A stretch of DNA of 64,000 nt from NCBI GenBank assembly GCA_019636815.1, contig JAHBWT010000008.1, positions 1-64,000 on the forward strand, given 5' to 3'. This DNA comes from Nitrospira sp. (GTDB lineage Bacteria > Nitrospirota > Nitrospiria > Nitrospirales > Nitrospiraceae). Position numbers and translations under genes: made by a program. The notes below the pieces were generated by a model, which was given only the letters and a program-made list of their open reading frames with translations, had not been told where the DNA came from and searched no databases. Shown here piece after piece: positions 1 through 64,000 of this stretch; position 1 is the stretch's first letter; each line of letters opens with the position of its first letter.

Positions 1-1
1 C

Positions 2-145
2 TTTTTTGCAGTATTGGGCGGCATCCAGTTTTTCGGATTAGTGGGCATCGTGGCTGGTCCTCTAGTCGTTGCCATTAGTTTTGCGCTCCTGGACAGCTAT
101 CGGGCTGAACGGTCCGGCACGGTGTCGCGAAGCCTCGAGTCATGA
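2..145 (+). CDS. AI-2E family transporter, C-terminal fragment (cut by window start)
   Basis: An open frame enters from the left edge and ends at a TGA whose bases overlap the ATG of the next, broken gene. The 47 visible residues contain a Gly-rich hydrophobic stretch of the form GGIQFFGLVGIVAGPLVV, typical of the last membrane helices of the AI-2E/PerM permease family (polytopic inner-membrane proteins of about 350 residues). The tail after the last helix is short and polar. Substrate is unknown; many family members are exporters unrelated to autoinducer 2. The family call rests on one conserved motif. Confidence 0.7.
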   Translation, partial: FFAVLGGIQFFGLVGIVAGPLVVAISFALLDSYRAERSGTVSRSLES

Positions 146-530
146 GCCGAGCGTGGCGCCACTGGTTCGGTGATGCCTGAGCATTTCTCCGATCCGTTGC
201 GGAGAAGTTCATAGCGGACAACGGGTTCCTTTTCACGAGCGCCCTGACCTTCAACCTGCTGCTCTCCTTCGTTCCGCTTTCTCTTTTGGTAGTCTCCCTG
301 CTCGGATAACCGGTGTTGGACTCCGCGACTCGGTTCGCAACCGGAAACTGATCTGCTCTGGGCTCCAGCGGTTCTCCCCAGCGTGCGGGCGATGGCGTGA
401 CCCCTGACTGAACTCCAGTCTGATATCCGCATCGCTGGCCTAGGGGTTGTGCTGGTGGCAATTGTTTTAAAGTGTGTTTTGTTCATCATCTCCTCCAAAT
501 ATCCCAATATGGGTGGACCGGAGAGTTAAG
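142..530 (+). pseudogene. Degenerate YihY/BrkB-family membrane protein gene
   Basis: An ATG overlapping the previous stop opens a 12-codon frame that ends at TGA (178-180). The same frame then continues as a recognisable YihY/BrkB N-terminus, with the segments FIADNGFLF, ALTFNLLLSFVPLSLL and VVSLLG, and stops again at TAA (307-309), TGA (349-351) and further stops. Intact BrkB-type proteins are about 280-400 residues with six membrane helices; only the first helix region is clear here. Bases 420-528 hold another short hydrophobic frame (VVLVAIVLKCVLFIISS) that may be leftover of the same or another gene. The several in-frame stops make a single sequencing error unlikely. Confidence 0.6.
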
Positions 531-772
531 GAGCAGCAACCAGTTCACACTAAATTACGTGGGAGTTTCTCACCTGCAGGGTAGGGGGTGAGCTGGGAAC
601 TGTCTGCTCGCCTGGTGCAATGATGGCGGGGTCTGGGCACGAGGCTTTTTCGCCTCCACGATAGGTATCAACGAAGCCACGATTTGCCAGTATGTGCGGC
701 ACCAGGCGATCAGGAGATGGATCAAGTGCAGCTTGAATTGTAAGGAGACCGCTCAAGAGGGACCAAGCTTCC
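531..772. other. Non-coding stretch upstream of the PilZ-like gene
   Basis: No convincing gene is seen on either strand. A TAAGGAG motif (741-747) and an AGAGGGA motif (756-762) near the right end could serve as ribosome-binding sites for the next gene. The rest may be decayed sequence continuing from the YihY remnant. Confidence 0.4.
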
Positions 773-1114
773 GTGAACCCAGACAGCCGTCGAGAGGAAG
801 GGAGGCGACATCGGAAGCTCTTGGTTTGGGCCGAGGATGGAAGCTGCCATGAGGGAAGGACACCGTACTTTGGGGGCGCGATGATCTTTGTTGAGTCAGC
901 ATGGCTGGCGCCCATCGGTTCTGACGTCACGATCAGCTTCCTTTCAGAAGCGGAGGATTCGGTGGGGCAAGAGTTCATTCAGGGGAAGGTCGTTTGGCAC
1001 TGCCCGCAGGACGACGAATTTAAAAACCGTGCAGGGTTCGGCGTTCTCGTTCAGCGGCAGTGGCCGCAATCGCGCGGTCCGGACATTCTGAGCGAACCGG
1101 AGGAGGCCGTATGA
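773..1114 (+). CDS. PilZ-domain-like protein
   Basis: A 113-residue protein from a GTG start. It opens with a basic RREEGRRHRK segment, like the RxxxR motif of PilZ cyclic-di-GMP-binding domains, followed by beta-strand-like sequence with YFGGAMIFVES and a late GxxxHC..D...NRAGFGVLV segment that fits the end of a PilZ barrel. The usual (D/N)xSxxG motif is replaced by YFGGAM, so c-di-GMP binding is uncertain. The start is chosen for the purine-rich stretch 11-17 bases upstream. It stands alone between decayed DNA and the lipoprotein genes. Confidence 0.55.
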   Translation: MNPDSRREEGRRHRKLLVWAEDGSCHEGRTPYFGGAMIFVESAWLAPIGSDVTISFLSEAEDSVGQEFIQGKVVWHCPQDDEFKNRAGFGVLVQRQWPQSRGPDILSEPEEAV

Positions 1115-1367
1115 GGGCGATACGCGGACTCATCACACAGGTCAGACGCCGTGAGGGACGAACCGGTCGCGTAGGGCAAAGAGTCGCTGGGGGTTATGCT
1201 CGGTGTGCGACAGAACAGATCAAAGGACCTCGGTCAGTACGTTCAGCATTCAGAAATGGTAGTGGATTACTAGGTTGTCCCAAAGTTTGGTGCTTGGAGT
1301 TTACAAGAGGAAAACCAGCGTGGGGGTTTGGAGGGAGAAATCTCACAAAGACGAAAAGGAGGTTCCT

Positions 1368-1754
1368 ATGAGAAATGTTATGGGGCCGACCCTGAGTATC
1401 GCAATATCGTCCATTGCAATCGGCTGCGCATCGAGCGGCATACCGGTAACCCCGGCGCAACTGGCGGAAACCGAAGCGACCGTCCGGAGTGCTGAGGCAG
1501 CGGGAGCTTTCGAGCGCGCTCCTGACCTCCTGCAGAAAGCCAGACAGGCTCTCGGTGCCGCCCAGCAGGCTTCGGGCCGTGGTGATCATAAGATAGCACA
1601 CGAACACCTTCTCGAAACCACGACTTATGCCGAAGCGGCGCGAGCCCGGGCTGAAACCGAAGGGAAGAAGAGGGAGGCTGCCATGATTCAGCAGCAAGCG
1701 GACGAACTGGAAGCCAAAGTCATACAGATTCAGAGGCAGTTACAGAATCCGTAG
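1368..1754 (+). CDS. DUF4398-type small lipoprotein
   Basis: A 128-residue protein. A strong AGGAGG precedes the ATG. The N-terminus is a lipoprotein signal with lipobox AIGC (Cys about residue 18). The mature part is alanine/glutamate-rich and helical, with the repeated ARQAL / EAARARAE character of DUF4398, a family of periplasmic coiled-coil lipoproteins often found beside OmpA-domain proteins. Here it lies 57 bases before such a partner, so the two are probably co-transcribed and act together at the outer membrane and peptidoglycan. The longer upstream frame has no start with a ribosome-binding site. Confidence 0.75.
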   Translation: MRNVMGPTLSIAISSIAIGCASSGIPVTPAQLAETEATVRSAEAAGAFERAPDLLQKARQALGAAQQASGRGDHKIAHEHLLETTTYAEAARARAETEGKKREAAMIQQQADELEAKVIQIQRQLQNP

Positions 1755-1811
1755 CCTGGGTCGGCCATGAAGCCTGAGAAGCGAATAGCGGATAAGGAAA
1801 AAGGAGATACG

Positions 1812-2906
1812 ATGATGAACAACAGAATTTGGGGTACAAGAGGGGTTCTCTTAGGTGTTTTGACCATCGCAGCCTGCACGGCTCCCGCCCCACCACCGAA
1901 AGAACTTGTCGAAGCACGATTGGCTCTCCAAGATGCCAAAGCCGCGAAGGCCGACCAGCGCGCGACACGCACCTACGACTCAGCTTCCGCCAACTTAGAC
2001 GTCGCCAATAAGACCTGGGAAAAGGATCATGATGCGCCGGCTATTCTTCACCAGGCACGGTTGGCGGAAGCTGAGGCGAGAAAAGCGCAGTACGCAGCAG
2101 AAGCTCAGACGGCCGAGGAAGAAATCCGTCGTGAAACGAACCGAAAGACTCGTCATGAAATTGCGTTGCGCGACGCTGAGATTCTCATGCTTGAGAAAAA
2201 AGGGCAGCAAGCGGAACTTGAACGGATAAAGGCCTTGGCCAAAGAGCAAGAACAGGCTCTGCACGCTGCCAAAGAAACGATGGCCGCTGAGCGAGCTCGC
2301 GCGGAGCAGGAAGTTGCTCGACTTCGCGAGGAGCAGGAAAAACTCGCGCTAGCAGACGAGCAGGCCCGCGCGGAGCAGGAGACTGCTCGACTTCGCGAGG
2401 AGCAGGAAAAACTTGCAGCGCTGGCCGCTGAGCAGAGCCGCGCTGAGCAGGCAGAACGTGAGCTCGCTCGGCTTCGTGCGGAGCATGAAAAATCGCGCGA
2501 GGAGTTAACCGCCACCTTGTCACGCCTGGCCAAGGTGCGTGAGGACTCCCGCGGGGTCATCGTGACGTTGCCCGGGAACATCTATTTCAACGTTAATAAG
2601 TCGGACGTCAAGCCGGCGATGCACCTGCAGCTTACGAAAATCGCGCAAGCTCTGGCTGCTGTGCCGGATCAGAATCTTCTCATTGAGGGCCATACTGATT
2701 CGGACGGGACGAATGAATATAACCTGTCCCTCTCTGAGTCGCGCGCTCAATCGGTCCAAAAGATTCTTCTTGCCGGAGGGATCGAGGCAGAACGGATGGA
2801 AATCAAAGGATATGGGGAAAGCAAGCCGATCGCGGACAATGACACACCAGCCGGTAAGGCTCAAAATCGTCGAGTCGAGATCGTGCTTGTGCCGATGAAA
2901 CAGTGA
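1812..2906 (+). CDS. DUF4398/OmpA-domain lipoprotein
   Basis: A 364-residue protein starting after AAGGAG (1801-1806). Lipobox IAAC sits near residue 20, followed by a proline-rich linker. Residues ~30-110 resemble DUF4398; ~115-245 form a long charged coiled coil with an in-phase repeat (ARAEQE.ARLREEQEKLA, visible as a DNA repeat at about 2305-2420). The last ~110 residues are an OmpA-like peptidoglycan-binding domain (IEGHTDSDGTNEYNLSLSESRA, then NRRVEI near the end). The architecture suggests an outer-membrane lipoprotein tethered to the cell wall. It forms a pair with the preceding DUF4398 lipoprotein. Confidence 0.85.
   Translation: MMNNRIWGTRGVLLGVLTIAACTAPAPPPKELVEARLALQDAKAAKADQRATRTYDSASANLDVANKTWEKDHDAPAILHQARLAEAEARKAQYAAEAQTAEEEIRRETNRKTRHEIALRDAEILMLEKKGQQAELERIKALAKEQEQALHAAKETMAAERARAEQEVARLREEQEKLALADEQARAEQETARLREEQEKLAALAAEQSRAEQAERELARLRAEHEKSREELTATLSRLAKVREDSRGVIVTLPGNIYFNVNKSDVKPAMHLQLTKIAQALAAVPDQNLLIEGHTDSDGTNEYNLSLSESRAQSVQKILLAGGIEAERMEIKGYGESKPIADNDTPAGKAQNRRVEIVLVPMKQ
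2300..2425 (+). repeat. In-frame coding tandem repeat in the OmpA-family coiled coil
   Basis: Two near-identical units, roughly 60-66 bases each, encode ARAEQE(V/T)ARLREEQEKLA, and a third, more diverged copy follows. They lengthen the coiled coil in helical register. Such repeats can change copy number by slippage, varying the reach of the periplasmic arm. Confidence 0.6.
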
Positions 2907-3082
2907 TCGCTCGTTGTAAAGAATCACGGTGTAAGGAACCAATGATTCGAGATTCGTTTGTGGATTTCTGGAATGAATGGACCCCGACATCTTCAGTTTG
3001 AAGGGTAGCGGCACATCAGGCATGCCAACTGACGAGAGGTAGACGATCTTTTGTGGTTCGCCGTACGGCAAGGAGGGAACGA

Positions 3083-3620
3083 ATGACTATTCCACCCAGA
3101 GAACGACAAGATTGGCACCCGCACTCACGCCCCCGGCCCACAGGGTGACCGTCGTCGGTGCGAGTCAGAAAGAGACAGCATACAGTCAATTGCATGATCG
3201 GGTGGAGTTCTTGTGTGCAGCCCGCAAATTGTGATACCGCTCCAGAGTCTTTCTGCCTTTGACCTATGTTCGCGCGGCGGATGGCGGGCCACTGTGGCAA
3301 TCTACCCATCCGACCATTTTGTCGACCCCGAAGAGCGATTGATGGAGCAGTGAGGCGCGCCGTGCTGGCGATCGATTTGCTTGAGGGTCGGTTTATTCTC
3401 CTGGGCACCCAACCGGATATTGTCGATCTGATTATGGGTACATCCGAGACACAACTTCTCCAGAGATGTTTTGGAGTGCGTCGCTCACAGCATATCGGTG
3501 TTCAACGTCAAGAATGTTCTCTGGAGTGCTTGAGGGTCGAAACGTATCGTGGAGAGCCTGCGCAAGATCGGGAAGGTCCCGGCGTTTCCGCTGAATTGGT
3601 GGGGGTTGCATAAATAGCGT
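3083..3620 (+). pseudogene. Frameshifted sugar-1-phosphate nucleotidyltransferase (ManC-like) remnant
   Basis: Conserved pieces of a mannose-1-phosphate guanylyltransferase-like NTP transferase follow each other in order but in changing frames: VTVVGASQKETAYSQLHDR (about 3145), VQPANCDTAPE (3215), LPLTYVRAADGG (about 3255), TVAIYPSDHFVDPEERLMEQ (about 3293), VRRAVLAIDLLEGRFILLG (3352) and DYGYI (about 3432). The IYPSDH and DYGYI blocks are hallmarks of the family. At least three frameshifts plus stops separate them, and the N-terminal GGxGTRL loop is missing. An AAGGAGG and ATG at 3083 lead only to a 21-codon frame. The 116-codon frame visible at 3266-3613 is an artefact of this decay. Confidence 0.7.
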
Positions 3621-3719
3621 TGAAAGTGAAAAATGAGGTCGTTCAACAAGCGAAGTGAAGACTCTAGCGATCACTCGATGCAAAATTAATCGCAATGCAT
3701 GGATGCCAAGGAGGAATGA

Positions 3720-4073
3720 ATGAAAGAGCCAGGGAAGAAAAAGTCTTCTTCGCCACGACTTACCCGGGCACAGAAGGGGCCCAAGAAAGAATCGGTCTTG
3801 TTTGAATATTTCGATCCGTCGGCCCAAGCCGTGGCCTTGGTGGGAGACTTCAATCAGTGGAGTCCGGAAGGGAAGCCGATGAAACGAGACACCGGTGGGC
3901 TATGGAAGGTGAAGGTCTCGTTGGCCCCAGGTACCTACCAGTACAAATTCGTTGTCAACGGGGACCGATGGGAAGAGGATCCGCTCAACCTTCAACGAGT
4001 CATGAACGAGCACGGCACATTTAATTCCGTACGCAACGTGGGGATCGGTGCCGAGGGGGGTCCGACTGCATAG
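3720..4073 (+). CDS. Stand-alone glycogen-binding CBM48/AMPK-type domain protein
   Basis: A 117-residue protein after AAGGAGG (3708-3714). Residues ~20-105 form one carbohydrate-binding module of the CBM48/isoamylase-N type: LVGDFNQWSPEGKPM, a GGLWKVKVSL strand, then GTYQYKFVVNGDRWEEDP. Tryptophans in FNQW and DRW match the glucan-contacting residues of AMPK-beta-like modules. No catalytic domain is attached and the N-terminus is lysine-rich. Directly upstream of the glucan cluster, it may tether or regulate glucan enzymes at the granule surface; that role is inference. An overlapping ATG at 3716 is in another frame. Confidence 0.8.
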   Translation: MKEPGKKKSSSPRLTRAQKGPKKESVLFEYFDPSAQAVALVGDFNQWSPEGKPMKRDTGGLWKVKVSLAPGTYQYKFVVNGDRWEEDPLNLQRVMNEHGTFNSVRNVGIGAEGGPTA

Positions 4074-4456
4074 GGGGTGAAAGGGATGGCGATGGGCACA
4101 CCAGCTGAAGCGTCGCTCTCGGGGGTCAAGCGATGAGAGGCAAGAACGAACAACAGGCGGCTCTTGGAAGTCGCGCGGAGGCTGTTCCCCGAAAAGGGAA
4201 GGGAATTTATTGGGCGAAGATCGAAGACATCTGGAGACGGAAGCCGCTTGCGGAAAGTATGTGAAGAGCGCAGTATGAGAATGAGCGCGACGATCGGGGC
4301 GCTCTCAAACGAGAAACAGGTGGTCAGCGATGCCAAAGCAGTCTAAACCGAGAAGGAATGCGATGACATCATGTCGGAGCGGTGCGGCGGCGTGCGTTAT
4401 GAAGGAAGGCTGTTCCCCAAGATTCAGCTGTCTGGAGTTGCGAGGAAGAAACTGAT
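4074..4456 (+). other. 383-base gap before glgC, no convincing gene
   Basis: Only short frames occur: 43 codons from the ATG near 4134 (containing GKGIYWAKIEDIWRRKPL) and 41 codons at 4330-4455 ending one base before the glgC start. Neither has a good ribosome-binding site or a recognisable family. The first could be the end of a decayed gene. No terminator or riboswitch-like structure was recognised. Confidence 0.4.
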
Positions 4457-5722
4457 TTGAGCAGTGCAGGAAAACGGGTGCTGGCGATCGTGATGGCCGG
4501 AGGCAAAGGCGAACGGCTCATGCCGTTGACGGAAGTCCGTAGCAAGCCGGCGGTGCCGTTCGGAGGAAAGTATCGCATCGTCGACTTTGTGCTGAGCAAC
4601 TTCTTGAACTCCGACATCATGGCGATGTACGTACTGGTGCAGTACCGTTCGCAATCGCTGATTGAGCATTTGCGGCGGGCCTGGCGGATCGGCGGGCGGA
4701 TCAAGCGACAGTTCATTACGGTGGTTCCTCCGCAGATGAAGGCCGGTGGCGGGTGGTACGAAGGAACGGCCGACGCGGTCTTTCACAATCTGAATCTCAT
4801 CGAAGATTTTTCGCCCGACCTGGTGGTCGTGTTCGGCGCGGACCATATCTATCGGATGGATATCGGGCAGATGGTGCGGTTCCATCAAGAACGACGGGCG
4901 GATGTGACGGTCGCGGCCAGGCCGGTCCCGCTCCATGCCGCGCGTGGGTTTGGTATCATCGAGACCGACACGAATGATCGTATCGTGGGGTTTGCGGAAA
5001 AACCCAAACACCCGAAACCGATGCCTTATGATCAGGAACACGCTTTTTCATCGATGGGCAACTATATCTTCGAGACAGATGTCTTGTTGAAAGTGTTATC
5101 CGAGGATGCCAGAAAAGGAGGATCCCACGACTTTGGTCGCGATGTGATTCCGACCATTATGAAAAAGAATCATGTGGTGGCCTATAATTTCATGCAGAAT
5201 GTCGTGCCGGGACTCAAACCCTATGAGGAACGGGGATATTGGAGGGATGTCGGGACATTGGAGGCTTACTGGCAGGCGCATATGGATATTCTCGGAGAAT
5301 GTCCGATTTTCGACCTGCGGAATGGAGACTGGCCCATCCTGACCGACACGTTCGACGGTCCGACCGCGAGTTTGGCAAAGGCCTATGTCGAGGATAGCAT
5401 GATCGGGCAGGGGAGTCAGATTCTCGATGCTGAAATCAGGCGATCGGTCATCGGCCGTAATGTGCGCATCGAGCCCGGCGCCAAGATCGAAGAGTGCATC
5501 ATCCTCGACGGGTCAATCGTCGGCTCGAAGTCGCATCTGCGACGAGTGGTTGCAGATCGGTTCAACGTGATCCCCGCAGGATCCGAAGTGGGATTGAGTC
5601 CGGCACAGGATCGCAAACGATATCATGTCTCACGGTCCAACTTGGTCGTGTTACCCAGACAATTCCATGGCATTTCCCATGATCGACGAAGGAAGGACCA
5701 AGCACAGGAAGGAGCATCATGA
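4457..5722 (+). CDS. glgC: Glucose-1-phosphate adenylyltransferase
   Basis: A 421-residue enzyme making ADP-glucose from ATP and glucose 1-phosphate, the committed step of bacterial glycogen synthesis. The N-terminal nucleotide loop reads MAGGKGERLMPLT, followed by RSKPAVPFGGKYRIVDFVLSN, with further family blocks WYEGTADAV, FGADHIYRMD and a C-terminal left-handed beta-helix (residues ~300-400, IEPGAKIEECIILDGSIVG). Length matches bacterial GlgC. The start is a TTG, supported by GAGGAAG about 10 bases upstream and by homology beginning at once after it. Its stop overlaps the next ATG by four bases, so translation is probably coupled. Confidence 0.95.
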   Translation: MSSAGKRVLAIVMAGGKGERLMPLTEVRSKPAVPFGGKYRIVDFVLSNFLNSDIMAMYVLVQYRSQSLIEHLRRAWRIGGRIKRQFITVVPPQMKAGGGWYEGTADAVFHNLNLIEDFSPDLVVVFGADHIYRMDIGQMVRFHQERRADVTVAARPVPLHAARGFGIIETDTNDRIVGFAEKPKHPKPMPYDQEHAFSSMGNYIFETDVLLKVLSEDARKGGSHDFGRDVIPTIMKKNHVVAYNFMQNVVPGLKPYEERGYWRDVGTLEAYWQAHMDILGECPIFDLRNGDWPILTDTFDGPTASLAKAYVEDSMIGQGSQILDAEIRRSVIGRNVRIEPGAKIEECIILDGSIVGSKSHLRRVVADRFNVIPAGSEVGLSPAQDRKRYHVSRSNLVVLPRQFHGISHDRRRKDQAQEGAS

Positions 5723-6303
5723 GTAAGACTCGGCTGAGCCTGACCAAGCCCGTTAAGATGCTGACCATTGTCGCACATCCGGATCCGTCGCTCAGGCCGG
5801 CCGCGTCAGAATTGGTTCCTTGGCGGACACGAGTGCATCTGTCGTGCGGGCGGGCACAACGAGTCGCACAGGCCTGTTCCCAACAGGCGGCCGGAATGGT
5901 CGCCTGGTTGCATGGAACGTCTCAGACGGCGTTGGAAGTGGCTCGAGTGATCCGTGAGGGAGCGAGCAGGGCAATCCGGTGGATTAGCCCCCGATCCGGA
6001 GCGTCTGAAGAGCGGCTGCGGATCGCAGCGTCCCCAACCCTGGAGGCGGTGCCGCATGATACCGATCTCGTTCACGAGGTTCGAATGTTACGGGCGCAGG
6101 TACAGGCACAGAACAAGATCCTGGCGGAGTTGACCTATGTATTACTGGACGAGAGGAAAAGAGTTCGCGAGACGGATCAGTTGATCGGGCACTACGACCG
6201 GCAAAGCGAAAGCCGGTTGTTGCACGTCCTGGAGGCAAATGCGAGTGCCGAGGAGAGCTGGGGGAACTCCAAACCGGCCAGTGCGCGTGTGATTGCCGAC
6301 TAG
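5719..6303 (+). CDS. Unknown protein with C-terminal coiled coil, coupled to glgC
   Basis: A 194-residue protein whose ATG overlaps the glgC stop (ATGA). No family is recognised. The N-terminal 40 residues are basic and proline-containing; residues ~50-95 are amphipathic helix (QACSQQAAGMVAWLHGTSQ); residues ~115-165 are predicted coiled coil (VRMLRAQVQAQNKILAELTY). There is no signal peptide or clear membrane helix. Translational coupling to glgC and position ahead of treY imply a role linked to glucan metabolism, perhaps structural or regulatory, but no function can be assigned. Confidence 0.7.
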   Translation: MSKTRLSLTKPVKMLTIVAHPDPSLRPAASELVPWRTRVHLSCGRAQRVAQACSQQAAGMVAWLHGTSQTALEVARVIREGASRAIRWISPRSGASEERLRIAASPTLEAVPHDTDLVHEVRMLRAQVQAQNKILAELTYVLLDERKRVRETDQLIGHYDRQSESRLLHVLEANASAEESWGNSKPASARVIAD

Positions 6304-6390
6304 CTGGATCCGTATCATCCCATTTCGAACCTTAGGGGGTGTTGATCGGGGCTGATGCGCCGTGCCTAGTTTCTACTTTCCATACCGATC

Positions 6391-9285
6391 ATGATGCCAC
6401 GAATACCACTCGCCACCTACCGCTTGCAGTTTAATCGCACTTTCACCTTTCAAGACGCGACGCAAGTCATTCCGTACCTGGACGACCTTGGCATCACGGA
6501 TCTCTACTGTTCGCCCTACTTCAGGGCCGTGCCCGGTAGCCTCCACGGGTACGACGTCGTGGACCCGACGACCCTGAATCCGGAAATCGGAAGAGAAGAA
6601 GACTACCGGGCGATGATCGATGAGTTGCATGGCCGTGAAATGGGACATTTACTGGATGTGGTCCCGAATCATATGGGCATCAGCCAGCAAATCAACGCAT
6701 GGTGGCAAGACGTTCTCGAGAATGGGCCGGTCTCACCGTACGCGTCGTTTTTCGATATCGATTGGGACCCGCTCAAAGCTGAACTGCGGAACAAAGTCCT
6801 CCTGCCGATCCTTGGGAACCAATATGGGGTCGTGCTCGAAAATCAGGAATTACAGGTAGAATATCAGGACGGGCGATACATCATCCGCTACTACGAGCAT
6901 CGGCTCCCAGTGACGCCCAAATCATCGGTCCGTATCCTGACCCATCGACTCAAGGATTTCGCTGAAGCCGAGGGCGCCAGCAGCCTCCATGTGATGGAGC
7001 TGGAGAGTATCATTACAGCCCTTACGCATTTACCGGCGCGAGATGCCCGCGATCCCCAGGCAGTCGTCGAACGCTATCGGGAGAAGGAGATTATCCGTCG
7101 TCGTCTCTCATCCCTGACGGACGGTCATGCGGCCATCCGGAGTTTTCTGGACGAGAATGTAAGGCAGATCAATGGGATTAAGGGTGACCCCCGGAGCTTC
7201 GACCTGCTCGACTTGTTGCTGAACGATCAGGCCTATCGCCTGGCCGACTGGCGGGTCGCGGCCGAAGAGATCAACTACCGGAGGTTTTTCGATATCAACG
7301 AGCTGGCCGCCCTGAGAATGGAGAACCCCGAGGTCTTTGAGGCGTCGCATCAGTTGGTGTTTCGATTGTTAAGAGAGAGAGCGGTGACCGGCCTTCGGAT
7401 CGACCACGTCGACGGTCTCTACGACCCGGCCGACTATCTCCAGAAACTCCAGGGGTGGGCGAGAAAAGAATGGCCGGAGGTCGCCGACTCCGAAAGCCGT
7501 CCGCTGTATCTGATCGTCGAAAAGATCCTTGGCGCCAACGAGCGGATTCCCGAGTCATGGCCGGTTCATGGCAACACCGGATACGATTTCTTGGCTCTTG
7601 TCAACGGGCTGTTCGTGCATCGCGCGAACGAGCGATCCATCGAGGCGGCCTATGCTCGTTTCGTCGACAAGGAAGACACGTTTGAGGAGTTGGCCTACCA
7701 ATGCAAGCGGCTGATCATGAATGTCTCGATGGCCAGTGAATTGAACGTCTTGGGCCATCAACTGAATCGATTGTCGGAGCGGGATCGACGGTCTCGCGAC
7801 TATACGCTCAACAGCCTGACGCATGCGATTCGGGAGATTATCGCCTGTTTCCCCGTCTACCGGACGTATATCACGGCGTCGCCTGAGGGGATATTGGATC
7901 GAGACCGGGCCTTTATTTGGCAGGCCGTGGCGAAGGCTAAACGGCGTAATCCGGCACTCAGCGGGTTGGTATTCGAGTTTGTTCGGGATCTGCTTTTGCA
8001 AGCGGCGGATTCTCGCCAGCCGCACGATGTCGAGCGGCTTCGATTCGTCATGAAGTTTCAGCAGACGACCAGTCCGGTCACGGCGAAAGGCATCGAAGAT
8101 ACGGCGTTCTACCGGTACCACCGACTGGTTTCATTGAACGAAGTGGGTGCCGATCCACAGCACTTCGGCACGACACCCACGATGGCCCATCAACAGCTGA
8201 AGGAACGGCAGGGCCGGTGGCCGGCCACCTTGTCGGCCACCGCGACGCATGACACCAAACGAGGCGAAGATGTGCGCATGCGAATCGCGGTGCTGTCCGA
8301 AATGCCGAAGCTATGGAGCCAGCGGGTGACTCAGTGGAGCAAGGCGAATCGCAAGTGGAAGGTTTCCGGAGAGCAGGGACTGGCGCCGAGTGCGGATGAT
8401 GAATATCTCCTCTATCAAACCTTACTCGGCGCATGGCCGCCGATTCCGCTCGATGAGCAGGGGTACGAAGGGTTTTGCGAGAGAATCCAGAATTACATGA
8501 ACAAAGCGATTAGAGAAGCCAAGGTCCGTACGAGTTGGGTCAATCCGGATCACGAGTATGAAGAGGCCATGCGCCAATTTGTGGCGGGGGTTCTCAATCG
8601 ATCCGAAGCGAAAGACTTCTTTGATGATTTCCTTCCGTTCCAGCGGAAGATTGCGCAGTACGGCATGTACAACTCGCTTGCGCAGCTGCTGATCAAGATG
8701 ACAGCGCCCGGCGTGCCGGATTTCTATCAAGGCACAGAGTTCTGGGACCTCAATCTGGTGGATCCGGATAATCGTCGCCTCGTGGACTTCAGTTTGAGGC
8801 AGACCGTTTTAGCCACGTTGAGGTCAGCCGGAGACTCGGCTGAGGTCCGACAAGCCCTCTTGAACGATCTTCTGACGCATCGGGCCGACGGGCGGATCAA
8901 ACTGTGGATCACCACAAAAGGCTTGCGGTATCGCCGAGAGCATGCCGGACTGTTCCAACAGGGCGAGTACGTACCACTCCAAGCGTTTGGGCCGAAGCGA
9001 GAGCACCTCTTTGCGTTTGCACGCATTCATGGAGACCAGGCCGCGGTCGTCGTTGTCCCCCGCCTGTTGGCTGGTGTGATCGAGGATCCAACCAAGCTTC
9101 CGGTCGGCGAAAGCGTCTGGGGCGATACGAAGGTGACGATGCCTTCGTGGAAAGACGGATCTCCCTATCGGAACATACTAACCGGCAGTCAATTGGCGAC
9201 GAGGTCGGACGACGGTCGCCAGGTTATCGCCGCCGCAGAGATCCTGAGGGATTGTCCGGTCGCATTGATGGAACGGATGGCATGA
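6391..9285 (+). CDS. treY: Malto-oligosyltrehalose synthase
   Basis: A 964-residue GH13 enzyme that isomerises the reducing end of alpha-1,4-glucans into an alpha,alpha-1,1 trehalose unit. It begins with PLATYRLQFNRTFTFQDA and the TreY-specific YCSPYFRAVPGSLHGYDVVD. GH13 motifs follow: LLDVVPNHMGI (region I), GLRIDHVDGLYDP with the likely nucleophile D338, VEKILGANE with acid E377, and TATHDTKRGEDVR (region IV). The length suits the family, which carries large insertions. The usual partner TreZ is not in the window. No clear ribosome-binding site precedes the tandem ATGATG; the first is used. Confidence 0.95.
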   Translation: MMPRIPLATYRLQFNRTFTFQDATQVIPYLDDLGITDLYCSPYFRAVPGSLHGYDVVDPTTLNPEIGREEDYRAMIDELHGREMGHLLDVVPNHMGISQQINAWWQDVLENGPVSPYASFFDIDWDPLKAELRNKVLLPILGNQYGVVLENQELQVEYQDGRYIIRYYEHRLPVTPKSSVRILTHRLKDFAEAEGASSLHVMELESIITALTHLPARDARDPQAVVERYREKEIIRRRLSSLTDGHAAIRSFLDENVRQINGIKGDPRSFDLLDLLLNDQAYRLADWRVAAEEINYRRFFDINELAALRMENPEVFEASHQLVFRLLRERAVTGLRIDHVDGLYDPADYLQKLQGWARKEWPEVADSESRPLYLIVEKILGANERIPESWPVHGNTGYDFLALVNGLFVHRANERSIEAAYARFVDKEDTFEELAYQCKRLIMNVSMASELNVLGHQLNRLSERDRRSRDYTLNSLTHAIREIIACFPVYRTYITASPEGILDRDRAFIWQAVAKAKRRNPALSGLVFEFVRDLLLQAADSRQPHDVERLRFVMKFQQTTSPVTAKGIEDTAFYRYHRLVSLNEVGADPQHFGTTPTMAHQQLKERQGRWPATLSATATHDTKRGEDVRMRIAVLSEMPKLWSQRVTQWSKANRKWKVSGEQGLAPSADDEYLLYQTLLGAWPPIPLDEQGYEGFCERIQNYMNKAIREAKVRTSWVNPDHEYEEAMRQFVAGVLNRSEAKDFFDDFLPFQRKIAQYGMYNSLAQLLIKMTAPGVPDFYQGTEFWDLNLVDPDNRRLVDFSLRQTVLATLRSAGDSAEVRQALLNDLLTHRADGRIKLWITTKGLRYRREHAGLFQQGEYVPLQAFGPKREHLFAFARIHGDQAAVVVVPRLLAGVIEDPTKLPVGESVWGDTKVTMPSWKDGSPYRNILTGSQLATRSDDGRQVIAAAEILRDCPVALMERMA

Positions 9286-9340
9286 TCGAGTTGCTGGTTG
9301 CACCAGACCAGCCTGGCGGCCACGAGTGAATTTTTAAGGC

Positions 9341-9358
9341 GCGGCGGCATTCCGCCGC
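9341..9358. repeat. GC-rich hairpin between treY and glgE
   Basis: GCGGCGG and CCGCCGC form a perfect 7-bp stem around a 4-base loop. No T-run follows on the plus strand, so it is not a canonical terminator; it may stabilise a processed mRNA 3' end or attenuate glgE relative to treY. Confidence 0.4.
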
Positions 9359-9422
9359 TTAATCGGGGAGAGAGCTGCGTCGCGCTCCGATGTTCGAGCC
9401 GTTTCCAAGGAGGTAGGCATAA

Positions 9423-11423
9423 GTGGGGTTTACGAGGAAATCAAAGCCTGAAGAGTGGTCACCTATCATTATCGAAGGGGTGCATCCTGAGGTCGATGGT
9501 GGGCGGTATCCGATCAAGCGTGAAGTCGGAGATCGGCTCGTGGCGTCTGCCGACATTTTCAAAGAGGGGCACGATGTGCTGGCCGCCGTGCTCCGGTATC
9601 GGACCATCAAAGAGACGATATGGCACGAGGCCGCGATGTCGCACATCGATAACGATCGATGGTCCGGTCACTTCGATCTCCATGAGAATACGCGTTATCT
9701 CTATACCATCGGGGCTTTCACAAACACCTTCGAATCATGGCGCCAGGAGGTGACAAAGAAATCCCAGGCGAGTGAGCGCATCGAGAGCGAGCTTTTGGAA
9801 GGGCGGGCCCTGGTCGAACGGGCGGCGAAACGTGCGGTGGAGCGGGACAAAACTCGATTGGAAGCGCTTCTCAAGCAATGGCGTCCGTCGGATACGCAGG
9901 AGGCCCAACTCGGTGTGGCGCTCGACGAGGAACTCTCTCAACTTGTAGAACGTCATCAGGAACGCACGGCTTGGACCTTGTATGATAGGGAGCTGGAGTT
10001 GGTGGTCGATCGTGTCCGTGCGCGATACGGAGCCTGGTATGAAATCTTCCCGCGTTCTCAAGGCAACAATCCTGAACGGGGATCGACCTTTCAGGAATGC
10101 GAGAAGCGATTGCCGGCGATCAAGGCGATGGGGTTCGACGTGCTGTATCTCACGCCGATCCACCCGATCGGGCGCACGAACCGCAAGGGAAAGAACAACT
10201 CCCTCGCGCCGACTCCGACGGATCCCGGCAGTCCGTATGCGATCGGGAACGAACAAGGGGGCCACGACGCCGTGGAGCCGAGTTTGGGCACGATCGATGA
10301 CTTCGATCGGTTCGAAAAAGCCGTGCGTGCGGAGGGGATGGAGCTCGCCTTGGACTTTGCCATTAACTGTTCGCCGGACCATCCCTACGTCAAACAGCAT
10401 CCGGAGTGGTTCGCCCGTCGTCCGGACGGTACGATCAAGTACGCGGAAAATCCACCCAAGAAGTACCAGGATATCTACAACGTCGATTTCTACTGCGACG
10501 ACTGGTTCGGGCTCTGGAATGAGATGAAACGGGTGATTCTGTTCTGGGCCGATCACGGGGTGAAAATGTTCCGTGTCGACAATCCGCACACGAAGCCGGT
10601 GGCTTTTTGGGAATGGCTGATCCGCGAAGTGCAGGACCGCCACCCGGACGCCATCTTTTTATCCGAGGCGTTCACCAGACCTAAAATGATGAAGGTGTTG
10701 GCCAAAGCAGGCTTTACTCAATCGTACACCTACTTCACGTGGCGCAACTTCAAGCAGGAACTTACGGACTACATGACGGAATTATCCCGCAGCGGCATGA
10801 AGGAATATTTTCGTCCTAATTTCTTTACGAACACACCGGACATTCTTCCGGAAATTCTTCAACATGGGGGACGGCCTGCCTTCAAGTTCAGACTGGTCCT
10901 TGCTGCGACGTTGTCCCCCTCATACGGCATCTACAGCGGGTATGAGCTGTGCGAAAATCGGGCCTTGCCGGGGAAAGAAGAGTATCTCGACTCGGAAAAA
11001 TACGAGTTCAAGGTCTGGGACTGGGATCGCCCCGGCAATCTCGTCGACTATGTGACGACGATCAATCGCATCCGGCAAGAGAATCCTGCCTTGCACGAGT
11101 TGGAAAATCTCGAGTTTTACGAAGCCGACAACGAACACGTTCTCTTCTATGGGAAATGCACGGTGGACCGTCGCAATATTCTGCTGGTCGCCGTCAATCT
11201 CAATCCTTTTCATGCTCAGGAAGCGCGACTGCGGATTCCGGTCGGCTCGTTCGGCATCAAACCGGACGAAATGTATCAATTGCACAATTTAATCACGCAC
11301 CAGCGCGATCTCGTGAAAGGCGAGGTCTATTCGGTTCGATTGGATCCGCAGGCCGAACCCGCTGCGATCTATGCCGTGCGGCGATGGACCCATCGGGAGC
11401 AGGAATTCGATTACTTCTTCTAA
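9423..11423 (+). CDS. glgE: Alpha-1,4-glucan:maltose-1-phosphate maltosyltransferase
   Basis: A 666-residue GH13_3 enzyme that transfers maltosyl units from alpha-maltose 1-phosphate to a growing alpha-1,4-glucan. An AAGGAGG precedes the GTG start. The family-specific N-terminal domain (residues 1-~200) starts with PIIIEGVHPEVDGGRYPIKR. Catalytic blocks are LDFAINCSPDHPYVKQHPEWF-like (310-330), MFRVDNPHTKPVAFWEW with nucleophile D386, and FLSEAFTRPKMM with acid/base E415. The NPHTKP motif is diagnostic for GlgE against other amylases. It sits beside its substrate-making partners, maltokinase and TreS. Confidence 0.96.
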   Translation: MGFTRKSKPEEWSPIIIEGVHPEVDGGRYPIKREVGDRLVASADIFKEGHDVLAAVLRYRTIKETIWHEAAMSHIDNDRWSGHFDLHENTRYLYTIGAFTNTFESWRQEVTKKSQASERIESELLEGRALVERAAKRAVERDKTRLEALLKQWRPSDTQEAQLGVALDEELSQLVERHQERTAWTLYDRELELVVDRVRARYGAWYEIFPRSQGNNPERGSTFQECEKRLPAIKAMGFDVLYLTPIHPIGRTNRKGKNNSLAPTPTDPGSPYAIGNEQGGHDAVEPSLGTIDDFDRFEKAVRAEGMELALDFAINCSPDHPYVKQHPEWFARRPDGTIKYAENPPKKYQDIYNVDFYCDDWFGLWNEMKRVILFWADHGVKMFRVDNPHTKPVAFWEWLIREVQDRHPDAIFLSEAFTRPKMMKVLAKAGFTQSYTYFTWRNFKQELTDYMTELSRSGMKEYFRPNFFTNTPDILPEILQHGGRPAFKFRLVLAATLSPSYGIYSGYELCENRALPGKEEYLDSEKYEFKVWDWDRPGNLVDYVTTINRIRQENPALHELENLEFYEADNEHVLFYGKCTVDRRNILLVAVNLNPFHAQEARLRIPVGSFGIKPDEMYQLHNLITHQRDLVKGEVYSVRLDPQAEPAAIYAVRRWTHREQEFDYFF

Positions 11424-11433
11424 GGGGCGACAC

Positions 11434-13014
11434 ATGCCGCAGGCCGGCCAATCTCCGTGGATCGATCGAGTCCGTTCCGCGCTCGAAGCGCAGGGGCGGG
11501 GACCGGTCATCGAGTATCTCCAGCGGCAGCGGTGGTTTCGTGGTAAAGGCCGGTCAGTGGCCGACGTCCACTTGGAGGATGGGTTCGAGTTGTCGTCTGG
11601 AGCGGTCCCGCGTTTGCTGGCGGTTCTGCTGGTGGAATATCGCGGTGGGGTTCAAGAGCGCTATTTGACACCGCTGTCGATCAGGCCGCGAGTAGACGGG
11701 GAGGAAGACGGGGCAATCGCCGCCGTGCCCGGCTCACCCACCTTTCAATGGGTCTGTGATGCCACGAGAGAAGACGATGTCTGGCGCGCATTGTACGCTG
11801 CCGTCGGAGGGGAAAAGGAAATCATAGGACATTCTGATTGTCTGATGGGATGGGTCTTACCTGGAAAGCAGGATGAATTGGCCGCACCGATCGATCGGGT
11901 CAAGGTCCTTTCGGCCGAACAGAGCAATACCTCGGTCGCGCTGGACCGGCGGGTGATCATGAAATTGATCCGAAAGCTGGACCTGGGCATTAATCCGGAC
12001 AGCGAGGTCCTGGAGTTTCTTACGACGCAGACCGCATGCCGAGGTGTGCCGCCGTTGCTTGGGCGTATGACGTACCACGATAACCACGTCGAGGAGAGGG
12101 GTGCTGAGGGAACTATCCTGGTGGTCCAAGGATTCGTCCCGAACAAGGGAGATGGTTGGAGTTACACGCTTACGCGGCTGGAGGAATTACTGAAGCCCAT
12201 CAGGGAAGGCGACAGGGACTGTCTGGGGATCCCATCGAAACAGGTACGTGACAAGTTGGATGCTTTCCTTGGAGAGATCCGCCACCTCGGAGTGCTCACC
12301 GGGACGCTCCATCTTGCGTTGGCATCGAATACGGAGCTGGACGCATTCCGCCCGGAGCCGATCACGGTCCATGACGTTGAAGGATGGCATGCGAAGATGA
12401 TGCAGCTGCTTACCGACGTGTGTCGTGATCTGCGAGGCTTGCCGGTCGAGCAGCAAACGCTGATGGGACTGTCCCTCGACGAAGCAAACGGTGTGGAGAG
12501 GGTCTGCCGGAATCGATTCGAGCAGCTCGGGATTTTGACGAAGGGGCGATCGGCAAAGGTCCGCCATCATGGGGACTATCATCTCGGCCAGGTCCTCAAA
12601 ACGGAAGATGGATTTATTGTGATCGATTTCGAAGGAGAGCCGGCTCGGCCGCTTGAAGAGCGCCGCGCGAAGGTCTGTCCCCTCAAAGATGTCGCGGGCA
12701 TGTTGCGGTCATTCAACTACGCGGCGCAAGCGGTGTTGCAACGGCACCGGCCGATCTCCGCTCCCGAGGGTGTCATCATGACGGATTGGGAACGGGCGGC
12801 ACGTGTGGTGTTTCTTGACGGGTATCGTTCGATCGCCGAACCCGGGAAGGTGAAGTTCTTGCCCGATACCTGGGAGGATGCGATGCGGGTCCTTCAGGTC
12901 TATGAGCTCGACAAAGCGTTGTATGAATTACAGTACGAATTGCACAATAGGCCGGATTGGCTGCCGATCCCGCTGCAGGGGATTCGAAGTCTCATGCACG
13001 AGCAGGTCGCGTGA
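11434..13014 (+). CDS. mak: Maltokinase
   Basis: A 526-residue kinase producing maltose 1-phosphate from maltose and ATP for GlgE. Ten bases after the glgE stop, the ATG is preceded by AAGGGGCGA. The N-terminal cap resembles TreS-fused maltokinases (QRWFRGKGRSVADVHLED). The C-terminal lobe has aminoglycoside-phosphotransferase-like motifs: VRHHGDYHLGQVL (catalytic loop, Asp at about residue 383) and VIDFEGEPARPLEERRAK (Mg-binding DFEGEP). In many bacteria this domain is fused to TreS; here the two are separate and split by the DUF5752 gene. Confidence 0.92.
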   Translation: MPQAGQSPWIDRVRSALEAQGRGPVIEYLQRQRWFRGKGRSVADVHLEDGFELSSGAVPRLLAVLLVEYRGGVQERYLTPLSIRPRVDGEEDGAIAAVPGSPTFQWVCDATREDDVWRALYAAVGGEKEIIGHSDCLMGWVLPGKQDELAAPIDRVKVLSAEQSNTSVALDRRVIMKLIRKLDLGINPDSEVLEFLTTQTACRGVPPLLGRMTYHDNHVEERGAEGTILVVQGFVPNKGDGWSYTLTRLEELLKPIREGDRDCLGIPSKQVRDKLDAFLGEIRHLGVLTGTLHLALASNTELDAFRPEPITVHDVEGWHAKMMQLLTDVCRDLRGLPVEQQTLMGLSLDEANGVERVCRNRFEQLGILTKGRSAKVRHHGDYHLGQVLKTEDGFIVIDFEGEPARPLEERRAKVCPLKDVAGMLRSFNYAAQAVLQRHRPISAPEGVIMTDWERAARVVFLDGYRSIAEPGKVKFLPDTWEDAMRVLQVYELDKALYELQYELHNRPDWLPIPLQGIRSLMHEQVA

Positions 13015-13069
13015 TAGGAGCACCGATGGCGTATAAGCCGATCAGAGACTACGGGGCTCATCATCCATC

Positions 13070-13744
13070 ATGACGACAGCCGGCACGGACAACCCATTTC
13101 GATTTCTGGGGTGCAGCGAGATTCAGGAAATTCTCGGCAAGCAGGCGGAAGACGAGCGCACCCTGGCCGAATTGTTGGAAGAGGTCCCGCTCGATTCCAT
13201 CTACTTCCATACCCATAGTTTCTTCTTGCGACATCGGTTCATTGAACGGACGTATCCCAACGATTTTGCCGAATGGGTGGGGGAGCAGGTGAGAGACCAC
13301 GTGCTCGCGGAACGGTTGTCGGTGGTGGACCCGTTCGAATACTCCAGCCTGGAGGCGCTGAGAGAAGATGTGGTGTCCTTGATCGACGACCATCTCTCCG
13401 GTCTCGCCACGGTGCCTCGCGCAGGATTCGGCACACCGTTTTACTTCAGCCGGTCCCGTATTCTGGAGATCCCGACCGGCTGGGAAGTACGAACGCTGCG
13501 GGAGTTTCGCGCGGCGATCGCGGAAGTGGATGTCAGCGTGATCTATTTCCACGTCTTCGAAGCGCACCTGCGCTTGCAACGGGAGGAGAACGATTTTTCG
13601 GCCTGGATTCGAAACGGACTGCAGTTGTCCGAATTGGCCGATCGTATGCGGGCGCTGAATCCTTACTTGGGCAGTCTTGAACGGCTGCGTTCCAACTTGT
13701 TGACGATGTGCGACGAGCAACTCGCAAAGGGTGGTCAAGAATAG
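13070..13744 (+). CDS. DUF5752 family protein
   Basis: A 224-residue soluble protein of a conserved family of unknown function (DUF5752). It looks like a duplicated fold: residues ~20-90 ([24 protein letters not shown]) and ~140-215 ([26 protein letters not shown]) share the pattern IYFH..........NDF.(E/A)W. No enzymatic motif is evident, though the paired histidines could bind metal. It lies between maltokinase and treS and ends just before the treS start. Its repeated association with glycosyltransferase and trehalose genes suggests a helper role (inference). No ribosome-binding site is obvious. Confidence 0.82.
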
Positions 13745-13761
13745 GAGACGGCAACGACGTG

Positions 13762-15438
13762 ATGATGAGCACTGATCCTCTTTGGTATAAGGACGCGGTC
13801 TTCTATGAGATTCCTGTCAAGGCGTATGCCGACGGCAACGGCGACGGGATCGGCGACTTCCAGGGATTGATCGGCAAATTGGATTACCTTGAATGGCTCG
13901 GGGTGGACTGCATCTGGCTGTTGCCGTTTTATCCGTCGCCGCTCAGGGACGACGGCTATGACGTGGCGGATTTTCTCACCGTGGCAGAGCAATACGGCAC
14001 CTTCCAGGACGTCAAGCGGCTGTTGGACGAAGCCCATCGCCGCGGGATTCGGGTGATCGTCGATCTGGTCCTGAACCACACCTCCGATCGGCATGCGTGG
14101 TTTCAGGAATCGCGCCAGTCTCCTCAATCATCGAAGCGCGGGTTCTATGTCTGGAGCGAAACCGACCGCAAGTACGAGAAGGCCAGAATCATCTTCATCG
14201 ACACGGAAAAATCGAATTGGACCTGGGATCCCGAGGCGAAGGCATTCTATTGGCACCGGTTTTTCAGCCATCAGCCGGACTTGAATTATGCGAATCCCGA
14301 GGTGCAACAGGCCATGCTGGACACCATGACTTTTTGGCTGGATCAGGGGCTGGATGGATTCCGGTGTGATGCGGTTCCGTATCTCTTCGAGCGGGAAGGC
14401 ACGATCTGCGAAAACCTACCTGAGACGCACGACTATTTGAAAAATATCCGTCGGCGTATCGATGCCTCTTATCAAGGGCGTATCTTGTTGGCCGAAGCGA
14501 ACCAATGGCCCACGGACGTGCGGCCCTATTTCGGCGATGGAGATGAGTTTCACATGGCGTTTCACTTTCCCCTCATGCCCAGGCTCTATATGGGGGTCCG
14601 GAGTGAAACGCGCGACCCCATCATCGATATGTTTACTCACACGCCGGAGATTCCGCCGAACTGCCAGTGGTGCCTGTTTCTCCGCAATCACGATGAGCTG
14701 ACCCTTGAAATGTGTTCCGGCGAGGAACGGGACTACATGTATTATACCTATGCGCGGGATCCGTCCATGCGGCGCAACATCGGCATCGGCCGTCGGTTGG
14801 CTCCGTTATTGGACAATGACCGCAGAAAAATAGAACTTCTCCATAGCCTCGTCTTTACGCTGCCGGGCAGTCCGATCATCTACTACGGAGATGAAATCGG
14901 GATGGGGGACAACATCAAATTAAAAGATAGAGACGGCGTGCGGACGCCGATGCAATGGACGATGGATCGAAATGCGGGATTTTCTGGTTGCGACCCGGCG
15001 CAACTCTATCTGCCCGTCGTAGCGGATGCCGTCTATGGCTATCAGGCGGTCAACGTGGAGTCGCAGAAGGAGGCGCCTCATTCGCTTCTCCAATGGATGA
15101 AGCGGATGATCAGCGTCCGCAAGCGATTCCCGGCGTTTGGACGAGGAACCATCACGTTTCTGCGCCCAGCAAACGGGAAAGTCCTGGCCTATTTACGGCG
15201 GTACGACGACGTTGTGCTGCTGCTTGTTCACAATCTTGCCGAGTCATCGCAGGCGGTCGAGTTAGATCTCACCGCGTTTGCCGGCACGACTCCGATGGAA
15301 GTGTTGGGCGAGGCACGGTTTCCCACGGTGACGGAGCGATCGTATGTTCTGACGTTGGCTCCCTATGGGTACTATTGGCTCGACCTTACGTTGACGCCTT
15401 CGGATGGCGCATACGGGATCGAACAGATGGTGTTGTGA
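13762..15438 (+). CDS. treS: Trehalose synthase / maltose alpha-D-glucosyltransferase
   Basis: A 558-residue GH13_16 enzyme interconverting trehalose and maltose. It starts with the classic [18 protein letters not shown] and [10 protein letters not shown] segments; catalytic blocks are [16 protein letters not shown] (nucleophile D203), LLAEANQWP (acid E245) and [12 protein letters not shown] (transition-state Asp). The C-terminal beta domain is present but no maltokinase domain is fused. Possible starts are GTG 13759 and ATG 13762 or 13765; AGGAG (13743-13747) serves any of them. In the GlgE pathway it supplies maltose for maltokinase. Confidence 0.95.
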
Positions 15439-15469
15439 TGACGCGACACCGGACGAGGAAAACACGGAG

Positions 15470-16672
15470 ATGATGATCGGCGAGTTGGAACAGTACCGGG
15501 AGGTGGCGCCGAAAGGCACGATCGACTTTCTGCGCCGACTGAGCGATCTGGTACAGGGAAAACAGTTTCTCCATGTCAGCGCCGTGCGTTATGGCGGCGG
15601 GATGGCGGAGATTTTGCGGCGGTTGGTGCCGGTCATGAAAGCTCTGGGCATCGAAGCCCGTTGGGAAGTCATCGCCGGCACACAGGAATTCGCGGATGTG
15701 ACAAGGCGGATCGCGGATGGATTGCAGGGCAGACCTCACACCATCACGAACGAGATGTATGCCACCTATCTTGATATCACCGCCAGAAATGCGAGAGCCT
15801 TGAATCTCGATGCAGATCTGGTGGTCGTTCACGATCCGCAGCCCGCGGCCTTGATCGATCATCGAAAGGGCGGCAAGTGGGTCTGGCGTTGTCATTTGGA
15901 CATGGGGCGCCCCTACCGCTCGCTCTGGACACTGTTTCGTCGCCACGTCGTGAAATATGACGCCGCGATTTTCTCGCTTCCGGAATTCGCCCAGCGCCTG
16001 CCGATCCCGAAACTTTTGATCTATCCGTCGATCGATCCACTGACTGAAAAGAATCGGGAACTGTCTCGTGCGGAAATCGCGCAGGGACTCGATCGCCTCA
16101 GCATCCCAAAAGGCAAGCCCATCCTCTTGCAAGTCGCGCGGTACGATCGGTTCAAGGATCAGCTGGGGACGATACGAGCCTACCGAATCGTGAAGAAGCA
16201 TCATAATTGCCGGCTCGTACTGGCCGGGAGCGGAGTGCTCCACGATCCGGAGGGGGAAGCGGTGCTGGCTGAGGTGCAGGAAGCGGCCGGCAATGACCCT
16301 GATATCCATATTCTCCAGTTGCCGCCGGAAGCGAACCGAGAGATCAATGTCTTGCAACGGGCTGCCTCCATCGTGGTCCAAAAAGCGCTCAAAGAAGGAT
16401 TCGGCGTTGCCGTGTCCGAAGCCATGTGGAAGGGGAAGCCGGTCATCGGCGGAACCGCCGGTGGCGTGTCCGCACAAATCGTCGATGGTGCCACGGGGTT
16501 CATCGTCCATTCGGTTGAAGGCGCGGCATTTCGCATCCGGTATCTCCTGAGCAATCCGGGAGTGATGACCAGGATGGGCGCAACGGCGAAGGAGCATGTG
16601 CGGCGCAACTTTCTGATCACCCGGCACTTAGGCGACCACCTCACCTTATTAAAGCTGCTCTGTTCCGAGTGA
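15470..16672 (+). CDS. treT: Trehalose-forming GT4 glycosyltransferase (TreT-like)
   Basis: A 400-residue GT-B enzyme, likely joining NDP-glucose and glucose to trehalose (or the reverse). Family-typical segments: SAVRYGGGMAEILRRLVP near the N-terminus, VVVHDPQPAAL, VWRCHLDMGRP, then VARYDRFKDQLGTI and the GT4 E-x7-E motif in EGFGVAVSEAMWKGKPVI. The retained HxD pair (RCHLD) matches TreT and trehalose phosphorylase relatives; TreT and phosphorylase cannot be separated by eye. The start is one of two adjacent ATGs 32 bases after treS; frame upstream of them shows no homology. Confidence 0.88.
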   Translation: MMIGELEQYREVAPKGTIDFLRRLSDLVQGKQFLHVSAVRYGGGMAEILRRLVPVMKALGIEARWEVIAGTQEFADVTRRIADGLQGRPHTITNEMYATYLDITARNARALNLDADLVVVHDPQPAALIDHRKGGKWVWRCHLDMGRPYRSLWTLFRRHVVKYDAAIFSLPEFAQRLPIPKLLIYPSIDPLTEKNRELSRAEIAQGLDRLSIPKGKPILLQVARYDRFKDQLGTIRAYRIVKKHHNCRLVLAGSGVLHDPEGEAVLAEVQEAAGNDPDIHILQLPPEANREINVLQRAASIVVQKALKEGFGVAVSEAMWKGKPVIGGTAGGVSAQIVDGATGFIVHSVEGAAFRIRYLLSNPGVMTRMGATAKEHVRRNFLITRHLGDHLTLLKLLCSE

Positions 16673-16676
16673 CAGC

Positions 16677-17975
16677 ATGGATCGGCTCACATCGAATGAT
16701 GGCCCCCTCACCGAGCCGTCCTTGCCGGACCCGATCCCTACGCTGATCGAGCGGTCGGAGCCGATTGATATCGTCGTGGGGGTGCTCACCTTCAATGATG
16801 GGGCGACGGCACCTGCCGCAGCGAGGGGATTGATCGAGGGATTCCGCCAATATGCCCCAGAGAAACGAGTGCTCGTGGTCAATTGTGACGCCGGGTCGCA
16901 AGATGGTACCCCGGATCTCATTGAGCACGCTGCCGGACATGATGCGTCGTTTTGGGCGGTTCGCCATGCGGTCTCGGGGTCGTCACTGCATGTGTTATCG
17001 GAGTCCGGAGTGCCGGGCCGCGACGCGGCGATACGGCTACTGGCCGCGGTAGCCGAGCGCCTGACGGCCAAGGTGTGCCTGATCGTCGACGGCAATTTGA
17101 AATCGGCTCATCCGCGCTGGTCCGAACTCCTCGCGTCGCCAATTCTCGACAAAGGGGCGGATTGTGTGCTGCCTCACTTCTCGCGTAATCGCTATGAAGG
17201 TACGTTGACCAATACTCTGCTGGCACCCCTCACTCGAGCGCTGTATGGGAAACGGATGACCTATCATCAGGGCGGAGCCTATGCGTTTTCCGATCGTTTC
17301 GTACGGTCGTTGTTGTTGCCGCAACCCTGGGATGAGGAAATCGCCACGTACGGGATCGATGGATGGGTCACGACGTTGGCAGCAGCCGAGTTAGCCGATG
17401 TCTATGAGGCGATGCTGGGGCCGCGCTTGCGCCAAGGTAAGCCGATGGGTGACTTGTCGACGATCATCGCTCAGTCCGTCGGCTGCATCTTTCATATGAT
17501 GGAACGCTATCAAAGTACGTGGGAACCGGTAACAGGGTCGAAGACGGTTCCGATGATCGGAGAACCGGCCGGATTGGGGGAGCCTGTCGGAGCCCTGCAT
17601 GTCGATCGTATGATCCACGGATTTCAACAGGGCCTTCGCGATCTGGTCCCGATCTGGCAGATCGTGTTGGCACCCGACACGTTTCAACAAATCTTGGAAT
17701 TAGGTATCGATGACGCGGATAGTTTTCAGTTTCCCTCCAGTCTCTGGGTACAAGTCGTCTATGATTTAGCTCTGGCCTATCACGACAGGCTCCTTCACCG
17801 TGAACACCTGCTCAAGTCGCTGACGCCGCTGTACCTCGGCCATACTGCGTCGCTGATCTTGGCGACACGCGCGCTACCAGGGAAGCGCATGGAGGAGGAA
17901 TTGGAACGGGTGGCCGTCGAATACGAAACCATGAAGCCGTACCTGATTCAGCGATGGAGGTGGAGCGATGAGTGA
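16677..17975 (+). CDS. GT-A fold glycosyltransferase of the glucosyl/mannosyl-glycerate synthase type
   Basis: A 432-residue protein starting four bases after treT. The N-terminal half is a GT-A domain: DIVVGVLTFNDG, VVNCDAGSQDGT, CLIVDGNLKS (the DxN position of the metal site) and the YHQGGAYAFSD and YGIDGWVTTLAA blocks. The later RLRQGKPMGDLSTIIAQSVG resembles GT81/GT78-type enzymes that make glucosyl- or mannosyl-(phospho)glycerate. The C-terminal ~130 residues are helical. In this cluster a compatible-solute product is likely, but donor and acceptor cannot be read from sequence. Confidence 0.78.
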   Translation: MDRLTSNDGPLTEPSLPDPIPTLIERSEPIDIVVGVLTFNDGATAPAAARGLIEGFRQYAPEKRVLVVNCDAGSQDGTPDLIEHAAGHDASFWAVRHAVSGSSLHVLSESGVPGRDAAIRLLAAVAERLTAKVCLIVDGNLKSAHPRWSELLASPILDKGADCVLPHFSRNRYEGTLTNTLLAPLTRALYGKRMTYHQGGAYAFSDRFVRSLLLPQPWDEEIATYGIDGWVTTLAAAELADVYEAMLGPRLRQGKPMGDLSTIIAQSVGCIFHMMERYQSTWEPVTGSKTVPMIGEPAGLGEPVGALHVDRMIHGFQQGLRDLVPIWQIVLAPDTFQQILELGIDDADSFQFPSSLWVQVVYDLALAYHDRLLHREHLLKSLTPLYLGHTASLILATRALPGKRMEEELERVAVEYETMKPYLIQRWRWSDE

Positions 17976-18675
17976 TGTATGGGGCGACGCAATAGTGGAA
18001 GCGTTTCGCGACATGATGATGCGGATGGCGGTCTTTCTCCCGAAGCTGCTCGCCCTGATGAGCTTCATCGTGCTCGGTATCCTTGTTGCCATGATGACTC
18101 GAGCGGTTCTTCACCACCTCTTGCGAGCAGCCCGTGTCGATGTGCTCAGCGAGCGATGGGGATTACAAGCATCGCTGGCGAAGGCAGGAATCAAACAACC
18201 GTTTTCCCAGGTCGTGGGTCGTCTGGCCTTCTGGACCGTGTTCGTCATCTTCGTCTTCATGGGTGTGGATGCACTCGGGTTACCGACGACGGCCGACCTG
18301 ATGGGGCAACTGCTGGGCTACTTGCCGAGTGTGCTCGCGGCAGGGCTGTTGATACTCGTCGGGGCCCTGCTTGGGAACTTCTTGGCGGAGGCGACGCTGA
18401 TTGCGACGGTCAACGCGCAGATTCAGGAGGCAAGACTCATCGCCGGTCTGGTGCGTTGGGGGATTTTTCTATTCACGGCCGCCATGGTCTTGACGCAACT
18501 CGGCATTGCCAAGGAAATTGTCGTGGCCGCATTCACGATCGTGTTCGGCGGGGTGGTTCTGGCGGTGGCGATTGCCGTGGGGCTCGGAGGACGGAACATC
18601 GCGCGAGACGCCCTCGAGCGCCGGTGGCGGAAGGGGAAGGAGAAGGACGAACGAGACGAGATAGCGCACCTATAG
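17968..18675 (+). CDS. MscS-like small-conductance channel, transmembrane part only
   Basis: A 235-residue membrane protein overlapping the preceding gene by eight bases. About four to five hydrophobic helices are visible, including LLALMSFIVLGILVAMMTRAVL, LAFWTVFVIFVFMG and a glycine/alanine-rich TIVFGGVVLAVAIAVGLGGRNIA like the pore helix and TM-helix repeats of MscS relatives. The large cytoplasmic beta domain of MscS is absent; the protein ends in a charged RRWRKGKEKDERDE tail. At the end of a compatible-solute cluster, a role in osmolyte release or turgor sensing is plausible. Confidence 0.8.
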   Translation: MSDVWGDAIVEAFRDMMMRMAVFLPKLLALMSFIVLGILVAMMTRAVLHHLLRAARVDVLSERWGLQASLAKAGIKQPFSQVVGRLAFWTVFVIFVFMGVDALGLPTTADLMGQLLGYLPSVLAAGLLILVGALLGNFLAEATLIATVNAQIQEARLIAGLVRWGIFLFTAAMVLTQLGIAKEIVVAAFTIVFGGVVLAVAIAVGLGGRNIARDALERRWRKGKEKDERDEIAHL

Positions 18676-18755
18676 ACCGGGAGAGTTGTTTATCGCGGGC
18701 GTCAATCAAAGAAAGTCTATGTCTGAATAGCCTGCGCCCCACACGAAGTGCGGTA

Positions 18756-18776
18756 TGGCGCGCCAGACTGGACGTG
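18756..18776. repeat. Degenerate direct copy of the tRNA-Arg 3' end (attL-like)
   Basis: These 21 bases match the 3' terminus of the tRNA-Arg gene (19595-19615) at 17 positions in the same orientation. The left copy sits 48 bases before the AT-rich gene and the intact tRNA lies on its other side, the geometry left by integration into a tRNA 3' end. The match is short and could be chance. Confidence 0.35.
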
Positions 18777-18787
18777 TTCCGAACCGC

Positions 18788-18816
18788 TTGCTCAAGCTTT
18801 AAGACAGCAATAAGCT
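18788..18816 (+). promoter_or_regulatory. Promoter of the PhyH-like gene, leaderless geometry
   Basis: TTGCTC, 17-base spacer, TAAGCT; then only 7 bases to the ATG. Transcription would start at or next to the start codon, and no ribosome-binding site is present. Confidence 0.5.
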
Positions 18817-18823
18817 AAATTAT

Positions 18824-19552
18824 ATGAAAGATGGATTTGTTTTATATAAACACTTTTTAACAGAGTCTTTAGGTCAACAAATCGATAAGATCTTGAGAAA
18901 GTTTCATGCCTCATGGATTGCAAAAAACCATGATTTTTATAAAAAAGGAATTCTCAATAGCTCTTCTATTACAAATGGAGAATTCTTAACCGTCTCTGAA
19001 AGATTCGAATTGTTGAAGTTCATAGGATCTAGCGAGATTGTAAATAAGGCGAAAGAGTTCTTAGGATCTGATATTCGTTTTCTTAATACCCAAATATTTT
19101 TTAATCCTTGTGATATAAACCAAAATAACTACTGGCACAGAGACATTCAATACACAGGGATTTCAGAGACAGAGCAACGCCTAGCCATTGAAAAAAAAGA
19201 GTCCGCCGTGATTCACTTGCGATTAGCGTTCGCTGATGAATTGGGGATTGATTTTGTCCCAGAGAGTCATTCTAGATGGGACAACCAAGAAGAGCTAGAT
19301 GTTCGCTTACAGCGGAACGGAAAAGAATCTCACGATTCTATTCCTGGCTCGAAGTCGGTCTCTTTGGAAAAAGGTGATCTTTTAGTATTCGATGCAAATA
19401 TTATTCACAGAGGATTATACGGACTAGACCGCTTTTCTTTTGACATCCTTTTTTGCAAACCTCTTCCCGAGATTCTAAAATTCGCTCAGAAAGAGACCTA
19501 TCCAACATCTGAAGAGCTCGCTTCAATTGAGTGCCCAGAGATCTTTAATTAA
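18824..19552 (+). CDS. Phytanoyl-CoA dioxygenase (PhyH)-like 2-oxoglutarate oxygenase, AT-rich
   Basis: A 242-residue protein with a Fe(II)/2-oxoglutarate dioxygenase signature: H105-x-D107 in YWHRDIQ, the distal His in ANIIHRG (H195), and FVPESH between them. DLLVFDANIIHRG is typical of PhyH proteins. Base composition is far more AT-rich than the neighbours and lysine/asparagine codons are AAA/AAT-heavy, pointing to recent transfer. It lies between a degenerate tRNA-Arg end and the intact tRNA-Arg. Substrate is unknown; the family includes ectoine hydroxylase and natural-product tailoring enzymes. Confidence 0.8.
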   Translation: MKDGFVLYKHFLTESLGQQIDKILRKFHASWIAKNHDFYKKGILNSSSITNGEFLTVSERFELLKFIGSSEIVNKAKEFLGSDIRFLNTQIFFNPCDINQNNYWHRDIQYTGISETEQRLAIEKKESAVIHLRLAFADELGIDFVPESHSRWDNQEELDVRLQRNGKESHDSIPGSKSVSLEKGDLLVFDANIIHRGLYGLDRFSFDILFCKPLPEILKFAQKETYPTSEELASIECPEIFN

Positions 19553-19594
19553 ATCGCATGGTGCAGACAACAGAACGGCAGGTGCATGGAAAAT

Positions 19595-19670
19595 TGGTGC
19601 GCCCGACAGGACTTGAACCTGTAACCTTCTGATCCGTAGTCAGATGCTCTATCCATTGAGCTACGGGCGC
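19595..19670 (-). tRNA. tRNA-Arg (anticodon ACG)
   Basis: Read on the minus strand: 7-bp acceptor stem GCGCCCG/CGGGCGC, D-arm GCTC..GAGC, anticodon stem TCTGA/TCAGA around loop CTACGGA (anticodon ACG), T-arm ACAGG-TTCAAGT-CCTGT, discriminator A, and encoded CCA. All arms pair. The 3' end points toward the AT-rich islet. Confidence 0.97.
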
Positions 19671-19852
19671 ATACTGAAGAAGGACTGAGATTTAAGTGCT
19701 GGGTTCCGAGCCGGAGGGCGAACTTGGTGATCGGCTCAAGCCCGCACTGCTTCTCAGCACTGACCGAGAGCAGCTGTTATACAGTTCTCAGAGAGAAGGG
19801 GTCAAGTGAGGAGCATTGAGAAAGTGCGGATTCCAAGTTCGGCAGCAGTCAA

Positions 19853-20218
19853 TTAGAGAATGCTCGTACTTGCTTCGTTGGAGAAGGAACTTTCAGCCCC
19901 ATCTGAATTGTATGCAGTGACGACGAAGAAATAGGTGGTGCCCGACTCCAGGTCAGCGACGGTGTAACTCGTAACGTCCATGGGCACGGTCGCAATCGGC
20001 GCTCCATACGTACCTGATACCGTTGCCTGATAGATCTTGTATCCGGCAACATCCAGTCCTGCGCTTGCATCCCACGAAAGCGTGGCCGTTGCGGGGGCAA
20101 CCATGGTCGTTTCATCGGTTGAGGGGGAGTCGGACGATGCGCACGCTGTCGTAACGAGCAGAAAAAAACAGATCTGAAAGAAATGGTAAGGCCTGATTAT
20201 CGATCTCGCTAGCGCCAT
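19853..20218 (-). CDS. Fibronectin type III domain lipoprotein
   Basis: A 121-residue protein. AAGGGG precedes the ATG. A hydrophobic signal (FFQICFFLLVTTACAS) ends in lipobox TTAC, followed by a Ser/Thr-rich linker and one FnIII domain (ATLSWDASAGLDVAGYKIY ... SYTVADLESGTTYFFVVTAYN). The pattern W...DVAGYKIY...G..Y.F.VTAY is common in small surface lipoproteins of environmental bacteria. Function is unknown, probably cell-surface adhesion or binding. The longer frame upstream of the ATG lacks a ribosome-binding site. Confidence 0.8.
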   Translation of the reverse strand: MALARSIIRPYHFFQICFFLLVTTACASSDSPSTDETTMVAPATATLSWDASAGLDVAGYKIYQATVSGTYGAPIATVPMDVTSYTVADLESGTTYFFVVTAYNSDGAESSFSNEASTSIL

Positions 20219-20645
20219 ATTGAACCCCTTGGTTGCATAGCTCCTATCGAAGGCTACCGGCAAAGTGTGTGCCGATGTCAGGGCGCAGGGATATTCGCGC
20301 AAAAGTCTGTGGAAACATAAAGAATTGGAGTCGAAAGCCGGCAGCAATCTTGACGGAGGGTTCTAGGGGGCACAATCACAGAATCGTACGACTCGGTCAA
20401 AATTTGTCCATTGCTGGCAGGTGTGCCCCGGCAGGACGGAATCGGTTGATTATAGAATTCGTTGGGGAGGGGGAGGAAAGTGCTGCCTGGTCGTAGTGAC
20501 CAGGTTCACGAGGCCCAGATGATGTGACGGAGAAATGTTTTTATGGATAGCAAAAGACTGGAGGGCCCTCATTGACATGAAGGCCCCCGGCTTAGTTAAT
20601 TTCAAATCGGGCCAGGATTAGAAGGTCCTGGCTTGGTGGACGTTC
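20219..20645. other. 427-base region between two minus-strand secreted-protein genes
   Basis: No gene is supported on either strand. The right end holds a hairpin listed separately, and the left end must hold the promoter of the FnIII lipoprotein, although no clear -35/-10 pair was identified. Confidence 0.4.
20611..20632 (-). terminator. Possible terminator after the His-rich peptide gene
   Basis: GCCAGGA and TCCTGGC form a perfect 7-bp stem with an 8-base loop, 14 bases beyond the stop codon on the minus strand. It lacks a proper T-run, so rho-independent function is doubtful. Confidence 0.35.
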
Positions 20646-20846
20646 TCAGTGGCCGCCCTTGTGGTCGTCCTTCTTGTCATCGCCGAACGTATCGGCGTGG
20701 CCGCCCTTATGCTCGTCTTTCTTGTCGTCACTGTACGTTGCATGCCCGCCCTTATTGCCTTCCTTTCTCTCTTCGCTGGCGAAGGCTGGGGCGCTGAAAG
20801 TCACTGCGATTGCCACTGCCATAACTGCCATTAACATGCGCTTCAT
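20646..20846 (-). CDS. Small secreted His/Lys/Asp-rich repeat peptide
   Basis: A 66-residue protein with a textbook signal peptide (MKRMLMAVMAVAIAVTFSAPAFA, cleavage after AFA). The mature ~43 residues contain three KGGHA/KGGH units spaced by charged DDKKDEH-like segments. AGGGGG precedes the ATG. The regular histidines and acidic residues suggest periplasmic binding of divalent metals (Ni, Cu or Zn), but no family is recognised. It has its own 190-base upstream region, so it is probably a single-gene unit. Confidence 0.75.
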   Translation of the reverse strand: MKRMLMAVMAVAIAVTFSAPAFASEERKEGNKGGHATYSDDKKDEHKGGHADTFGDDKKDDHKGGH

Positions 20847-21035
20847 GAGGAAACCCCCTGTAAGAAAGTTATGAAAGTATGTGCCACCTAGTTGACACTA
20901 GCTTGGTAGGGGTAAAGGTAGTGCTGGTGTGGCTCAAATTGCAAGGTGAAAAACCGCGACGTGAGCCTCAGCGAAGTGCAAGACCCTTTGTGAGTGCCGA
21001 GAGATTCTCGTCTACTGCCGTGGCAGAGTAGGTGG

Positions 21036-21230
21036 TCATCCCCCCGAAATCACCGGTCGGATTTCAACTTGATCTTGGTCCGACAGCATCTCGTCTTCAG
21101 TGGCCAATTCGTCCCCACGAATGACCAAGTGCGCTTCAGCGACGAGATTCAGTTCCCGGAGCAAATCCTTGACCCTCTTCGGTCCTTTGATTTCGATCGA
21201 GCGCACAGGATGATTCAGCTGTACATGCAT
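21036..21230 (-). CDS. ThiS/MoaD-like sulfur-carrier protein
   Basis: A 64-residue protein ending in the diglycine PVISGG, as in ThiS, MoaD and TtuB ubiquitin-like sulfur carriers. VKDLLRELNLVAEAHLVIRGDELATEDEML and DQDQVEIRPVISGG follow the beta-grasp pattern. The start is the ATG 7 bases after a TATCAT -10 box, with no ribosome-binding site. It lies after cca on the same strand. TtuB-type carriers act in tRNA thiolation, which would fit next to a tRNA-maturing enzyme; thiamine or molybdopterin synthesis is also possible. No E1 or sulfurtransferase partner is nearby. Confidence 0.8.
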   Translation of the reverse strand: MHVQLNHPVRSIEIKGPKRVKDLLRELNLVAEAHLVIRGDELATEDEMLSDQDQVEIRPVISGG

Positions 21231-21237
21231 GGGAGCA

Positions 21238-21267
21238 ATGATAAACGGTGCGAAGATCGATGGGCAA
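21238..21267 (-). promoter_or_regulatory. Promoter of the ThiS-like gene, leaderless geometry
   Basis: On the minus strand TTGCCC, 18-base spacer, TATCAT, then 7 bases to the ATG. It lies partly within the space after cca, giving the small carrier its own transcript. Confidence 0.55.
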
Positions 21268-21314
21268 GGGGTGATCGCCATGAGAAAAAGCCAACGGCGA
21301 GGGAAAAGAACCGG

Positions 21315-22700
21315 CTAGCAGAGCGTAGAAAACTTGTTTCTTGCGTAAAGAAGCCCTTCTTCCACTGTCGCGAATTCTCCATCGAGTTGGGCTTCGTAGC
21401 ATTCATCAAGCAGTCGGCCCATGTCAGGACCGGGCTGAACTCCCAATTCCAACAAGTGACGCCCCATGAGAATTGGGACGGGGGCCTGATCCTCAACCTT
21501 CAGCTGCCTCGCGCGGTTCAGTAACCACTCGCCCGCCGGGAATCCATCAAACGGTTTTGGCGGACGTCCGGCATGGTCGGCCCTCGCCACACGCACTAAA
21601 CGGTCGAGACGTTTGACCTGTCGAGCGAGTCGACGGACGGCGCTGTCCGAAGCCTGTGCCTCATAGAGGGCGTTGGGACGGAGATGGCACAGCACCAGGG
21701 GCAAGACCTCGTCCGCCATGTTTTGCTGGTTGGTCAGCCGTTCGAGAAAACATCTTGCCGGGGTCTCGCCTGCGGGTTCATGCCCGCGGGAGGTAATCCG
21801 GCCGTCATCCTCTCTGGTGGTGGCCGGTTTGCCGAAGTCGTGGCAGAGCACACCCAGTCCCACGATCAAGTCGTCCTGATCATTCCCGGTTCGTTCGGTC
21901 GCGAACCAGTCCAAGCAGTGGAGGGTGTGAATCCATACATCGCCTTCGGGATGCCAAATGGAATCTTGTGGACAGCCCTGCAGTGCCGCGAGTTCCGGAT
22001 AGAAGCGCAGCCACCCGCATTGATTCAGGAAGCGCAGGCCCAGCGACGGCGTGCGACCTTGCAGCAGGAGTTTCTTCCATTCTTCCCAGAGGCGTTCACG
22101 GGGATGATGGTCTTGCGAGAGGGTTTGGCACAGGATTACGGTCTCCGGCGCAGCGATCAAGTCAAAACGCGCGGACAGCTGCATCCCACGCAGGACACGC
22201 AGCGGGTCTTCGATAAACCGGTGCGATACGTGTCGCAAGATGTGGGCGTCGAGGTCCCCCCGTCCGTTGAAGGGATCACGAAGTTCTCTCGTGTCCGGAT
22301 CCCAAGCCATCGCATTGATGGTGAAGTCACGTCGGGCAAGGGCCTCGTCGATTGCCATGGCGGGGTCGGCTTGACGTACCGGACCGGAGATCGATGTGCT
22401 TTCGTCGATGAGCATCCGGGAAGGGATAGAAATGTCGATCGGCAGACCTTGTAGCTTGAATACGGCGAAGGCCTTCCCGACGAATTGGACGGAGAAGTGT
22501 TCGGACAGCAGGGCATGGACCTGCCCAGGTGGGAGTCCGGTGACTTCAATGTCCAGATCGCGGGGCTGTCGACCGAGCACCAGGTCTCGAACACATCCGC
22601 CGACCAGCCAGGTTCTTCCACCTTGACGGCGAACCGTTTGCTCAATTCTGCGAAGCGCCTCTGCAAGCGTCGGATCCTCAATGCGAAAGCGAACCGGCAT
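21315..22700 (-). CDS. cca: tRNA nucleotidyltransferase / poly(A) polymerase family with HD domain
   Basis: A 461-residue enzyme that adds or repairs the 3' CCA of tRNAs. The head has WLVGGCVRDLVLGRQPRDLDIEVTG, the class II nucleotidyltransferase motif with catalytic DxD. Further blocks are RRDFTINAMAWD and EDPLRVLRGMQLSARF. The second half carries an HD phosphohydrolase domain (LGVLCHDFGKPATT, then RGHE), giving a multifunctional layout. Its ATG directly abuts the galT stop, so it is likely co-transcribed with galT and GH57. CCA-adding and poly(A) polymerase activities cannot be told apart by eye. Confidence 0.88.
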   Translation of the reverse strand: MPVRFRIEDPTLAEALRRIEQTVRRQGGRTWLVGGCVRDLVLGRQPRDLDIEVTGLPPGQVHALLSEHFSVQFVGKAFAVFKLQGLPIDISIPSRMLIDESTSISGPVRQADPAMAIDEALARRDFTINAMAWDPDTRELRDPFNGRGDLDAHILRHVSHRFIEDPLRVLRGMQLSARFDLIAAPETVILCQTLSQDHHPRERLWEEWKKLLLQGRTPSLGLRFLNQCGWLRFYPELAALQGCPQDSIWHPEGDVWIHTLHCLDWFATERTGNDQDDLIVGLGVLCHDFGKPATTREDDGRITSRGHEPAGETPARCFLERLTNQQNMADEVLPLVLCHLRPNALYEAQASDSAVRRLARQVKRLDRLVRVARADHAGRPPKPFDGFPAGEWLLNRARQLKVEDQAPVPILMGRHLLELGVQPGPDMGRLLDECYEAQLDGEFATVEEGLLYARNKFSTLC

Positions 22701-23705
22701 CTAGAGCTCCGATTCCCGGAGAAACTTCGCGGCTTCTTCCGGGGAGACCGGATTGATGTAGAAACCTGTGCCCCACTCAAAGCCCGCCACGTGGGTCAGC
22801 TTGGGGATGATTTCCAGGTGCCAGTGATAGTACTCGCCGGTCTTTTCATGGAGCGGCGAGCTATGGAGGATGAAGTTGTAGGGAGGCCGCGCCAAGATCT
22901 TATCCATGCGACGGAGCGACTCCGATAAGATGGGAGCCAGAAACTCGAATTGGGTTCGTTGGTTGTCCTCGAAATAGGCGGCATGGCGCTTGGGGAGAAT
23001 CCACATTTCGAACGGGAAGCGTGGCGCAAAGGGGGTCACGCATAAGAACTCGGGATTTTCAGCGACGACCCGATCACCGTCCGAGAGATCCTGTCGGAGG
23101 ATATCGCAGTACATGCAGCGCTCCTTCTGCTGGTAATGAGTGCGGCATCCGTCGAGCTCATCTTGCACACTCGTCGGGACGATCGGCAAGGCGATGAGTT
23201 GAGAGTGGCTATGCTCCAATGTAGCCCCCGCCGAAGCGCCATGGTTCTTGAAAATAAGGATGTAGCGGAGCCGGACGTCCTTTCTGAGATCAAGCATGCG
23301 GTCGCGATAGGCCCACAACAGGTCTTCAATCCTCTTGGCCGGCAGGTCGGCCAGACTTTCGACATGGCTGGGGGTTTCAATGATAACTTCGTGCGCTCCC
23401 ACCCCGTTCATGCGATCGTAGAGCCCGATCCCCTCGCGGCCCATGTCGCCTTCGACCTGCAGCGCCGGAAACTTATTCGGGATGACGCGGACGCTCCAGT
23501 TAGGGGAGTTGGCCTCTCCTGGTTGAGGGCGATAGGCCATGATTTCCTTCGGCGTGAGCCGTTCCTGCCCCGGGCAAAACGGGCAGAGCGTTGCAGAAGC
23601 CGGTCGAGCCGACTGCGGCTTGACAAAATCATGCGGGCGTCCGTTCCGTTCGGTGGAAATGATCACCCAGCGACCGACGATGGGATCACGTCTCAGATCT
23701 GGCAT
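22701..23705 (-). CDS. galT: Galactose-1-phosphate uridylyltransferase-like HIT-superfamily enzyme
   Basis: A 334-residue protein. It starts MPDLRRDPIVGRWVIISTER after GAGGAAG. The GalT signature is present: CPFCPGQE (zinc CxxC), FKNHGASAGATLEHSHSQL (active-site HxH region, with S in place of P) and YYHWHLEIIPKLT with a second HxH. The family transfers nucleotidyl groups between sugar 1-phosphates; relatives include ADP-glucose phosphorylases. No galK or galE is near; the neighbour is a GH57 glucan enzyme, so an ADP-glucose or UDP-glucose role tied to glucan is possible. Confidence 0.85.
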   Translation of the reverse strand: MPDLRRDPIVGRWVIISTERNGRPHDFVKPQSARPASATLCPFCPGQERLTPKEIMAYRPQPGEANSPNWSVRVIPNKFPALQVEGDMGREGIGLYDRMNGVGAHEVIIETPSHVESLADLPAKRIEDLLWAYRDRMLDLRKDVRLRYILIFKNHGASAGATLEHSHSQLIALPIVPTSVQDELDGCRTHYQQKERCMYCDILRQDLSDGDRVVAENPEFLCVTPFAPRFPFEMWILPKRHAAYFEDNQRTQFEFLAPILSESLRRMDKILARPPYNFILHSSPLHEKTGEYYHWHLEIIPKLTHVAGFEWGTGFYINPVSPEEAAKFLRESEL

Positions 23706-23795
23706 AGGCTTCCTCGGTATGGTCGGTGTTGACTACGTCATGTATCGGTTCGTCGATATGAAAATTAATTATGTCCGTTCAGCGTCAGGCGCCGC

Positions 23796-25997
23796 TTATA
23801 CGCTCCACAGTTCCGCCTCAAAGTCCGGTCCCGGCACGGTCAGGACGGCGGGCTTGGGGCTAGGGTAGCGAGTCACTTCCAAGCCATGCTCTCGGACGAT
23901 GATCAACAGATGCACGGCTTGCCCAGGTTGGAGTTGAACTTCTTTCCAGGGGACACTCAACTCGATAATGGAACGCGAGCTGATCGTTCGATGGCGGCCG
24001 ATCTCCTGCCACGTGTCCGAAGCCGTCTGTTGAGACAGGAGGAATTCCCCGGTCTTCTGGAAGGACAGGGGAAAAGTAAGACGAACGGTCGTCTGTGGGC
24101 CTTGCATCATAATCGCGACTTCAAGGCCTTGTTTCTTGGCGGTCGTCTCGTCGGGATCGAATCTGATCACGAACTGATCCAGGCTCCAGCCGAACCGGAT
24201 GGCCGTAAAGATCCTGTCGGCTTTCCACATGGCTCCCAGCGGAGGCTGAGTCGTGATGGTGCCGGCACCGTGCCACTCGAAAAAGTCAGTCACCAGTCCG
24301 TCGATGGTGGGCGTGAGTAATCGAACCGGTAGTCGGACCGAGTCGGATTCAGCGCCGAATCCGACGGTGCAGATCGGGTGGCTCAGTTCATCGGGAGGAG
24401 AAAGGCCCATCTGTGTCCACACATTGCGGAGATGCGTTCTGAAGAGCCGGTCGAACTCCGGTTTGAAATCAGTATCGAAATCATCTCCGTACCACCAGAA
24501 CCAGTCGCTGCCTTCGGCGGCGTACAGTTCCTGCCATGCCGCCTGAGCGCGATCGGGAGGAAGACCGGGGGCTCGCTCCATGAGCGTTGAACGGGTGTGA
24601 CCGAGCAGGTCCCATCCGTGATTGTCTTCGTGGTGCCCGATCCAGATTTTGTAGTCGGCATTGATCCACGAGCCTGAGTGCAGACAGGGGAGGTGTTGGG
24701 TCGGTGGAACGGAGGAGATAGCCTCGGACATCGTGGAAGCTTGAGTTGTGCTCTGTCCGGTGTGGTCCAAGTCACGGTTGGTGAAGGTTTGGTACAGGAG
24801 TGAAAGAAACCGTTCGCCTCCGTCATGATAATGTTCCCACGGGTTTTCGCCGTCCAAAATGATGGGGACGACGATTCGATCTTGCGGCGTATCATGCGAG
24901 ATGGTCAGGAGCCGCCGGAGGACATCTTCAGCCGCAGATTCGGGCGTTGTCTTATGGTAGATGAACCCGAAGGCGTCGGAGAGCTCGCGGTCACGAAAGA
25001 GGATCGTGAGAGGCTGTTCGGCCTTTCCGATCCGGTAGGGCTGAAACAGCGCGGACTGCCGATGCCACGGTCGGTGACACAGTGCCAGAGAGCGGGCGAG
25101 GATGCCTTCATCGGTCGCCAGCCAGCGAAGGCCGGTCTGATGGACGAGGGGAAGCATTTCCGGACAGACCGATCCTTCAGACGGCCATAATCCGGTCGGG
25201 GGACGTCCGAATGTCGCTCGGTGGAACGCCACTGCCTGCCGAAGTTGGGATTCCGCATCGTCGCGTGCCCGAAAGCGAGTCGGCAACGGGAGGTCGGGTC
25301 TCGCGCGCCGGGTGATGTCCGTGTCGATCACCAGCGGCAGAATAGGATGAAAAAATGGCGTCGTAGTCAGCTCGATCTGTTCGCGATCCATCAGACGTCG
25401 ATACAGCGGCACGATGTCTTGCACGACGAGACGTTGAATCGCCAGAATTTCATGTTTGTCCTCCTCAGTGAAGCCACGATTTTTCTGGCGCAGTGCGGCC
25501 AGTCGGGGATACTGTCGGAGAGTGCCATACCCGAACCAGGCGAGGTTATGCCAGACTTGTAAATCTAATAACTCCTGAGTGGAAAACTGACGGGCTATGC
25601 GAGGCAGGTCGTCCCCACGCAGATCCAGCCCTCGTTTCACCAGCAATTCATGGTATCGTGGGTAGGGGCGCACCATCGTTGCCCGGTTGGCTGAAAAGAA
25701 ATAACGGACGAGGAAGGCCTTTTCCTCAAGAGTCAGGTCGACTGCCGGCCGCTGGGCATGTTCAAGAAAGAGGTCGAGGACCTTGCCGCTCCCGATTTCC
25801 TGTAACTGCAAGAGGAGCGACGGGGTAAAATTAAACGTGGCGTGTACCTCTGGGAATTGGTCTAGGAGGTAGGCCATATCATAATAGGCCTTGGTCGCAT
25901 GCAGGCGTACCCAGGGCATGCTGGCCGAGCCAACCAGTGGATCGGTGTAGTAGGGTTGGTGCATATGCCAGAAAAAACATACGTGGAGATGCTTCAT
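23796..25997 (-). CDS. Glycoside hydrolase family 57 protein
   Basis: A 733-residue protein. The GH57 hallmark start is HVCFFWHMHQPYY; TGLWPSEGSVCPEM contains the likely nucleophile Glu; DGENPWEHYHDGGERFL contains the catalytic Asp region. The C-terminal ~200 residues form a beta-rich domain as in many GH57 alpha-glucan enzymes. The start is the ATG of MKHLHVCF; the earlier ATG at 26033 would add 12 residues encoded over a GGAGG and GAGGG purine stretch, more probably the ribosome-binding site. Likely alpha-amylase or glucan debranching/transfer activity, linking it to the cluster at 4-18 kb. Confidence 0.88.
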   Translation of the reverse strand: MKHLHVCFFWHMHQPYYTDPLVGSASMPWVRLHATKAYYDMAYLLDQFPEVHATFNFTPSLLLQLQEIGSGKVLDLFLEHAQRPAVDLTLEEKAFLVRYFFSANRATMVRPYPRYHELLVKRGLDLRGDDLPRIARQFSTQELLDLQVWHNLAWFGYGTLRQYPRLAALRQKNRGFTEEDKHEILAIQRLVVQDIVPLYRRLMDREQIELTTTPFFHPILPLVIDTDITRRARPDLPLPTRFRARDDAESQLRQAVAFHRATFGRPPTGLWPSEGSVCPEMLPLVHQTGLRWLATDEGILARSLALCHRPWHRQSALFQPYRIGKAEQPLTILFRDRELSDAFGFIYHKTTPESAAEDVLRRLLTISHDTPQDRIVVPIILDGENPWEHYHDGGERFLSLLYQTFTNRDLDHTGQSTTQASTMSEAISSVPPTQHLPCLHSGSWINADYKIWIGHHEDNHGWDLLGHTRSTLMERAPGLPPDRAQAAWQELYAAEGSDWFWWYGDDFDTDFKPEFDRLFRTHLRNVWTQMGLSPPDELSHPICTVGFGAESDSVRLPVRLLTPTIDGLVTDFFEWHGAGTITTQPPLGAMWKADRIFTAIRFGWSLDQFVIRFDPDETTAKKQGLEVAIMMQGPQTTVRLTFPLSFQKTGEFLLSQQTASDTWQEIGRHRTISSRSIIELSVPWKEVQLQPGQAVHLLIIVREHGLEVTRYPSPKPAVLTVPGPDFEAELWSV

Positions 25998-26106
25998 CGA
26001 TGGATGGTTTCCCTCGCCTCCGAAGTATGTCATAGGGGTGGTGGGCCTGCAATCTGCAGCTGCAATCCGTAGCGTGTCGTCGTACTGATTACCATGAGGG
26101 ATTGAG

Positions 26107-26508
26107 ATGTTGATATTTCTTCGGTATTGGGGGCCGGTGTGTGCCTATGCCGGCGTCATTTTTTATTTGTCCTCGTTGTCCCATCCGGAAGAACATTTGC
26201 CGATTGTCAGTCATTTCAGCGATAAGGTCTTGCATGCCGTGGAGTACGCGGTATTCGGCGCACTATGTTTTCGGGCCTTCCAAGGGACTCTGAATGCCTC
26301 GTGGAGGCGGTGGTCGATTCCACTGGCTATTGTAGTGGCGTCGTTCTATGGGGCGACCGACGAATTTCATCAGTCATTCGTTCCGTTCCGGTATTCGCAT
26401 GTGCTCGATTGGGTGGCCGACACGATTGGCGCCATACTCGGTGTTCTTGCCATGCATCGAGCAGTCAATTTCAGACCGGCGAACTCGATTCCCGAAGTGT
26501 GGCCATAG
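26107..26508 (+). CDS. VanZ family membrane protein
   Basis: A 133-residue protein with about four membrane helices (YWGPVCAYAGVIFYLSSLSH at the start, SIPLAIVVASFYGATDE, VADTIGAILGVLAMH). The order SD-K-hydrophobic...DEFHQSFVP.R......DW.AD.IGA is the VanZ-like core (residues 35-120). The family name comes from teicoplanin resistance but most chromosomal members have no known role. GAGGG lies 7 bases upstream of the ATG. It is divergent from the GH57 gene. Confidence 0.88.
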   Translation: MLIFLRYWGPVCAYAGVIFYLSSLSHPEEHLPIVSHFSDKVLHAVEYAVFGALCFRAFQGTLNASWRRWSIPLAIVVASFYGATDEFHQSFVPFRYSHVLDWVADTIGAILGVLAMHRAVNFRPANSIPEVWP

Positions 26509-26530
26509 CCAGACCGAATAAGGTGTCTTC

Positions 26531-26559
26531 GTGACAAGGCGCAGGGTGCTCGGTATAAT
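26531..26559 (+). promoter_or_regulatory. Promoter of the amgK-like gene, leaderless geometry
   Basis: GTGACA, 17-base spacer and a perfect TATAAT; the ATG follows after only 9 bases. The expected transcription start falls within about 3 bases of the ATG. Confidence 0.7.
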
Positions 26560-26568
26560 CCCTCAGCT

Positions 26569-27672
26569 ATGGCGACGGCGAACCCAGCACTTCCCAAATC
26601 TCCATTACCTCCTCCCGATCGCGCTCTTGTCGCACAGACCATTCAGGCGCACCTTCCTCCCGGCTTGGTGTTCAGGGAATTGGCTCCGTTGGCGGGGGAT
26701 GCGTCGAATCGGCGGTACTACCGCGCCATCATGACGGGTGGACCACCGCATTCCGTAATCGTGATGCAGCTGGCCGAACCGGAAGCGTTCAAGCAGTCGG
26801 AAGAGGCAGTCAGCGGCGCGGTGCATCAAATTTCAGAACTGCCGTTCACCAATATCATGGTTCATCTCGCCAAGGCGAATGTTCCTGTCCCGACGCTGCT
26901 TCACTATGATCGAGCCGCCGGATTGCTGTATCTCGAAGATTTTGGAGATGTGACGTTGGCGGAGGCCGTCAGCCGCGCGGATGCTCCGAATCTAGAGTCT
27001 CGCTACAAACAAGCCATCAATGTGCTGGTACAGATGCAATTCAACGCGACCACTCCGGCAGACCCTGGATGTCTGGCGTTTCACCGGAGTTTCGACGTGC
27101 CCTTACTCATGTGGGAGTTCGATCATTTCTTGGAGTACGGGATTGAGGCTCGCCATGGCGCTCCCTTACCCGACGGGGAGACGACGGCGATTCGGCGCGA
27201 GTGTGAACGCATTGCCGACGTGTTGGCTTCCCAGCCTCGTGTCTTCACGCATCGCGATTACCACTCGCGCAACTTGATGGTCGACGGACTGCGGCTTGGC
27301 GTCATTGATTTTCAGGATGCCTTGATGGGGCCGGCGACCTATGACTTGGCGTCGCTCTTGCGGGATGCGTACATTCAGCTCGACGAAGCCCTCATCGACG
27401 ATTTGGTGGCCTACTATCTTGATCAATTGGCGGAACGCCGTTTCGTCTGGGCCAACCGCGCCGCGTTTCGCCGCCTGTTCGACCTGACGTGTATTCAGCG
27501 AAATCTGAAAGCCGCCGGCCGGTTTGTCTATATCGATCGAGTCAAGGGCAATCCCAAATTCCTGGACGATGTCCCTCGCGTCTTGGGCTATGTCAAGCGA
27601 AACCTCCGCAAATACCCCGAACTGGAGACGCTCCGGAGACACATCACCCCGTATGTGCCAGAATTGCAGTAG
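26569..27672 (+). CDS. amgK: Sugar kinase of the aminoglycoside phosphotransferase fold (AmgK-like)
   Basis: A 367-residue kinase. Residues ~35-60 (LAPLAGDASNRRYYRA) form the family's nucleotide-binding start; VFTHRDYHSRNLMVDG is the catalytic HxDxxxxN loop; LGVIDFQDALMGPATYDLASLLRD carries the metal-binding Asp. This matches COG3178 kinases such as AmgK, which phosphorylates N-acetylmuramate or N-acetylglucosamine at C1. The next gene is a MurU-like nucleotidyltransferase, the normal partner in the cell-wall recycling route that bypasses fosfomycin-sensitive MurA. No ribosome-binding site is present. Confidence 0.82.
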   Translation: MATANPALPKSPLPPPDRALVAQTIQAHLPPGLVFRELAPLAGDASNRRYYRAIMTGGPPHSVIVMQLAEPEAFKQSEEAVSGAVHQISELPFTNIMVHLAKANVPVPTLLHYDRAAGLLYLEDFGDVTLAEAVSRADAPNLESRYKQAINVLVQMQFNATTPADPGCLAFHRSFDVPLLMWEFDHFLEYGIEARHGAPLPDGETTAIRRECERIADVLASQPRVFTHRDYHSRNLMVDGLRLGVIDFQDALMGPATYDLASLLRDAYIQLDEALIDDLVAYYLDQLAERRFVWANRAAFRRLFDLTCIQRNLKAAGRFVYIDRVKGNPKFLDDVPRVLGYVKRNLRKYPELETLRRHITPYVPELQ

Positions 27673-27674
27673 AG

Positions 27675-27750
27675 GACTGAGGACTGAGGGCTGAGGGCTG
27701 AGCATCGGACCATCGACTCAGCACCCGGTACTCCGTCCTCAGCACGGATC
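27675..27750. repeat. Short tandem and inverted CTGAGG/CTCAGC repeats
   Basis: Four units of the form (G)ACTGAGG/GCTGAGG are followed about 20 bases later by ACTCAGCAC and GTCCTCAGCAC, so the stretch can fold back on itself. A related ACTCAGCACTCAACACTC run occurs inside the membrane-protein gene at about 43085-43120. Confidence 0.55.
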
Positions 27751-27752
27751 GC

Positions 27753-28511
27753 GTGAAGGCCATGATTCTTGCGGCGGGTCTTGGGACCCGCCTCAGACCC
27801 TTGACGAACACCATTCCCAAGCCCCTCTTGCCGGTGGGAGGAACTCCACTCATTGTCTGGAACGTCCTGCTGCTGAAACGGCATGGGTTTCGTGAGGTCG
27901 TCGTGAATCTTCATCATCTCGGTCCGATGATCGAGCAGGTCCTGGGTGATGGTTCGAAATTCGGCGTTCGGATGATTTACTCACATGAACCGGTCATCTT
28001 GGGCACGGGGGGAGGAATCAAACAAGCTGAACCTCATTTTTCAGGCGAGCCGGTGTTGATCCTGAACGGAGATACGCTTGTCGAGGTGGATCTCGGGGCC
28101 ATCTGGGATCTCCATCGAACGCGTCATGCGGCGGCAACATTGGTGCTGCGAGAGGATCGAGATGCGGTGAAGTGGGGGCTCGTCGAGGTGGGAGACGATA
28201 ATCAGATTGTGCGCATCAAGGGCAGAGGTCTTCCATCCCCGTCTCCAGCCATTCCCAGGATGTTCGCCGGGATTCACATTTTACATCCTCGCCTTCTTCA
28301 GAAGGTACCGAAGGGGGTTGCTTCTTCGATCGTCGATCCTTACATAGCGGCCATTGAACGAGGCGAACGAATCCTCGGGTACGATCTCCATGGCTACTGG
28401 TCGGATATTGGAACCGCCGAGCGGTACGCGCAGGCGGAGAAAGATGCGCGGGCCGGACTGATTCGCCTCGTTGATCGCCAGCCTCTTGAGCCGCATACGC
28501 CGCACAACTGA
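27753..28511 (+). CDS. murU: MurU-like sugar-1-phosphate nucleotidyltransferase
   Basis: A 252-residue enzyme with an NTP-transferase loop LAAGLGTRLRPLTNTIPKPL at the N-terminus, LILNGDTLVEVDL (metal-binding Asp) and YWSDIGTAERYAQAE at the C-terminus. Length and the lack of a beta-helix domain match MurU/RmlA-short types. With the preceding AmgK-like kinase it would make UDP-MurNAc (or UDP-GlcNAc) from recycled amino sugars. The start is a GTG; an in-frame ATG three codons later is an alternative. The gap to amgK holds only the CTGAGG repeat. Confidence 0.85.
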   Translation: MKAMILAAGLGTRLRPLTNTIPKPLLPVGGTPLIVWNVLLLKRHGFREVVVNLHHLGPMIEQVLGDGSKFGVRMIYSHEPVILGTGGGIKQAEPHFSGEPVLILNGDTLVEVDLGAIWDLHRTRHAAATLVLREDRDAVKWGLVEVGDDNQIVRIKGRGLPSPSPAIPRMFAGIHILHPRLLQKVPKGVASSIVDPYIAAIERGERILGYDLHGYWSDIGTAERYAQAEKDARAGLIRLVDRQPLEPHTPHN

Positions 28512-28546
28512 ACACGAGGCTATCTCGATCTGCTTGATGGCTGCGG

Positions 28547-29911
28547 CTAGTCTTTCTGTTGCTTGAGCAGCCGAGCGAGATAGGTTCGTTGGAGCTTGAG
28601 CGACTCCGCGGCCTTCGTTTGGTTTCCGTCGGCACGTTCCATCGCACGGGCGATGATGTAGCGGCTATGGTGCTCCATCGATTCGTGGTAGGACAAGTCC
28701 AGATAAGGCAGTGGGGCACCTTCTCGTTGACGGAGGCCGGCGTCATCCGCCATGAGCGCCAACATATCAGGCTCGATCGTATCTTTGGGGCTCAAGACGA
28801 CGGCGCGGGCGATCACATTGTCCAGCTCTCGAATATTCCCCGGCCATGGGTAACGGGTGAGGGCATCGAGTGCGGAAGGGCTGAGGGCCATACCGGGTCG
28901 CTTTGCGTCCCGCGTGTGGCGATCGAGGAAGAACTGCGCAAGAGCCGGGACGTCGCCTTGTCGCTCACGAAGCGGCGGCAACGTCAGCGTGACGACATTC
29001 AGCCGAAAGTAAAGATCTTCTCGGAACTGTCCCGCCTTCACGGCTTGTCTAAGATCTTTGTTGGTGGCGGCGATGATGCGAATGTTGACGGAAACCGTCT
29101 TGGTTCCTCCGACACGCTGGAATTCCCGGTCTTGCAGAACTCTGAGCAGCTTGGCCTGCAGTGGCAGCGACATGTCACCAATCTCATCGAGGAACACGGT
29201 TCCGCCGTCGGCCATCTCCAACTTTCCCTTCTGTTGGCGATCTGCTCCGGTAAAGGCGCCGCGTTCATGCCCGAATAACTCGTTCTCCAGCAATGTCTCC
29301 GTCAAGGCCACGCAATTGATGACAATGAGCGGCATGGCGGAACGATAGCTCCATTGATGGATCGATCGTGCGAAGAGTTCTTTCCCGGTTCCGCTTTCAC
29401 CGAGGAGCAAGACGCTGGCATCCGACTTGGCGGCCCGTTGTGCCGCCTCCACGACAGCGCGCACGGATGCGCTGTTTCCGATGATAGAGGCATAACGGCC
29501 GTCGACCTCGGAGCGCAGGTAAGCGACTTGCCGTCGAAGCGAGTCACGCTCCAAGGCTTTGCGGATGACGATCAGGAGATGCTCATTATCGAGAGGTTTG
29601 GTCAGAAAGTCGTATGCCCCTTCTTTCATCGCTTCCACCGCGGCTTCGATGGACCCATGTGCGGTCATCACAATGACGGGAAGGTGTTCCGACGGCTTCA
29701 TGTGAGAAAGGCGCTTGAGCACATCAAGACCCGACAATTTGGGCAGGGTGAGATCCAGGAGAATCAATTGTGGAGATTCGTGAGCGATTTGGTCCAGCGC
29801 CTGCTGTCCTTCCGATGCAACGACGGTGTCGTACCCGGAAGCGTGCAGCCGGTCCTCCAGCATCATGACGATGTCGGCATCGTCGTCCACGATAAGAATC
29901 TTCGCGCGCAT
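28547..29911 (-). CDS. Sigma-54-dependent response regulator, NtrC family
   Basis: A 454-residue protein in three domains. The receiver (1-~120) has ILIVDDDAD and the phospho-acceptor Asp in LILLDLTLPKLSG. The AAA+ domain (~140-375) has Walker A GESGTGKE, the sigma-54 contact GAFTGA in LFGHERGAFTGADRQ, and Walker B GGTVFLDEIGDMS. A Fis-type helix-turn-helix closes the protein (NQTKAAESLKLQRTYLARLL). GAGGG stands 8 bases before the ATG. No partner histidine kinase is adjacent, so its signal is unknown; it activates sigma-54 promoters. Confidence 0.93.
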   Translation of the reverse strand: MRAKILIVDDDADIVMMLEDRLHASGYDTVVASEGQQALDQIAHESPQLILLDLTLPKLSGLDVLKRLSHMKPSEHLPVIVMTAHGSIEAAVEAMKEGAYDFLTKPLDNEHLLIVIRKALERDSLRRQVAYLRSEVDGRYASIIGNSASVRAVVEAAQRAAKSDASVLLLGESGTGKELFARSIHQWSYRSAMPLIVINCVALTETLLENELFGHERGAFTGADRQQKGKLEMADGGTVFLDEIGDMSLPLQAKLLRVLQDREFQRVGGTKTVSVNIRIIAATNKDLRQAVKAGQFREDLYFRLNVVTLTLPPLRERQGDVPALAQFFLDRHTRDAKRPGMALSPSALDALTRYPWPGNIRELDNVIARAVVLSPKDTIEPDMLALMADDAGLRQREGAPLPYLDLSYHESMEHHSRYIIARAMERADGNQTKAAESLKLQRTYLARLLKQQKD

Positions 29912-29943
29912 TACGATAACCCTCGGTCGATGGTCATCAGCAT

Positions 29944-31266
29944 TCAACCGTTCATGACATTGAGGACAAGACCCGTTAGCGGCTTCGGGTAGAAATAGGT
30001 TGATTTATGCGGCATGCGTTCACCCGCAGCTGCCACAGCTTGGACTTCACTGACTTTCGTGGCATTGAGTAGAAAAGCACCGGTCCCGGTTCCTCGGGCC
30101 ACCCAGTCGAGCGCTTCATGGTCGTCTTTGGTATAGAGGATGGCTTCTTGTTCCTGTTGCGTCGGGCAGAGCTTTGTCACGATCAGTTGTTGCAGCAGAG
30201 AGACGTCGAGTTTGGCACGAGGGGATACTTGGCCGGAGGGGCGATAGGCCGGCTTCAACGTGAGCAGGATGTAGGTGTCGGCCCCCTGCCGAATCAGTCC
30301 GAATACCGGAACGTGTCGGCCTTCTGTTCTCAAGGCGGTCAAGAACTGCTGGCGGACCTGAGCCTGAGTTGACGGGGAAAAAGGGAATTCTCGGAAGTCG
30401 AATACGTCTCCGAGCAGCTGTGTGATCTGATCAAAAGGCGGCAGTGCGGTGGTCGCCACTCGATGCGTCGGCAATACCGTCAATCCCGGATCTTCAAGCG
30501 GAGTGAGCAGCATCAAGACCGAGTCATATGGCTGTGGTCCGGTCGGAGAGCCCGGCTGTTGTCGACGGAGCTTTTGATAGTTCAACGCGGTTTCGTAGCG
30601 ATGATGACCGTCCGCGATGAACAGCGGTTTGCTTTGCATCAGGTCGGTGATGTGTTTCAAGACGGTCGCATCGGTCACAGCCCAGAGGCATTCGCGACAG
30701 CCTGCATCATCCTGAAAGTCATACTGCGGAGGTTTACCTTTTGTCTCCGTTTCAAGCAGCCGGATGATGGCGCCGGCGGGATCGGAATAGAGAGACCAGA
30801 TCGGGCTGAAGTTCGCGCGGCAGGCTTCGAGGAGGTTCAACCGATCGGTCTTTGCCGCGGCACGTGTGTTCTCGTGCGGATAGATATGTCCGGAGTCCAG
30901 TGCCTCCAGTTTGGCCAAGGCCAGGAATCCTCGGAGCACTTTGCTCGGTGCACCAGGTGCCGAGTACGGCGGACGGTACTCAATCGTGTGATGGTAGATG
31001 GCAGGTTGCGCGTCTCGCTTGAGGATTCCCTCTTTGATCCATGATTGAAGGGCCGCGGCTGCGCGGGTATATCGGTTATGGGCCGGGCTGTCACCGGTCT
31101 GTTCCAGCCCCAACTCCATACGGATGATGTTGTGAGGATGGCGATCGTGAAGCTGTTGTTGTCCTTCCGCATCGATGATGTCGTACGGCGGAGCCACGAC
31201 ATCCTTGATGGAGCCCACAATGGCCTGGTCGTACCGCATACCCTGGAACGGAAAAATCTGTGACAT
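29944..31266 (-). CDS. DUF1015 family protein
   Basis: A 440-residue protein of conserved family DUF1015 (SerC-adjacent in many genomes). Typical segments: FPFQGMRYDQAI at the start, VAPPYDIIDAEG, SLYSDPAG, FIADGHHRYETALNY (family core HHRYETA) and LPTHR. The biochemical role is unknown. The ATG follows AGAGG by 6 bases; a TTG two codons earlier is less likely. It precedes the response regulator gene on the same strand with a 32-base gap, so the two may be co-transcribed. Confidence 0.85.
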   Translation of the reverse strand: MSQIFPFQGMRYDQAIVGSIKDVVAPPYDIIDAEGQQQLHDRHPHNIIRMELGLEQTGDSPAHNRYTRAAAALQSWIKEGILKRDAQPAIYHHTIEYRPPYSAPGAPSKVLRGFLALAKLEALDSGHIYPHENTRAAAKTDRLNLLEACRANFSPIWSLYSDPAGAIIRLLETETKGKPPQYDFQDDAGCRECLWAVTDATVLKHITDLMQSKPLFIADGHHRYETALNYQKLRRQQPGSPTGPQPYDSVLMLLTPLEDPGLTVLPTHRVATTALPPFDQITQLLGDVFDFREFPFSPSTQAQVRQQFLTALRTEGRHVPVFGLIRQGADTYILLTLKPAYRPSGQVSPRAKLDVSLLQQLIVTKLCPTQQEQEAILYTKDDHEALDWVARGTGTGAFLLNATKVSEVQAVAAAGERMPHKSTYFYPKPLTGLVLNVMNG

Positions 31267-31392
31267 GAACAACCTCTTGGCGGTGTCGTGACAGTGACGA
31301 CGGTTTGATGGTTACAGGAGAGGACGGGGTCCTTTCGCTCTACGCCGCGCCGCTTCCACGGCTCAGCGTCTTACCGGTTGGCGGGAAAACAC

Positions 31393-32397
31393 TTACCGGT
31401 CGCGGGTAATCATGTAATCAGCGGTCACCGACAACGCACGCCGCGGCGTACTATCGTCGAACTGATCGAGCTCATGCTTGGCGGCCACAATGTAGGCCTT
31501 GGCCCGATCCATGGCATAGACGATCGACCCGAACTCCCCCATGAGGAACAAAATGCGCTCCAAGTCGGCGGTGCTGAGCGTCCGGGTCTCCATTCGATCT
31601 TTGATCATTTGTCGGTCCTGCTCCGAGCAATGTTGCAGCAGATGAAGGAGCGGCAACGTGGCTTTGCCTTGCCGGAGGTCTTGTCCGATCGTTTTCCCCA
31701 GTGATTCGCCGTTCGCGATGTAATCCAGAGTGTCGTCGGCAACCTGGAATGCAATACCCAGGTATTGGCCAAAACGGAACAGGGCTTGCTGTTGGGTCTC
31801 AGTGGCGTCGGCTAGAATGGCCCCCATCTGGCAGGCCGCGGCGATCAGTCCGGCGGTTTTGTGTTCGACGATCTTAATGTAATCGATTTCCGGCATCGCG
31901 GGATTACCGTTGTAGTACAGCTGAAGGACTTCGCCTTCGGCCATTTTATTGCAGGCTTCAGCGATCACTTCGTTGATTCCCTGGCTCTGAAACTCGACGA
32001 CATTACACATGGCCTTGGTGTAGAGAAAATCGCCGACCAGAATGCTGATCTGATTTCCCCACACCTTCCGAGCCGTTCTTCTGCCCCTCCGCAGATCGGC
32101 CTCGTCCACGACATCGTCGTGTAACAGGGTGGCCGTGTGGATGTATTCCACAATGCTGCCGAGTTGATAGTGTTCAACGCCAGGATACCCGCAGAGGCGG
32201 GCTGATAAGAGTAAGAGCAGAGGCCTGATGCGCTTGCCACCGCCGCTCAGAATGTGGGCGGCCACGGTATTGACCAGGGTGACGCTGGAGTCGAGGTTTT
32301 TCCGCACCCGGTCCTCCAGCCCGTCCAGCTCACTACGGTAGGCGTCCCACACGTCAGACATGCTCTGTGGGGTTACGATGACTGGACCTTGCGCCAT
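31393..32397 (-). CDS. ispB: Polyprenyl diphosphate synthase (octaprenyl/heptaprenyl type)
   Basis: A 334-residue trans-prenyltransferase building the isoprenoid side chain of respiratory quinones. GGGKRIRPLL binds the isopentenyl diphosphate; the first Asp-rich motif is LLHDDVVDEADLRRG and the second FQVADDTLDY. Five or so residues before the first DDxxD (YIHTATL) have small side chains, fitting long-chain products. No ribosome-binding site precedes the ATG; a -10 box lies 7 bases upstream. It is divergent from gltB across a 222-base gap. Confidence 0.92.
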   Translation of the reverse strand: MAQGPVIVTPQSMSDVWDAYRSELDGLEDRVRKNLDSSVTLVNTVAAHILSGGGKRIRPLLLLLSARLCGYPGVEHYQLGSIVEYIHTATLLHDDVVDEADLRRGRRTARKVWGNQISILVGDFLYTKAMCNVVEFQSQGINEVIAEACNKMAEGEVLQLYYNGNPAMPEIDYIKIVEHKTAGLIAAACQMGAILADATETQQQALFRFGQYLGIAFQVADDTLDYIANGESLGKTIGQDLRQGKATLPLLHLLQHCSEQDRQMIKDRMETRTLSTADLERILFLMGEFGSIVYAMDRAKAYIVAAKHELDQFDDSTPRRALSVTADYMITRDR

Positions 32398-32404
32398 GCG
32401 GCGG

Positions 32405-32434
32405 ATGGTATGGCAGCCGGGGAAATAAAGTCAA
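32405..32434 (-). promoter_or_regulatory. Promoter of ispB, leaderless geometry
   Basis: On the minus strand TTGACT, 18-base spacer, TACCAT, then 7 bases (rich in CCGCC) to the ATG. Confidence 0.55.
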
Positions 32435-32466
32435 GCAAATGAAAGGGGTATAGGCCCATTGTCACC

Positions 32467-32496
32467 TTGACAGAGGAATGAGCCTTCCAGTAAGTT
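32467..32496 (+). promoter_or_regulatory. Candidate gltB promoter
   Basis: TTGACA followed after 18 bases by TAAGTT, about 125 bases upstream of gltB. The -35 is perfect; the -10 is weak. No clear sigma-54 (GG-N10-GC) site was seen in the region. Confidence 0.3.
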
Positions 32497-32619
32497 TCGA
32501 GCGTGGTAATTAGCTGAGGTCCAGCCTGCGGACGATGGGGTTAATCCACTCCAGGATTCTTGCTCGCGCTCAACTCCATCCGATAGGGAAAATCTCAATA
32601 TTCTCATGAGAGTAGGTAA

Positions 32620-35600
32620 ATGAATACTCCAGGTTTCCCCAGCCAACAAGGTCTCTATGATCCTCGGCATGAGAAAGATTCGTGCGGGATCGGTTTTGTG
32701 GTCAATATCAAGGGGAAGAAGTCCCATGACATTGTCCGTAAAGGACTTCAGATTCTAGAGAATCTGACCCACCGCGGGGCGCAGGGAGCCGATCCCTGTA
32801 CGGGAGATGGTGCCGGGATCTTGTTGCAGATGCCGCACACCTTTTTCAAACGGGTTGCAGGGGATGCCGGTGTGTCATTACCGGAGGTCGGCGAGTATGG
32901 GGTTGGGCAGTTATTCCTGCCACCGAATGCAGAGTCCCGACGACTCTGCGAAAAGTTGTTTACCGAGATCATCAGTGAAGAAGGTCTCCAGTTGCTCGGA
33001 TGGCGCGATGTGCCGGTTAAAAGCGACAGTATCGGCGTGCAAGCGCGAAAGACCGAGCCGTTCATGCGGCAAATTTTCATCGCGCGCGACGCGCTCAACG
33101 AGACTCAGTTTGAACGAAAACTCTACGTGATCCGAAAGCGAGTGGAAAAGGCCATTCTCGAATCGGCCATTCAGGGGCGAGAGCACTTTTACGTCCCCAG
33201 TTTATCGGCCCACACGATCGTCTACAAAGGTCTGCTCTTACCGCATCAAATGGCCGCGTATTATCAGGATCTTACCGATGAACGAATGGTGAGTGCCCTG
33301 GCGTTGGTGCACTCCCGCTTCAGCACGAATACCTTTCCGACCTGGCCGTTGGCTCACCCCTATCGGTACGTCTGCCACAATGGCGAGATCAATACGCTGA
33401 AGGGGAACGTCAATTGGATGAAGGCTCGACAAGGCCGCCTCCATTCCGATCTGTTCGGCAAGGATATGGAGAAACTGTTCCCGATCGTGACCGAGGATCA
33501 AAGCGACTCGGCCTGCCTGGACAATACCCTCGAGTTTCTTCTTCTTGGGGGCCGGTCATTACCGCATGCCATGATGATGTTGATTCCGGAACCATGGGTA
33601 GCGAATTCGCAGATGGATTTGGATCGCCGGGGCTTTTACCAATATCACGCGGCGATGATGGAGCCGTGGGACGGGCCGGCAGCGGTCTGCTTTACCGACG
33701 GCAAGATGATCGGGGCGACCTTGGATCGTAACGGACTCCGTCCCTGCCGCTATCAAGTGATGGCGGATGAAACGGTGGTGCTGGCCTCGGAGGCTGGGGT
33801 GTTACCGGTTCCGGCCAAGGAAATCCGGATGAAGGGTCGGCTCATGCCCGGGCGGATGTTCCTCGTCGATACCGTTCAAGGCCGGATCATCGACGATGAA
33901 GAGATCAAGACCGATATGGCGAAGCGGAAACCGTACCGCAGTTGGGTGACCCAGTACGGAGTTTCCCTCGATGAACTGCCCGAACCATTGAATGTCCCGC
34001 AGCCGGATCATCCGACGATCAGGCAGCGGCAGCAGGCCTTCGGCTACACCGTCGAAGAGCTCAAGATGGTCATCTCCCCCATGATCGTCAATGGCGAGGA
34101 GCCGATCTCCTCGATGGGTACCGATACCCCCTTGGCGGTGTTGTCAGATCGACCGCAGCTCTTGTTTAAGTACTTCAAGCAGCTGTTCGCTCAAGTCACC
34201 AACCCGCCGATCGATCCGATTCGCGAGCAGCTCGTGATGTCGCTGGTCACAAACATCGGGCCGAAACCTAATCTGATGGATGAGTCGCCGGAGTCTTGCC
34301 GTCGTATTAAGGTCCAACAGCCGATTTTGACTAACGCGGATCTGCAAAAGATCCGCGGGATACCCGATCCTCATTTCATGGGCAAGACCCTCCGCATGTT
34401 GTTTCGCGTAGCCGAAGGCGCCGATGGCCTGGGAGCCGCGGTCGATGAGCTGTGCCGAGAGGCTTCACTCGCGATCAAGGAGGGGTACAAGTTTTTAATT
34501 CTCAGCGATCGCGGGGTAGATGAAGCCTGGGCCCCGATTCCGAGCCTCCTCGGTATCTCGGCCGTGCATCATCATCTGGTGCGGGAATGCACGAGGACGG
34601 AGGTCGGGTTAATCCTCGAAACCGGGGAACCGCGAGATGTGCACCAATTTGCGTGCTTGATCGGCTACGGCGCCGGCACGATCAATCCGTATCTCGTGTT
34701 CGAAACGCTCGTTGATATGGAGCGTGATGGGTATCTTCCCGAGGGACTCGATGCGCAAACAGCGGAGGGCAAGTTTATCAAGGCCATCAATAAGGGCTTG
34801 CTCAAGATCTTTTCCAAGATGGGCATCTCGACCGTGCAATCCTATTGCGGCGCGCAGATTTTCGAGGCGATCGGGTTGAATCACGAGCTCATCGATCGAT
34901 ACTTCACGGGCACGGCGTCACGCGTCGAAGGAGTCGGGATTCGAGAAATCGGTGAAGAGACATTGCGCCGACATCGCACGGCCTACGAGCCGGCCGCGAT
35001 CCGACAACTGGAGTTCGGCGGAGAAGTCCACTACCGTATCCAGAGCGAACATCACAATTGGAATCCGGACACGATCTATAAGCTGCAACATGCCAGCCGT
35101 GCCAACGACGCGAAGACCTATGGGGAGTTCGCTCAACTTGTCAATGATGAGAGTCAACGACGCTCGAACCTGCGTGGGTTGCTCGAGTTTAAGTTCGCGT
35201 CTCAGCCGATTCCCATCGAAGAGGTGGAACCTGCCAAGGAAATCGTCAAGCGCTTCAACACGGGCGCGATGTCGTTCGGATCCATCAGCAAAGAAGCGCA
35301 TGAGACGCTTGCGATCGCCATGAATCGACTTGGGGGCAAGAGCAACACGGGAGAAGGGGGGGAGGATCCTGAGCGCTTCAAACCCATGTCAAACGGCGAC
35401 TCGAAGAACAGCTATATTAAGCAAGTGGCGTCGGCCAGATTCGGCGTGACTGCGCACTACCTGGTGAATGCCCGTGAATTGCAAATCAAGATGGCGCAGG
35501 GTGCGAAACCCGGCGAGGGCGGGCAGTTGCCCGGGCACAAGGTCGACGAACAGATCGCGCGCTTCCGATATTCCACGCCGGGCGTGCCGCTGATTTCACC

Positions 35601-37137
35601 TCCGCCGCATCATGATATCTATTCCATCGAAGATCTGGCCCAATTGATCTTCGACCTGAAGAACTCGAATCCGGAAGCCGGTGTCTCGGTCAAGCTTGTG
35701 GCCGAGGTCGGTGTCGGGACGGTCGCCGCCGGCGTCGCCAAGGCGCACGCGGACAAGGTGCTGATCAGCGGGGATTCAGGCGGCACCGGAGCCTCCCCAT
35801 TGTCGTCGATCAAGTATGCCGGTATTCCCTGGGAGTTGGGGTTGGCGGAAACGCATCAGACATTGGTGCTGAACGATCTGCGGGGCCGTATCCGTGTTGA
35901 AACGGACGGGCAGATGAAGACGGGCCGTGACGTGGTGATTGCCACACTGCTCGGCGCAGAAGAGTACGGGTTTGCGACGGCGCCGCTCATCGTCGAAGGC
36001 TGCATCATGATGCGAAAGTGCCATCTCAATACCTGCCCGGTCGGCATCGCGACGCAAGATCCCGAGCTCCGAAAGAAATTCAATGGCAAACCGGAACACA
36101 TCGTCAACTACCTGTTCTTTGTCGCCGAGGAAGCCAGGCAACTCATGGCGAAGCTGGGGTTCAAGACGATCAATGAGATGGTGGGCCGCGTTGATATGCT
36201 CAAAATCACCAAGGCGGTCGATCACTGGAAGGCCAAGGGATTGGATCTCTCGCCGCTGTTGGCCATGCCTGATGTCGGGCCGCACGTGGCCCGGTATTGC
36301 GTGCAGAAGCAGGACCATGGCCTCGACCACATCCTTGATAATGAACTGGTGGAGCGGTGTCGCCCGGCGATCGAGAAGGGTGAGAAGGTGACGATCGACC
36401 TGCCGATTCGCAACGTGAATCGGACGACGGGCACGGTACTGTCGAGCAAAATAGCTAAGAAATACGGCCTCGAAGGGCTTCCGGAAGATACGATCTCGAT
36501 CAAGTTCAATGGGTCGGCGGGGCAATCCTTTGGCGCGTTCCTCGCGCGAGGAATCACGCTGACGTTGGAAGGGGAGTCGAACGACTACATCGGCAAGGGG
36601 CTCTCCGGTGGAAAGATCATCGTCTATCCGCCGAAGGATGCGCTGTACGATCCGGCGGAAACCATTTTGATCGGCAATACCTCGCTCTATGGCGCGACGC
36701 AGGGCGAAGCGTACTTCTACGGCCGCGCGGGTGAGCGCTTTGCGGTTCGGAACAGCGGAGCACAGACTGTCGTGGAAGGGACGGGCGACCACGGGTGTGA
36801 ATACATGACGGGCGGCGTGGTCGTGGTGCTCGGCAGGACAGGCCGTAACTTTGCGGCGGGCATGTCCGGCGGCGTGGCGTTCGTGCTCGACGATCAGGGC
36901 AAGTCTGAAACTCGCTGCAATACCGGTATGGTGGAATTGGAAGCGGTCGTTACAAAGGAAGACAAGCAGCTTCTCCATGATCTGATCACGAAGCACTTCA
37001 TGTATACCGGGAGCCGGAAGGCGAAGCAGGTTCTCGATACGTTTGAAGTCACCGTGCCAAAATTCGTGAAGGTGATGCCGGTGGATTACAAACGCGTTCT
37101 GGAAGAACGAAAACGAAAAGCGAGTGCGGTGCATTAA
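32620..37137 (+). CDS. gltB: Glutamate synthase large (alpha) subunit
   Basis: A 1505-residue enzyme converting glutamine and 2-oxoglutarate to two glutamates. A short propeptide ends before [11 protein letters not shown]22 is the glutaminase nucleophile. The Ntn domain (~22-430) has [15 protein letters not shown] and [11 protein letters not shown]; the FMN-binding synthase domain (~830-1210) has [13 protein letters not shown] and [19 protein letters not shown]-like segments. The 3Fe-4S cysteines are C1128, C1134 and C1139. The C-terminal glycine-rich beta-helix follows (residues ~1260-1490). The stop overlaps the gltD start region (TAATGG), so the two subunits are translationally coupled. 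Confidence 0.97.
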
Positions 37138-38573
37138 TGGGTGATCCTAAGGGTTTCCTGAAATACTCCCGAGAAGGCCCGAAGCGAAAGCCGATCGAGT
37201 TGCGCGTGCTCGATTGGAAAGAGATGTACGAGCCCATCTCGGAGGAGAAACTGAAGACTCAAGGCGCACGCTGCATGGATTGCGGCGTGCCGTTTTGCCA
37301 AGGCAGCACGGGTTGTCCTGTGGTCAATCTCATCCCTGAGTGGAACGATCTCGTCTATCGCGGCCGCTGGAAAGATGCCCTCAAAGCATTGCACACGACG
37401 AATAACTTTCCTGAATTCACGGGCCGGCTCTGTCCGGCACCATGCGAAGGGGCCTGCGTCCTCGGTATCAATGAAGATCCGGTCTCCATCCGCATCCTCG
37501 AATGGAACATTGTCGATCGCGGTTTCAACGACGGATTCGTCACGCCGATTCTGCCGGTCGTCAAGACGGGGAAAACTGTCGCGATCGTCGGTTCCGGTCC
37601 GGCAGGTTTGGCTGCCGCACAACAACTGGCTCGCGCCGGCCATGAGGTCACGGTCTTCGAAAAATCCGATCGGATCGGCGGCCTTCTGCGCTACGGCATT
37701 CCCGACTTCAAAATGGAGAAGTGGGTGATCGATCGCCGATTGGAACAGATGAAAGCCGAAGGTGTGAAGTTCGAGACGGGAGTGACGGTCGGCAAGGATA
37801 TCGCCGGTGAACAATTACGCAGGCAGTTCGATGCGGTGGGATTGACGCTTGGTGCCGAGCAGGCTCGCGAGCTGCCGATCCCCGGCCGTGAGCTGAAGGG
37901 CGTGCATCTGGCGATGGCATATCTCACTCAACAGAACAAGCGCACCGCCGGCATTCCGGTCACCGAGGAGCCGATCACCGCAAAGGGCAAGCGGGTGGTC
38001 ATCATCGGCGGCGGCGATACGGGGTCCGACTGCCTCGGCACCGCGCATCGTCAAGGTTGTGTGGAGGCGCATCAATTCGAGCTATTGCCGGAACCGCCGC
38101 CCGAGCGGGCCTCATCCACGCCCTGGCCGCTCTGGCCGATGCAGTTGCGTACCTCTCACGCCCACGAAGAAGGCTGCGACCGGCAATGGAGTGTGTCGAC
38201 GACGAAGTTTTCCGGCCACAATGGACATGTCACGAAGCTGCACGCGCATCGGGTGATGTTTGAAAACGGCAAGTTCACGGCTGTTCCTAACACCGAGTTC
38301 GAGATGAATGCTGATCTGGTGTTGCTCGCCATGGGGTTCACCGGTCCGATCAAGAACGGCCTGCTCGATGATCTGGGTGTGAAATATGACGCGCGCGGAG
38401 CCGTGGCCGTCGACCAAAACTTCATGACCAATCTCGACGGCGTCTTCGCCGGTGGCGATACCAAACGCGGCGCCTCGCTCATCGTCTGGGCCATCGCCGA
38501 GGGGCGAAAAATGGCGGCAGGGATCGATAAGTATTTGCAAGTTGGTAAGTCGGCGAAGAATGCTCGGGCGTAG
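37137..38573 (+). CDS. gltD: Glutamate synthase small (beta) subunit
   Basis: A 478-residue FAD/NAD(P)H reductase feeding electrons to GltB. The N-terminus holds the cysteines for two 4Fe-4S clusters (CMDCGVPFC..GC and CPAPCEGAC). The FAD site is VGSGPAGLAAAQQLARAGHE with GGLLRYGIPDFKM; the NADPH site is VIIGGGDTGSDCLG; the second FAD segment is GVFAGGDTKRGASLIVWAI. The tail EGRKMAAGIDKYLQVGKSAK is repeated, diverged, about 840 bases downstream (39391-39483), a trace of recombination at the gene's 3' end. Confidence 0.96.
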   Translation: MGDPKGFLKYSREGPKRKPIELRVLDWKEMYEPISEEKLKTQGARCMDCGVPFCQGSTGCPVVNLIPEWNDLVYRGRWKDALKALHTTNNFPEFTGRLCPAPCEGACVLGINEDPVSIRILEWNIVDRGFNDGFVTPILPVVKTGKTVAIVGSGPAGLAAAQQLARAGHEVTVFEKSDRIGGLLRYGIPDFKMEKWVIDRRLEQMKAEGVKFETGVTVGKDIAGEQLRRQFDAVGLTLGAEQARELPIPGRELKGVHLAMAYLTQQNKRTAGIPVTEEPITAKGKRVVIIGGGDTGSDCLGTAHRQGCVEAHQFELLPEPPPERASSTPWPLWPMQLRTSHAHEEGCDRQWSVSTTKFSGHNGHVTKLHAHRVMFENGKFTAVPNTEFEMNADLVLLAMGFTGPIKNGLLDDLGVKYDARGAVAVDQNFMTNLDGVFAGGDTKRGASLIVWAIAEGRKMAAGIDKYLQVGKSAKNARA

Positions 38574-38635
38574 TCGTTGCTGCGGTAAGGGAAACACTCC
38601 AATCGGTAGTGTCATCCCCACTGATGTCTGAACCG

Positions 38636-38664
38636 CTGGTATTTCTCTCCGTATTCGCTAGAAT
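38636..38664 (+). promoter_or_regulatory. Promoter of the nucleotidyltransferase-like gene, leaderless geometry
   Basis: CTGGTA, 17-base spacer, TAGAAT, then 6 bases to the GTG start, so transcription should begin at the start codon. The -10 is good; the -35 is poor. Confidence 0.45.
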
Positions 38665-38670
38665 AACCGT

Positions 38671-39171
38671 GTGTCCGTCTACGAGCCCATATTCAAAATC
38701 TTGAATGCAGCGGGTGTGCGGTATGTCGTGGTTGGTGGAGTTGCCGCCCTGTTGCATGGGCATGCCCGATTGACGGCGGATGTCGATCTGGCCGTCGATC
38801 TTGCGCCACAAGAAGCCCTCAAGATGATTCGTGCGTTGGCCGACAACGGCTTTCGCCCCCAAGTTCCTGTACTCGCGGAAATGTTTGCCGACCCGGCGGT
38901 TCGCGAAGAGTGGCTGCAGGAAAAGCATATGCGAGCGTTTTCCCTTGTCGACCATACTAATCCCATGCGTGTAGTCGATCTGTTGTTGCAGCCGGAAGTT
39001 CCCTTTGAGGAACTGTTGGCTCGATCCCAAAAAGGGGTTGTGGGTGAGACACCTATCAGAATTGCGTCGCTTGACGACCTCATCGCATTGAAACGGTCTG
39101 CTGGAAGACCGCAGGATTTGGCAGACGTTATGGAACTGGAGGCTATCCGGAACCGAAAGGGCGATCGTTGA
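38671..39171 (+). CDS. Nucleotidyltransferase-like protein (DUF6036/MNT type)
   Basis: A 166-residue protein with a minimal nucleotidyltransferase core: YVVVGGVAALLHGHARLTADVDLAV (GG....G...T.D.DL metal-binding Asp pair) in residues 15-45. The later LDDLIALKRSAGRPQDLADVMEL is the standard end of DUF6036/AbiEii-like nucleotidyltransferases, which often act as toxins or their modifiers. A one-base gap separates it from the next small gene, which could be its partner. GTG start; no ribosome-binding site. It lies between two copies of the gltD 3' end, a sign of acquisition. Confidence 0.78.
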   Translation: MSVYEPIFKILNAAGVRYVVVGGVAALLHGHARLTADVDLAVDLAPQEALKMIRALADNGFRPQVPVLAEMFADPAVREEWLQEKHMRAFSLVDHTNPMRVVDLLLQPEVPFEELLARSQKGVVGETPIRIASLDDLIALKRSAGRPQDLADVMELEAIRNRKGDR

Positions 39172-39172
39172 T

Positions 39173-39391
39173 ATGGCAGACAAACGTGAGGTGGCCTCAG
39201 GGGAGGAACAAACGGAACATTGGGACGCTAGTGCTCAAAGTTTGCGTTCGGCTACGATGATGGCGACGCCTACGCAACGGATAGCCTGGTTGGAGGAGGC
39301 GCTGCAGCTGGCCTATGCATCAGGGGCTTTAAAGCCGAGACGGTTTATCAGCAAAGAAGAATGGGATGCGATGGGTTCATCGTCGGAATGA
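39173..39391 (+). CDS. Small unknown protein, partner of the nucleotidyltransferase-like gene
   Basis: A 72-residue protein starting one base after the preceding stop, with AAAGGG upstream. It is polar with one helical segment (PTQRIAWLEEALQLAYASGAL) and no known motif. The arrangement of a nucleotidyltransferase followed by a short helical protein is common in toxin-antitoxin and abortive-infection pairs, where the small partner neutralises the enzyme; this is inferred from arrangement only. Its stop codon overlaps the start of the displaced gltD tail. Confidence 0.65.
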   Translation: MADKREVASGEEQTEHWDASAQSLRSATMMATPTQRIAWLEEALQLAYASGALKPRRFISKEEWDAMGSSSE

Positions 39392-39483
39392 CTGTCAAGA
39401 CGATCACTGAAGGGCGCAAGATGGCCGTGGGCATCGATAAGTACCTCCAGCCCAGAAAATCCGCCAAGCAGTCAGTGAAATAA
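39391..39483 (+). pseudogene. Displaced, diverged copy of the gltD 3' end
   Basis: The frame MTVKTITEGRKMAVGIDKYL and the following QPRKSAKQSVK parallels the gltD C-terminus (EGRKMAAGIDKYLQVGKSAK) with a conserved core of EGRKMA-GIDKYLQ--KSAK. At DNA level the two differ at many third positions, so this is an old or foreign allele and not a recent tandem copy. Both junctions share the octamer TCATCGTC just before the similarity. It marks where the upstream two-gene module entered. Confidence 0.7.
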
Positions 39484-39549
39484 GAGGGGGACCGGCTCCG
39501 GCCTCGCCAGTGCCTGTCCCTGTTCTTATTTCCAAAGCGGGCCACGTGT

Positions 39550-39735
39550 CACACATTCCGGCATTCGTTTGCCACTCATCTGCTGGAAGACGGCTGCGAC
39601 ATCCGTACGGTTCAAGAGCTCTTGAGGCACCCTGATGTACGAACGACCATGATCTACACACATGTGTTGAATCGGGGTGGAAAAGGTGTACGCAGTCCAG
39701 CCGATGCCCTGGTCCAAGGGGGAGCCCTTCGCAGC
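39550..39735 (+). pseudogene. intI: 3' remnant of an integron-type tyrosine integrase
   Basis: Reading from 39550 gives [20 protein letters not shown], then [20 protein letters not shown], then [14 protein letters not shown]. These are the last catalytic residues of a tyrosine recombinase (HxxR, H, and Tyr in MIYTHV), and NRGG.GVRSP is the characteristic tail of integron integrases; XerC/D lack it (compare the recombinase at 53.5 kb). The N-terminal ~250 residues are gone and the frame runs on without a natural stop. It points in the same direction as the cassettes downstream, the reverse of classical integrons. Confidence 0.75.
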
Positions 39736-39790
39736 TATAACGGAATGATGCCGACCTGTCTATCACGCCTTCGCGTCCTCGGGGATAGAG

Positions 39791-39819
39791 TTGACAAGTG
39801 GATGCAGCGTCATGAGAAT
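39791..39819 (+). promoter_or_regulatory. Candidate cassette promoter (Pc-like)
   Basis: A perfect TTGACA, 17-base spacer and GAGAAT lie between the integrase remnant and the first recombination heptamer, about 85 bases before the first cassette gene. This is where a promoter reading into an integron cassette array is expected. Confidence 0.5.
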
Positions 39820-39874
39820 TGCGCGACAACTGACATGCGGTATCGTCGTACTATATCGGTCAATATACTCAATA

Positions 39875-39886
39875 GTTGGGCGTCAC
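39875..39886 (+). other. Integron recombination heptamer (attI/first cassette boundary)
   Basis: GTTGGGC fits the core site GTTRRRY. With the next five bases (GTCAC) it is complementary at 11 of 12 positions to GTGACGCCCAAT at 40304-40315, over the stop of the cassette gene. A cassette's leading heptamer should be complementary to the R'' end of its own attC, as here. Confidence 0.6.
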
Positions 39887-39902
39887 ACCAAGGAGTGTCA
39901 GG

Positions 39903-40307
39903 GTGCTAAGCGACGAAGAGCAAATCCGTGGCCTTGTTGATATATGGCAATCCGCAACTAAGGCGGGCGATATTGATACCGTGCTCAGTCTCATGACTGA
40001 CGACGTAGTTTTTCTCGTGCCAGGTCGCCAACCTATGAGCAAGGCAGAGTTCGCGGCGCTTTCTCGCGTGCCTGCCGGTACCTCTCATTCGAAGTTCGAA
40101 GGCAAGTCGGAGATTCAAGAGGTTCAAATCTCGGGGGACATGGCATACCTGTGGAGCAAGCTCTCCGTGACCGTAACACCTCCCGGCGCGAGTGAGTCCA
40201 TCGAGCGAGCAGGCCATACGCTCACAATCTTTCGGCGCGTCGGTGGAAAGTGGCTGTTGGCCCGTGATGCGAACTTACTTTCCACCGTCCAGCGCCCGCG
40301 CACGTGA
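39903..40307 (+). CDS. SnoaL/NTF2-like (DUF4440-type) protein, cassette gene 1
   Basis: A 134-residue protein with the SnoaL-like cone fold pattern: [37 protein letters not shown], then [16 protein letters not shown] and [21 protein letters not shown]. Members are small isomerases, dehydratases or ligand-binding proteins; no substrate can be read here. The GTG follows AAGGAG by about 7 bases. Promoterless small enzymes of this fold are typical integron cassettes, and the gene is bracketed by complementary recombination sites. Confidence 0.8.
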
Positions 40308-40308
40308 C

Positions 40309-40503
40309 GCCCAATCCTTCGTTGCGCCCGACGGGCGCCAGCCGGCTTCTCCCGCCTCGAAAGAATCGCGGATGAAGCAAAACTCCAACAAGAGGGCCAC
40401 TTGCATCTGTTCTCCGATAGCTGGATTGCTAACGGCGATCTCACGAAGCATTCGCCTGTCCCGCGGCCGACGGACGTAAAGATCTTTGCGGGGGAGCAAA
40501 ATT
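40309..40503 (+). pseudogene. Orphan C-terminal fragment of an unknown cassette gene
   Basis: After the SnoaL stop the same frame stays open to a TAG (40501-40503). Its second part, ERIADEAKLQQEGHLHLFSD then SWIANGDLTKHSPV, looks like real protein; the first part spans the start of an attC-like site. There is no start codon with a ribosome-binding site. Probably a cassette truncated by a deletion that fused it to the SnoaL cassette. Its family is not recognised. Confidence 0.4.
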
Positions 40504-40519
40504 AGGCCTTGTGCCAGAC

Positions 40520-40606
40520 GCACAACAAGCAGTTGCAGCGGACCGTACGGAATAAAGTACCAAGTCACACGCGCCAGCGCGCGGCCGCTGAACTGCGGTG
40601 TTAGGC
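40520..40606 (+). other. attC-like recombination site 1
   Basis: GCACAAC (one mismatch to RYYYAAC) and GTTAGGC (perfect GTTRRRY) bound an imperfect inverted repeat: AAGCAGTTGCAGCGGACCG on the left pairs with CGGCCGCTGAACTGCGGTG on the right, with one extra unpaired base on the left as in attC folded strands. Total 87 bases, within the usual attC range. Confidence 0.7.
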
Positions 40607-40755
40607 CCTGGAAAAACTGGCGGGCGGCACGCGGACTGTCGATTTTCGCACACCCCATTCGATTAGAGGTAGAGCAGCACGCGGCATGAAGCTTCCGCCG
40701 GTGGGAGCTGCTCGCGTGCCCTGGAACCACGCTACAACCACAGGAGGCTAAGGCT

Positions 40756-41121
40756 ATGCGGTATATTATGATGTTCATCAAGCATCCACGTGACCACGGC
40801 GACGATCAGGCACCGCCCGCGCTCTATGAGGCGATGGGGGCGTTTGTCGAGGAGCAAACCAAGAGCGGAGCATTCATCGATGGAGCAGGTCTACAACCAC
40901 TCGCCAGGGGTACTCGCGTCCGTCTTGCCGGCGGTAAGATCACCGTCACAGACGGCCCCTTCGCCGAAGCCAAGGAGGTGGTGGGCGGCTACGCACTCAT
41001 CGAGGCCAAAACGCATGCCGATGCGGTCGCACTGGCGACCCGGTTCATGGAACTCCATCGCACTCATTGGCCAGAGTTCGAAGGCGAATCCGAGATCCGT
41101 CCACTGGAGGAGACGGCCTAA
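40756..41121 (+). CDS. YCII-related (DGPF-domain) protein, cassette gene 2
   Basis: A 121-residue protein with the YCII/DGPF core: MRYIMMFIKHP, GGKITVTDGPFAEAKEVVGG (DGPFxExKE signature) and DAVALATRFMELH. AGGAGG stands 8 bases before the ATG. Family members are small dimeric ferredoxin-like proteins, often fused or adjacent to ECF sigma factors; function is unclear. It occupies one integron cassette: the stop codon TAA lies inside the attC R'' heptamer GCCTAAC, which is exactly complementary to the cassette's leading GTTAGGC. Confidence 0.85.
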   Translation: MRYIMMFIKHPRDHGDDQAPPALYEAMGAFVEEQTKSGAFIDGAGLQPLARGTRVRLAGGKITVTDGPFAEAKEVVGGYALIEAKTHADAVALATRFMELHRTHWPEFEGESEIRPLEETA

Positions 41122-41214
41122 CCAACGGCTGAAGCTGACCGGGGCCGCGATCCTGTTTCTCCGAGCTTCGACGTTCTTGCAGGCGGCCCCGGCAGTTTAG
41201 CCGTAGTGTTGGAC
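41116..41214 (+). other. attC recombination site 2
   Basis: Outer heptamers GCCTAAC (41116-41122) and GTTGGAC (41208-41214) both fit the consensus. Between them lies a long imperfect inverted repeat: CGGCTGAAGCTGACCGGGGC on the left pairs with GCCCCGGCAGTTTAGCCG on the right, extended by CCGC/GCGG. Length 99 bases with a roughly 30-base apical loop. This is the clearest attC site of the window. Confidence 0.85.
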
Positions 41215-41286
41215 CGTCAACGAGGGATCGATGACTTCATCCGGGAACGGCGCTGACTCTAACTCTAATCACGATGGAGGAGCAAC

Positions 41287-41772
41287 ATGACGAAGATCGC
41301 AAAGAACACGATTTGCCTTTGGTACGAACGCGATGCCGAAGAGGCGGCACGGTTCTACGCCAAGACCTTTCCCGATTCGTCCGTCGGCGCGGTGCATCGC
41401 GCACCGGGCGACTTTCCGTCGGGTAAGCAGGGAGACGTGTTGACAATCGAGTTCACCGTTATGGGCATTCCCTGCCTGGGGCTTAACGGTGGGCCCGAGT
41501 TCAAGCACAATGAAGCATTCTCGTTCCAAGTTGCCACCGAAGATCAGGCCGAGACCGATCGTTATTGGAATGCGATCGTCGGCAATGGCGGCCAAGAGAG
41601 CGAGTGCGGTTGGTGCAAAGACAAGTGGGGCATCTCCTGGCAGATTACGCCAATCGCGTTGACCAAGGCATATACCAGCCCCGATCGCTCTGTCGCCAAG
41701 CGAGCGTTTGATGCAATGATGACGATGAAAAAAATCGACATCGCCGCGATCGAGGAGGCGGTTCGTGGCTAG
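41287..41772 (+). CDS. VOC-superfamily (PhnB-like) protein, cassette gene 3
   Basis: A 161-residue protein of the PhnB/'3-demethylubiquinone-9 3-methyltransferase' family, a vicinal-oxygen-chelate fold. It starts KNTICLWYERDAEEAARFYA after GGAGGAGCAAC, then GDVLTIEFTVMGIPCLGLNGGPEFK, and ends with WGISWQITP, a hallmark of the family. Despite the name, members are not methyltransferases; activities are mostly unknown. It follows attC site 2 directly and has no promoter of its own, so it is probably the third cassette. Confidence 0.85.
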   Translation: MTKIAKNTICLWYERDAEEAARFYAKTFPDSSVGAVHRAPGDFPSGKQGDVLTIEFTVMGIPCLGLNGGPEFKHNEAFSFQVATEDQAETDRYWNAIVGNGGQESECGWCKDKWGISWQITPIALTKAYTSPDRSVAKRAFDAMMTMKKIDIAAIEEAVRG

Positions 41773-41809
41773 AAGCCGTCGGGACGGTATCGGGAGTCTT
41801 TTCTAGCCA
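41766..41809 (+). repeat. Compound hairpin over the end of cassette gene 3
   Basis: TGGCTAGAA and TTCTAGCCA are perfect 9-base inverted arms, with an inner CCGTC-GG-GACGG stem. The stop codon TAG is inside the left arm. It may be a terminator or a decayed attC; the expected heptamer GTCCAAC is not found, only ATCCAAG close by. Confidence 0.45.
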
Positions 41810-41880
41810 TCCAAGTTGTTGAAAGAAGGGGACCAGCGCTCGCCGTTGACGGATAGGTAGGGCCGTAATGAGGAACCACC

Positions 41881-42246
41881 TTACGCGACGACTGGGGCGA
41901 GAGCGAGTTCGGCCTCAACAGGGTGGTTGGAAATGGCAGGAGCTTCGCGACCTTCGATCAGATCAGTGACCTGCTCACGGACTCCCTCTGCATAGCGAAG
42001 GAACTCGATGCCAAACTGGTTGTCTTTGTGCCAGCGCACGACTGAAACTTCTACGGCAAGCTGAGTTTCTGTTTGGGGCACCTCGAAATGTAGGGCGAGA
42101 TAGCTTCCGGGAGCCAAGGCCGCGTTGCTTTGCATTCTGCAGCCTGTTGCAGAGAGATCGAAGAGGGTTCCCTCTCCGGCGCCATTGTCCGTCTGGACGC
42201 TGGCGGAATACCGAACATGCCTTCGTGGGCTACTCCGTAGCCGCAT
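41881..42246 (-). CDS. PilZ domain protein
   Basis: A 121-residue single-domain PilZ protein. The c-di-GMP motifs are present: RRHVR (RxxxR) near residue 8 and DLSATG ((D/N)xSxxG) near residue 29, followed by the barrel strands YLALHFEVPQTETQLAVEVSVVRWH and FGIEFLR. GGAGG lies 7 bases before the ATG. It should bind c-di-GMP and may control motility, biofilm or polysaccharide output; the partner is unknown. It faces the integron array tail to tail. Confidence 0.88.
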   Translation of the reverse strand: MRLRSSPRRHVRYSASVQTDNGAGEGTLFDLSATGCRMQSNAALAPGSYLALHFEVPQTETQLAVEVSVVRWHKDNQFGIEFLRYAEGVREQVTDLIEGREAPAISNHPVEAELALAPVVA

Positions 42247-42395
42247 ACGCGCCTCCGTGCTAGTGCCTGTATCGGTCCGGCTGGAAAAAACTTAAAAAGG
42301 GCGAGGTGGGAATGTCTCTTTTCGTGATTCTCTCTAGACGTGGCCGGTTCTATTTTTGTATCGTTCGTAAAACTCACATAGCGGAGGACTGAGCG

Positions 42396-42833
42396 ATGAC
42401 TCGGCAAACTTTTCCCCGCAGCCCAAAGGTTCTCCTTGGCGGCATTGCTCACCTGGGGCGGTTTATCGACAAGATCCGTCTGCGCCAAGCTGGGGAGATT
42501 CAGGACTACAACTACATCACGGTGGGATTTGATAAGTATCTGATCGATTTCCTTGGTATCGATGCGAAAGCGTTTGAGCAGCGGGTCTTGGCCGGTGGGA
42601 CGGATGAGGAACTCCTTGCATGGGTGAGGATCCATGGCCGCAAGCCATCCGATCAGGAGATCTCGCAATGGTCGCAAGAGTTGCTCGCTTCCGGTCCGAA
42701 AGATGAGGCGGCTCGCCAAAGGTTCCAAGGTCGCTTGAAGGATATTGCTATCAAGCGTGGCGTGGCCGTGAGCTCCATGCCATCTGTTACGACCTGGGCT
42801 GACGTGATTGAACTTGATGAAGGGCGACTGTAA
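42396..42833 (+). CDS. DUF5069 domain protein
   Basis: A 145-residue soluble protein of family DUF5069. The N-terminus FPRSPKVLLGGIAHLGRFIDKIRL and the YLIDFLGIDAKAFEQRVLAGGTDEELLAWV segment match the family pattern. Function unknown. A GGAGG lies 8 bases upstream of the ATG. The next gene begins 11 bases after its stop, suggesting a two-gene transcript. Confidence 0.85.
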   Translation: MTRQTFPRSPKVLLGGIAHLGRFIDKIRLRQAGEIQDYNYITVGFDKYLIDFLGIDAKAFEQRVLAGGTDEELLAWVRIHGRKPSDQEISQWSQELLASGPKDEAARQRFQGRLKDIAIKRGVAVSSMPSVTTWADVIELDEGRL

Positions 42834-42844
42834 AGGGTAGAGAC

Positions 42845-43984
42845 GTGAGTCGAACCGGCGTTATCTGCATCTTTCTAGCGCTGGTGCTCGGGCTTCCGCT
42901 TCTCGGCGTGCTGTGGGCTGGTGAGCCGCTCGGACGCTATCTGGAATTTCCCCCGCGTACCAATTACGTGCAGCATGAACCGTTCTCCCGGCCGGTGTTC
43001 ATCGCTCTGGAAGTCTTGATCGTTCTGGTAGTTGGACCGATTCTTCTGCGGATAGCGGGGACAAACTTTCGTCCGTCATCTCCTCTGACTCAGCACTCAA
43101 CACTCAATAATCAACACCGTCCCTTATCATTCCCCTGGTGGGGTTGGCTTGGAATCGGATGGACGGGCTTCTGGTGGGTATTGGCCTGGACTCGCTTCTC
43201 TTGGATGGCACCGCTTCAGGAACATACGTTCACGCCGCTGTGGCTCGGCTATATCGTGATCGTGAACGCCTGCACATCCGCTCGCACTGGCCGATGTATG
43301 ATGCTCCATCGACCTCGCTATTTTATGTCGCTTTTTCCACTCAGCGCGGCTTTCTGGTGGACCTTTGAGTATCTGAATCGCTTCGTGCAGAATTGGTATT
43401 ACGTCGGCGTCGGCGAGCTGTCGCCGATCGAGTATTTCATTCAAGCCACGATTCCGTTCTCCACGGTGCTGCCGGCCGTCTTAGGCACGGCGGAGTTGCT
43501 GACCTCCTCTCCCGCCATCAGTGCAGGTCTGGATCGGTTTAAACCTGCTCACGGTCTACATGTGAAGCCGGTGAGCTGGGTTCTTCTTATGTCGTCCTGC
43601 CTCGGACTTCTTGGTATTGGCCTCTGGCCCGATTATCTTTTCCCACTGGTCTGGGTCGGACCGCTCTTGCTGATCGTCTCGCTTGAATCGCTGGCGGGGC
43701 GGCAGACGGTCTTTTCATCACTCGCTCAGGGCGACTGGCGAAATGTTTGGGTACTAGCTGTGGCTGCGCTGACCTGTGGGTTCTTTTGGGAGCTGTGGAA
43801 CTGGAAGAGTCTCGCTCATTGGGAGTACTCTATTCCGTTCGTGCATCGGTTTCAACTGTTCGAGATGCCGCTGCTCGGCTACGCAGGCTATCTGCCGTTC
43901 GGTCTCGAATGTGTGACGGTCGCTAATCTTTGTCTGAATCGCCAGTTTGCCGGCGGTGTGGAGTATTACGACCTTCGATCATGA
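42845..43984 (+). CDS. Polytopic membrane protein of unknown function
   Basis: A 379-residue protein with about nine hydrophobic segments (ICIFLALVLGLPLLGVLWAG at the start; FIALEVLIVLVVGPILLRI; WWGWLGIGWTGFWWVLAWTRF; SLFPLSAAFWWTFEYL; and later ones) and many Trp/Tyr near the interfaces. GTG start. No transporter or enzyme motif is recognised. A low-complexity stretch (PLTQHSTLNNQHR, residues ~80-93) is encoded by an ACTCAGCACTCAACACTC-type repeat also found between genes at 27.7 kb, probably a later insertion into a loop. Confidence 0.75.
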   Translation: MSRTGVICIFLALVLGLPLLGVLWAGEPLGRYLEFPPRTNYVQHEPFSRPVFIALEVLIVLVVGPILLRIAGTNFRPSSPLTQHSTLNNQHRPLSFPWWGWLGIGWTGFWWVLAWTRFSWMAPLQEHTFTPLWLGYIVIVNACTSARTGRCMMLHRPRYFMSLFPLSAAFWWTFEYLNRFVQNWYYVGVGELSPIEYFIQATIPFSTVLPAVLGTAELLTSSPAISAGLDRFKPAHGLHVKPVSWVLLMSSCLGLLGIGLWPDYLFPLVWVGPLLLIVSLESLAGRQTVFSSLAQGDWRNVWVLAVAALTCGFFWELWNWKSLAHWEYSIPFVHRFQLFEMPLLGYAGYLPFGLECVTVANLCLNRQFAGGVEYYDLRS

Positions 43985-43999
43985 CGACTCATTACGATG

Positions 44000-44431
44000 T
44001 TACACAGAGGGCAACGTCAGCAGTTTCTTCATTTCACAGTGAGCGAGCACGACATCGGGAGCCCGTTGGAGGGCCTCATAGTAGCTCCGCTCATACCCGT
44101 CCCCCAATTCTGAAGGGCGAATCAACATCCGGATCTCCGTCAAGAGCATCGCGACTTCGTCAATGCTCGGTTGATCATGGCCATCCAACAGTTCGTCGAT
44201 GCGGACGACCATGTTGGAAAGGGGATGGAGCCAGGTAAACCACGGGTCGTTCATCACGAGTTGCAGGAGCTGTCCCGTGGAATCCACACGACCATAAATT
44301 CGCTCATAGGTCAGCTGCTCGGCGATGATCAGGGCCTTGTGCAAGCCCAAGAGTCCGTGCCGGACGTCCGTCAAGGTGCGACGAAGCGGGTTGGTTTCTC
44401 GAACATGTGTTTGTTTTGACGAGATAGCCAT
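44000..44431 (-). CDS. Conserved helical protein of unknown function
   Basis: A 143-residue protein, mainly helical and hydrophilic, without signal or membrane segment. It has an LRRTLTDVRHGLLGLHKALI start, a QLLQLVMNDPWFTWLHPLSNMVVRIDELL core and a SYYEALQRAPDVVLAH end. I recall similar unassigned proteins in proteobacteria but no function. It is convergent with the preceding membrane-protein gene, 15 bases apart. No ribosome-binding site is obvious; TAAGAT lies 7 bases upstream but without a matching -35. Confidence 0.7.
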   Translation of the reverse strand: MAISSKQTHVRETNPLRRTLTDVRHGLLGLHKALIIAEQLTYERIYGRVDSTGQLLQLVMNDPWFTWLHPLSNMVVRIDELLDGHDQPSIDEVAMLLTEIRMLIRPSELGDGYERSYYEALQRAPDVVLAHCEMKKLLTLPSV

Positions 44432-44634
44432 AACGGTAATCTTACCAGGTCAATTGAAAAATGGGGGTTCGGGGACTTTTTCTCACAATGGGCGACGTCC
44501 TATGCTCTTATCGGATCGTCGGTACGTCTTCTAAAGTCATGATTATGATCATCGTGGTTTTTGGGTCCGAGCACATTGCCGACCCTGCATGAGATCGGGG
44601 CGCCGTGTAACGTATCAAGCTCGATCGCGCAACA

Positions 44635-45465
44635 TTACCGTTCCAGTATGGCGGAGGCAGAAGGGTTGGAAGGGTGTCGCCGGTCCTGAATCTGCACAAC
44701 TGTGTCGTCTCCGGGGGGATCTTTTCGGGGACTCAATAGATTTCCGTAAGACGCAAAGAGCTCACCAGTCAATCGAGCGATGTCGGCAGGGTCTGTGGGA
44801 TGTTTCCGCCGGATGTAGTCGTTGAGTACACGGCCATCGGGCGTTTTATGGACATGCGGGTGCTCCACGTTCATTCGATAGCGCTCAATGGCGCTCGCAA
44901 CGCGGCTGATGAAGATCACAGTTCCATCCGGCTCCAAAGCCTCAACGATGCCGATATGGGTCAGGGGATCGTTTGCCTTTCCGTCACCATTGAAATCCCA
45001 GGTGTTATCAAAAAACACGAGGTCGCCTGGTCTGACATCCGGTCCTCGATGGAGGACGCCACGCCGATGCACATGGTTGTAGATGAGCCGGACGCCATTG
45101 GCGTTCACATCACGGGCGGTCGCTCGGTAAAGATCAATGCCGTGTTCAAGGAAGACGGCACGGGCAACTCCGGCACAATCATAGGTGATTCGTTTGCCCT
45201 GGCTCGTGATCGTCCGTGCTCCGACCAACCGTGCCGCGGACTGAACGATGGCCGATCGGCTGGGCAACGACGTCGCAAATGGAACAGCGTGGCGCTCCGG
45301 GGACAATATGGCCGGGGATTGAGCCGGCCGGGAGGGTCGATAAAGAGCACCTTTATCAGCGGATGTCGACACCTCACGTACGACCCGCGAAGACTTTTGT
45401 ATCGGCTTCGTACATCCCGCCAGAGGCATAAGCGTCACAACGGCGATGATGGCGAGAAACCTCAT
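44635..45465 (-). CDS. NlpC/P60-like cell-wall hydrolase, lipoprotein
   Basis: A 276-residue exported protein. A signal with lipobox LAGC (AVVTLMPLAGCTKP) is followed by a long linker. The peptidase part (~95-210) has ITYDCAGVARAVF with the probable catalytic Cys, then VRPGDLVFFDN and DPLTHIGIVEAL with the catalytic His, matching NlpC/P60 order. DFNGDGKAND between them looks like a Ca-binding loop. It likely cleaves peptide stems of peptidoglycan in the periplasm. It starts seven bases after the stop of the AAA ATPase gene, so they are probably co-transcribed. Confidence 0.8.
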   Translation of the reverse strand: MRFLAIIAVVTLMPLAGCTKPIQKSSRVVREVSTSADKGALYRPSRPAQSPAILSPERHAVPFATSLPSRSAIVQSAARLVGARTITSQGKRITYDCAGVARAVFLEHGIDLYRATARDVNANGVRLIYNHVHRRGVLHRGPDVRPGDLVFFDNTWDFNGDGKANDPLTHIGIVEALEPDGTVIFISRVASAIERYRMNVEHPHVHKTPDGRVLNDYIRRKHPTDPADIARLTGELFASYGNLLSPRKDPPGDDTVVQIQDRRHPSNPSASAILER

Positions 45466-45471
45466 GAGTGG

Positions 45472-47031
45472 TTACCGAACGCTCACGAATCGACCTTCGG
45501 CCGTTCGTCGAAGCGCATCGATGTCTTCGCGTCTGGTGAGCGAAAGCGGAACCGTCTGGGTCAATTCTTCAATAAGGAGATCGGTTGAGAGCGGCGTTTT
45601 CCGATGAAGGGCCCGATAAAGTCCCGCCACCACGGCCTGTTCGATTTCAGAGCCGCTGAAGCCGTCACTGGTGCTGACGATCTTGCCGAGGTCGAACTGA
45701 GCACTGTCTTGTTTTCGTATACTCAGGTGAATCTTCCAGATGGCTTCACGTTCGGCGTCGTCCGGCAGATCGACGAAAAAGATTTCATCGAACCGTCCCT
45801 TGCGAAGGAGTTCGGGGGGCAGCGATGACAGATCGTTGGCTGTGGCGACGACGAAGACGTCCTGTTTTTTTTCCTGCAACCAGGTGAGGAAGGCGCCGAA
45901 GAGTCGGCGGCTTAAGCCCGCGTCGGCATTACCGCTCCCTCCTCCGGCGACCATCGCTTTTTCGATTTCGTCGATCCAGAGAACGATCGGCGACAGTGAT
46001 TCGGCCATCTCGATCGCCTTGCGAAAATTCTTTTCCGATTCACCGACGAACTTGTCGAACAACCGACCGGCGTCGAGTTTCAAGAGCGGGAGCTGCCACT
46101 CCCGCGCGATCGCCTTTGCGGCGAGGGACTTGCCGCAGCCCGGCACCCCGACCAGCATGATGCCGCGAGGCGGAGTGAGGTTGAGCGATTTCGCTTCGTC
46201 CGTAAACCCGACTTGAGCACGCTCCAACCAGGACTTGAGTTTGGTAAATCCTCCCAGTTCAAACCGATTGTCTTCCAAGGGATAATATTCCAACAAGCCG
46301 CCGTCCTTGATCGCTTGCACTTTGCGCTTGAGGATAGTCTGCACGTCTTCGGCAGAGAGCGTGCCGCGTTCAACGATACAGTGGGTAATAACCTGGCGCG
46401 CTTGATGGAGCGTCAAACCCCGTAACGCACGAAGGATCGCGTCGACGTCCTGAGGCGTGGGTCCGTTGTCTGTCGGCTTGGCATCGTCGATCGAACGGAG
46501 AATGCTTCGCACGACGGTCGTTGAACGAGGGCCAGCGAGAGTGCGAGATCCCAACGATTGAAGCAGGCCGCGCAGCATGGACCGAAGTTCCTCTCGATCC
46601 GGTAGTTTCAGGTCGAGTCGCACTGCCAACGTATCGAGGTCCAGCGGCAGGGTGATCGGTTGGCCGGTGAGCACACAGGTTGCTCGCGATCGACCGTACG
46701 CCGCTGCAACCTCTCGGAGTTGACGGCACACGGTAGGGTCTTGCAGATGCGGACCGAGGTCCTTGAGCCAGAACACCGCTTCGACGGTCAATCCATGGAC
46801 ATGTTGGAGCACTGCCAAGGGGGTGGCCGTCATTCTGCTGAGGGTCGGGGTGTCGTCGGCACGTGTGAGCCCTCTGGTGACAGACCATTCGAAGAGGGGC
46901 ATCCGTTCCTGGGCTGTCACCGATTGTAAGAGGGCCAGCACCCGTTCCTCTTCCACCGTCTCGATTATGACGAGAGGATGGGAGGAACGGATCAGGGTGC
47001 GAAGATCGTGCACACTGGTTGATAGAGCCAT
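45472..47031 (-). CDS. AAA+ ATPase, Ycf46/FtsH-like
   Basis: A 519-residue protein. The N-terminal ~240 residues are a variable helical domain ([22 protein letters not shown], as in Ycf46). The AAA module has Walker [16 protein letters not shown], Walker [13 protein letters not shown], sensor 1 [23 protein letters not shown] with arginine finger, and the [11 protein letters not shown] sensor 2 region. No protease or membrane domain. Ycf46-type proteins are linked to carbon uptake regulation in cyanobacteria; the role here is unknown. No ribosome-binding site; a -10 box ends 9 bases before the ATG. Confidence 0.88.
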
Positions 47032-47040
47032 CGCGGGAAA

Positions 47041-47069
47041 ATGCTAACACGAGGCCTCGATCGGACCAA
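47041..47069 (-). promoter_or_regulatory. Promoter of the AAA ATPase gene, leaderless geometry
   Basis: On the minus strand TTGGTC, 17-base spacer, TAGCAT, then 9 bases to the ATG. The same TAGCAT-N9-ATG layout occurs at the MBL hydrolase gene at 48.6 kb. Confidence 0.6.
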
Positions 47070-47105
47070 GAAAACGGATAATTATGACCGCCGATCATCC
47101 AAAGT

Positions 47106-47783
47106 TTATGTCTTGGCGGGGGTTGCGAGCGCTTTGCTGAGCTCACGGATGAGGCGCTGTTCGATTTCCACGGTTTCCTCGGCGCTGACGCTCAAGACAC
47201 GTCCGCCCTGGGCGACTCGTTCGAATTCGGCTTTGACTGCGAGTTTCGTCTGACTGTCGGGAAGGGCTTCCAGAGATACGAGGTATTGGTTCCGCGAGCC
47301 TGTCACTTCGAGTGTGACGGGGTTGGAGATCTTGCGTTCCGTGACATAGACCGCCCGGTGATCGGTTTTGACGCTGACTTTAAGGCGGTATCCGTTTCGC
47401 GACAGCGCCTCCTCGACGACTTTCGCCACAATCTCCAGAGGGCGAGGGAGGGTATCGGACTGCGCGCCCTTGTCTTCGACTTTGAGGGATTGCGCGACCT
47501 GCGTTCCGATCATCTGTTTGGCTTCTGTCAACTGTTGGTCCAGGTCTTCGGTCAGCTTTCTTGCGTCACGGAGTTCTTGGTTGAGGAGATCGATCTGTTG
47601 CTGCATGACCCTGTTCCCATCTTGCAGAGAACTGAGTAATGATTCTTGCTTGGCGACTTGTTTTTTGAGGACTTCGTTTTCTGCGCGAGCAGGACCGTCG
47701 TCCTGGGCGCAGCCGCACAGAGCTGCCAACAACAGGCAGCAGAGTCCGAACTGTGATTGACCGTCAAGTGTTTTATCTCGCAC
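47106..47783 (-). CDS. Coiled-coil lipoprotein of unknown function
   Basis: A 225-residue protein. The GTG is chosen because AGGAGG lies 7 bases upstream and the encoded N-terminus then forms a proper signal (FGLCCLLLAALCGCAQ, lipobox LCGC); a longer frame to 47867 lacks both. Residues ~25-85 form a coiled coil (ENEVLKKQVAKQESLLSSLQ...). The C-terminal ~120 residues look like a beta-rich domain (LKVSVKTDHRAVYVTERKI). Likely anchored in the outer membrane facing the periplasm; no family recognised. Confidence 0.75.
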   Translation of the reverse strand: MRDKTLDGQSQFGLCCLLLAALCGCAQDDGPARAENEVLKKQVAKQESLLSSLQDGNRVMQQQIDLLNQELRDARKLTEDLDQQLTEAKQMIGTQVAQSLKVEDKGAQSDTLPRPLEIVAKVVEEALSRNGYRLKVSVKTDHRAVYVTERKISNPVTLEVTGSRNQYLVSLEALPDSQTKLAVKAEFERVAQGGRVLSVSAEETVEIEQRLIRELSKALATPAKT

Positions 47784-47879
47784 GCGAGTTCCTCCTAAAA
47801 GCGTCGTGGGATTATCTACGCTTCTGTCCGACTTGTCTACGCGATATCTCATGTTTGACCACTCCAAGGATTCAGCAGT

Positions 47880-48512
47880 ATGTTCTTCCCGATGAAGACG
47901 GCGGCCTTGGTGATATGGTCATTGTCCTTTCTTGTCGGGCAGTCGCTCCTTACGGTGGAGAGAGGGCAGGCGGCTGTGGATGTGCCGCCGGAGGATTATA
48001 GTCTGTACGACCGAGTAATTGAGGACAAATTTCTTACCTCTCAGATCCGATTGGTCCTACTGGAGCGTATGACCGTTTCTCGGCTGGTGCCTGACCGGGA
48101 GGGATCTATGACGGCGGATTTCTTTCAGGAGCATGGGTTCTTTGAAGACATGCTGCCTCAGGAACTCGTCAGGGACTTTGTCGGAGCCAACCAAAGTCCC
48201 ACACGCCTGGAAGCCCGGTTCCAGTTCGGTGTTCGCTACCGATTTGTCTCCGAGGGGACGATGGAAGATTCAGAGGCTGGCGCCGCGACCCCTGTTCTGA
48301 GTGATCGCGCCAGCCCGGTACACGCGCTTTCTGTGCTGGACCGATTGGCATTTTCACGCGTGGGACGGACGTTGAGGAACGACCAAGCTCTCGTCTATGT
48401 GGAGAATATGCGCCCTGATGGGACTGGGGCAGGGTTTCTGGTATGGTGTCGCCGGCAGGGACAGGAGTGGAAGCTCTTCGATACAGAAGTAGTCTGGACA
48501 ATGCGAGAGTGA
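47880..48512 (+). CDS. Exported protein of unknown function
   Basis: A 210-residue protein with a signal peptide (TAALVIWSLSFLVGQSLL, probable cleavage around GQAA). AAGGA lies 9 bases before the first ATG. The mature part is mixed alpha/beta with DRVIEDKFLTSQIRLVLLERM and an EARFQFGVRYRFVSEG strand pair; no conserved motif is recognised. It ends 60 bases before the MBL hydrolase gene, which has its own promoter. Probably periplasmic. Confidence 0.7.
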   Translation: MFFPMKTAALVIWSLSFLVGQSLLTVERGQAAVDVPPEDYSLYDRVIEDKFLTSQIRLVLLERMTVSRLVPDREGSMTADFFQEHGFFEDMLPQELVRDFVGANQSPTRLEARFQFGVRYRFVSEGTMEDSEAGAATPVLSDRASPVHALSVLDRLAFSRVGRTLRNDQALVYVENMRPDGTGAGFLVWCRRQGQEWKLFDTEVVWTMRE

Positions 48513-48534
48513 GAGGGAGCAGAAAGTACCTCGC

Positions 48535-48563
48535 TTGCGCTTGCAGCGCATTGGCTGTAGCAT
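48535..48563 (+). promoter_or_regulatory. Promoter of the MBL hydrolase gene, leaderless geometry
   Basis: TTGCGC, 17-base spacer, TAGCAT, then 9 bases to the ATG; no ribosome-binding site in between. Confidence 0.6.
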
Positions 48564-48572
48564 GCCTCTACA

Positions 48573-49211
48573 ATGACGGCATCGATTCGGAAAACCTTCT
48601 CGGTCCCTCCGCTCGGCTGTAATTGTTCAATCATCGGCGACCCGGTCACGAAGCAAGCGGTCGTCATCGATCCCGGTGGCGCACCGGAACGAATTCTCCG
48701 TGAGGTACAGCAACTGGGGTGTACGGTCAGCCATATTCTCCATACACACGCCCATCTCGACCACTTTCTGGCATCCGGCGAAATCAAGAAGGCGACCGGC
48801 GCGGCGATTTGTCTCCATCAGGACGATCTTCAACTGTGGAACAACCTGGAACTTCAATGTCGGGTGTTCGGGGTTTCGTACGTGCCGGCCTTGCCGCCGG
48901 ACTATTGGCTCACGGATGAGGAAAAGGTCATGCTGGGGCAGGTGCCGATCGTGGCGCTCCATACACCGGGCCACACGCCTGGGTCGATCAGTTTTTACTT
49001 GCCCGATGACAAGCTCGTGTTGGCCGGTGACACGCTTTTCCGGGGAAGCATCGGTCGGACCGACTTGTGGGGCGGCAACTATGAGGCTATCGAAGAGTCT
49101 ATTCGAGAGCGGCTTTATAGTCTGGACGATACCACGCGTGTGATCACCGGGCATGGGCTGGACACCGAAATCGGTTTCGAAAAAGAATCGAATCAGTTTG
49201 TCCGCGCGTGA
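48573..49211 (+). CDS. MBL-fold metallo-hydrolase (glyoxalase II-like)
   Basis: A 212-residue metallo-beta-lactamase-fold hydrolase. Metal ligands: THAHLDHFLASG (HxHxDH, residues ~54-59), HTPGHTPGSISF, LAGDTLFRGSIGRTD and VITGHG at the end. The CNCSIIGDPVTKQAVVIDPGG start and length fit YcbL/GloB-type proteins acting on thioesters such as hydroxyacyl-glutathione. Substrate not certain. It appears monocistronic with a leaderless promoter. Confidence 0.9.
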   Translation: MTASIRKTFSVPPLGCNCSIIGDPVTKQAVVIDPGGAPERILREVQQLGCTVSHILHTHAHLDHFLASGEIKKATGAAICLHQDDLQLWNNLELQCRVFGVSYVPALPPDYWLTDEEKVMLGQVPIVALHTPGHTPGSISFYLPDDKLVLAGDTLFRGSIGRTDLWGGNYEAIEESIRERLYSLDDTTRVITGHGLDTEIGFEKESNQFVRA

Positions 49212-49214
49212 TAC

Positions 49215-49535
49215 CTACTCATCAGCCATCCGCTCTTTGAGACGCTCAATTCTCTTTTCGGTCGATTGCTTGATAAAGATCATATTCTCGGCGAGATGTT
49301 GCTGGGCGTTGATCTTCCCGTCCTCGCGGCGTTTTTGCTGGTCGAGGCCAAATTGGGCGATGATCGGCCCATCTTTCTTGTTCAGCTCTTTCCAGATCTC
49401 GGCACAGCGTGCTTGTTTGACAGAGGGATATTTCTCACAAGGCGGATCGGCGGCCCACGAAACCGATGTTGTGAGAAACGAACTGACGAGCAGTACAGAA
49501 AAACTCCACCAATATTGATCGATGCGTCTCTTCAT
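49215..49535 (-). CDS. Small exported protein of unknown function
   Basis: A 106-residue protein with a signal peptide (WWSFSVLLVSSFLTTSVSWA, cleavage after SWA). The mature part begins with PPCEKYPSVKQARCAEIWKEL, two Cys 10 residues apart that may form a disulfide, followed by a charged helix. The ATG of MKRRIDQYW gives a proper signal; the longer frame does not. It is convergent with the MBL gene, only three bases apart. Confidence 0.7.
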   Translation of the reverse strand: MKRRIDQYWWSFSVLLVSSFLTTSVSWAADPPCEKYPSVKQARCAEIWKELNKKDGPIIAQFGLDQQKRREDGKINAQQHLAENMIFIKQSTEKRIERLKERMADE

Positions 49536-49610
49536 CTGAATGGTTCTCAGAACTCCAGCACCATACCACAAGTCGCGATTTCACCACGAACGCACGTTTG
49601 AGACGCCCCG

Positions 49611-50603
49611 CTAGATCTTCATGGCCTTGTTCACTTCGCGCAAGGTCGCACTGGCGACGACGGCGGCTCGCTTGCTGCCGGCTTCGACAATGTCATCGAC
49701 ACGAGACGGTTCTTGCGTGAGCTTCGTGCGCTTGTCCCAGATCGGCATCAACTGTTCCACCATTCGGTCGGCGACGAGTTTCTTGCAATCGATGCACCCG
49801 ATCGCTGCAGTTCGGCAATCCTTGTTGACCTGCTCCTGAACGGCTTGCGGCGAATAGATGTTGTGAAACTCATAGACTGGACAGATGTCGGGATTACCGG
49901 GATCGGTCCGCCTCACCCGGGCCGGGTCGGTCACCATGGTCTTGAGCTTTTGCCGCACGACTGGCTCAGGGTCCGAGAGGTTGATCGTGTTGTTGTAGCT
50001 CTTGCTCATCTTTCGACCATCGGTGCCGATCACCTTGGGGAATTTGGTCAGATGTTCTTTCGGCTCGGGGAACACCGATGTCTTGTAGAGGTCATTAAAT
50101 CGTCTGGCCAGTTCTCTCGTCAGTTCAAGGTGGGGAAGTTGATCCTTGCCCACCGGCACGAAATCGGGCTTATACAACAAGATGTCGGCTGCCTGCAGGA
50201 CTGGGTAGCCAAGAAAGCCATAGGTCGTGAGATCCTTTTCCTTGATTTCTTCCTGTTTTTCTTTGTAGGTGGGGTTCCGTTCCAGCCAGGAGACAGGAGT
50301 CATCATCGAGAGCAGAAGATGCAGAATGGCATGTTCCGGAATGCGAGATTGGACGAAGATCGTGGACCGTTCCGGGTCGATACCGCCGGCCAGCCAATCG
50401 ATCAGCATCTCGCGAACGAATGTGCGAATGCGGCTCGTGTCGGCATAGTTGGTCGATAAGGCATGCCAATCGGCGACGAAAAAATAACAGTCATATTGTT
50501 CTTGGAGAGCTTTCCAGTTCTCCAAAGCCCCGAGGTAGTTTCCCAGATGCATGAGGCCGCTGGGCTGCATGCCGCTGAGGACGCGTCGTCGTGGCGCTGT
50601 CAT
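49611..50603 (-). CDS. trpS: Tryptophanyl-tRNA synthetase
   Basis: A 330-residue class I aminoacyl-tRNA synthetase. GMQPSGLMHLGNYLGAL contains the HIGH-type motif (HLGN) and GRKMSKSYNNTI the KMSKS loop. DWHALSTNY and PVLQAADILLYK are TrpRS blocks. The ATG overlaps the stop of the upstream protease gene by four bases, so the two are coupled. Confidence 0.96.
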   Translation of the reverse strand: MTAPRRRVLSGMQPSGLMHLGNYLGALENWKALQEQYDCYFFVADWHALSTNYADTSRIRTFVREMLIDWLAGGIDPERSTIFVQSRIPEHAILHLLLSMMTPVSWLERNPTYKEKQEEIKEKDLTTYGFLGYPVLQAADILLYKPDFVPVGKDQLPHLELTRELARRFNDLYKTSVFPEPKEHLTKFPKVIGTDGRKMSKSYNNTINLSDPEPVVRQKLKTMVTDPARVRRTDPGNPDICPVYEFHNIYSPQAVQEQVNKDCRTAAIGCIDCKKLVADRMVEQLMPIWDKRTKLTQEPSRVDDIVEAGSKRAAVVASATLREVNKAMKI

Positions 50604-51340
50604 TCGGTGACTCCTGGGCGAAGGCTGAGCACGGTCGACAGGATCGTACCGGATAGGCCTTTGGCAAAGGTTCCTGTGATCGTGTGGATCACACCTAGTT
50701 CCTTGTCGAACACGATCAACCCTACCAAGATCAGCATTCCATACGGTTCCAGTCGTGCTAACGCGATGGCCGGCTTGGGCGGGAGAATTGCGGTCAAGAT
50801 TCGACCACCGTCGAGAGGCGGGATCGGAAGCAAGTTGAAAAGCGCGAGAAAGACGTTGATCATCACTGAATACAGCGCCATCACGGCGATCGGTCGCAAA
50901 AACATGGTTGCAAGCAGGCTCGGGGACGCATCGGCCTCTGCTGATTCTCGGAGTGATAACGTCGGCTCGATCGTCAGGAGTACGGCCAGCAACAGGGCGC
51001 TTGCGACTGCCATAATCAGGTTCATCCCTGGTCCGGCCGCCGCCACCAGTGCCATGTCACGACGAGGTCGATGCAGATTACGCGGGTCGATCGGGACCGG
51101 CTTCGCCCACCCGAAGAGAAAACTCCCCGGCATCAGCAAACACATCAGGGGGAAGATAACGGTGCCCAGGGGATCGATATGAGCGAGTGGATTGATGGTA
51201 AGTCGTCCTTGAAGTTTCGCGGTCGAGTCACCGCATCGTCCCGCCACCCATCCATGCGCATACTCGTGGAGCACCATCGCGAACAACAGGGGAAGCCCCA
51301 TGTACGAAATCGTGTGAAGGATTTGTGAAAGAGAACTCAT
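50600..51340 (-). CDS. M50-family site-2 protease-like membrane peptidase
   Basis: A 246-residue membrane protein with the zinc motif HEYAHGWVAG (HExxH) in the first helix region and NLLPIPPLDGGRIL (NPxxDG) later. Several hydrophobic helices; no PDZ domain, so this is the short S2P type (as in Bacillus YwhC), not full RseP. It likely cleaves membrane proteins. It lies between the LpoA-like gene and trpS in a minus-strand run, ten bases after the former's stop. Confidence 0.9.
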   Translation of the reverse strand: MSSLSQILHTISYMGLPLLFAMVLHEYAHGWVAGRCGDSTAKLQGRLTINPLAHIDPLGTVIFPLMCLLMPGSFLFGWAKPVPIDPRNLHRPRRDMALVAAAGPGMNLIMAVASALLLAVLLTIEPTLSLRESAEADASPSLLATMFLRPIAVMALYSVMINVFLALFNLLPIPPLDGGRILTAILPPKPAIALARLEPYGMLILVGLIVFDKELGVIHTITGTFAKGLSGTILSTVLSLRPGVTE

Positions 51341-51350
51341 GAGAAATCGT

Positions 51351-53342
51351 TCAGTTCAGCTGCACAAACTTACCCTGTTTTACCCGGAGAAGAAAGAGCG
51401 GCCGATGTAAGGTCCCGTTCGGTGCAAATCCGGCTGGGCCGGCAAGTGTGGGTAAGTCACGGTGGGTGGTTAAAAACTCCTGGAGGGCTTCTCCGGAGGT
51501 TGCTCCGTGACGGATTCCCTCAAGGACCACTCTGGCCGCATCGTATCCCTGCATAGTGAAGAGCGAAGGGGTTGATTCGAAGCGCGTCCGGTATCGTTGA
51601 ACAAAGTCCTGGACGGCGGGATTCGGACTGTCGACAAAGAATCCATCGACAAAGGTCGCGCCGTCGACCGTCCGATCGGCGGTTCGGACGAAGTCCTGTG
51701 AGTTCCAGCCGTTCGTGCCCAGTAGGGGAACTTTGATGTCGTGAAATGCGAGTTGGGCGGCAAGCAGACCGATATCTTGGGAGCGACTCGGAATGAAAAT
51801 CGCGTCGAACCCGGGGGTGTAGAGCACACGTTTTTCGGTTCGGTTGACCGGCTTGCCGGGAGGGCGAGGAATCTCCACCGGAACCGCCAGACCATACTTT
51901 TTGAGATCCTCGGCCTTCAGTCGCTGGATTTGCGGAGCGAAATCCGTCTCCCCTTCCTTGAAGGATTCGATGGCGATGATCTCACCGTCCAGGTGATACA
52001 CTTCCTGGGCAAAGAGCCGGGCGAGTTCCCGCCCATAGACGGTGTCGGGATGAATAATGCAGAATCGTCGGTGCCCTTGTTCTTGTGCGGCGTAGGTCGC
52101 CATGCGTTCGGCTTGCAACGCGTAGGTGAGCGATGTACTGAAGAGGTAATTGCTCAATCGGCGGACATTGGGGAGTGTGGCCGTGGGTGTAATCAGCGGC
52201 ACTCTGGTCTTCTGTGACATTTCAGCCATGACCGGAAGATTTCGTGAGAGCATCGGGCCGATGACTGCAAGTGGGCGATCATGATGGAGGAGCATCGAGA
52301 GATCATCGAGAAACCCCGGTCGGTCGATATCATGGTCTTTCACGATTAAGCCGACGGATGGTGTGCCGGGCTGCTCTCGAGATGTTTCCACCGCGAGTTG
52401 AATACCCTGCAATACATCGGTCGCGAACGTCGACAGCTGTCCTGATAGGGGGAGCACCGCTGCGATGAAATACTGATTGAACTTTAACCGTGTCTTGAGC
52501 AGCTCCAGCGATTCGCCAACCTTTTGAACGGAAGGATGCGTAGGAAAGGCCGCGAGAAAATGCCGAGCTTCCCGCTCTGCCAGGTGATCTTCACCACGGC
52601 CGATATAGTAATCGATCAACCGAAGCGAAGCGAGGTCGCCGGGATACGAGCGTGGATAGGCATCGCGCACCCGGATTACCCCTTTTTTATCCAGTTTCTC
52701 CGCAACAAACTGCCGCACCTGTTCCCGCGTTTCTCTGACGTGCTCTTCAGAACTTCCAGCCATTCCCTCCAGCAGGGCATGAATAGCCCGCACATAATCT
52801 TTTTTGAGCGCTAGGAGGTCGGCTGAGAGTTGCTGTGCTTCCCGTTTGGTGACCTCGTCGAGGGTCGTTGTACGAACTTGGGTCAGTAATGGCAATGCGA
52901 GGTCAGCATTACCCATCGCCGCATGGGTTCGGGCAAGCAAGAGCTTGCTGCGGTCCAGGAGTTCGGATTCAGGAAATTCTGTGCGGAGTTGGTTGAGATA
53001 GTGGAGCGCCTCGCCGTAGTCCTTCATGCCATAGAGAGCCGCCCCTAACAACAAGTAGGTGTCATCGAGATGTTCGGGCCGTGGGGTGGTGGTCAAGAAT
53101 CGACGCAAGGTACTGGCCGCGGACTCGTGGTCGCCTTTCTCAATCAGTTGCTTGGCCTGGCTCAAAACCGGCGGATTGGGAACCAGGGGTTTGACCGTGT
53201 CCGCCGCTTCTGCTTCTGTCTGAGGTAAAGAGGTTAATGAGGTTAATATGGAGTCCGGAGCGAGACTCGCCGCAAGAGCGATGATGACCATCACCAGTGG
53301 CCATGCAGCAATAGGAGCAGGATGGTTCGAGTAGGAGAGCAT
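51351..53342 (-). CDS. TPR plus periplasmic binding protein (LpoA/penicillin-binding-protein activator-like)
   Basis: A 663-residue exported protein. A signal-like helix is at residues ~12-35. Residues ~55-270 are TPR/helical repeats (DTYLLLGAALYGMKDYGEALHYL). Residues ~290-655 form a type-1 periplasmic binding fold (FIAAVLPLSGQLSTFATDVLQGIQLA; LAVIGPMLSRNL; RRFCIIHPDTVYGRELA). This is the LpoA architecture, an activator of PBP1a, though ABC-type ligand-binding cannot be excluded. No lipobox Cys is visible. Confidence 0.82.
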   Translation of the reverse strand: MLSYSNHPAPIAAWPLVMVIIALAASLAPDSILTSLTSLPQTEAEAADTVKPLVPNPPVLSQAKQLIEKGDHESAASTLRRFLTTTPRPEHLDDTYLLLGAALYGMKDYGEALHYLNQLRTEFPESELLDRSKLLLARTHAAMGNADLALPLLTQVRTTTLDEVTKREAQQLSADLLALKKDYVRAIHALLEGMAGSSEEHVRETREQVRQFVAEKLDKKGVIRVRDAYPRSYPGDLASLRLIDYYIGRGEDHLAEREARHFLAAFPTHPSVQKVGESLELLKTRLKFNQYFIAAVLPLSGQLSTFATDVLQGIQLAVETSREQPGTPSVGLIVKDHDIDRPGFLDDLSMLLHHDRPLAVIGPMLSRNLPVMAEMSQKTRVPLITPTATLPNVRRLSNYLFSTSLTYALQAERMATYAAQEQGHRRFCIIHPDTVYGRELARLFAQEVYHLDGEIIAIESFKEGETDFAPQIQRLKAEDLKKYGLAVPVEIPRPPGKPVNRTEKRVLYTPGFDAIFIPSRSQDIGLLAAQLAFHDIKVPLLGTNGWNSQDFVRTADRTVDGATFVDGFFVDSPNPAVQDFVQRYRTRFESTPSLFTMQGYDAARVVLEGIRHGATSGEALQEFLTTHRDLPTLAGPAGFAPNGTLHRPLFLLRVKQGKFVQLN

Positions 53343-53373
53343 GCTGTCCGATCAGCGGTAACCCATACGCAGA

Positions 53374-53402
53374 CTAGTAACGGAAAGGGTGCAACCTGTC
53401 AA
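53374..53402 (-). promoter_or_regulatory. Candidate promoter of the LpoA-like gene
   Basis: On the minus strand a perfect TTGACA, 17-base spacer and TACTAG, about 31 bases before the ATG. It stands back to back with the xerD promoter. Confidence 0.45.
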
Positions 53403-53422
53403 GGAGAACTGCCGCGTTTTCA

Positions 53423-53451
53423 TTGTGCGTACGAGGAGAGTTGGCTATAGT
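53423..53451 (+). promoter_or_regulatory. Promoter of xerD, leaderless geometry
   Basis: TTGTGC, 17-base spacer, TATAGT, then 10 bases to the ATG. An in-frame GTG at 53450 overlaps the -10 box and so is unlikely to be the start, although GAGGAG lies upstream of it. Confidence 0.55.
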
Positions 53452-53461
53452 GTGTGATCCA

Positions 53462-54448
53462 ATGACCACGGCTCATTCATCGGTTCTGCTGTTGGATCCT
53501 CTGGTTGAGCGATATCTGAGTCAGCTGCGGGTTGAAGGAGGGTTGGCGAACAATACGCTGGAGTCCTATCGGCGAGATCTGTTCCGACTGCAGCGGTACT
53601 TGCTGCGGCATCGATTGAGCATGAGCGATGTCGTGCCACCGCCCATCATACGGTCGTTTCTGGCTTCGCTGAAGCAGGAGTCGCTTGCGGCATCATCAGT
53701 GGCCCGGATGTTGTCGGCGCTGCGTGGATGGTATCGGTTTCTCGCCCGCGAGAACATCTTGAACGTCAACCCTCTCCGCGATGTGGCGGTCGCGCGACGA
53801 TCGGTCCGATTACCGAAGACGTTGACTCTTCAGGAAGTGACGGCGTTGCTTGAGATGCCGGTTCGCGGTCACGCAGAGGATCGCCGTGACCGTGTGATGC
53901 TGGAATTGCTCTATGCGTCAGGGCTTCGGGTGTCAGAGCTGGTTGGATTGACTCTTTCGCAGATCGATCTGGATCTCGGTTGCCTGTGTGTAATGGGGAA
54001 GGGCGCCAAGGAACGAATCGTGCCGATGGGACAGACGGCACGAGACTTGTTGGTCGAGTATCTCGAACAGGTCCGACCGACGCTCCTCAAACGCCGAGCC
54101 TCTCGCAACGTGTTTGTCAGTCGGCGAGGGCACAAACTGACGAGACAAGGATGTTGGAAGCTGCTGTCATTGCGCGCGCGACGGGCGGGGATCTTCAAGC
54201 CCATCTCACCGCACATGCTCCGCCATTCGTTTGCCACTCATTTGCTTGAAGGTGGCGCTGATCTCCGCACGGTGCAAGCGATGCTAGGGCATGCTGATAT
54301 CGGGACGACTCAGATCTATACACACGTAGACCGTCGCCGATTGAAAGAGGTTCATCGACAATTTTTCCCTCGGCAACTCCGCCACCGACGTGGAGCTGGA
54401 CCGAGCAAGAGAAGGCACGAACAACAACGCGGTGTGTCTGACAAATGA
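53462..54448 (+). CDS. xerD: Tyrosine recombinase XerC/XerD
   Basis: A 328-residue site-specific recombinase that resolves chromosome dimers at dif. The N-terminal SAM-like domain has VERYLSQLRVEGGLANNTLESYRRDL. The catalytic residues are all present: Arg in LYASGLRVSELVG, Lys in [27 protein letters not shown] (HxxR), MLGHADI (His) and nucleophile Tyr in IYTHV. QGCWKLLSLRARRAGI matches XerD more than XerC, but the call is soft. It stands alone upstream of two tRNA genes. Confidence 0.92.
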   Translation: MTTAHSSVLLLDPLVERYLSQLRVEGGLANNTLESYRRDLFRLQRYLLRHRLSMSDVVPPPIIRSFLASLKQESLAASSVARMLSALRGWYRFLARENILNVNPLRDVAVARRSVRLPKTLTLQEVTALLEMPVRGHAEDRRDRVMLELLYASGLRVSELVGLTLSQIDLDLGCLCVMGKGAKERIVPMGQTARDLLVEYLEQVRPTLLKRRASRNVFVSRRGHKLTRQGCWKLLSLRARRAGIFKPISPHMLRHSFATHLLEGGADLRTVQAMLGHADIGTTQIYTHVDRRRLKEVHRQFFPRQLRHRRGAGPSKRRHEQQRGVSDK

Positions 54449-54480
54449 TGTGCGGAGAATATCGAGTATGCGCATCCTGG

Positions 54481-54509
54481 TTGACAAGGAGAAAGGGACT
54501 TGGTACGCT
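54481..54509 (+). promoter_or_regulatory. Promoter of tRNA-Val
   Basis: A perfect TTGACA, 17-base spacer and TACGCT; the tRNA starts 22 bases after the -10 box. Confidence 0.5.
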
Positions 54510-54531
54510 CCGCAGGCTTACTAGGAAATTC

Positions 54532-54607
54532 GGGCGGATAGCTCAGTTGGGAGAGCGCTGCCCTTACAAGGCAGAGGTCACAGGTTCGATCCCTGTTCCG
54601 CCTACCA
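54532..54607 (+). tRNA. tRNA-Val (anticodon TAC)
   Basis: Acceptor GGGCGGA/TCCGCCT (first pair G-T), D-arm GCTC..GAGC, anticodon stem CTGCC/GGCAG around CTTACAA (anticodon TAC), T-arm ACAGG-TTCGATC-CCTGT, discriminator A and encoded CCA. All arms pair. Confidence 0.97.
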
Positions 54608-54747
54608 GCGAGAATAGTTCTAGTCTGGTATGGAGGGACAGGAAGGGTCCTGCAGAGTTGAGGTTCTCTTCCTCGCTCACAAGGTTGATCGGCGACCGTT
54701 GATGTTGTCTTGCTGTTCTCAATATTCCGCCATAAGGTAGATAATAC

Positions 54748-54825
54748 GGGGCCGTCGTTCAGCCTGGTTAGGACGCCAGATTGTCAATCTGGAGGTCGCG
54801 GGTTCAAATCCCGTCGGCCCCGCCA
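54748..54825 (+). tRNA. tRNA-Asp (anticodon GTC)
   Basis: Acceptor GGGGCCG/CGGCCCC, anticodon stem CCAGA/TCTGG around TTGTCAA (anticodon GTC), T-arm CGCGG-GTTCAAATCCCG-type with TTCAAAT loop, discriminator G typical for Asp, and encoded CCA. Confidence 0.97.
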
Positions 54826-54894
54826 TTTTCCTCAGTGTTTGGTACACTCCACTTTGCCACGAGTCACAACTTAGCAGGGAGAGGCTAGATTCGT

Positions 54895-55596
54895 ATGTTT
54901 CAAGCCGGTCCGCTGGCAATCATCGCATCGCTTGGGGTCATCTCCAAAGTGGTCTTGGTGGTGCTGCTTGGATTCTCCATCATTTCATGGGCGATCATTT
55001 TCTACAAATGGGCCACCTTTCGAGCGGTCGACCTCAAGGACCGCCATTTCATGGCTGTGTTGCTCAGGGCGCGAGATGTGGAAGAGGTGACTCGCAATCT
55101 ACCGCAGGCGGCTGGAAGCCCCTGCGCGAAAATTTTCCATTCCGTCATCCAACGATTGGACCAAATCCCTACCACGTTCAGCGACGGCGGCTCGATGGTC
55201 TTTGATCGACATGTGATGGAGCGGACGGCGGCGCATCTCGCCCAAGGGCAAATCTCGAAGTTGGAATCGTATCTCCCGTTTCTTGCGACGACGGGGAACA
55301 TTTGCCCGTTCATCGGTCTCTTGGGAACCGTGCTCGGGATTATCGATGCATTTCGGGAAATCGGCACTCAAGGCACCGCGAGTATCGCGGCCGTCGCTCC
55401 AGGCGTTTCAGAAGCTCTGATTGCCACTGCGGCCGGATTGTTCGCAGCGATTCCAGCCGTCATCGCCTACAATTATTTTTTGACACGCATCAGGCGCATC
55501 GCGTTGCAGATGGATTCCGTCGTGGTCGAACTGCTGGCCTTGATCCCGGCTCAAAATAGGCCAACGGGTTCGGTACCTGCCGGAGTGAAGGGATGA
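54895..55596 (+). CDS. tolQ: TolQ (ExbB/MotA family proton channel subunit)
   Basis: A 233-residue inner-membrane protein with three helices: VVLVVLLGFSIISWAIIFYKW at the start, then after a ~100-residue cytoplasmic part FLATTGNICPFIGLLGTVLGI and AAGLFAAIPAVIAYNYFL. The conserved FIGLLGTVLGIIDAF and EALIATAAGLFAAIPA blocks are diagnostic. With TolR it uses the proton gradient to energise outer-membrane constriction at division. It is first in the tolQ-tolR-tolA-tolB-pal operon, with GGGAGAGG before the ATG. Confidence 0.95.
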   Translation: MFQAGPLAIIASLGVISKVVLVVLLGFSIISWAIIFYKWATFRAVDLKDRHFMAVLLRARDVEEVTRNLPQAAGSPCAKIFHSVIQRLDQIPTTFSDGGSMVFDRHVMERTAAHLAQGQISKLESYLPFLATTGNICPFIGLLGTVLGIIDAFREIGTQGTASIAAVAPGVSEALIATAAGLFAAIPAVIAYNYFLTRIRRIALQMDSVVVELLALIPAQNRPTGSVPAGVKG

Positions 55597-56036
55597 TTTT
55601 CGAAACGAGACAGCGTCGGTTCTTAGCGGAGATCAATGTGATTCCGCTCGTGGATGTCGTATTGGTCTTGCTGGTGATCTTCATGGTCACCGCGCCGATG
55701 CTGTATCGTGGCATGGATATCAACCTGCCGACTTCCGCGACCAACACGATTAAGCCGGAAATGCGAGCGGTGCTCACCATTGAAAAGGATCAGCGTCTCT
55801 ATCTCGACAAGGATCAAGTGAGTGTGGCTCAGCTGGAACGTAAGTTGCGCACACTCAAAGCCGAGCACGCGGATGTGTCGCTCTATCTCCGTGCCGACCG
55901 CGACGTGCCCTATGGAGTCGTGGTTCAGGTGATGGATGGAGTGAAGAAAGCCGGGATCGAAAAGCTCGGGATGGTGACGGATCCTACCGGACCGGAACGA
56001 CTCACTGACAGCACGCCTCCTCCAGGTAACCAGTAG
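55593..56036 (+). CDS. tolR: TolR (ExbD family)
   Basis: A 147-residue protein with one N-terminal helix carrying the proton-binding Asp (NVIPLVDVVLVLLVIFMVTAP) and a periplasmic domain (residues ~50-140, VSLYLRADRDVPYGVVVQVMDGVKKAG). Its ATG overlaps the tolQ stop by four bases. Forms the stator with TolQ. Confidence 0.94.
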   Translation: MIFETRQRRFLAEINVIPLVDVVLVLLVIFMVTAPMLYRGMDINLPTSATNTIKPEMRAVLTIEKDQRLYLDKDQVSVAQLERKLRTLKAEHADVSLYLRADRDVPYGVVVQVMDGVKKAGIEKLGMVTDPTGPERLTDSTPPPGNQ

Positions 56037-56050
56037 GATTAAGGTTTACG

Positions 56051-57181
56051 GTGCAGGCTTGGACATCAGCCGGCATGTCAGCGGGCGATGATTGGCAGGC
56101 GACACTGACCCGTCGCTTAGGCCGTGCCGTCTTCGTGTCTTTAGTGTTGCACGTAGGAATATTGGCTTTGTTGGGGTGGGTACGGTTGCCTCGTCAAGGC
56201 GAACGGCCGCTCACCTCCATCGAAATCTCCCTTGCGAGTCTTCCGACTCTTCCTGCGAAGTCCGTGGAACCCCCCAAGCCCCAGCCTGTTAAAAAAGAAG
56301 TGGAGCGATCGAAAGTCCCTGACAAGCCTAAGCCAGTTGAACAATTAAAACGTGTTGAGCAGCCCAGGCCCATTGAACAGCCCAAACCTATCGAGCAGTC
56401 CAAGCCTATCGAACCACCGAAACAAGTTGAGCAATCCCCTCCAGTTGAACAACCCAAACCTGCGCCACCCGTGAATGTCGCGCCGGCCCCTCCCCCGGTC
56501 CCTTCGGCAAAGCAATCGAACGATATTATGCGCGATGTCTTAAAAGACATCGAGTTGCCTCCGGATGCTCCAAAGTTCGGGGAGATTAGTCCGGAGGAGA
56601 ATCCGAAGAAGGCGCCAGTCATCAAGTTGCCGGATGTTCCGGTCGTAGCGGAAACGAAGGAAGCGGTGGGAAAGCAAGCGGTCATACCCCCATCGTCATC
56701 CTTGACGGAAGAATTGGCGAAAGAATTGGATGAGGAACTCAAAAAGATCAAGAAGCTCGAGCTTGCCAAACAGGAGCCTCCGCCGGCGCCTCCTGTGGAA
56801 GCGCCAGTTAAGCCGTCGCCGCGTGTTGAGGCAAAGGCCCCGAGTTTGAAGACCGTTGATACGACTCTCAAAATCCCAGGGATGGTCTCTGGATCGAACG
56901 CCTACCTTGCGTTAGTCCGTCAACGGATCAGTAATGTGTGGAGTGCGCCTCCGGTGGACGTAACCAACCAGGTCTATGTCGTCATTGTGCAATTCAGGCT
57001 GCATCGAAATGGAAGAGTGACCGGAGTGGCCATCGAACAATCTTCCGGAAACGAGTATTATGATTTGGCGGGGAAACGGGCGGTGTTGAATGCCGTACCC
57101 TTACCTGTGTTTCCAGCCGACATCACCGATGCGTATCTCGATGCCCATTTCACTTTCACCGTCGGGGAGCCGGAAGGATAA
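56051..57181 (+). CDS. tolA: TolA/TonB-like energy transducer
   Basis: A 376-residue protein. One membrane helix (residues ~25-45, VFVSLVLHVGILALLGWVRLP) is followed by a long Pro/Lys/Glu region with a repeated (V/I)EQPKP unit (residues ~85-140) and a helical spacer. The C-terminal ~85 residues form a TonB/TolA C-terminal domain (NVWSAPPVDVTNQVYVVIVQFRLHRNGRVTGVAIEQSS), which touches TolB or Pal. By position it is TolA; sequence alone fits TonB family too. GTG start. Confidence 0.85.
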   Translation: MQAWTSAGMSAGDDWQATLTRRLGRAVFVSLVLHVGILALLGWVRLPRQGERPLTSIEISLASLPTLPAKSVEPPKPQPVKKEVERSKVPDKPKPVEQLKRVEQPRPIEQPKPIEQSKPIEPPKQVEQSPPVEQPKPAPPVNVAPAPPPVPSAKQSNDIMRDVLKDIELPPDAPKFGEISPEENPKKAPVIKLPDVPVVAETKEAVGKQAVIPPSSSLTEELAKELDEELKKIKKLELAKQEPPPAPPVEAPVKPSPRVEAKAPSLKTVDTTLKIPGMVSGSNAYLALVRQRISNVWSAPPVDVTNQVYVVIVQFRLHRNGRVTGVAIEQSSGNEYYDLAGKRAVLNAVPLPVFPADITDAYLDAHFTFTVGEPEG

Positions 57182-57184
57182 ATC

Positions 57185-58525
57185 ATGACGTTTCGAACTG
57201 TTGTCATTGCCGGTTTCTGTGCATCGCTCGGTCTTGTGTGGATCATCGAATCCGGTGCCGCTGATGTGTTTCTTGAAGCCACAAGGTCGGATTTTCAGAA
57301 GATTCCGCTGGGAGTCGTGGGAATTGAGAATGTCGGTGGCCCGGAGTCGCCCGAGGGACGTGCGAAGCTGGGTGGCCGTATCGAGGAAGTGCTCAAGGCG
57401 GATGTGCGACGTTCCTTGGTGTTTTCCCTCGTCGATCTGTCCACTCTTGGGATTAAAGCCGGTCATCAAGGGGCTGCGCCAGACCCTTCCTTCAAGCAAG
57501 CCGCGGGGAACGGAGTCTCTGTTATCGTGTGGGGAAAGGCGGGGATGAAAACCGACACGAAGCCCCCTGACGTAAATATGGATGGGTACGTGTATGATGC
57601 AGGGAGCGATGAGGTGGTCGGCGGGAAGCGATACGCAGGTTCGACGTCGGTTGTTCGGCTGATGGCCCATCGGTTTGCGGATGAGTTGGTGTTCCGATAT
57701 ACGGGAGAGCCGGGCATCGCACGGACGAAGATCGCCTATGTCTCGCAGCAGGGAACTGCTCGCGAGCTGTTCGTGATGGACTATGACGGGTTCGAGTCTC
57801 GTCAACTGACCGCTGACGGCTTTTTGAACCTGATGCCTCATTGGTCGCCGGATCGTCGCTTTCTCGTCTTCACCGCCTATCGCAATCGGAACACCCAGGA
57901 GATTGATATGATCGAGCTTGCGACAGGGAAACGCTGGACGCTTGTCTCGCAAGGCGGGCTGAATATCACCCCAGCGCTCTCCCCTGATGGGCATTTTCTC
58001 GCCTATTCGTCGAGCCATGAGGGAAATGCCGAACTGTACCGTTTGGATACGCGCACGAAAGGCGTTCAACGACTGACGACGAATGCAGGAGGGGACCTTT
58101 CTCCGTCCTGGTCTCCCTCTGGACGTGAGTTGGTCTTTGCCTCTGACCGGAGTGGAGGCCCACAACTTTTTCTCATGAGTGCAGACGGGTCGAATGTCAG
58201 GCGATTGACATTTGACGGCGACTATAATGCGGCGCCAGCCTGGTCTCCTCGTGGAAATTGGATCGCATACGTGTGCAGGACGCCGAAGAAAGGGTACAAG
58301 CTCTGTCTGATCACGCCGGATGGGCAGAAACGTATACAGTTGACGACCGGCCCCGGAGTGGATGATTCACCCTCCTGGTCACCGGATGGGCGCCACCTTG
58401 TGTTTAGCTCGACGGCGGATGGCAAAAGCCAGATCTACATGATCAATGCAGACGGGAAGGATCTCGAGCGCATTACATTCACGGGTACGCACAACAGCGC
58501 GCCAACATGGTCCCCCGCGTCGTGA
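57185..58525 (+). CDS. tolB: TolB periplasmic beta-propeller
   Basis: A 446-residue protein beginning three bases after the TolA stop. A signal peptide (VIAGFCASLGLVWIIESGAA) is followed by the TolB N-terminal domain (residues ~30-160) and a six-bladed propeller with repeated WSPDGR-type motifs (HWSPDRRFLVF, ALSPDGHFLAY, SWSPSGRELVF, AWSPRGNWIAY, SWSPDGRHLVF, TWSPAS). TolB binds Pal and couples it to TolA. Confidence 0.96.
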   Translation: MTFRTVVIAGFCASLGLVWIIESGAADVFLEATRSDFQKIPLGVVGIENVGGPESPEGRAKLGGRIEEVLKADVRRSLVFSLVDLSTLGIKAGHQGAAPDPSFKQAAGNGVSVIVWGKAGMKTDTKPPDVNMDGYVYDAGSDEVVGGKRYAGSTSVVRLMAHRFADELVFRYTGEPGIARTKIAYVSQQGTARELFVMDYDGFESRQLTADGFLNLMPHWSPDRRFLVFTAYRNRNTQEIDMIELATGKRWTLVSQGGLNITPALSPDGHFLAYSSSHEGNAELYRLDTRTKGVQRLTTNAGGDLSPSWSPSGRELVFASDRSGGPQLFLMSADGSNVRRLTFDGDYNAAPAWSPRGNWIAYVCRTPKKGYKLCLITPDGQKRIQLTTGPGVDDSPSWSPDGRHLVFSSTADGKSQIYMINADGKDLERITFTGTHNSAPTWSPAS

Positions 58526-58602
58526 TTTTTGAGGAAGGCATTGACGGCAAACATCCTCCGCTGTATGTAAGAGAGGATATCCTACAGGAGGGAATCAATC
58601 CC

Positions 58603-59331
58603 ATGAAAAAGCTACCAACCAGTTACCTGCCGCTGATTTTGGGTATCCTTGTAGCGGTAACCCCTGCCTGTTCGAAAAAGGCGGTTCAATCGGGTGGAGA
58701 TGCCCAAACATTCCAAGAACGGACGGCAAAAAGTGGGGCAACCAGAGGGGGGGGGGTCAGCCCGAATTTTCCAGATACGGCATTCTCCGGTCGCGAAAAC
58801 TCGAACAGCCTTCGAGGATTAGATCATGATCCATCTGAAGAACGGCTCAACGGCGATGTCGGCAGCTACGGTGGTTTTGGGGGCAACGGTGGCCCCGGGA
58901 ATAACCGGGATAGATTGATGGCGAAATCCGATCCAGGAGCTGCCGCTCGGCAGTTGGCTGAAATACGGTCCGAACAGCTCGCTTCGGCAGCGGCAGGACT
59001 GCGCGATGTGTTTTTTGCGTATGACAGCTTTTCGATCTCGGACGAGGGCCGTCTTGCGCTCTCCAGCAATGTGGAATGGATCAAGTCCAATCCAAGCACT
59101 CAGCTGAAAATCGAAGGGCATTGTGACGAACGAGGCACGTCAGCCTACAATTTGGTGCTGGGCGAGAAGCGTGCGAAAGCCGTCCGGAACTACCTTGTTG
59201 AGCTGGGGGTGGTGCCCAATCATCTGTCGGTCGTCTCGTACGGCAAGGAACGTCCGTTCTGCACCGAACACGCAGAATCGTGTTACTCGCAAAATCGTCG
59301 TGGACATCTCGTCGTTCGGATCGGGGAGTGA
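58603..59331 (+). CDS. pal: Pal peptidoglycan-associated lipoprotein
   Basis: A 242-residue lipoprotein. AGGAGG precedes the ATG; the lipobox is TPAC (Cys at about residue 19). A Gly/Asn-rich linker, longer than in E. coli Pal, spans residues ~40-110. The OmpA-like domain follows: VFFAYDSFSISDEGR, IEGHCDERGTSAYNLVLGEKRA and the C-terminal QNRRGHLVVR. A run of ten G bases (58747-58756) lies in the linker and encodes RGGGV; slippage there would truncate the protein. Confidence 0.94.
   Translation: MKKLPTSYLPLILGILVAVTPACSKKAVQSGGDAQTFQERTAKSGATRGGGVSPNFPDTAFSGRENSNSLRGLDHDPSEERLNGDVGSYGGFGGNGGPGNNRDRLMAKSDPGAAARQLAEIRSEQLASAAAGLRDVFFAYDSFSISDEGRLALSSNVEWIKSNPSTQLKIEGHCDERGTSAYNLVLGEKRAKAVRNYLVELGVVPNHLSVVSYGKERPFCTEHAESCYSQNRRGHLVVRIGE
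58747..58756 (+). repeat. Poly-G(10) tract inside pal
   Basis: Ten consecutive G in the linker-coding part of an essential-type envelope gene. Mononucleotide runs of this length are prone to slipped-strand mispairing and to sequencing error; the frame is intact at ten. Confidence 0.7.
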
Positions 59332-59398
59332 CGCGCACGGGGTAATGATTCACCGAAACGCGCCCTGATTGTGGACGGTCGCTGAGAGAGGTCAGGAC

Positions 59399-60796
59399 AT
59401 GCCGCTTCAACCATCACTGACGCATCGTACGCTCCTTGGTGTGGCGCTGATAGGTCTCGTGCTCCCTGGTTGTATGGCGCAGCAGTCGGATCTCAAAAGA
59501 ACGGAAAAAGATTTTAAAAATCAGCTTTCTCAGACCAGCGCGAGGCAGAATCAGGAAATTTCAACGTTGCGAGAACAGGAATTGCCCCGGTTGCGAGGGG
59601 AACTGGAGAAGGCGTTGCATCTGGCAAAAGAGCTCCAGGGCAGACAAGAAGACTTCAAGCACCGCTCGGCGCAGTTGGAGCAGCAGACAAAAAAACTGGA
59701 ACAGCTAGCGGCAAAACTTGAAGCCGATAGCGGTACCCGGTATCTGTGGGTGCAGAAGAGCTTCGACACTCAGGATGCCAAAGTTTCAGCCAGGCTCGAT
59801 GAAGTAGCCAAAGCCATGGAGGCCCTGAAGAAGGACATCATCGAGGTCGTTCAGCGTACGAACGAAAGCATCACCAAGCGGGTGGATGTCAAGCTTGATG
59901 AACAACGGCGAGAGATGGCCGAAAACAACAAAAAAGTCGAGCAGATCTCTCAAAAATTCGCTCAATTCAATCAGGCATTGACCGGATTTCGGGAGGCATT
60001 AACCGGCCTGAACGATCGGGTGAGCGAGGGAGAGCAGGTTTCAAAAAACCTCACAGCGAGGGTCGACGCCGATTCAAAGGCGACAGCTGCGCATGCGGAG
60101 GATATCAATCGAAGCGTGGTTTCCGTGACGAAAGCGCTTGAAACGGTTGGAAAGAAAATCACTGCGCGCCTGGACGAGCAGGACAGCCGCATCGACGCGT
60201 TGGCGAAAACCGTCGAGCATGTCTACAGTAAGCCTACTTTGCTCCAACAGGGGATCAAATCAGCGCAGCCGCCCACTGTGCCCAACGAATCCGCGGCTGG
60301 AGGTGGACTCGCGTCCGCGGTTCCTGCTGAACCGGAGGCGACGACTGCTAGGGCAACGATTGTTCCTCTCCAGGAATCACCGAAGTCCGAACTTCCTCAG
60401 GGCAGCTTCGACTCCCCGGATCGGGCTCGGTATGACCGCTTACTGGCCATGTTTCGGGACGGAGATCTAGAAGGCGCTCGGCAAGGGTTCACCGGCTTTC
60501 TCTCTGAATATCCGAACTCCGGTCTCGCGCCGAATGCCAGGTTTTGGCTCGGCGAATCTTACTATGGTAAGAAGGATTTCCAGAAAGCCATCGATGCCTA
60601 TGACAAGGTAGAGATCGACTATCCGAGCAGTGAGAAGGTGCCCGCTGCGCTTCTGAAGAAGGGGTATGCGTATCTGGCTATGAAGGATATGAAAAGAGCC
60701 CATTCGGCATTCAGGCAAGTGATGACGCTGTACCCGGGGAGTGCAGAAGCAGGAAGAGCATCGGACAAGTTGGCACAACTCAAGGAGGCGCGTTAA
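59399..60796 (+). CDS. CpoB/YbgF-like coiled-coil TPR lipoprotein, long form
   Basis: A 465-residue exported lipoprotein. GAGAGAGG precedes the ATG. Signal LGVALIGLVLPGC gives lipobox LPGC. Residues ~25-280 are a long coiled coil (KDFKNQLSQTSARQNQEIS, then repeated ...RVDVKLDEQRREMAENN...). Residues ~330-465 carry the YbgF C-terminal TPR pattern: NSGLAPNARFWLGESYYGKKDFQKAI. E. coli CpoB has only a short coiled coil; this version is much longer. Lies between pal and a classical-sized CpoB, so the pair probably reflects duplication. Confidence 0.85.
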   Translation: MPLQPSLTHRTLLGVALIGLVLPGCMAQQSDLKRTEKDFKNQLSQTSARQNQEISTLREQELPRLRGELEKALHLAKELQGRQEDFKHRSAQLEQQTKKLEQLAAKLEADSGTRYLWVQKSFDTQDAKVSARLDEVAKAMEALKKDIIEVVQRTNESITKRVDVKLDEQRREMAENNKKVEQISQKFAQFNQALTGFREALTGLNDRVSEGEQVSKNLTARVDADSKATAAHAEDINRSVVSVTKALETVGKKITARLDEQDSRIDALAKTVEHVYSKPTLLQQGIKSAQPPTVPNESAAGGGLASAVPAEPEATTARATIVPLQESPKSELPQGSFDSPDRARYDRLLAMFRDGDLEGARQGFTGFLSEYPNSGLAPNARFWLGESYYGKKDFQKAIDAYDKVEIDYPSSEKVPAALLKKGYAYLAMKDMKRAHSAFRQVMTLYPGSAEAGRASDKLAQLKEAR

Positions 60797-60800
60797 CACC

Positions 60801-61562
60801 ATGGGTGTTCGTCCAATGCTGTCTGGTCTTGTGGTATGCGGGCTGTCGATATCAGCGGTGGATTTTGTCGGATGCGCACGGCATGCGGATTTCATCCAAG
60901 CTCGCAACCAGCTCTCGGCGGTCACTCGAACACAGGAGCAAGATCGTCAGCGAATGGACGCAGTAATGCGTCGGCTGGAGGCAATCGAAAAAATCAAGGA
61001 CCCAGAGGCAACCAAGCCACGGGTTGATGATTTGTCGGCCCGTTTCCAGAAAATGGAAAACCGACTTACCAAACTGGAGGAGACCGCTGGCCGGTCAGCG
61101 GCGAAAGTGGATCCTCCTGCTGAGTCTCGTGCCGTCAAACCCGTCAAGTCCGCCCCTCCGTCCGAATCCGTCGCGATCGTCACCGGAATTACGCCGACAT
61201 CGGCGTTCAACTTGGCCTATAATGATTACCTCAACGGAAATTACGATCTCTCGGTGGCCGGGTTTCAACGGTTCGTGAAAGATTTCCCCGGGACATCGCT
61301 GACACCGAATGCGCAGTACTGGATGGGCGAATCGTATTACAATTTGAAAGACTACGGGCGGGCGATTCAGATATTTGATTCGCTTGTGGCAGAGTACCCT
61401 GGAAACGAAAAGGTGCCGGCCGCGCTCTACAAGCTTGGCTTGGCCACGGCCGAGACCGGCGATCTCGCAAAGTCCAGAAAAAATCTGAAGCGAGTGATCG
61501 AGGAGTTCCCTTCGTCGGAGGAATCAAAACTGGCCAAGTATAAGTTGGCTGAAATCCGATGA
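60801..61562 (+). CDS. cpoB: CpoB (YbgF), Tol-Pal-associated TPR protein
   Basis: A 253-residue protein with signal (SGLVVCGLSISAVDFVGCA; Cys may be a lipobox). AAGGAGG lies 9 bases before the ATG. Residues ~30-95 form the trimerising coiled coil; ~125-250 hold YbgF TPRs (YNDYLNGNYDLSVAGFQRFV, SLTPNAQYWMGESYYNLKDYGRAIQIFDSLV). CpoB coordinates peptidoglycan synthesis with outer-membrane constriction. Starts five bases after its longer paralogue, in the tol operon. Confidence 0.9.
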   Translation: MGVRPMLSGLVVCGLSISAVDFVGCARHADFIQARNQLSAVTRTQEQDRQRMDAVMRRLEAIEKIKDPEATKPRVDDLSARFQKMENRLTKLEETAGRSAAKVDPPAESRAVKPVKSAPPSESVAIVTGITPTSAFNLAYNDYLNGNYDLSVAGFQRFVKDFPGTSLTPNAQYWMGESYYNLKDYGRAIQIFDSLVAEYPGNEKVPAALYKLGLATAETGDLAKSRKNLKRVIEEFPSSEESKLAKYKLAEIR

Positions 61563-61626
61563 CCGTCGCGGTGGCGCGACGTCCCGTTCTTCCCACCATC
61601 GCATCTTCCACCAGGAGTCTCCGGCC

Positions 61627-63405
61627 GTGCTGACAACCGACGGCAGCGGCAAGATCTGCATCCTCTCAGAAGAGGTTATTGGCCGTATTGCAGCCGGAGA
61701 AGTGGTCGAGCGTCCCGCAGCGGTCGTGAAAGAGCTACTTGAAAACAGCATCGACGCGGGTAGTCGCGCGATCACGATCGAGGTGAAGGACGGTGGTCTC
61801 TCTCTGATCCGGGTGACCGATGACGGAGAGGGGATAAGTCGGGAAGACGCACCACGTGCGTTTCAACGACATGCCACGAGCAAACTTCAGTCGGATATGG
61901 ATCTCTGGTCCATCCGAACCATGGGGTTTCGAGGTGAAGCGTTGCCGAGTATTGCCGCGGTGGCGCACGTCCGTTTGATCACGGCGACGCGGTCGGCTGA
62001 GCTTGGGACGGAATTGGAGGTCGCGGGCGGGTTGGTCGGGAACATCGCCGACGCGCCTCCCGTGACGGGGACCAGAATTGAAGTTGCGGACTTGTTCCAT
62101 AATCAGCCGGCGCGTAAGAAGTTTCTCAAATCCATTGCCACGGAGTGTTCGCACATCACTCGGGTGGTGCAGCAGGCGGCGCTGGCATGGCCGTCCATTC
62201 AATTCCGTTTGACCCACAACGCCCAGGAACTGATGAACTATCCGGCGGCGCGCTCGCAGGTGGATCGAATCGCCCAAGTGTATCAGCCTGCGCTTCTCGA
62301 TCAATGTTTATCGCTCAATGCCGCGCTTCCGGGTGTTGCCGTCAGTGGATATATTGTCGATGCGATCTATGCGAAGTCGTCGCGCACACCTCAAGAGGTG
62401 TTTGTGAATCGTCGCCCTATTCGGAGCCTGGCCGTGTCTCACGCCGTTGGAGAAGGCTATGGATCATTCATTGCCAAGGGGTGCCACCCCCGATTTGTGC
62501 TGTTCTTGGAGATCGATCCAGATCGTGTTGATGTCAATGTCCATCCTGCCAAGCGAGAAGTACGATTTTCCGACAATGAAACCGTGCATCAGCTTGTCCG
62601 ACGAGCCGTTCGCCGGACATTGAGCAGGGAAGAACCGCCGAATGATTCGAAAGAGCAGGCTCGCCTTGCCGGTTCCGGCTGGCGCAGCCCTGTTTCCGTT
62701 GTTGATCCTTCGTCCGTGCGCGAGTCTCTTTTGGCGAATTCGACACCGTCCGCCTGGCAAGGCGGTGAAACTCAATTGGCGTTCGTAAACGAGGCAGCAG
62801 AGTCCTATGCTCGAGTATCCTCCACTGAAGTGGTCCCGCTGGGACAGATCAATCGAACGTTCCTCGTGGCTCAAGTCGGCGAAGATTTGACCGTGATCGA
62901 TCAGCATACCGCCCACGAACGCGTCCTTTTTGAGCGGCTACTGCGGGCCTGGACGACACGCAAGATGGAGGCCCAAGCGCTGCTTATTCCCGATCCGGTT
63001 GACCTGTCCTCAGCTCAAGCTGCGCTACTCCAGCAGTACCAGGGTGACCTGGAGAAGTTGGGGTTGGAGATCGAACCGTTCGGCGCCTCAACGGTTCTGA
63101 TCAGATCGACTCCGGTCGGTCTTGGTCGTATCGATGCAAGCAAGTTCCTCCAGGATCTGTTCGAAGACCTCGCTCAATGGGACAGCATGGCCAGTCTGGA
63201 GGCACGAGTTCGTTCGGTGTTGGCCTCGATGGCCTGTCACGGTGCCGTCCGCGCTGGTCGTCTCATGCGACTGGAAGAAATCAAAGTGCTGGTCGAGGAA
63301 TGGCGGAGCGAGGGGGAGATTACCACCTGTCCCCACGGGCGAAGGACCTCGTTCCGGCTCACGATCAATGAGTTAGAAAAAATGTTTGGGCGAGTAGGTT
63401 GGTAG
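61627..63405 (+). CDS. mutL: DNA mismatch repair protein MutL
   Basis: A 592-residue GHKL ATPase. N-terminal motifs: IGRIAAGEVVERPAAVVKELLENSIDA, DDGEGISR, RHATSKL and TMGFRGEALPSIAAVA. The C-terminal domain has the endonuclease metal-binding motif DQHTAHERVLFE (DQHx3Ex4E), ACHGAVRAGR and CPHGR, so this is the nicking MutL type of bacteria lacking MutH. The GTG is preceded by AGGAG at nine bases. It follows the tol cluster and precedes miaA, a common bacterial neighbourhood. Confidence 0.96.
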   Translation: MLTTDGSGKICILSEEVIGRIAAGEVVERPAAVVKELLENSIDAGSRAITIEVKDGGLSLIRVTDDGEGISREDAPRAFQRHATSKLQSDMDLWSIRTMGFRGEALPSIAAVAHVRLITATRSAELGTELEVAGGLVGNIADAPPVTGTRIEVADLFHNQPARKKFLKSIATECSHITRVVQQAALAWPSIQFRLTHNAQELMNYPAARSQVDRIAQVYQPALLDQCLSLNAALPGVAVSGYIVDAIYAKSSRTPQEVFVNRRPIRSLAVSHAVGEGYGSFIAKGCHPRFVLFLEIDPDRVDVNVHPAKREVRFSDNETVHQLVRRAVRRTLSREEPPNDSKEQARLAGSGWRSPVSVVDPSSVRESLLANSTPSAWQGGETQLAFVNEAAESYARVSSTEVVPLGQINRTFLVAQVGEDLTVIDQHTAHERVLFERLLRAWTTRKMEAQALLIPDPVDLSSAQAALLQQYQGDLEKLGLEIEPFGASTVLIRSTPVGLGRIDASKFLQDLFEDLAQWDSMASLEARVRSVLASMACHGAVRAGRLMRLEEIKVLVEEWRSEGEITTCPHGRRTSFRLTINELEKMFGRVGW

Positions 63406-63490
63406 ACGACCCTGGCGCACAGGGCGGATGAACTGAGCAGGGGGAATCAAGGTCTCCGGATAGGACGAGTAGTGCCTCTCGCGTGAATCT

Positions 63491-64000
63491 ATGCTCCCGG
63501 AACAGCTACGTCGCCACCGTCCTTTAGTAGTGCTGCTTGGACCGACCGCCGTCGGAAAGAGTCGGGTTGCGACACAGGTGGCCAGGCATTTCGATACCGA
63601 GGTCCTGACCGCCGATTCTCGTCAGGTGTACAGGGGGCTGGACATCGGAACAGATAAGCCCACGGTCGCTGAACGCCAGGGCGTGCCGCATCGGCTGATC
63701 GATCTGGTCGATCCCCACGAAGCGTTCAATGCAGGGCGGTATCGCCGCGTTGCATTGGAAGAAATCGATCGGTTGTATGCTGCGAACCGGCTGCCGCTCG
63801 TGGTTGGGGGTACAGGGTTGTACATAAGAACTTTAGTGCGAGGATTATGCTCGGCGCCCGAGGCCGATCCTGATGTGAGGGCCGACCTCAAGACGTTGAG
63901 AGACACGAGGGGAAGAGACGGTCTCTACGCAGAATTGTTGCGCACCGATCCTGAGACGGCAGCCCGGCTGCATCCGAACGACGAATCGAAGGTGATGCGG
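63491..64000 (+). CDS. miaA: tRNA dimethylallyltransferase, N-terminal part (cut by window end)
   Basis: The first 170 codons of MiaA, which adds dimethylallyl to A37 of tRNAs reading UNN codons. The P-loop VVLLGPTAVGKSRVA is at residues ~13-27; DSRQVYRGLDIGTDKPT and GVPHRLIDLVDPHEAFNAG follow, then LPLVVGGTGLYIR. The frame is open to the window edge. No ribosome-binding site is obvious. The usual gene order mutL-miaA supports the call. Confidence 0.95.
   Translation, partial: MLPEQLRRHRPLVVLLGPTAVGKSRVATQVARHFDTEVLTADSRQVYRGLDIGTDKPTVAERQGVPHRLIDLVDPHEAFNAGRYRRVALEEIDRLYAANRLPLVVGGTGLYIRTLVRGLCSAPEADPDVRADLKTLRDTRGRDGLYAELLRTDPETAARLHPNDESKVMR

Follow-up and report, generated by a model that had tools for sequence, protein, structure and literature searches.

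A probable YCII/DGPF gene cassette with its own ECF42-type promoter-like element in a decayed chromosomal integron of Nitrospira sp.

Is the unit around the YCII-related (DGPF) gene of this Nitrospira contig an integron cassette, and if so, how did it come to its present place, can it still move, and what does it carry besides its gene? The window, that is, the whole 64,000-nucleotide stretch of DNA analysed here, was described in an earlier note as holding a cassette that had integrated as a circle and could probably still be mobilised in trans. In our joint reading, in which we have high confidence, this is a standard integron cassette with an ECF42-type element of its own, lying in a decayed chromosomal integron (Table 1). 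The damaged integrase, the attI site and the promoter-like element go beyond what the earlier note had described.

Table 1. Positions of the integron-related features in the window
Feature	Position	Strand	Basis or detail
IntI C-terminal stub, first ~255 residues absent	39532..39711	+	TIGR02249 positions 256-315, E 1.3e-29
attI, crossover G39875/T39876, TATACTCAATAG followed by TTGGGC	39847..39881	+	conserved 29-bp block
First cassette, SnoaL-like/SgcJ-EcaC family gene	39876..40315	+	PF14534 E 1.3e-15; TIGR02246 E 1.1e-16
attC of preceding damaged cassette	40520..40606	+	model R2 48.8 bits, E 1.1e-10
YCII/DGPF gene cassette, crossover to crossover	40601..41208	+	exact R'/R'' complementarity, attC both sides
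ECF42-type promoter-like element TGTCGA-N17-CGAT	40637..40663	+	93-119 nt before ATG, inside cassette
YCII-related (DGPF) protein, 121 aa	40756..41121	+	PF03795 E 1.1e-10
attC of YCII cassette	41116..41214	+	model R2 51.2 bits, E 2.5e-11; fold z -4.36
attC of YCII cassette, boxes	R'' GCCTAAC 41116-41122; R' GTTGGAC 41208-41214	+	
VOC / 3-dmu-9_3-mt family gene, ORF 41287-41772	unit 41209..41772	+	PF06983 E 1.5e-50

Core heptamers and attC hairpins

Exactly complementary heptamers had been reported at the two ends of the cassette, and they are indeed there: GTTAGGC (40600-40606) and GCCTAAC each occur a single time in the 64-kb window, and the complementarity of the cassette start with its own R'' box extends to 8 bp without mismatch (GTTAGGCC and GGCCTAAC). 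The TAA stop codon of the YCII gene (41119-41121) lies within GCCTAAC, as had also been noted. The limits given earlier hold for the positions of the heptamers, but the mobile unit is 40601-41208 rather than one that starts at 40600, because the crossover falls between G and TT.

As a stand-alone statistical test the complementary heptamers were rejected. At spacings of 300-1200 bp the window contains 4,657 inverted 7-mer pairs, and thus heptamer complementarity is meaningless alone and counts only together with attC. Within that set, GTTAGGC/GCCTAAC is alone in being of the GTTRRRY type. Among 19 adjacent attC pairs, drawn from decayed arrays and including some false pairs, five have an exact heptamer match, as against 7.8% of random pairings.

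The attC sites were located with a covariance model (R2) built from six attC sites outside the window and none of the window's own; model R1 had included the window's attC sites, which made it circular for the window, hence the use of R2. Over the 64 kb, R2 recovers exactly two sites, both on the plus strand, and its two matches in 298 kb of other DNA are weak, one of them lying within the integron array of relative G011. The R' box of the left site forms the left boundary of the YCII cassette, and its R'' box, GCACAAC, is one base off RYYYAAC. The site 3' of the YCII gene has one box of the RYYYAAC and one of the GTTRRRY type, and its inner boxes pair. Its inverted arms, which the earlier note had put at more than 20 bases with few mismatches, measure 24 nt (41125-41148) and 22 nt (41183-41204), with a single mismatch and two additional bases in the 5' arm.

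For the bottom strand of 41110-41220 the folding energy is -30.5 kcal/mol, and none of 200 shuffles folds as well. A comparison of bottom-strand with top-strand energy was dropped as a sign of attC direction; since the top strand of the YCII attC folds about equally well, direction is read from the extrahelical bases and not from energy. Folding the bottom strand of 41116-41214, the check that had been proposed for this site, reveals the two canonical extrahelical bases in the T-N6-C arrangement, with the inner boxes paired. They project from a single side of the folded bottom strand at both sites of the window; the pattern is perfect at the left attC and has one mismatch within N6 at the YCII attC. 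Seven attC sites from the host genome and its relatives share a common fold (six-pair stem, bulge, six pairs, bulge, inner stem), with compensatory changes at 14 of its 18 pairs.

The arrays of relatives G237 and G271 contain attC sites 85-86% identical to that of the YCII cassette, behind other genes. Sites of the same identity, loop included, were observed at L148 9256-9353 and L149 8190-8289, where they end different cassettes adjoining gltD in two other genera; one reading frame of this attC family reads NQRLKLTGAAIL..LQAAPA.

A decayed array beside gltD

Upstream of the cassettes, the IntI stub scores below the TIGR02249 family cut-off and, over 59 aa, has 78% identity with the intact integrase of relative G040. 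The attI block (39847-39875, 29 bp) is 93% conserved in G011, where homology ends exactly at the core G, and related blocks ending in G/TT were found 3' of intI in relatives G237, G002, G017 and G039 and on host contig 56. In the first cassette, the SnoaL-like ORF spans 39876-40307, or begins at a GTG at 39903; the core GTTGGGC at 39875 shows one mismatch to the R'' box GCCCAAT (40309-40315), and the remainder of the attC is lost. Between this cassette and the first attC lies a remnant (40316-40519), in which a core-like GTTGCGC at about 40321, set against the GCACAAC of the attC, suggests a cassette start and deletion of the interior of the first attC. On the other side, the VOC unit starts at the crossover of the YCII attC; an attC of its own was not found, there being no GTCCAAC downstream, and the unit was not found in the same slot in 12 relatives.

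The order of the relic is therefore IntI stub, attI, SnoaL-like cassette, damaged cassette, YCII cassette and VOC gene. The stub and the cassettes point in the same direction, and in 14 of the 14 integrons or remnants examined the integrase, read toward attI, is codirectional with the cassettes. The locus is not a complete integron, which would have an intact intI by attI and cassettes, as family-model residues 256-315 are what remains; it is a CALIN (two or more attC sites inside 4 kb and no complete integrase), with its sites 510 bp apart and intI reduced to a stub.

The YCII cassette is inserted at G/TT and is absent from the same place in relatives. In G033 the whole segment 39528-41880 is missing, its sequence matching up to 39527 and again from 41881, and in G033, G004, G031, G037 and others the gltD and PilZ/DUF5069 flanks have no attC between them. 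First windows on the gltD-PilZ slot in 12 relatives gave no attC, and a second model gave a weaker site in G011. Integron remnants adjoin gltD in G011, G237 and G271, and attC sites similar to ours occur in the G237 and G271 arrays, so that, judged by sequence, the gltD-PilZ slot has the appearance of a long-standing integron site in the chromosome.

That 40601-41208 is a cassette inserted by integron recombination, as first proposed in the earlier note, is well supported by the comparison of sequences: attC sites flank it on both sides, the core heptamers match, both sites have the T-N6-C bases, attI and the IntI stub lie upstream, and relatives lack such a unit at this place.

Other traces of insertion and of integrons were observed in the window and the host genome. 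The 3' end of gltD occurs a second time at 39403-39527, downstream of a nucleotidyltransferase/72-aa gene pair (38671-39391), an order also seen in G033; the pair thus seems to have entered at the gltD end first, and the integron segment later. A tyrosine recombinase ORF (355 aa, 53540-54352) stands just before two tRNA genes (54532-54822) and is a possible island boundary. On contig 97 (L134, 2960-9403, minus strand) there is a second array of cassettes, which has six attC sites and lies by intI and gltD fragments; in it another YCII gene (6843-7127) forms a cassette; the ECF42-type element was not found there. On contig 56 (L136, 4910-6080) a wrecked integrase gene is followed by an attI-like block, with an attC near the contig end.

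The gene and its promoter-like element

The YCII protein is 81% identical to a homologue of Aidingimonas halophila, a distant bacterium. A dN/dS of 0.09 between the two genes shows that selection has acted on the protein through most of their divergence. At the DNA level the match covers 40636-41122, starting one base ahead of the promoter element and stopping where the R'' box ends, and the Aidingimonas non-cassette homologue thus appears to share just the promoter element and the gene; an attC sought beside it was not found. The gene ends in GCCTGAC in Aidingimonas versus GCCTAAC in the cassette; either the terminal bases of the gene itself supplied part of the R'' box, or the copy in Aidingimonas was once a cassette. 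According to the earlier note, finding the same gene without flanking sites in relatives would speak against a cassette. Taken literally, such copies exist, in Aidingimonas and Rhodanobacter, but they do not overturn the identification, as they look like ordinary non-cassette homologues. The Aidingimonas homologue provides a concrete case for how ordinary genes become cassettes. A search for the YCII cassette in relatives gave, outside its own genome, similarity at the level of the gene only; its attC had no match among plasmids, plasmid-borne YCII homologues are all below 60% identity, and the viral-contig search returned no viral contig.

The element within the cassette has the form TGTCGR-N17-CGWY upstream of a DGPF gene, which makes it a predicted ECF42 promoter. 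Promoters of Sinorhizobium meliloti assigned to RpoE10 (ECF42) read TGTCGG-N17-CGTC; at the S. meliloti YCII gene the motif and the mapped start overlap, and no dependence on RpoE10 was observed (PMC6180224). YCII-domain genes regularly neighbour ECF42 factors (PMC8999054). The motif with exactly N17 is present upstream of 47 of 78 homologues from many phyla, with a background of 2.6% in pieces drawn at random from the loci concerned. With a matrix derived from the homologues, 40637-40663 is the top-scoring site of the window, a ranking that is partly circular, as the set was chosen by pattern and includes the Aidingimonas sequence, a close relative of the cassette.

The host genome encodes one sigma factor with a DUF6596 extension (contig 142, 421 aa), which is taken as ECF42-type. 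A scan of its locus found no copy of the motif, and hence we infer the link between this sigma factor and the cassette. A native DGPF-AHSA1-VOC-like operon on host contig 124 has TGTCGA-N17-CGAC. In a literature search with most subscription journals outside its coverage, and therefore weak, we found no YCII cassettes and no ECF-type promoters in cassettes.

We propose that the YCII cassette would be a promoter-plus-gene unit, transcribed probably through the host's ECF42-type sigma factor and not from Pc, as the motif, its conservation and the gene content of the host suggest. Its general form, that cassettes can package a gene with an alternative-sigma promoter so that a captured gene joins the ECF42 regulon of its new host at once, we advance tentatively, at a little under even chances. 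That such entry would be independent of Pc and of array position is put forward just as tentatively. A serious competitor, if a somewhat doubtful one, is that TGTCGA-N17-CGAT has been inherited as a remnant and has no function in this host, its gene being transcribed by read-through or silent. The lack of the element at the host's own ECF42 locus, the capture of the cassette from a distant lineage and the decay of the integron are all consistent with this. However, the host retains a sigma factor of the ECF42 type as well as a native operon that has this element, and the reading frame is intact with a low dN/dS against the distant homologue, a constraint that may predate capture.

Mobility and likeness to known systems

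Excision has been tested with other attC sites than those of the window, reportedly by Larouche and Roy. In such tests an extrahelical spacing of six was optimal, T-N6-C sites were excised efficiently by IntI1, and several other integrases excised T-N6-C better than T-N6-G (PMC3053210). As both of our sites are of the T-N6-C type, mobilisation of the YCII cassette in trans by a supplied integrase, which the earlier note had thought probable, is plausible, and these tests on other sites are its strongest support. A complete integrase was sought in the host assembly, which is 95% complete and may miss an intact intI copy, and none was found; there are intI fragments on contigs 122, 56 and 73 and smaller traces elsewhere. 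Present-day mobility would thus rely on another source, and an integrase above the family cut-off is present in eight of 99 relatives.

It is unlikely, though well worth weighing, that this is a former cassette that has become fixed and has decayed beyond movement. Neighbouring cassettes are missing parts of their attC sites, the integrase is a stub and the left R'' box is off consensus, all of which would fit such a fate; yet both crossover boxes, both stems and the two extrahelical bases of each site are intact, and known integrases excise T-N6-C sites with efficiency (PMC3053210). A bidirectional terminator, or else a dispersed palindromic repeat, with heptamers matching by chance, is a very improbable reading of the hairpin at 41116-41214: the hairpin is strong and G+C-rich, stands right behind a stop codon and has copies 85% identical in related genera, and the window abounds in inverted 7-mers (4,657 pairs), but there are two like-bulged sites in tandem and in one orientation, the G237 and G271 copies also lie within cassette arrays by gltD, an integrase stub and attI stand upstream, and the heptamer pair is the sole one of its type.

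Under the cassette reading, IntI would have inserted the YCII cassette as a circle, through the folded bottom strand of its attC, into a chromosomal integron beside gltD, which afterwards lost its integrase gene and portions of its array. The flanking attC sites seem to retain everything known to be needed for excision, and an integrase acting in trans probably could excise the cassette.

The confirmed cassette anchors a decayed integron in a group for which a large survey listed only two CALINs (PMC9024848). Since both ECF42 factors and DGPF operons have a wide distribution, cassettes could, provided that the promoter functions, transfer regulated expression between phyla.

The decayed CALIN of Candidatus Nitrospira inopinata likewise has two attC sites, a chromosomal location and no complete integrase nearby (PMC9024848), whereas at our locus an integrase stub and attI are still recognisable. 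Integrons of Treponema (PMC3607928) have the same arrangement as here, with intI transcribed toward attI; ours differ in belonging to another lineage, in occupying several chromosomal places and in being mostly wrecked in the host genome.

The cassette itself shares with class 1 and chromosomal integron cassettes the R''/R' boxes, the palindromic attC with extrahelical bases six apart, a start complementary to R'', and one short gene in one orientation. Unlike usual cassettes, it has a leader of about 150 nt that holds a sigma-specific promoter-like element. By its sequence, therefore, the cassette appears ordinary for its kind, and the likely new part is the ECF42-type promoter-like element inside it. 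Reviewed cassette-borne promoters are described as constitutive or of the housekeeping type, in contrast to the element here, which is of ECF42 type and, if functional, would be regulated by an alternative sigma factor of the host. The cmlA, ereA, qnrVC and toxin-antitoxin cassettes are alike in having a promoter within the cassette, which renders the gene independent of Pc (PMC8876359). With the known associations of ECF42 and DGPF (PMC6180224, PMC8999054) our case has in common a DGPF gene behind a TGTCGR-N17-CGWY promoter; in contrast to those, the promoter-like element and its gene are here enclosed in a mobile cassette, away from sigma factor genes.
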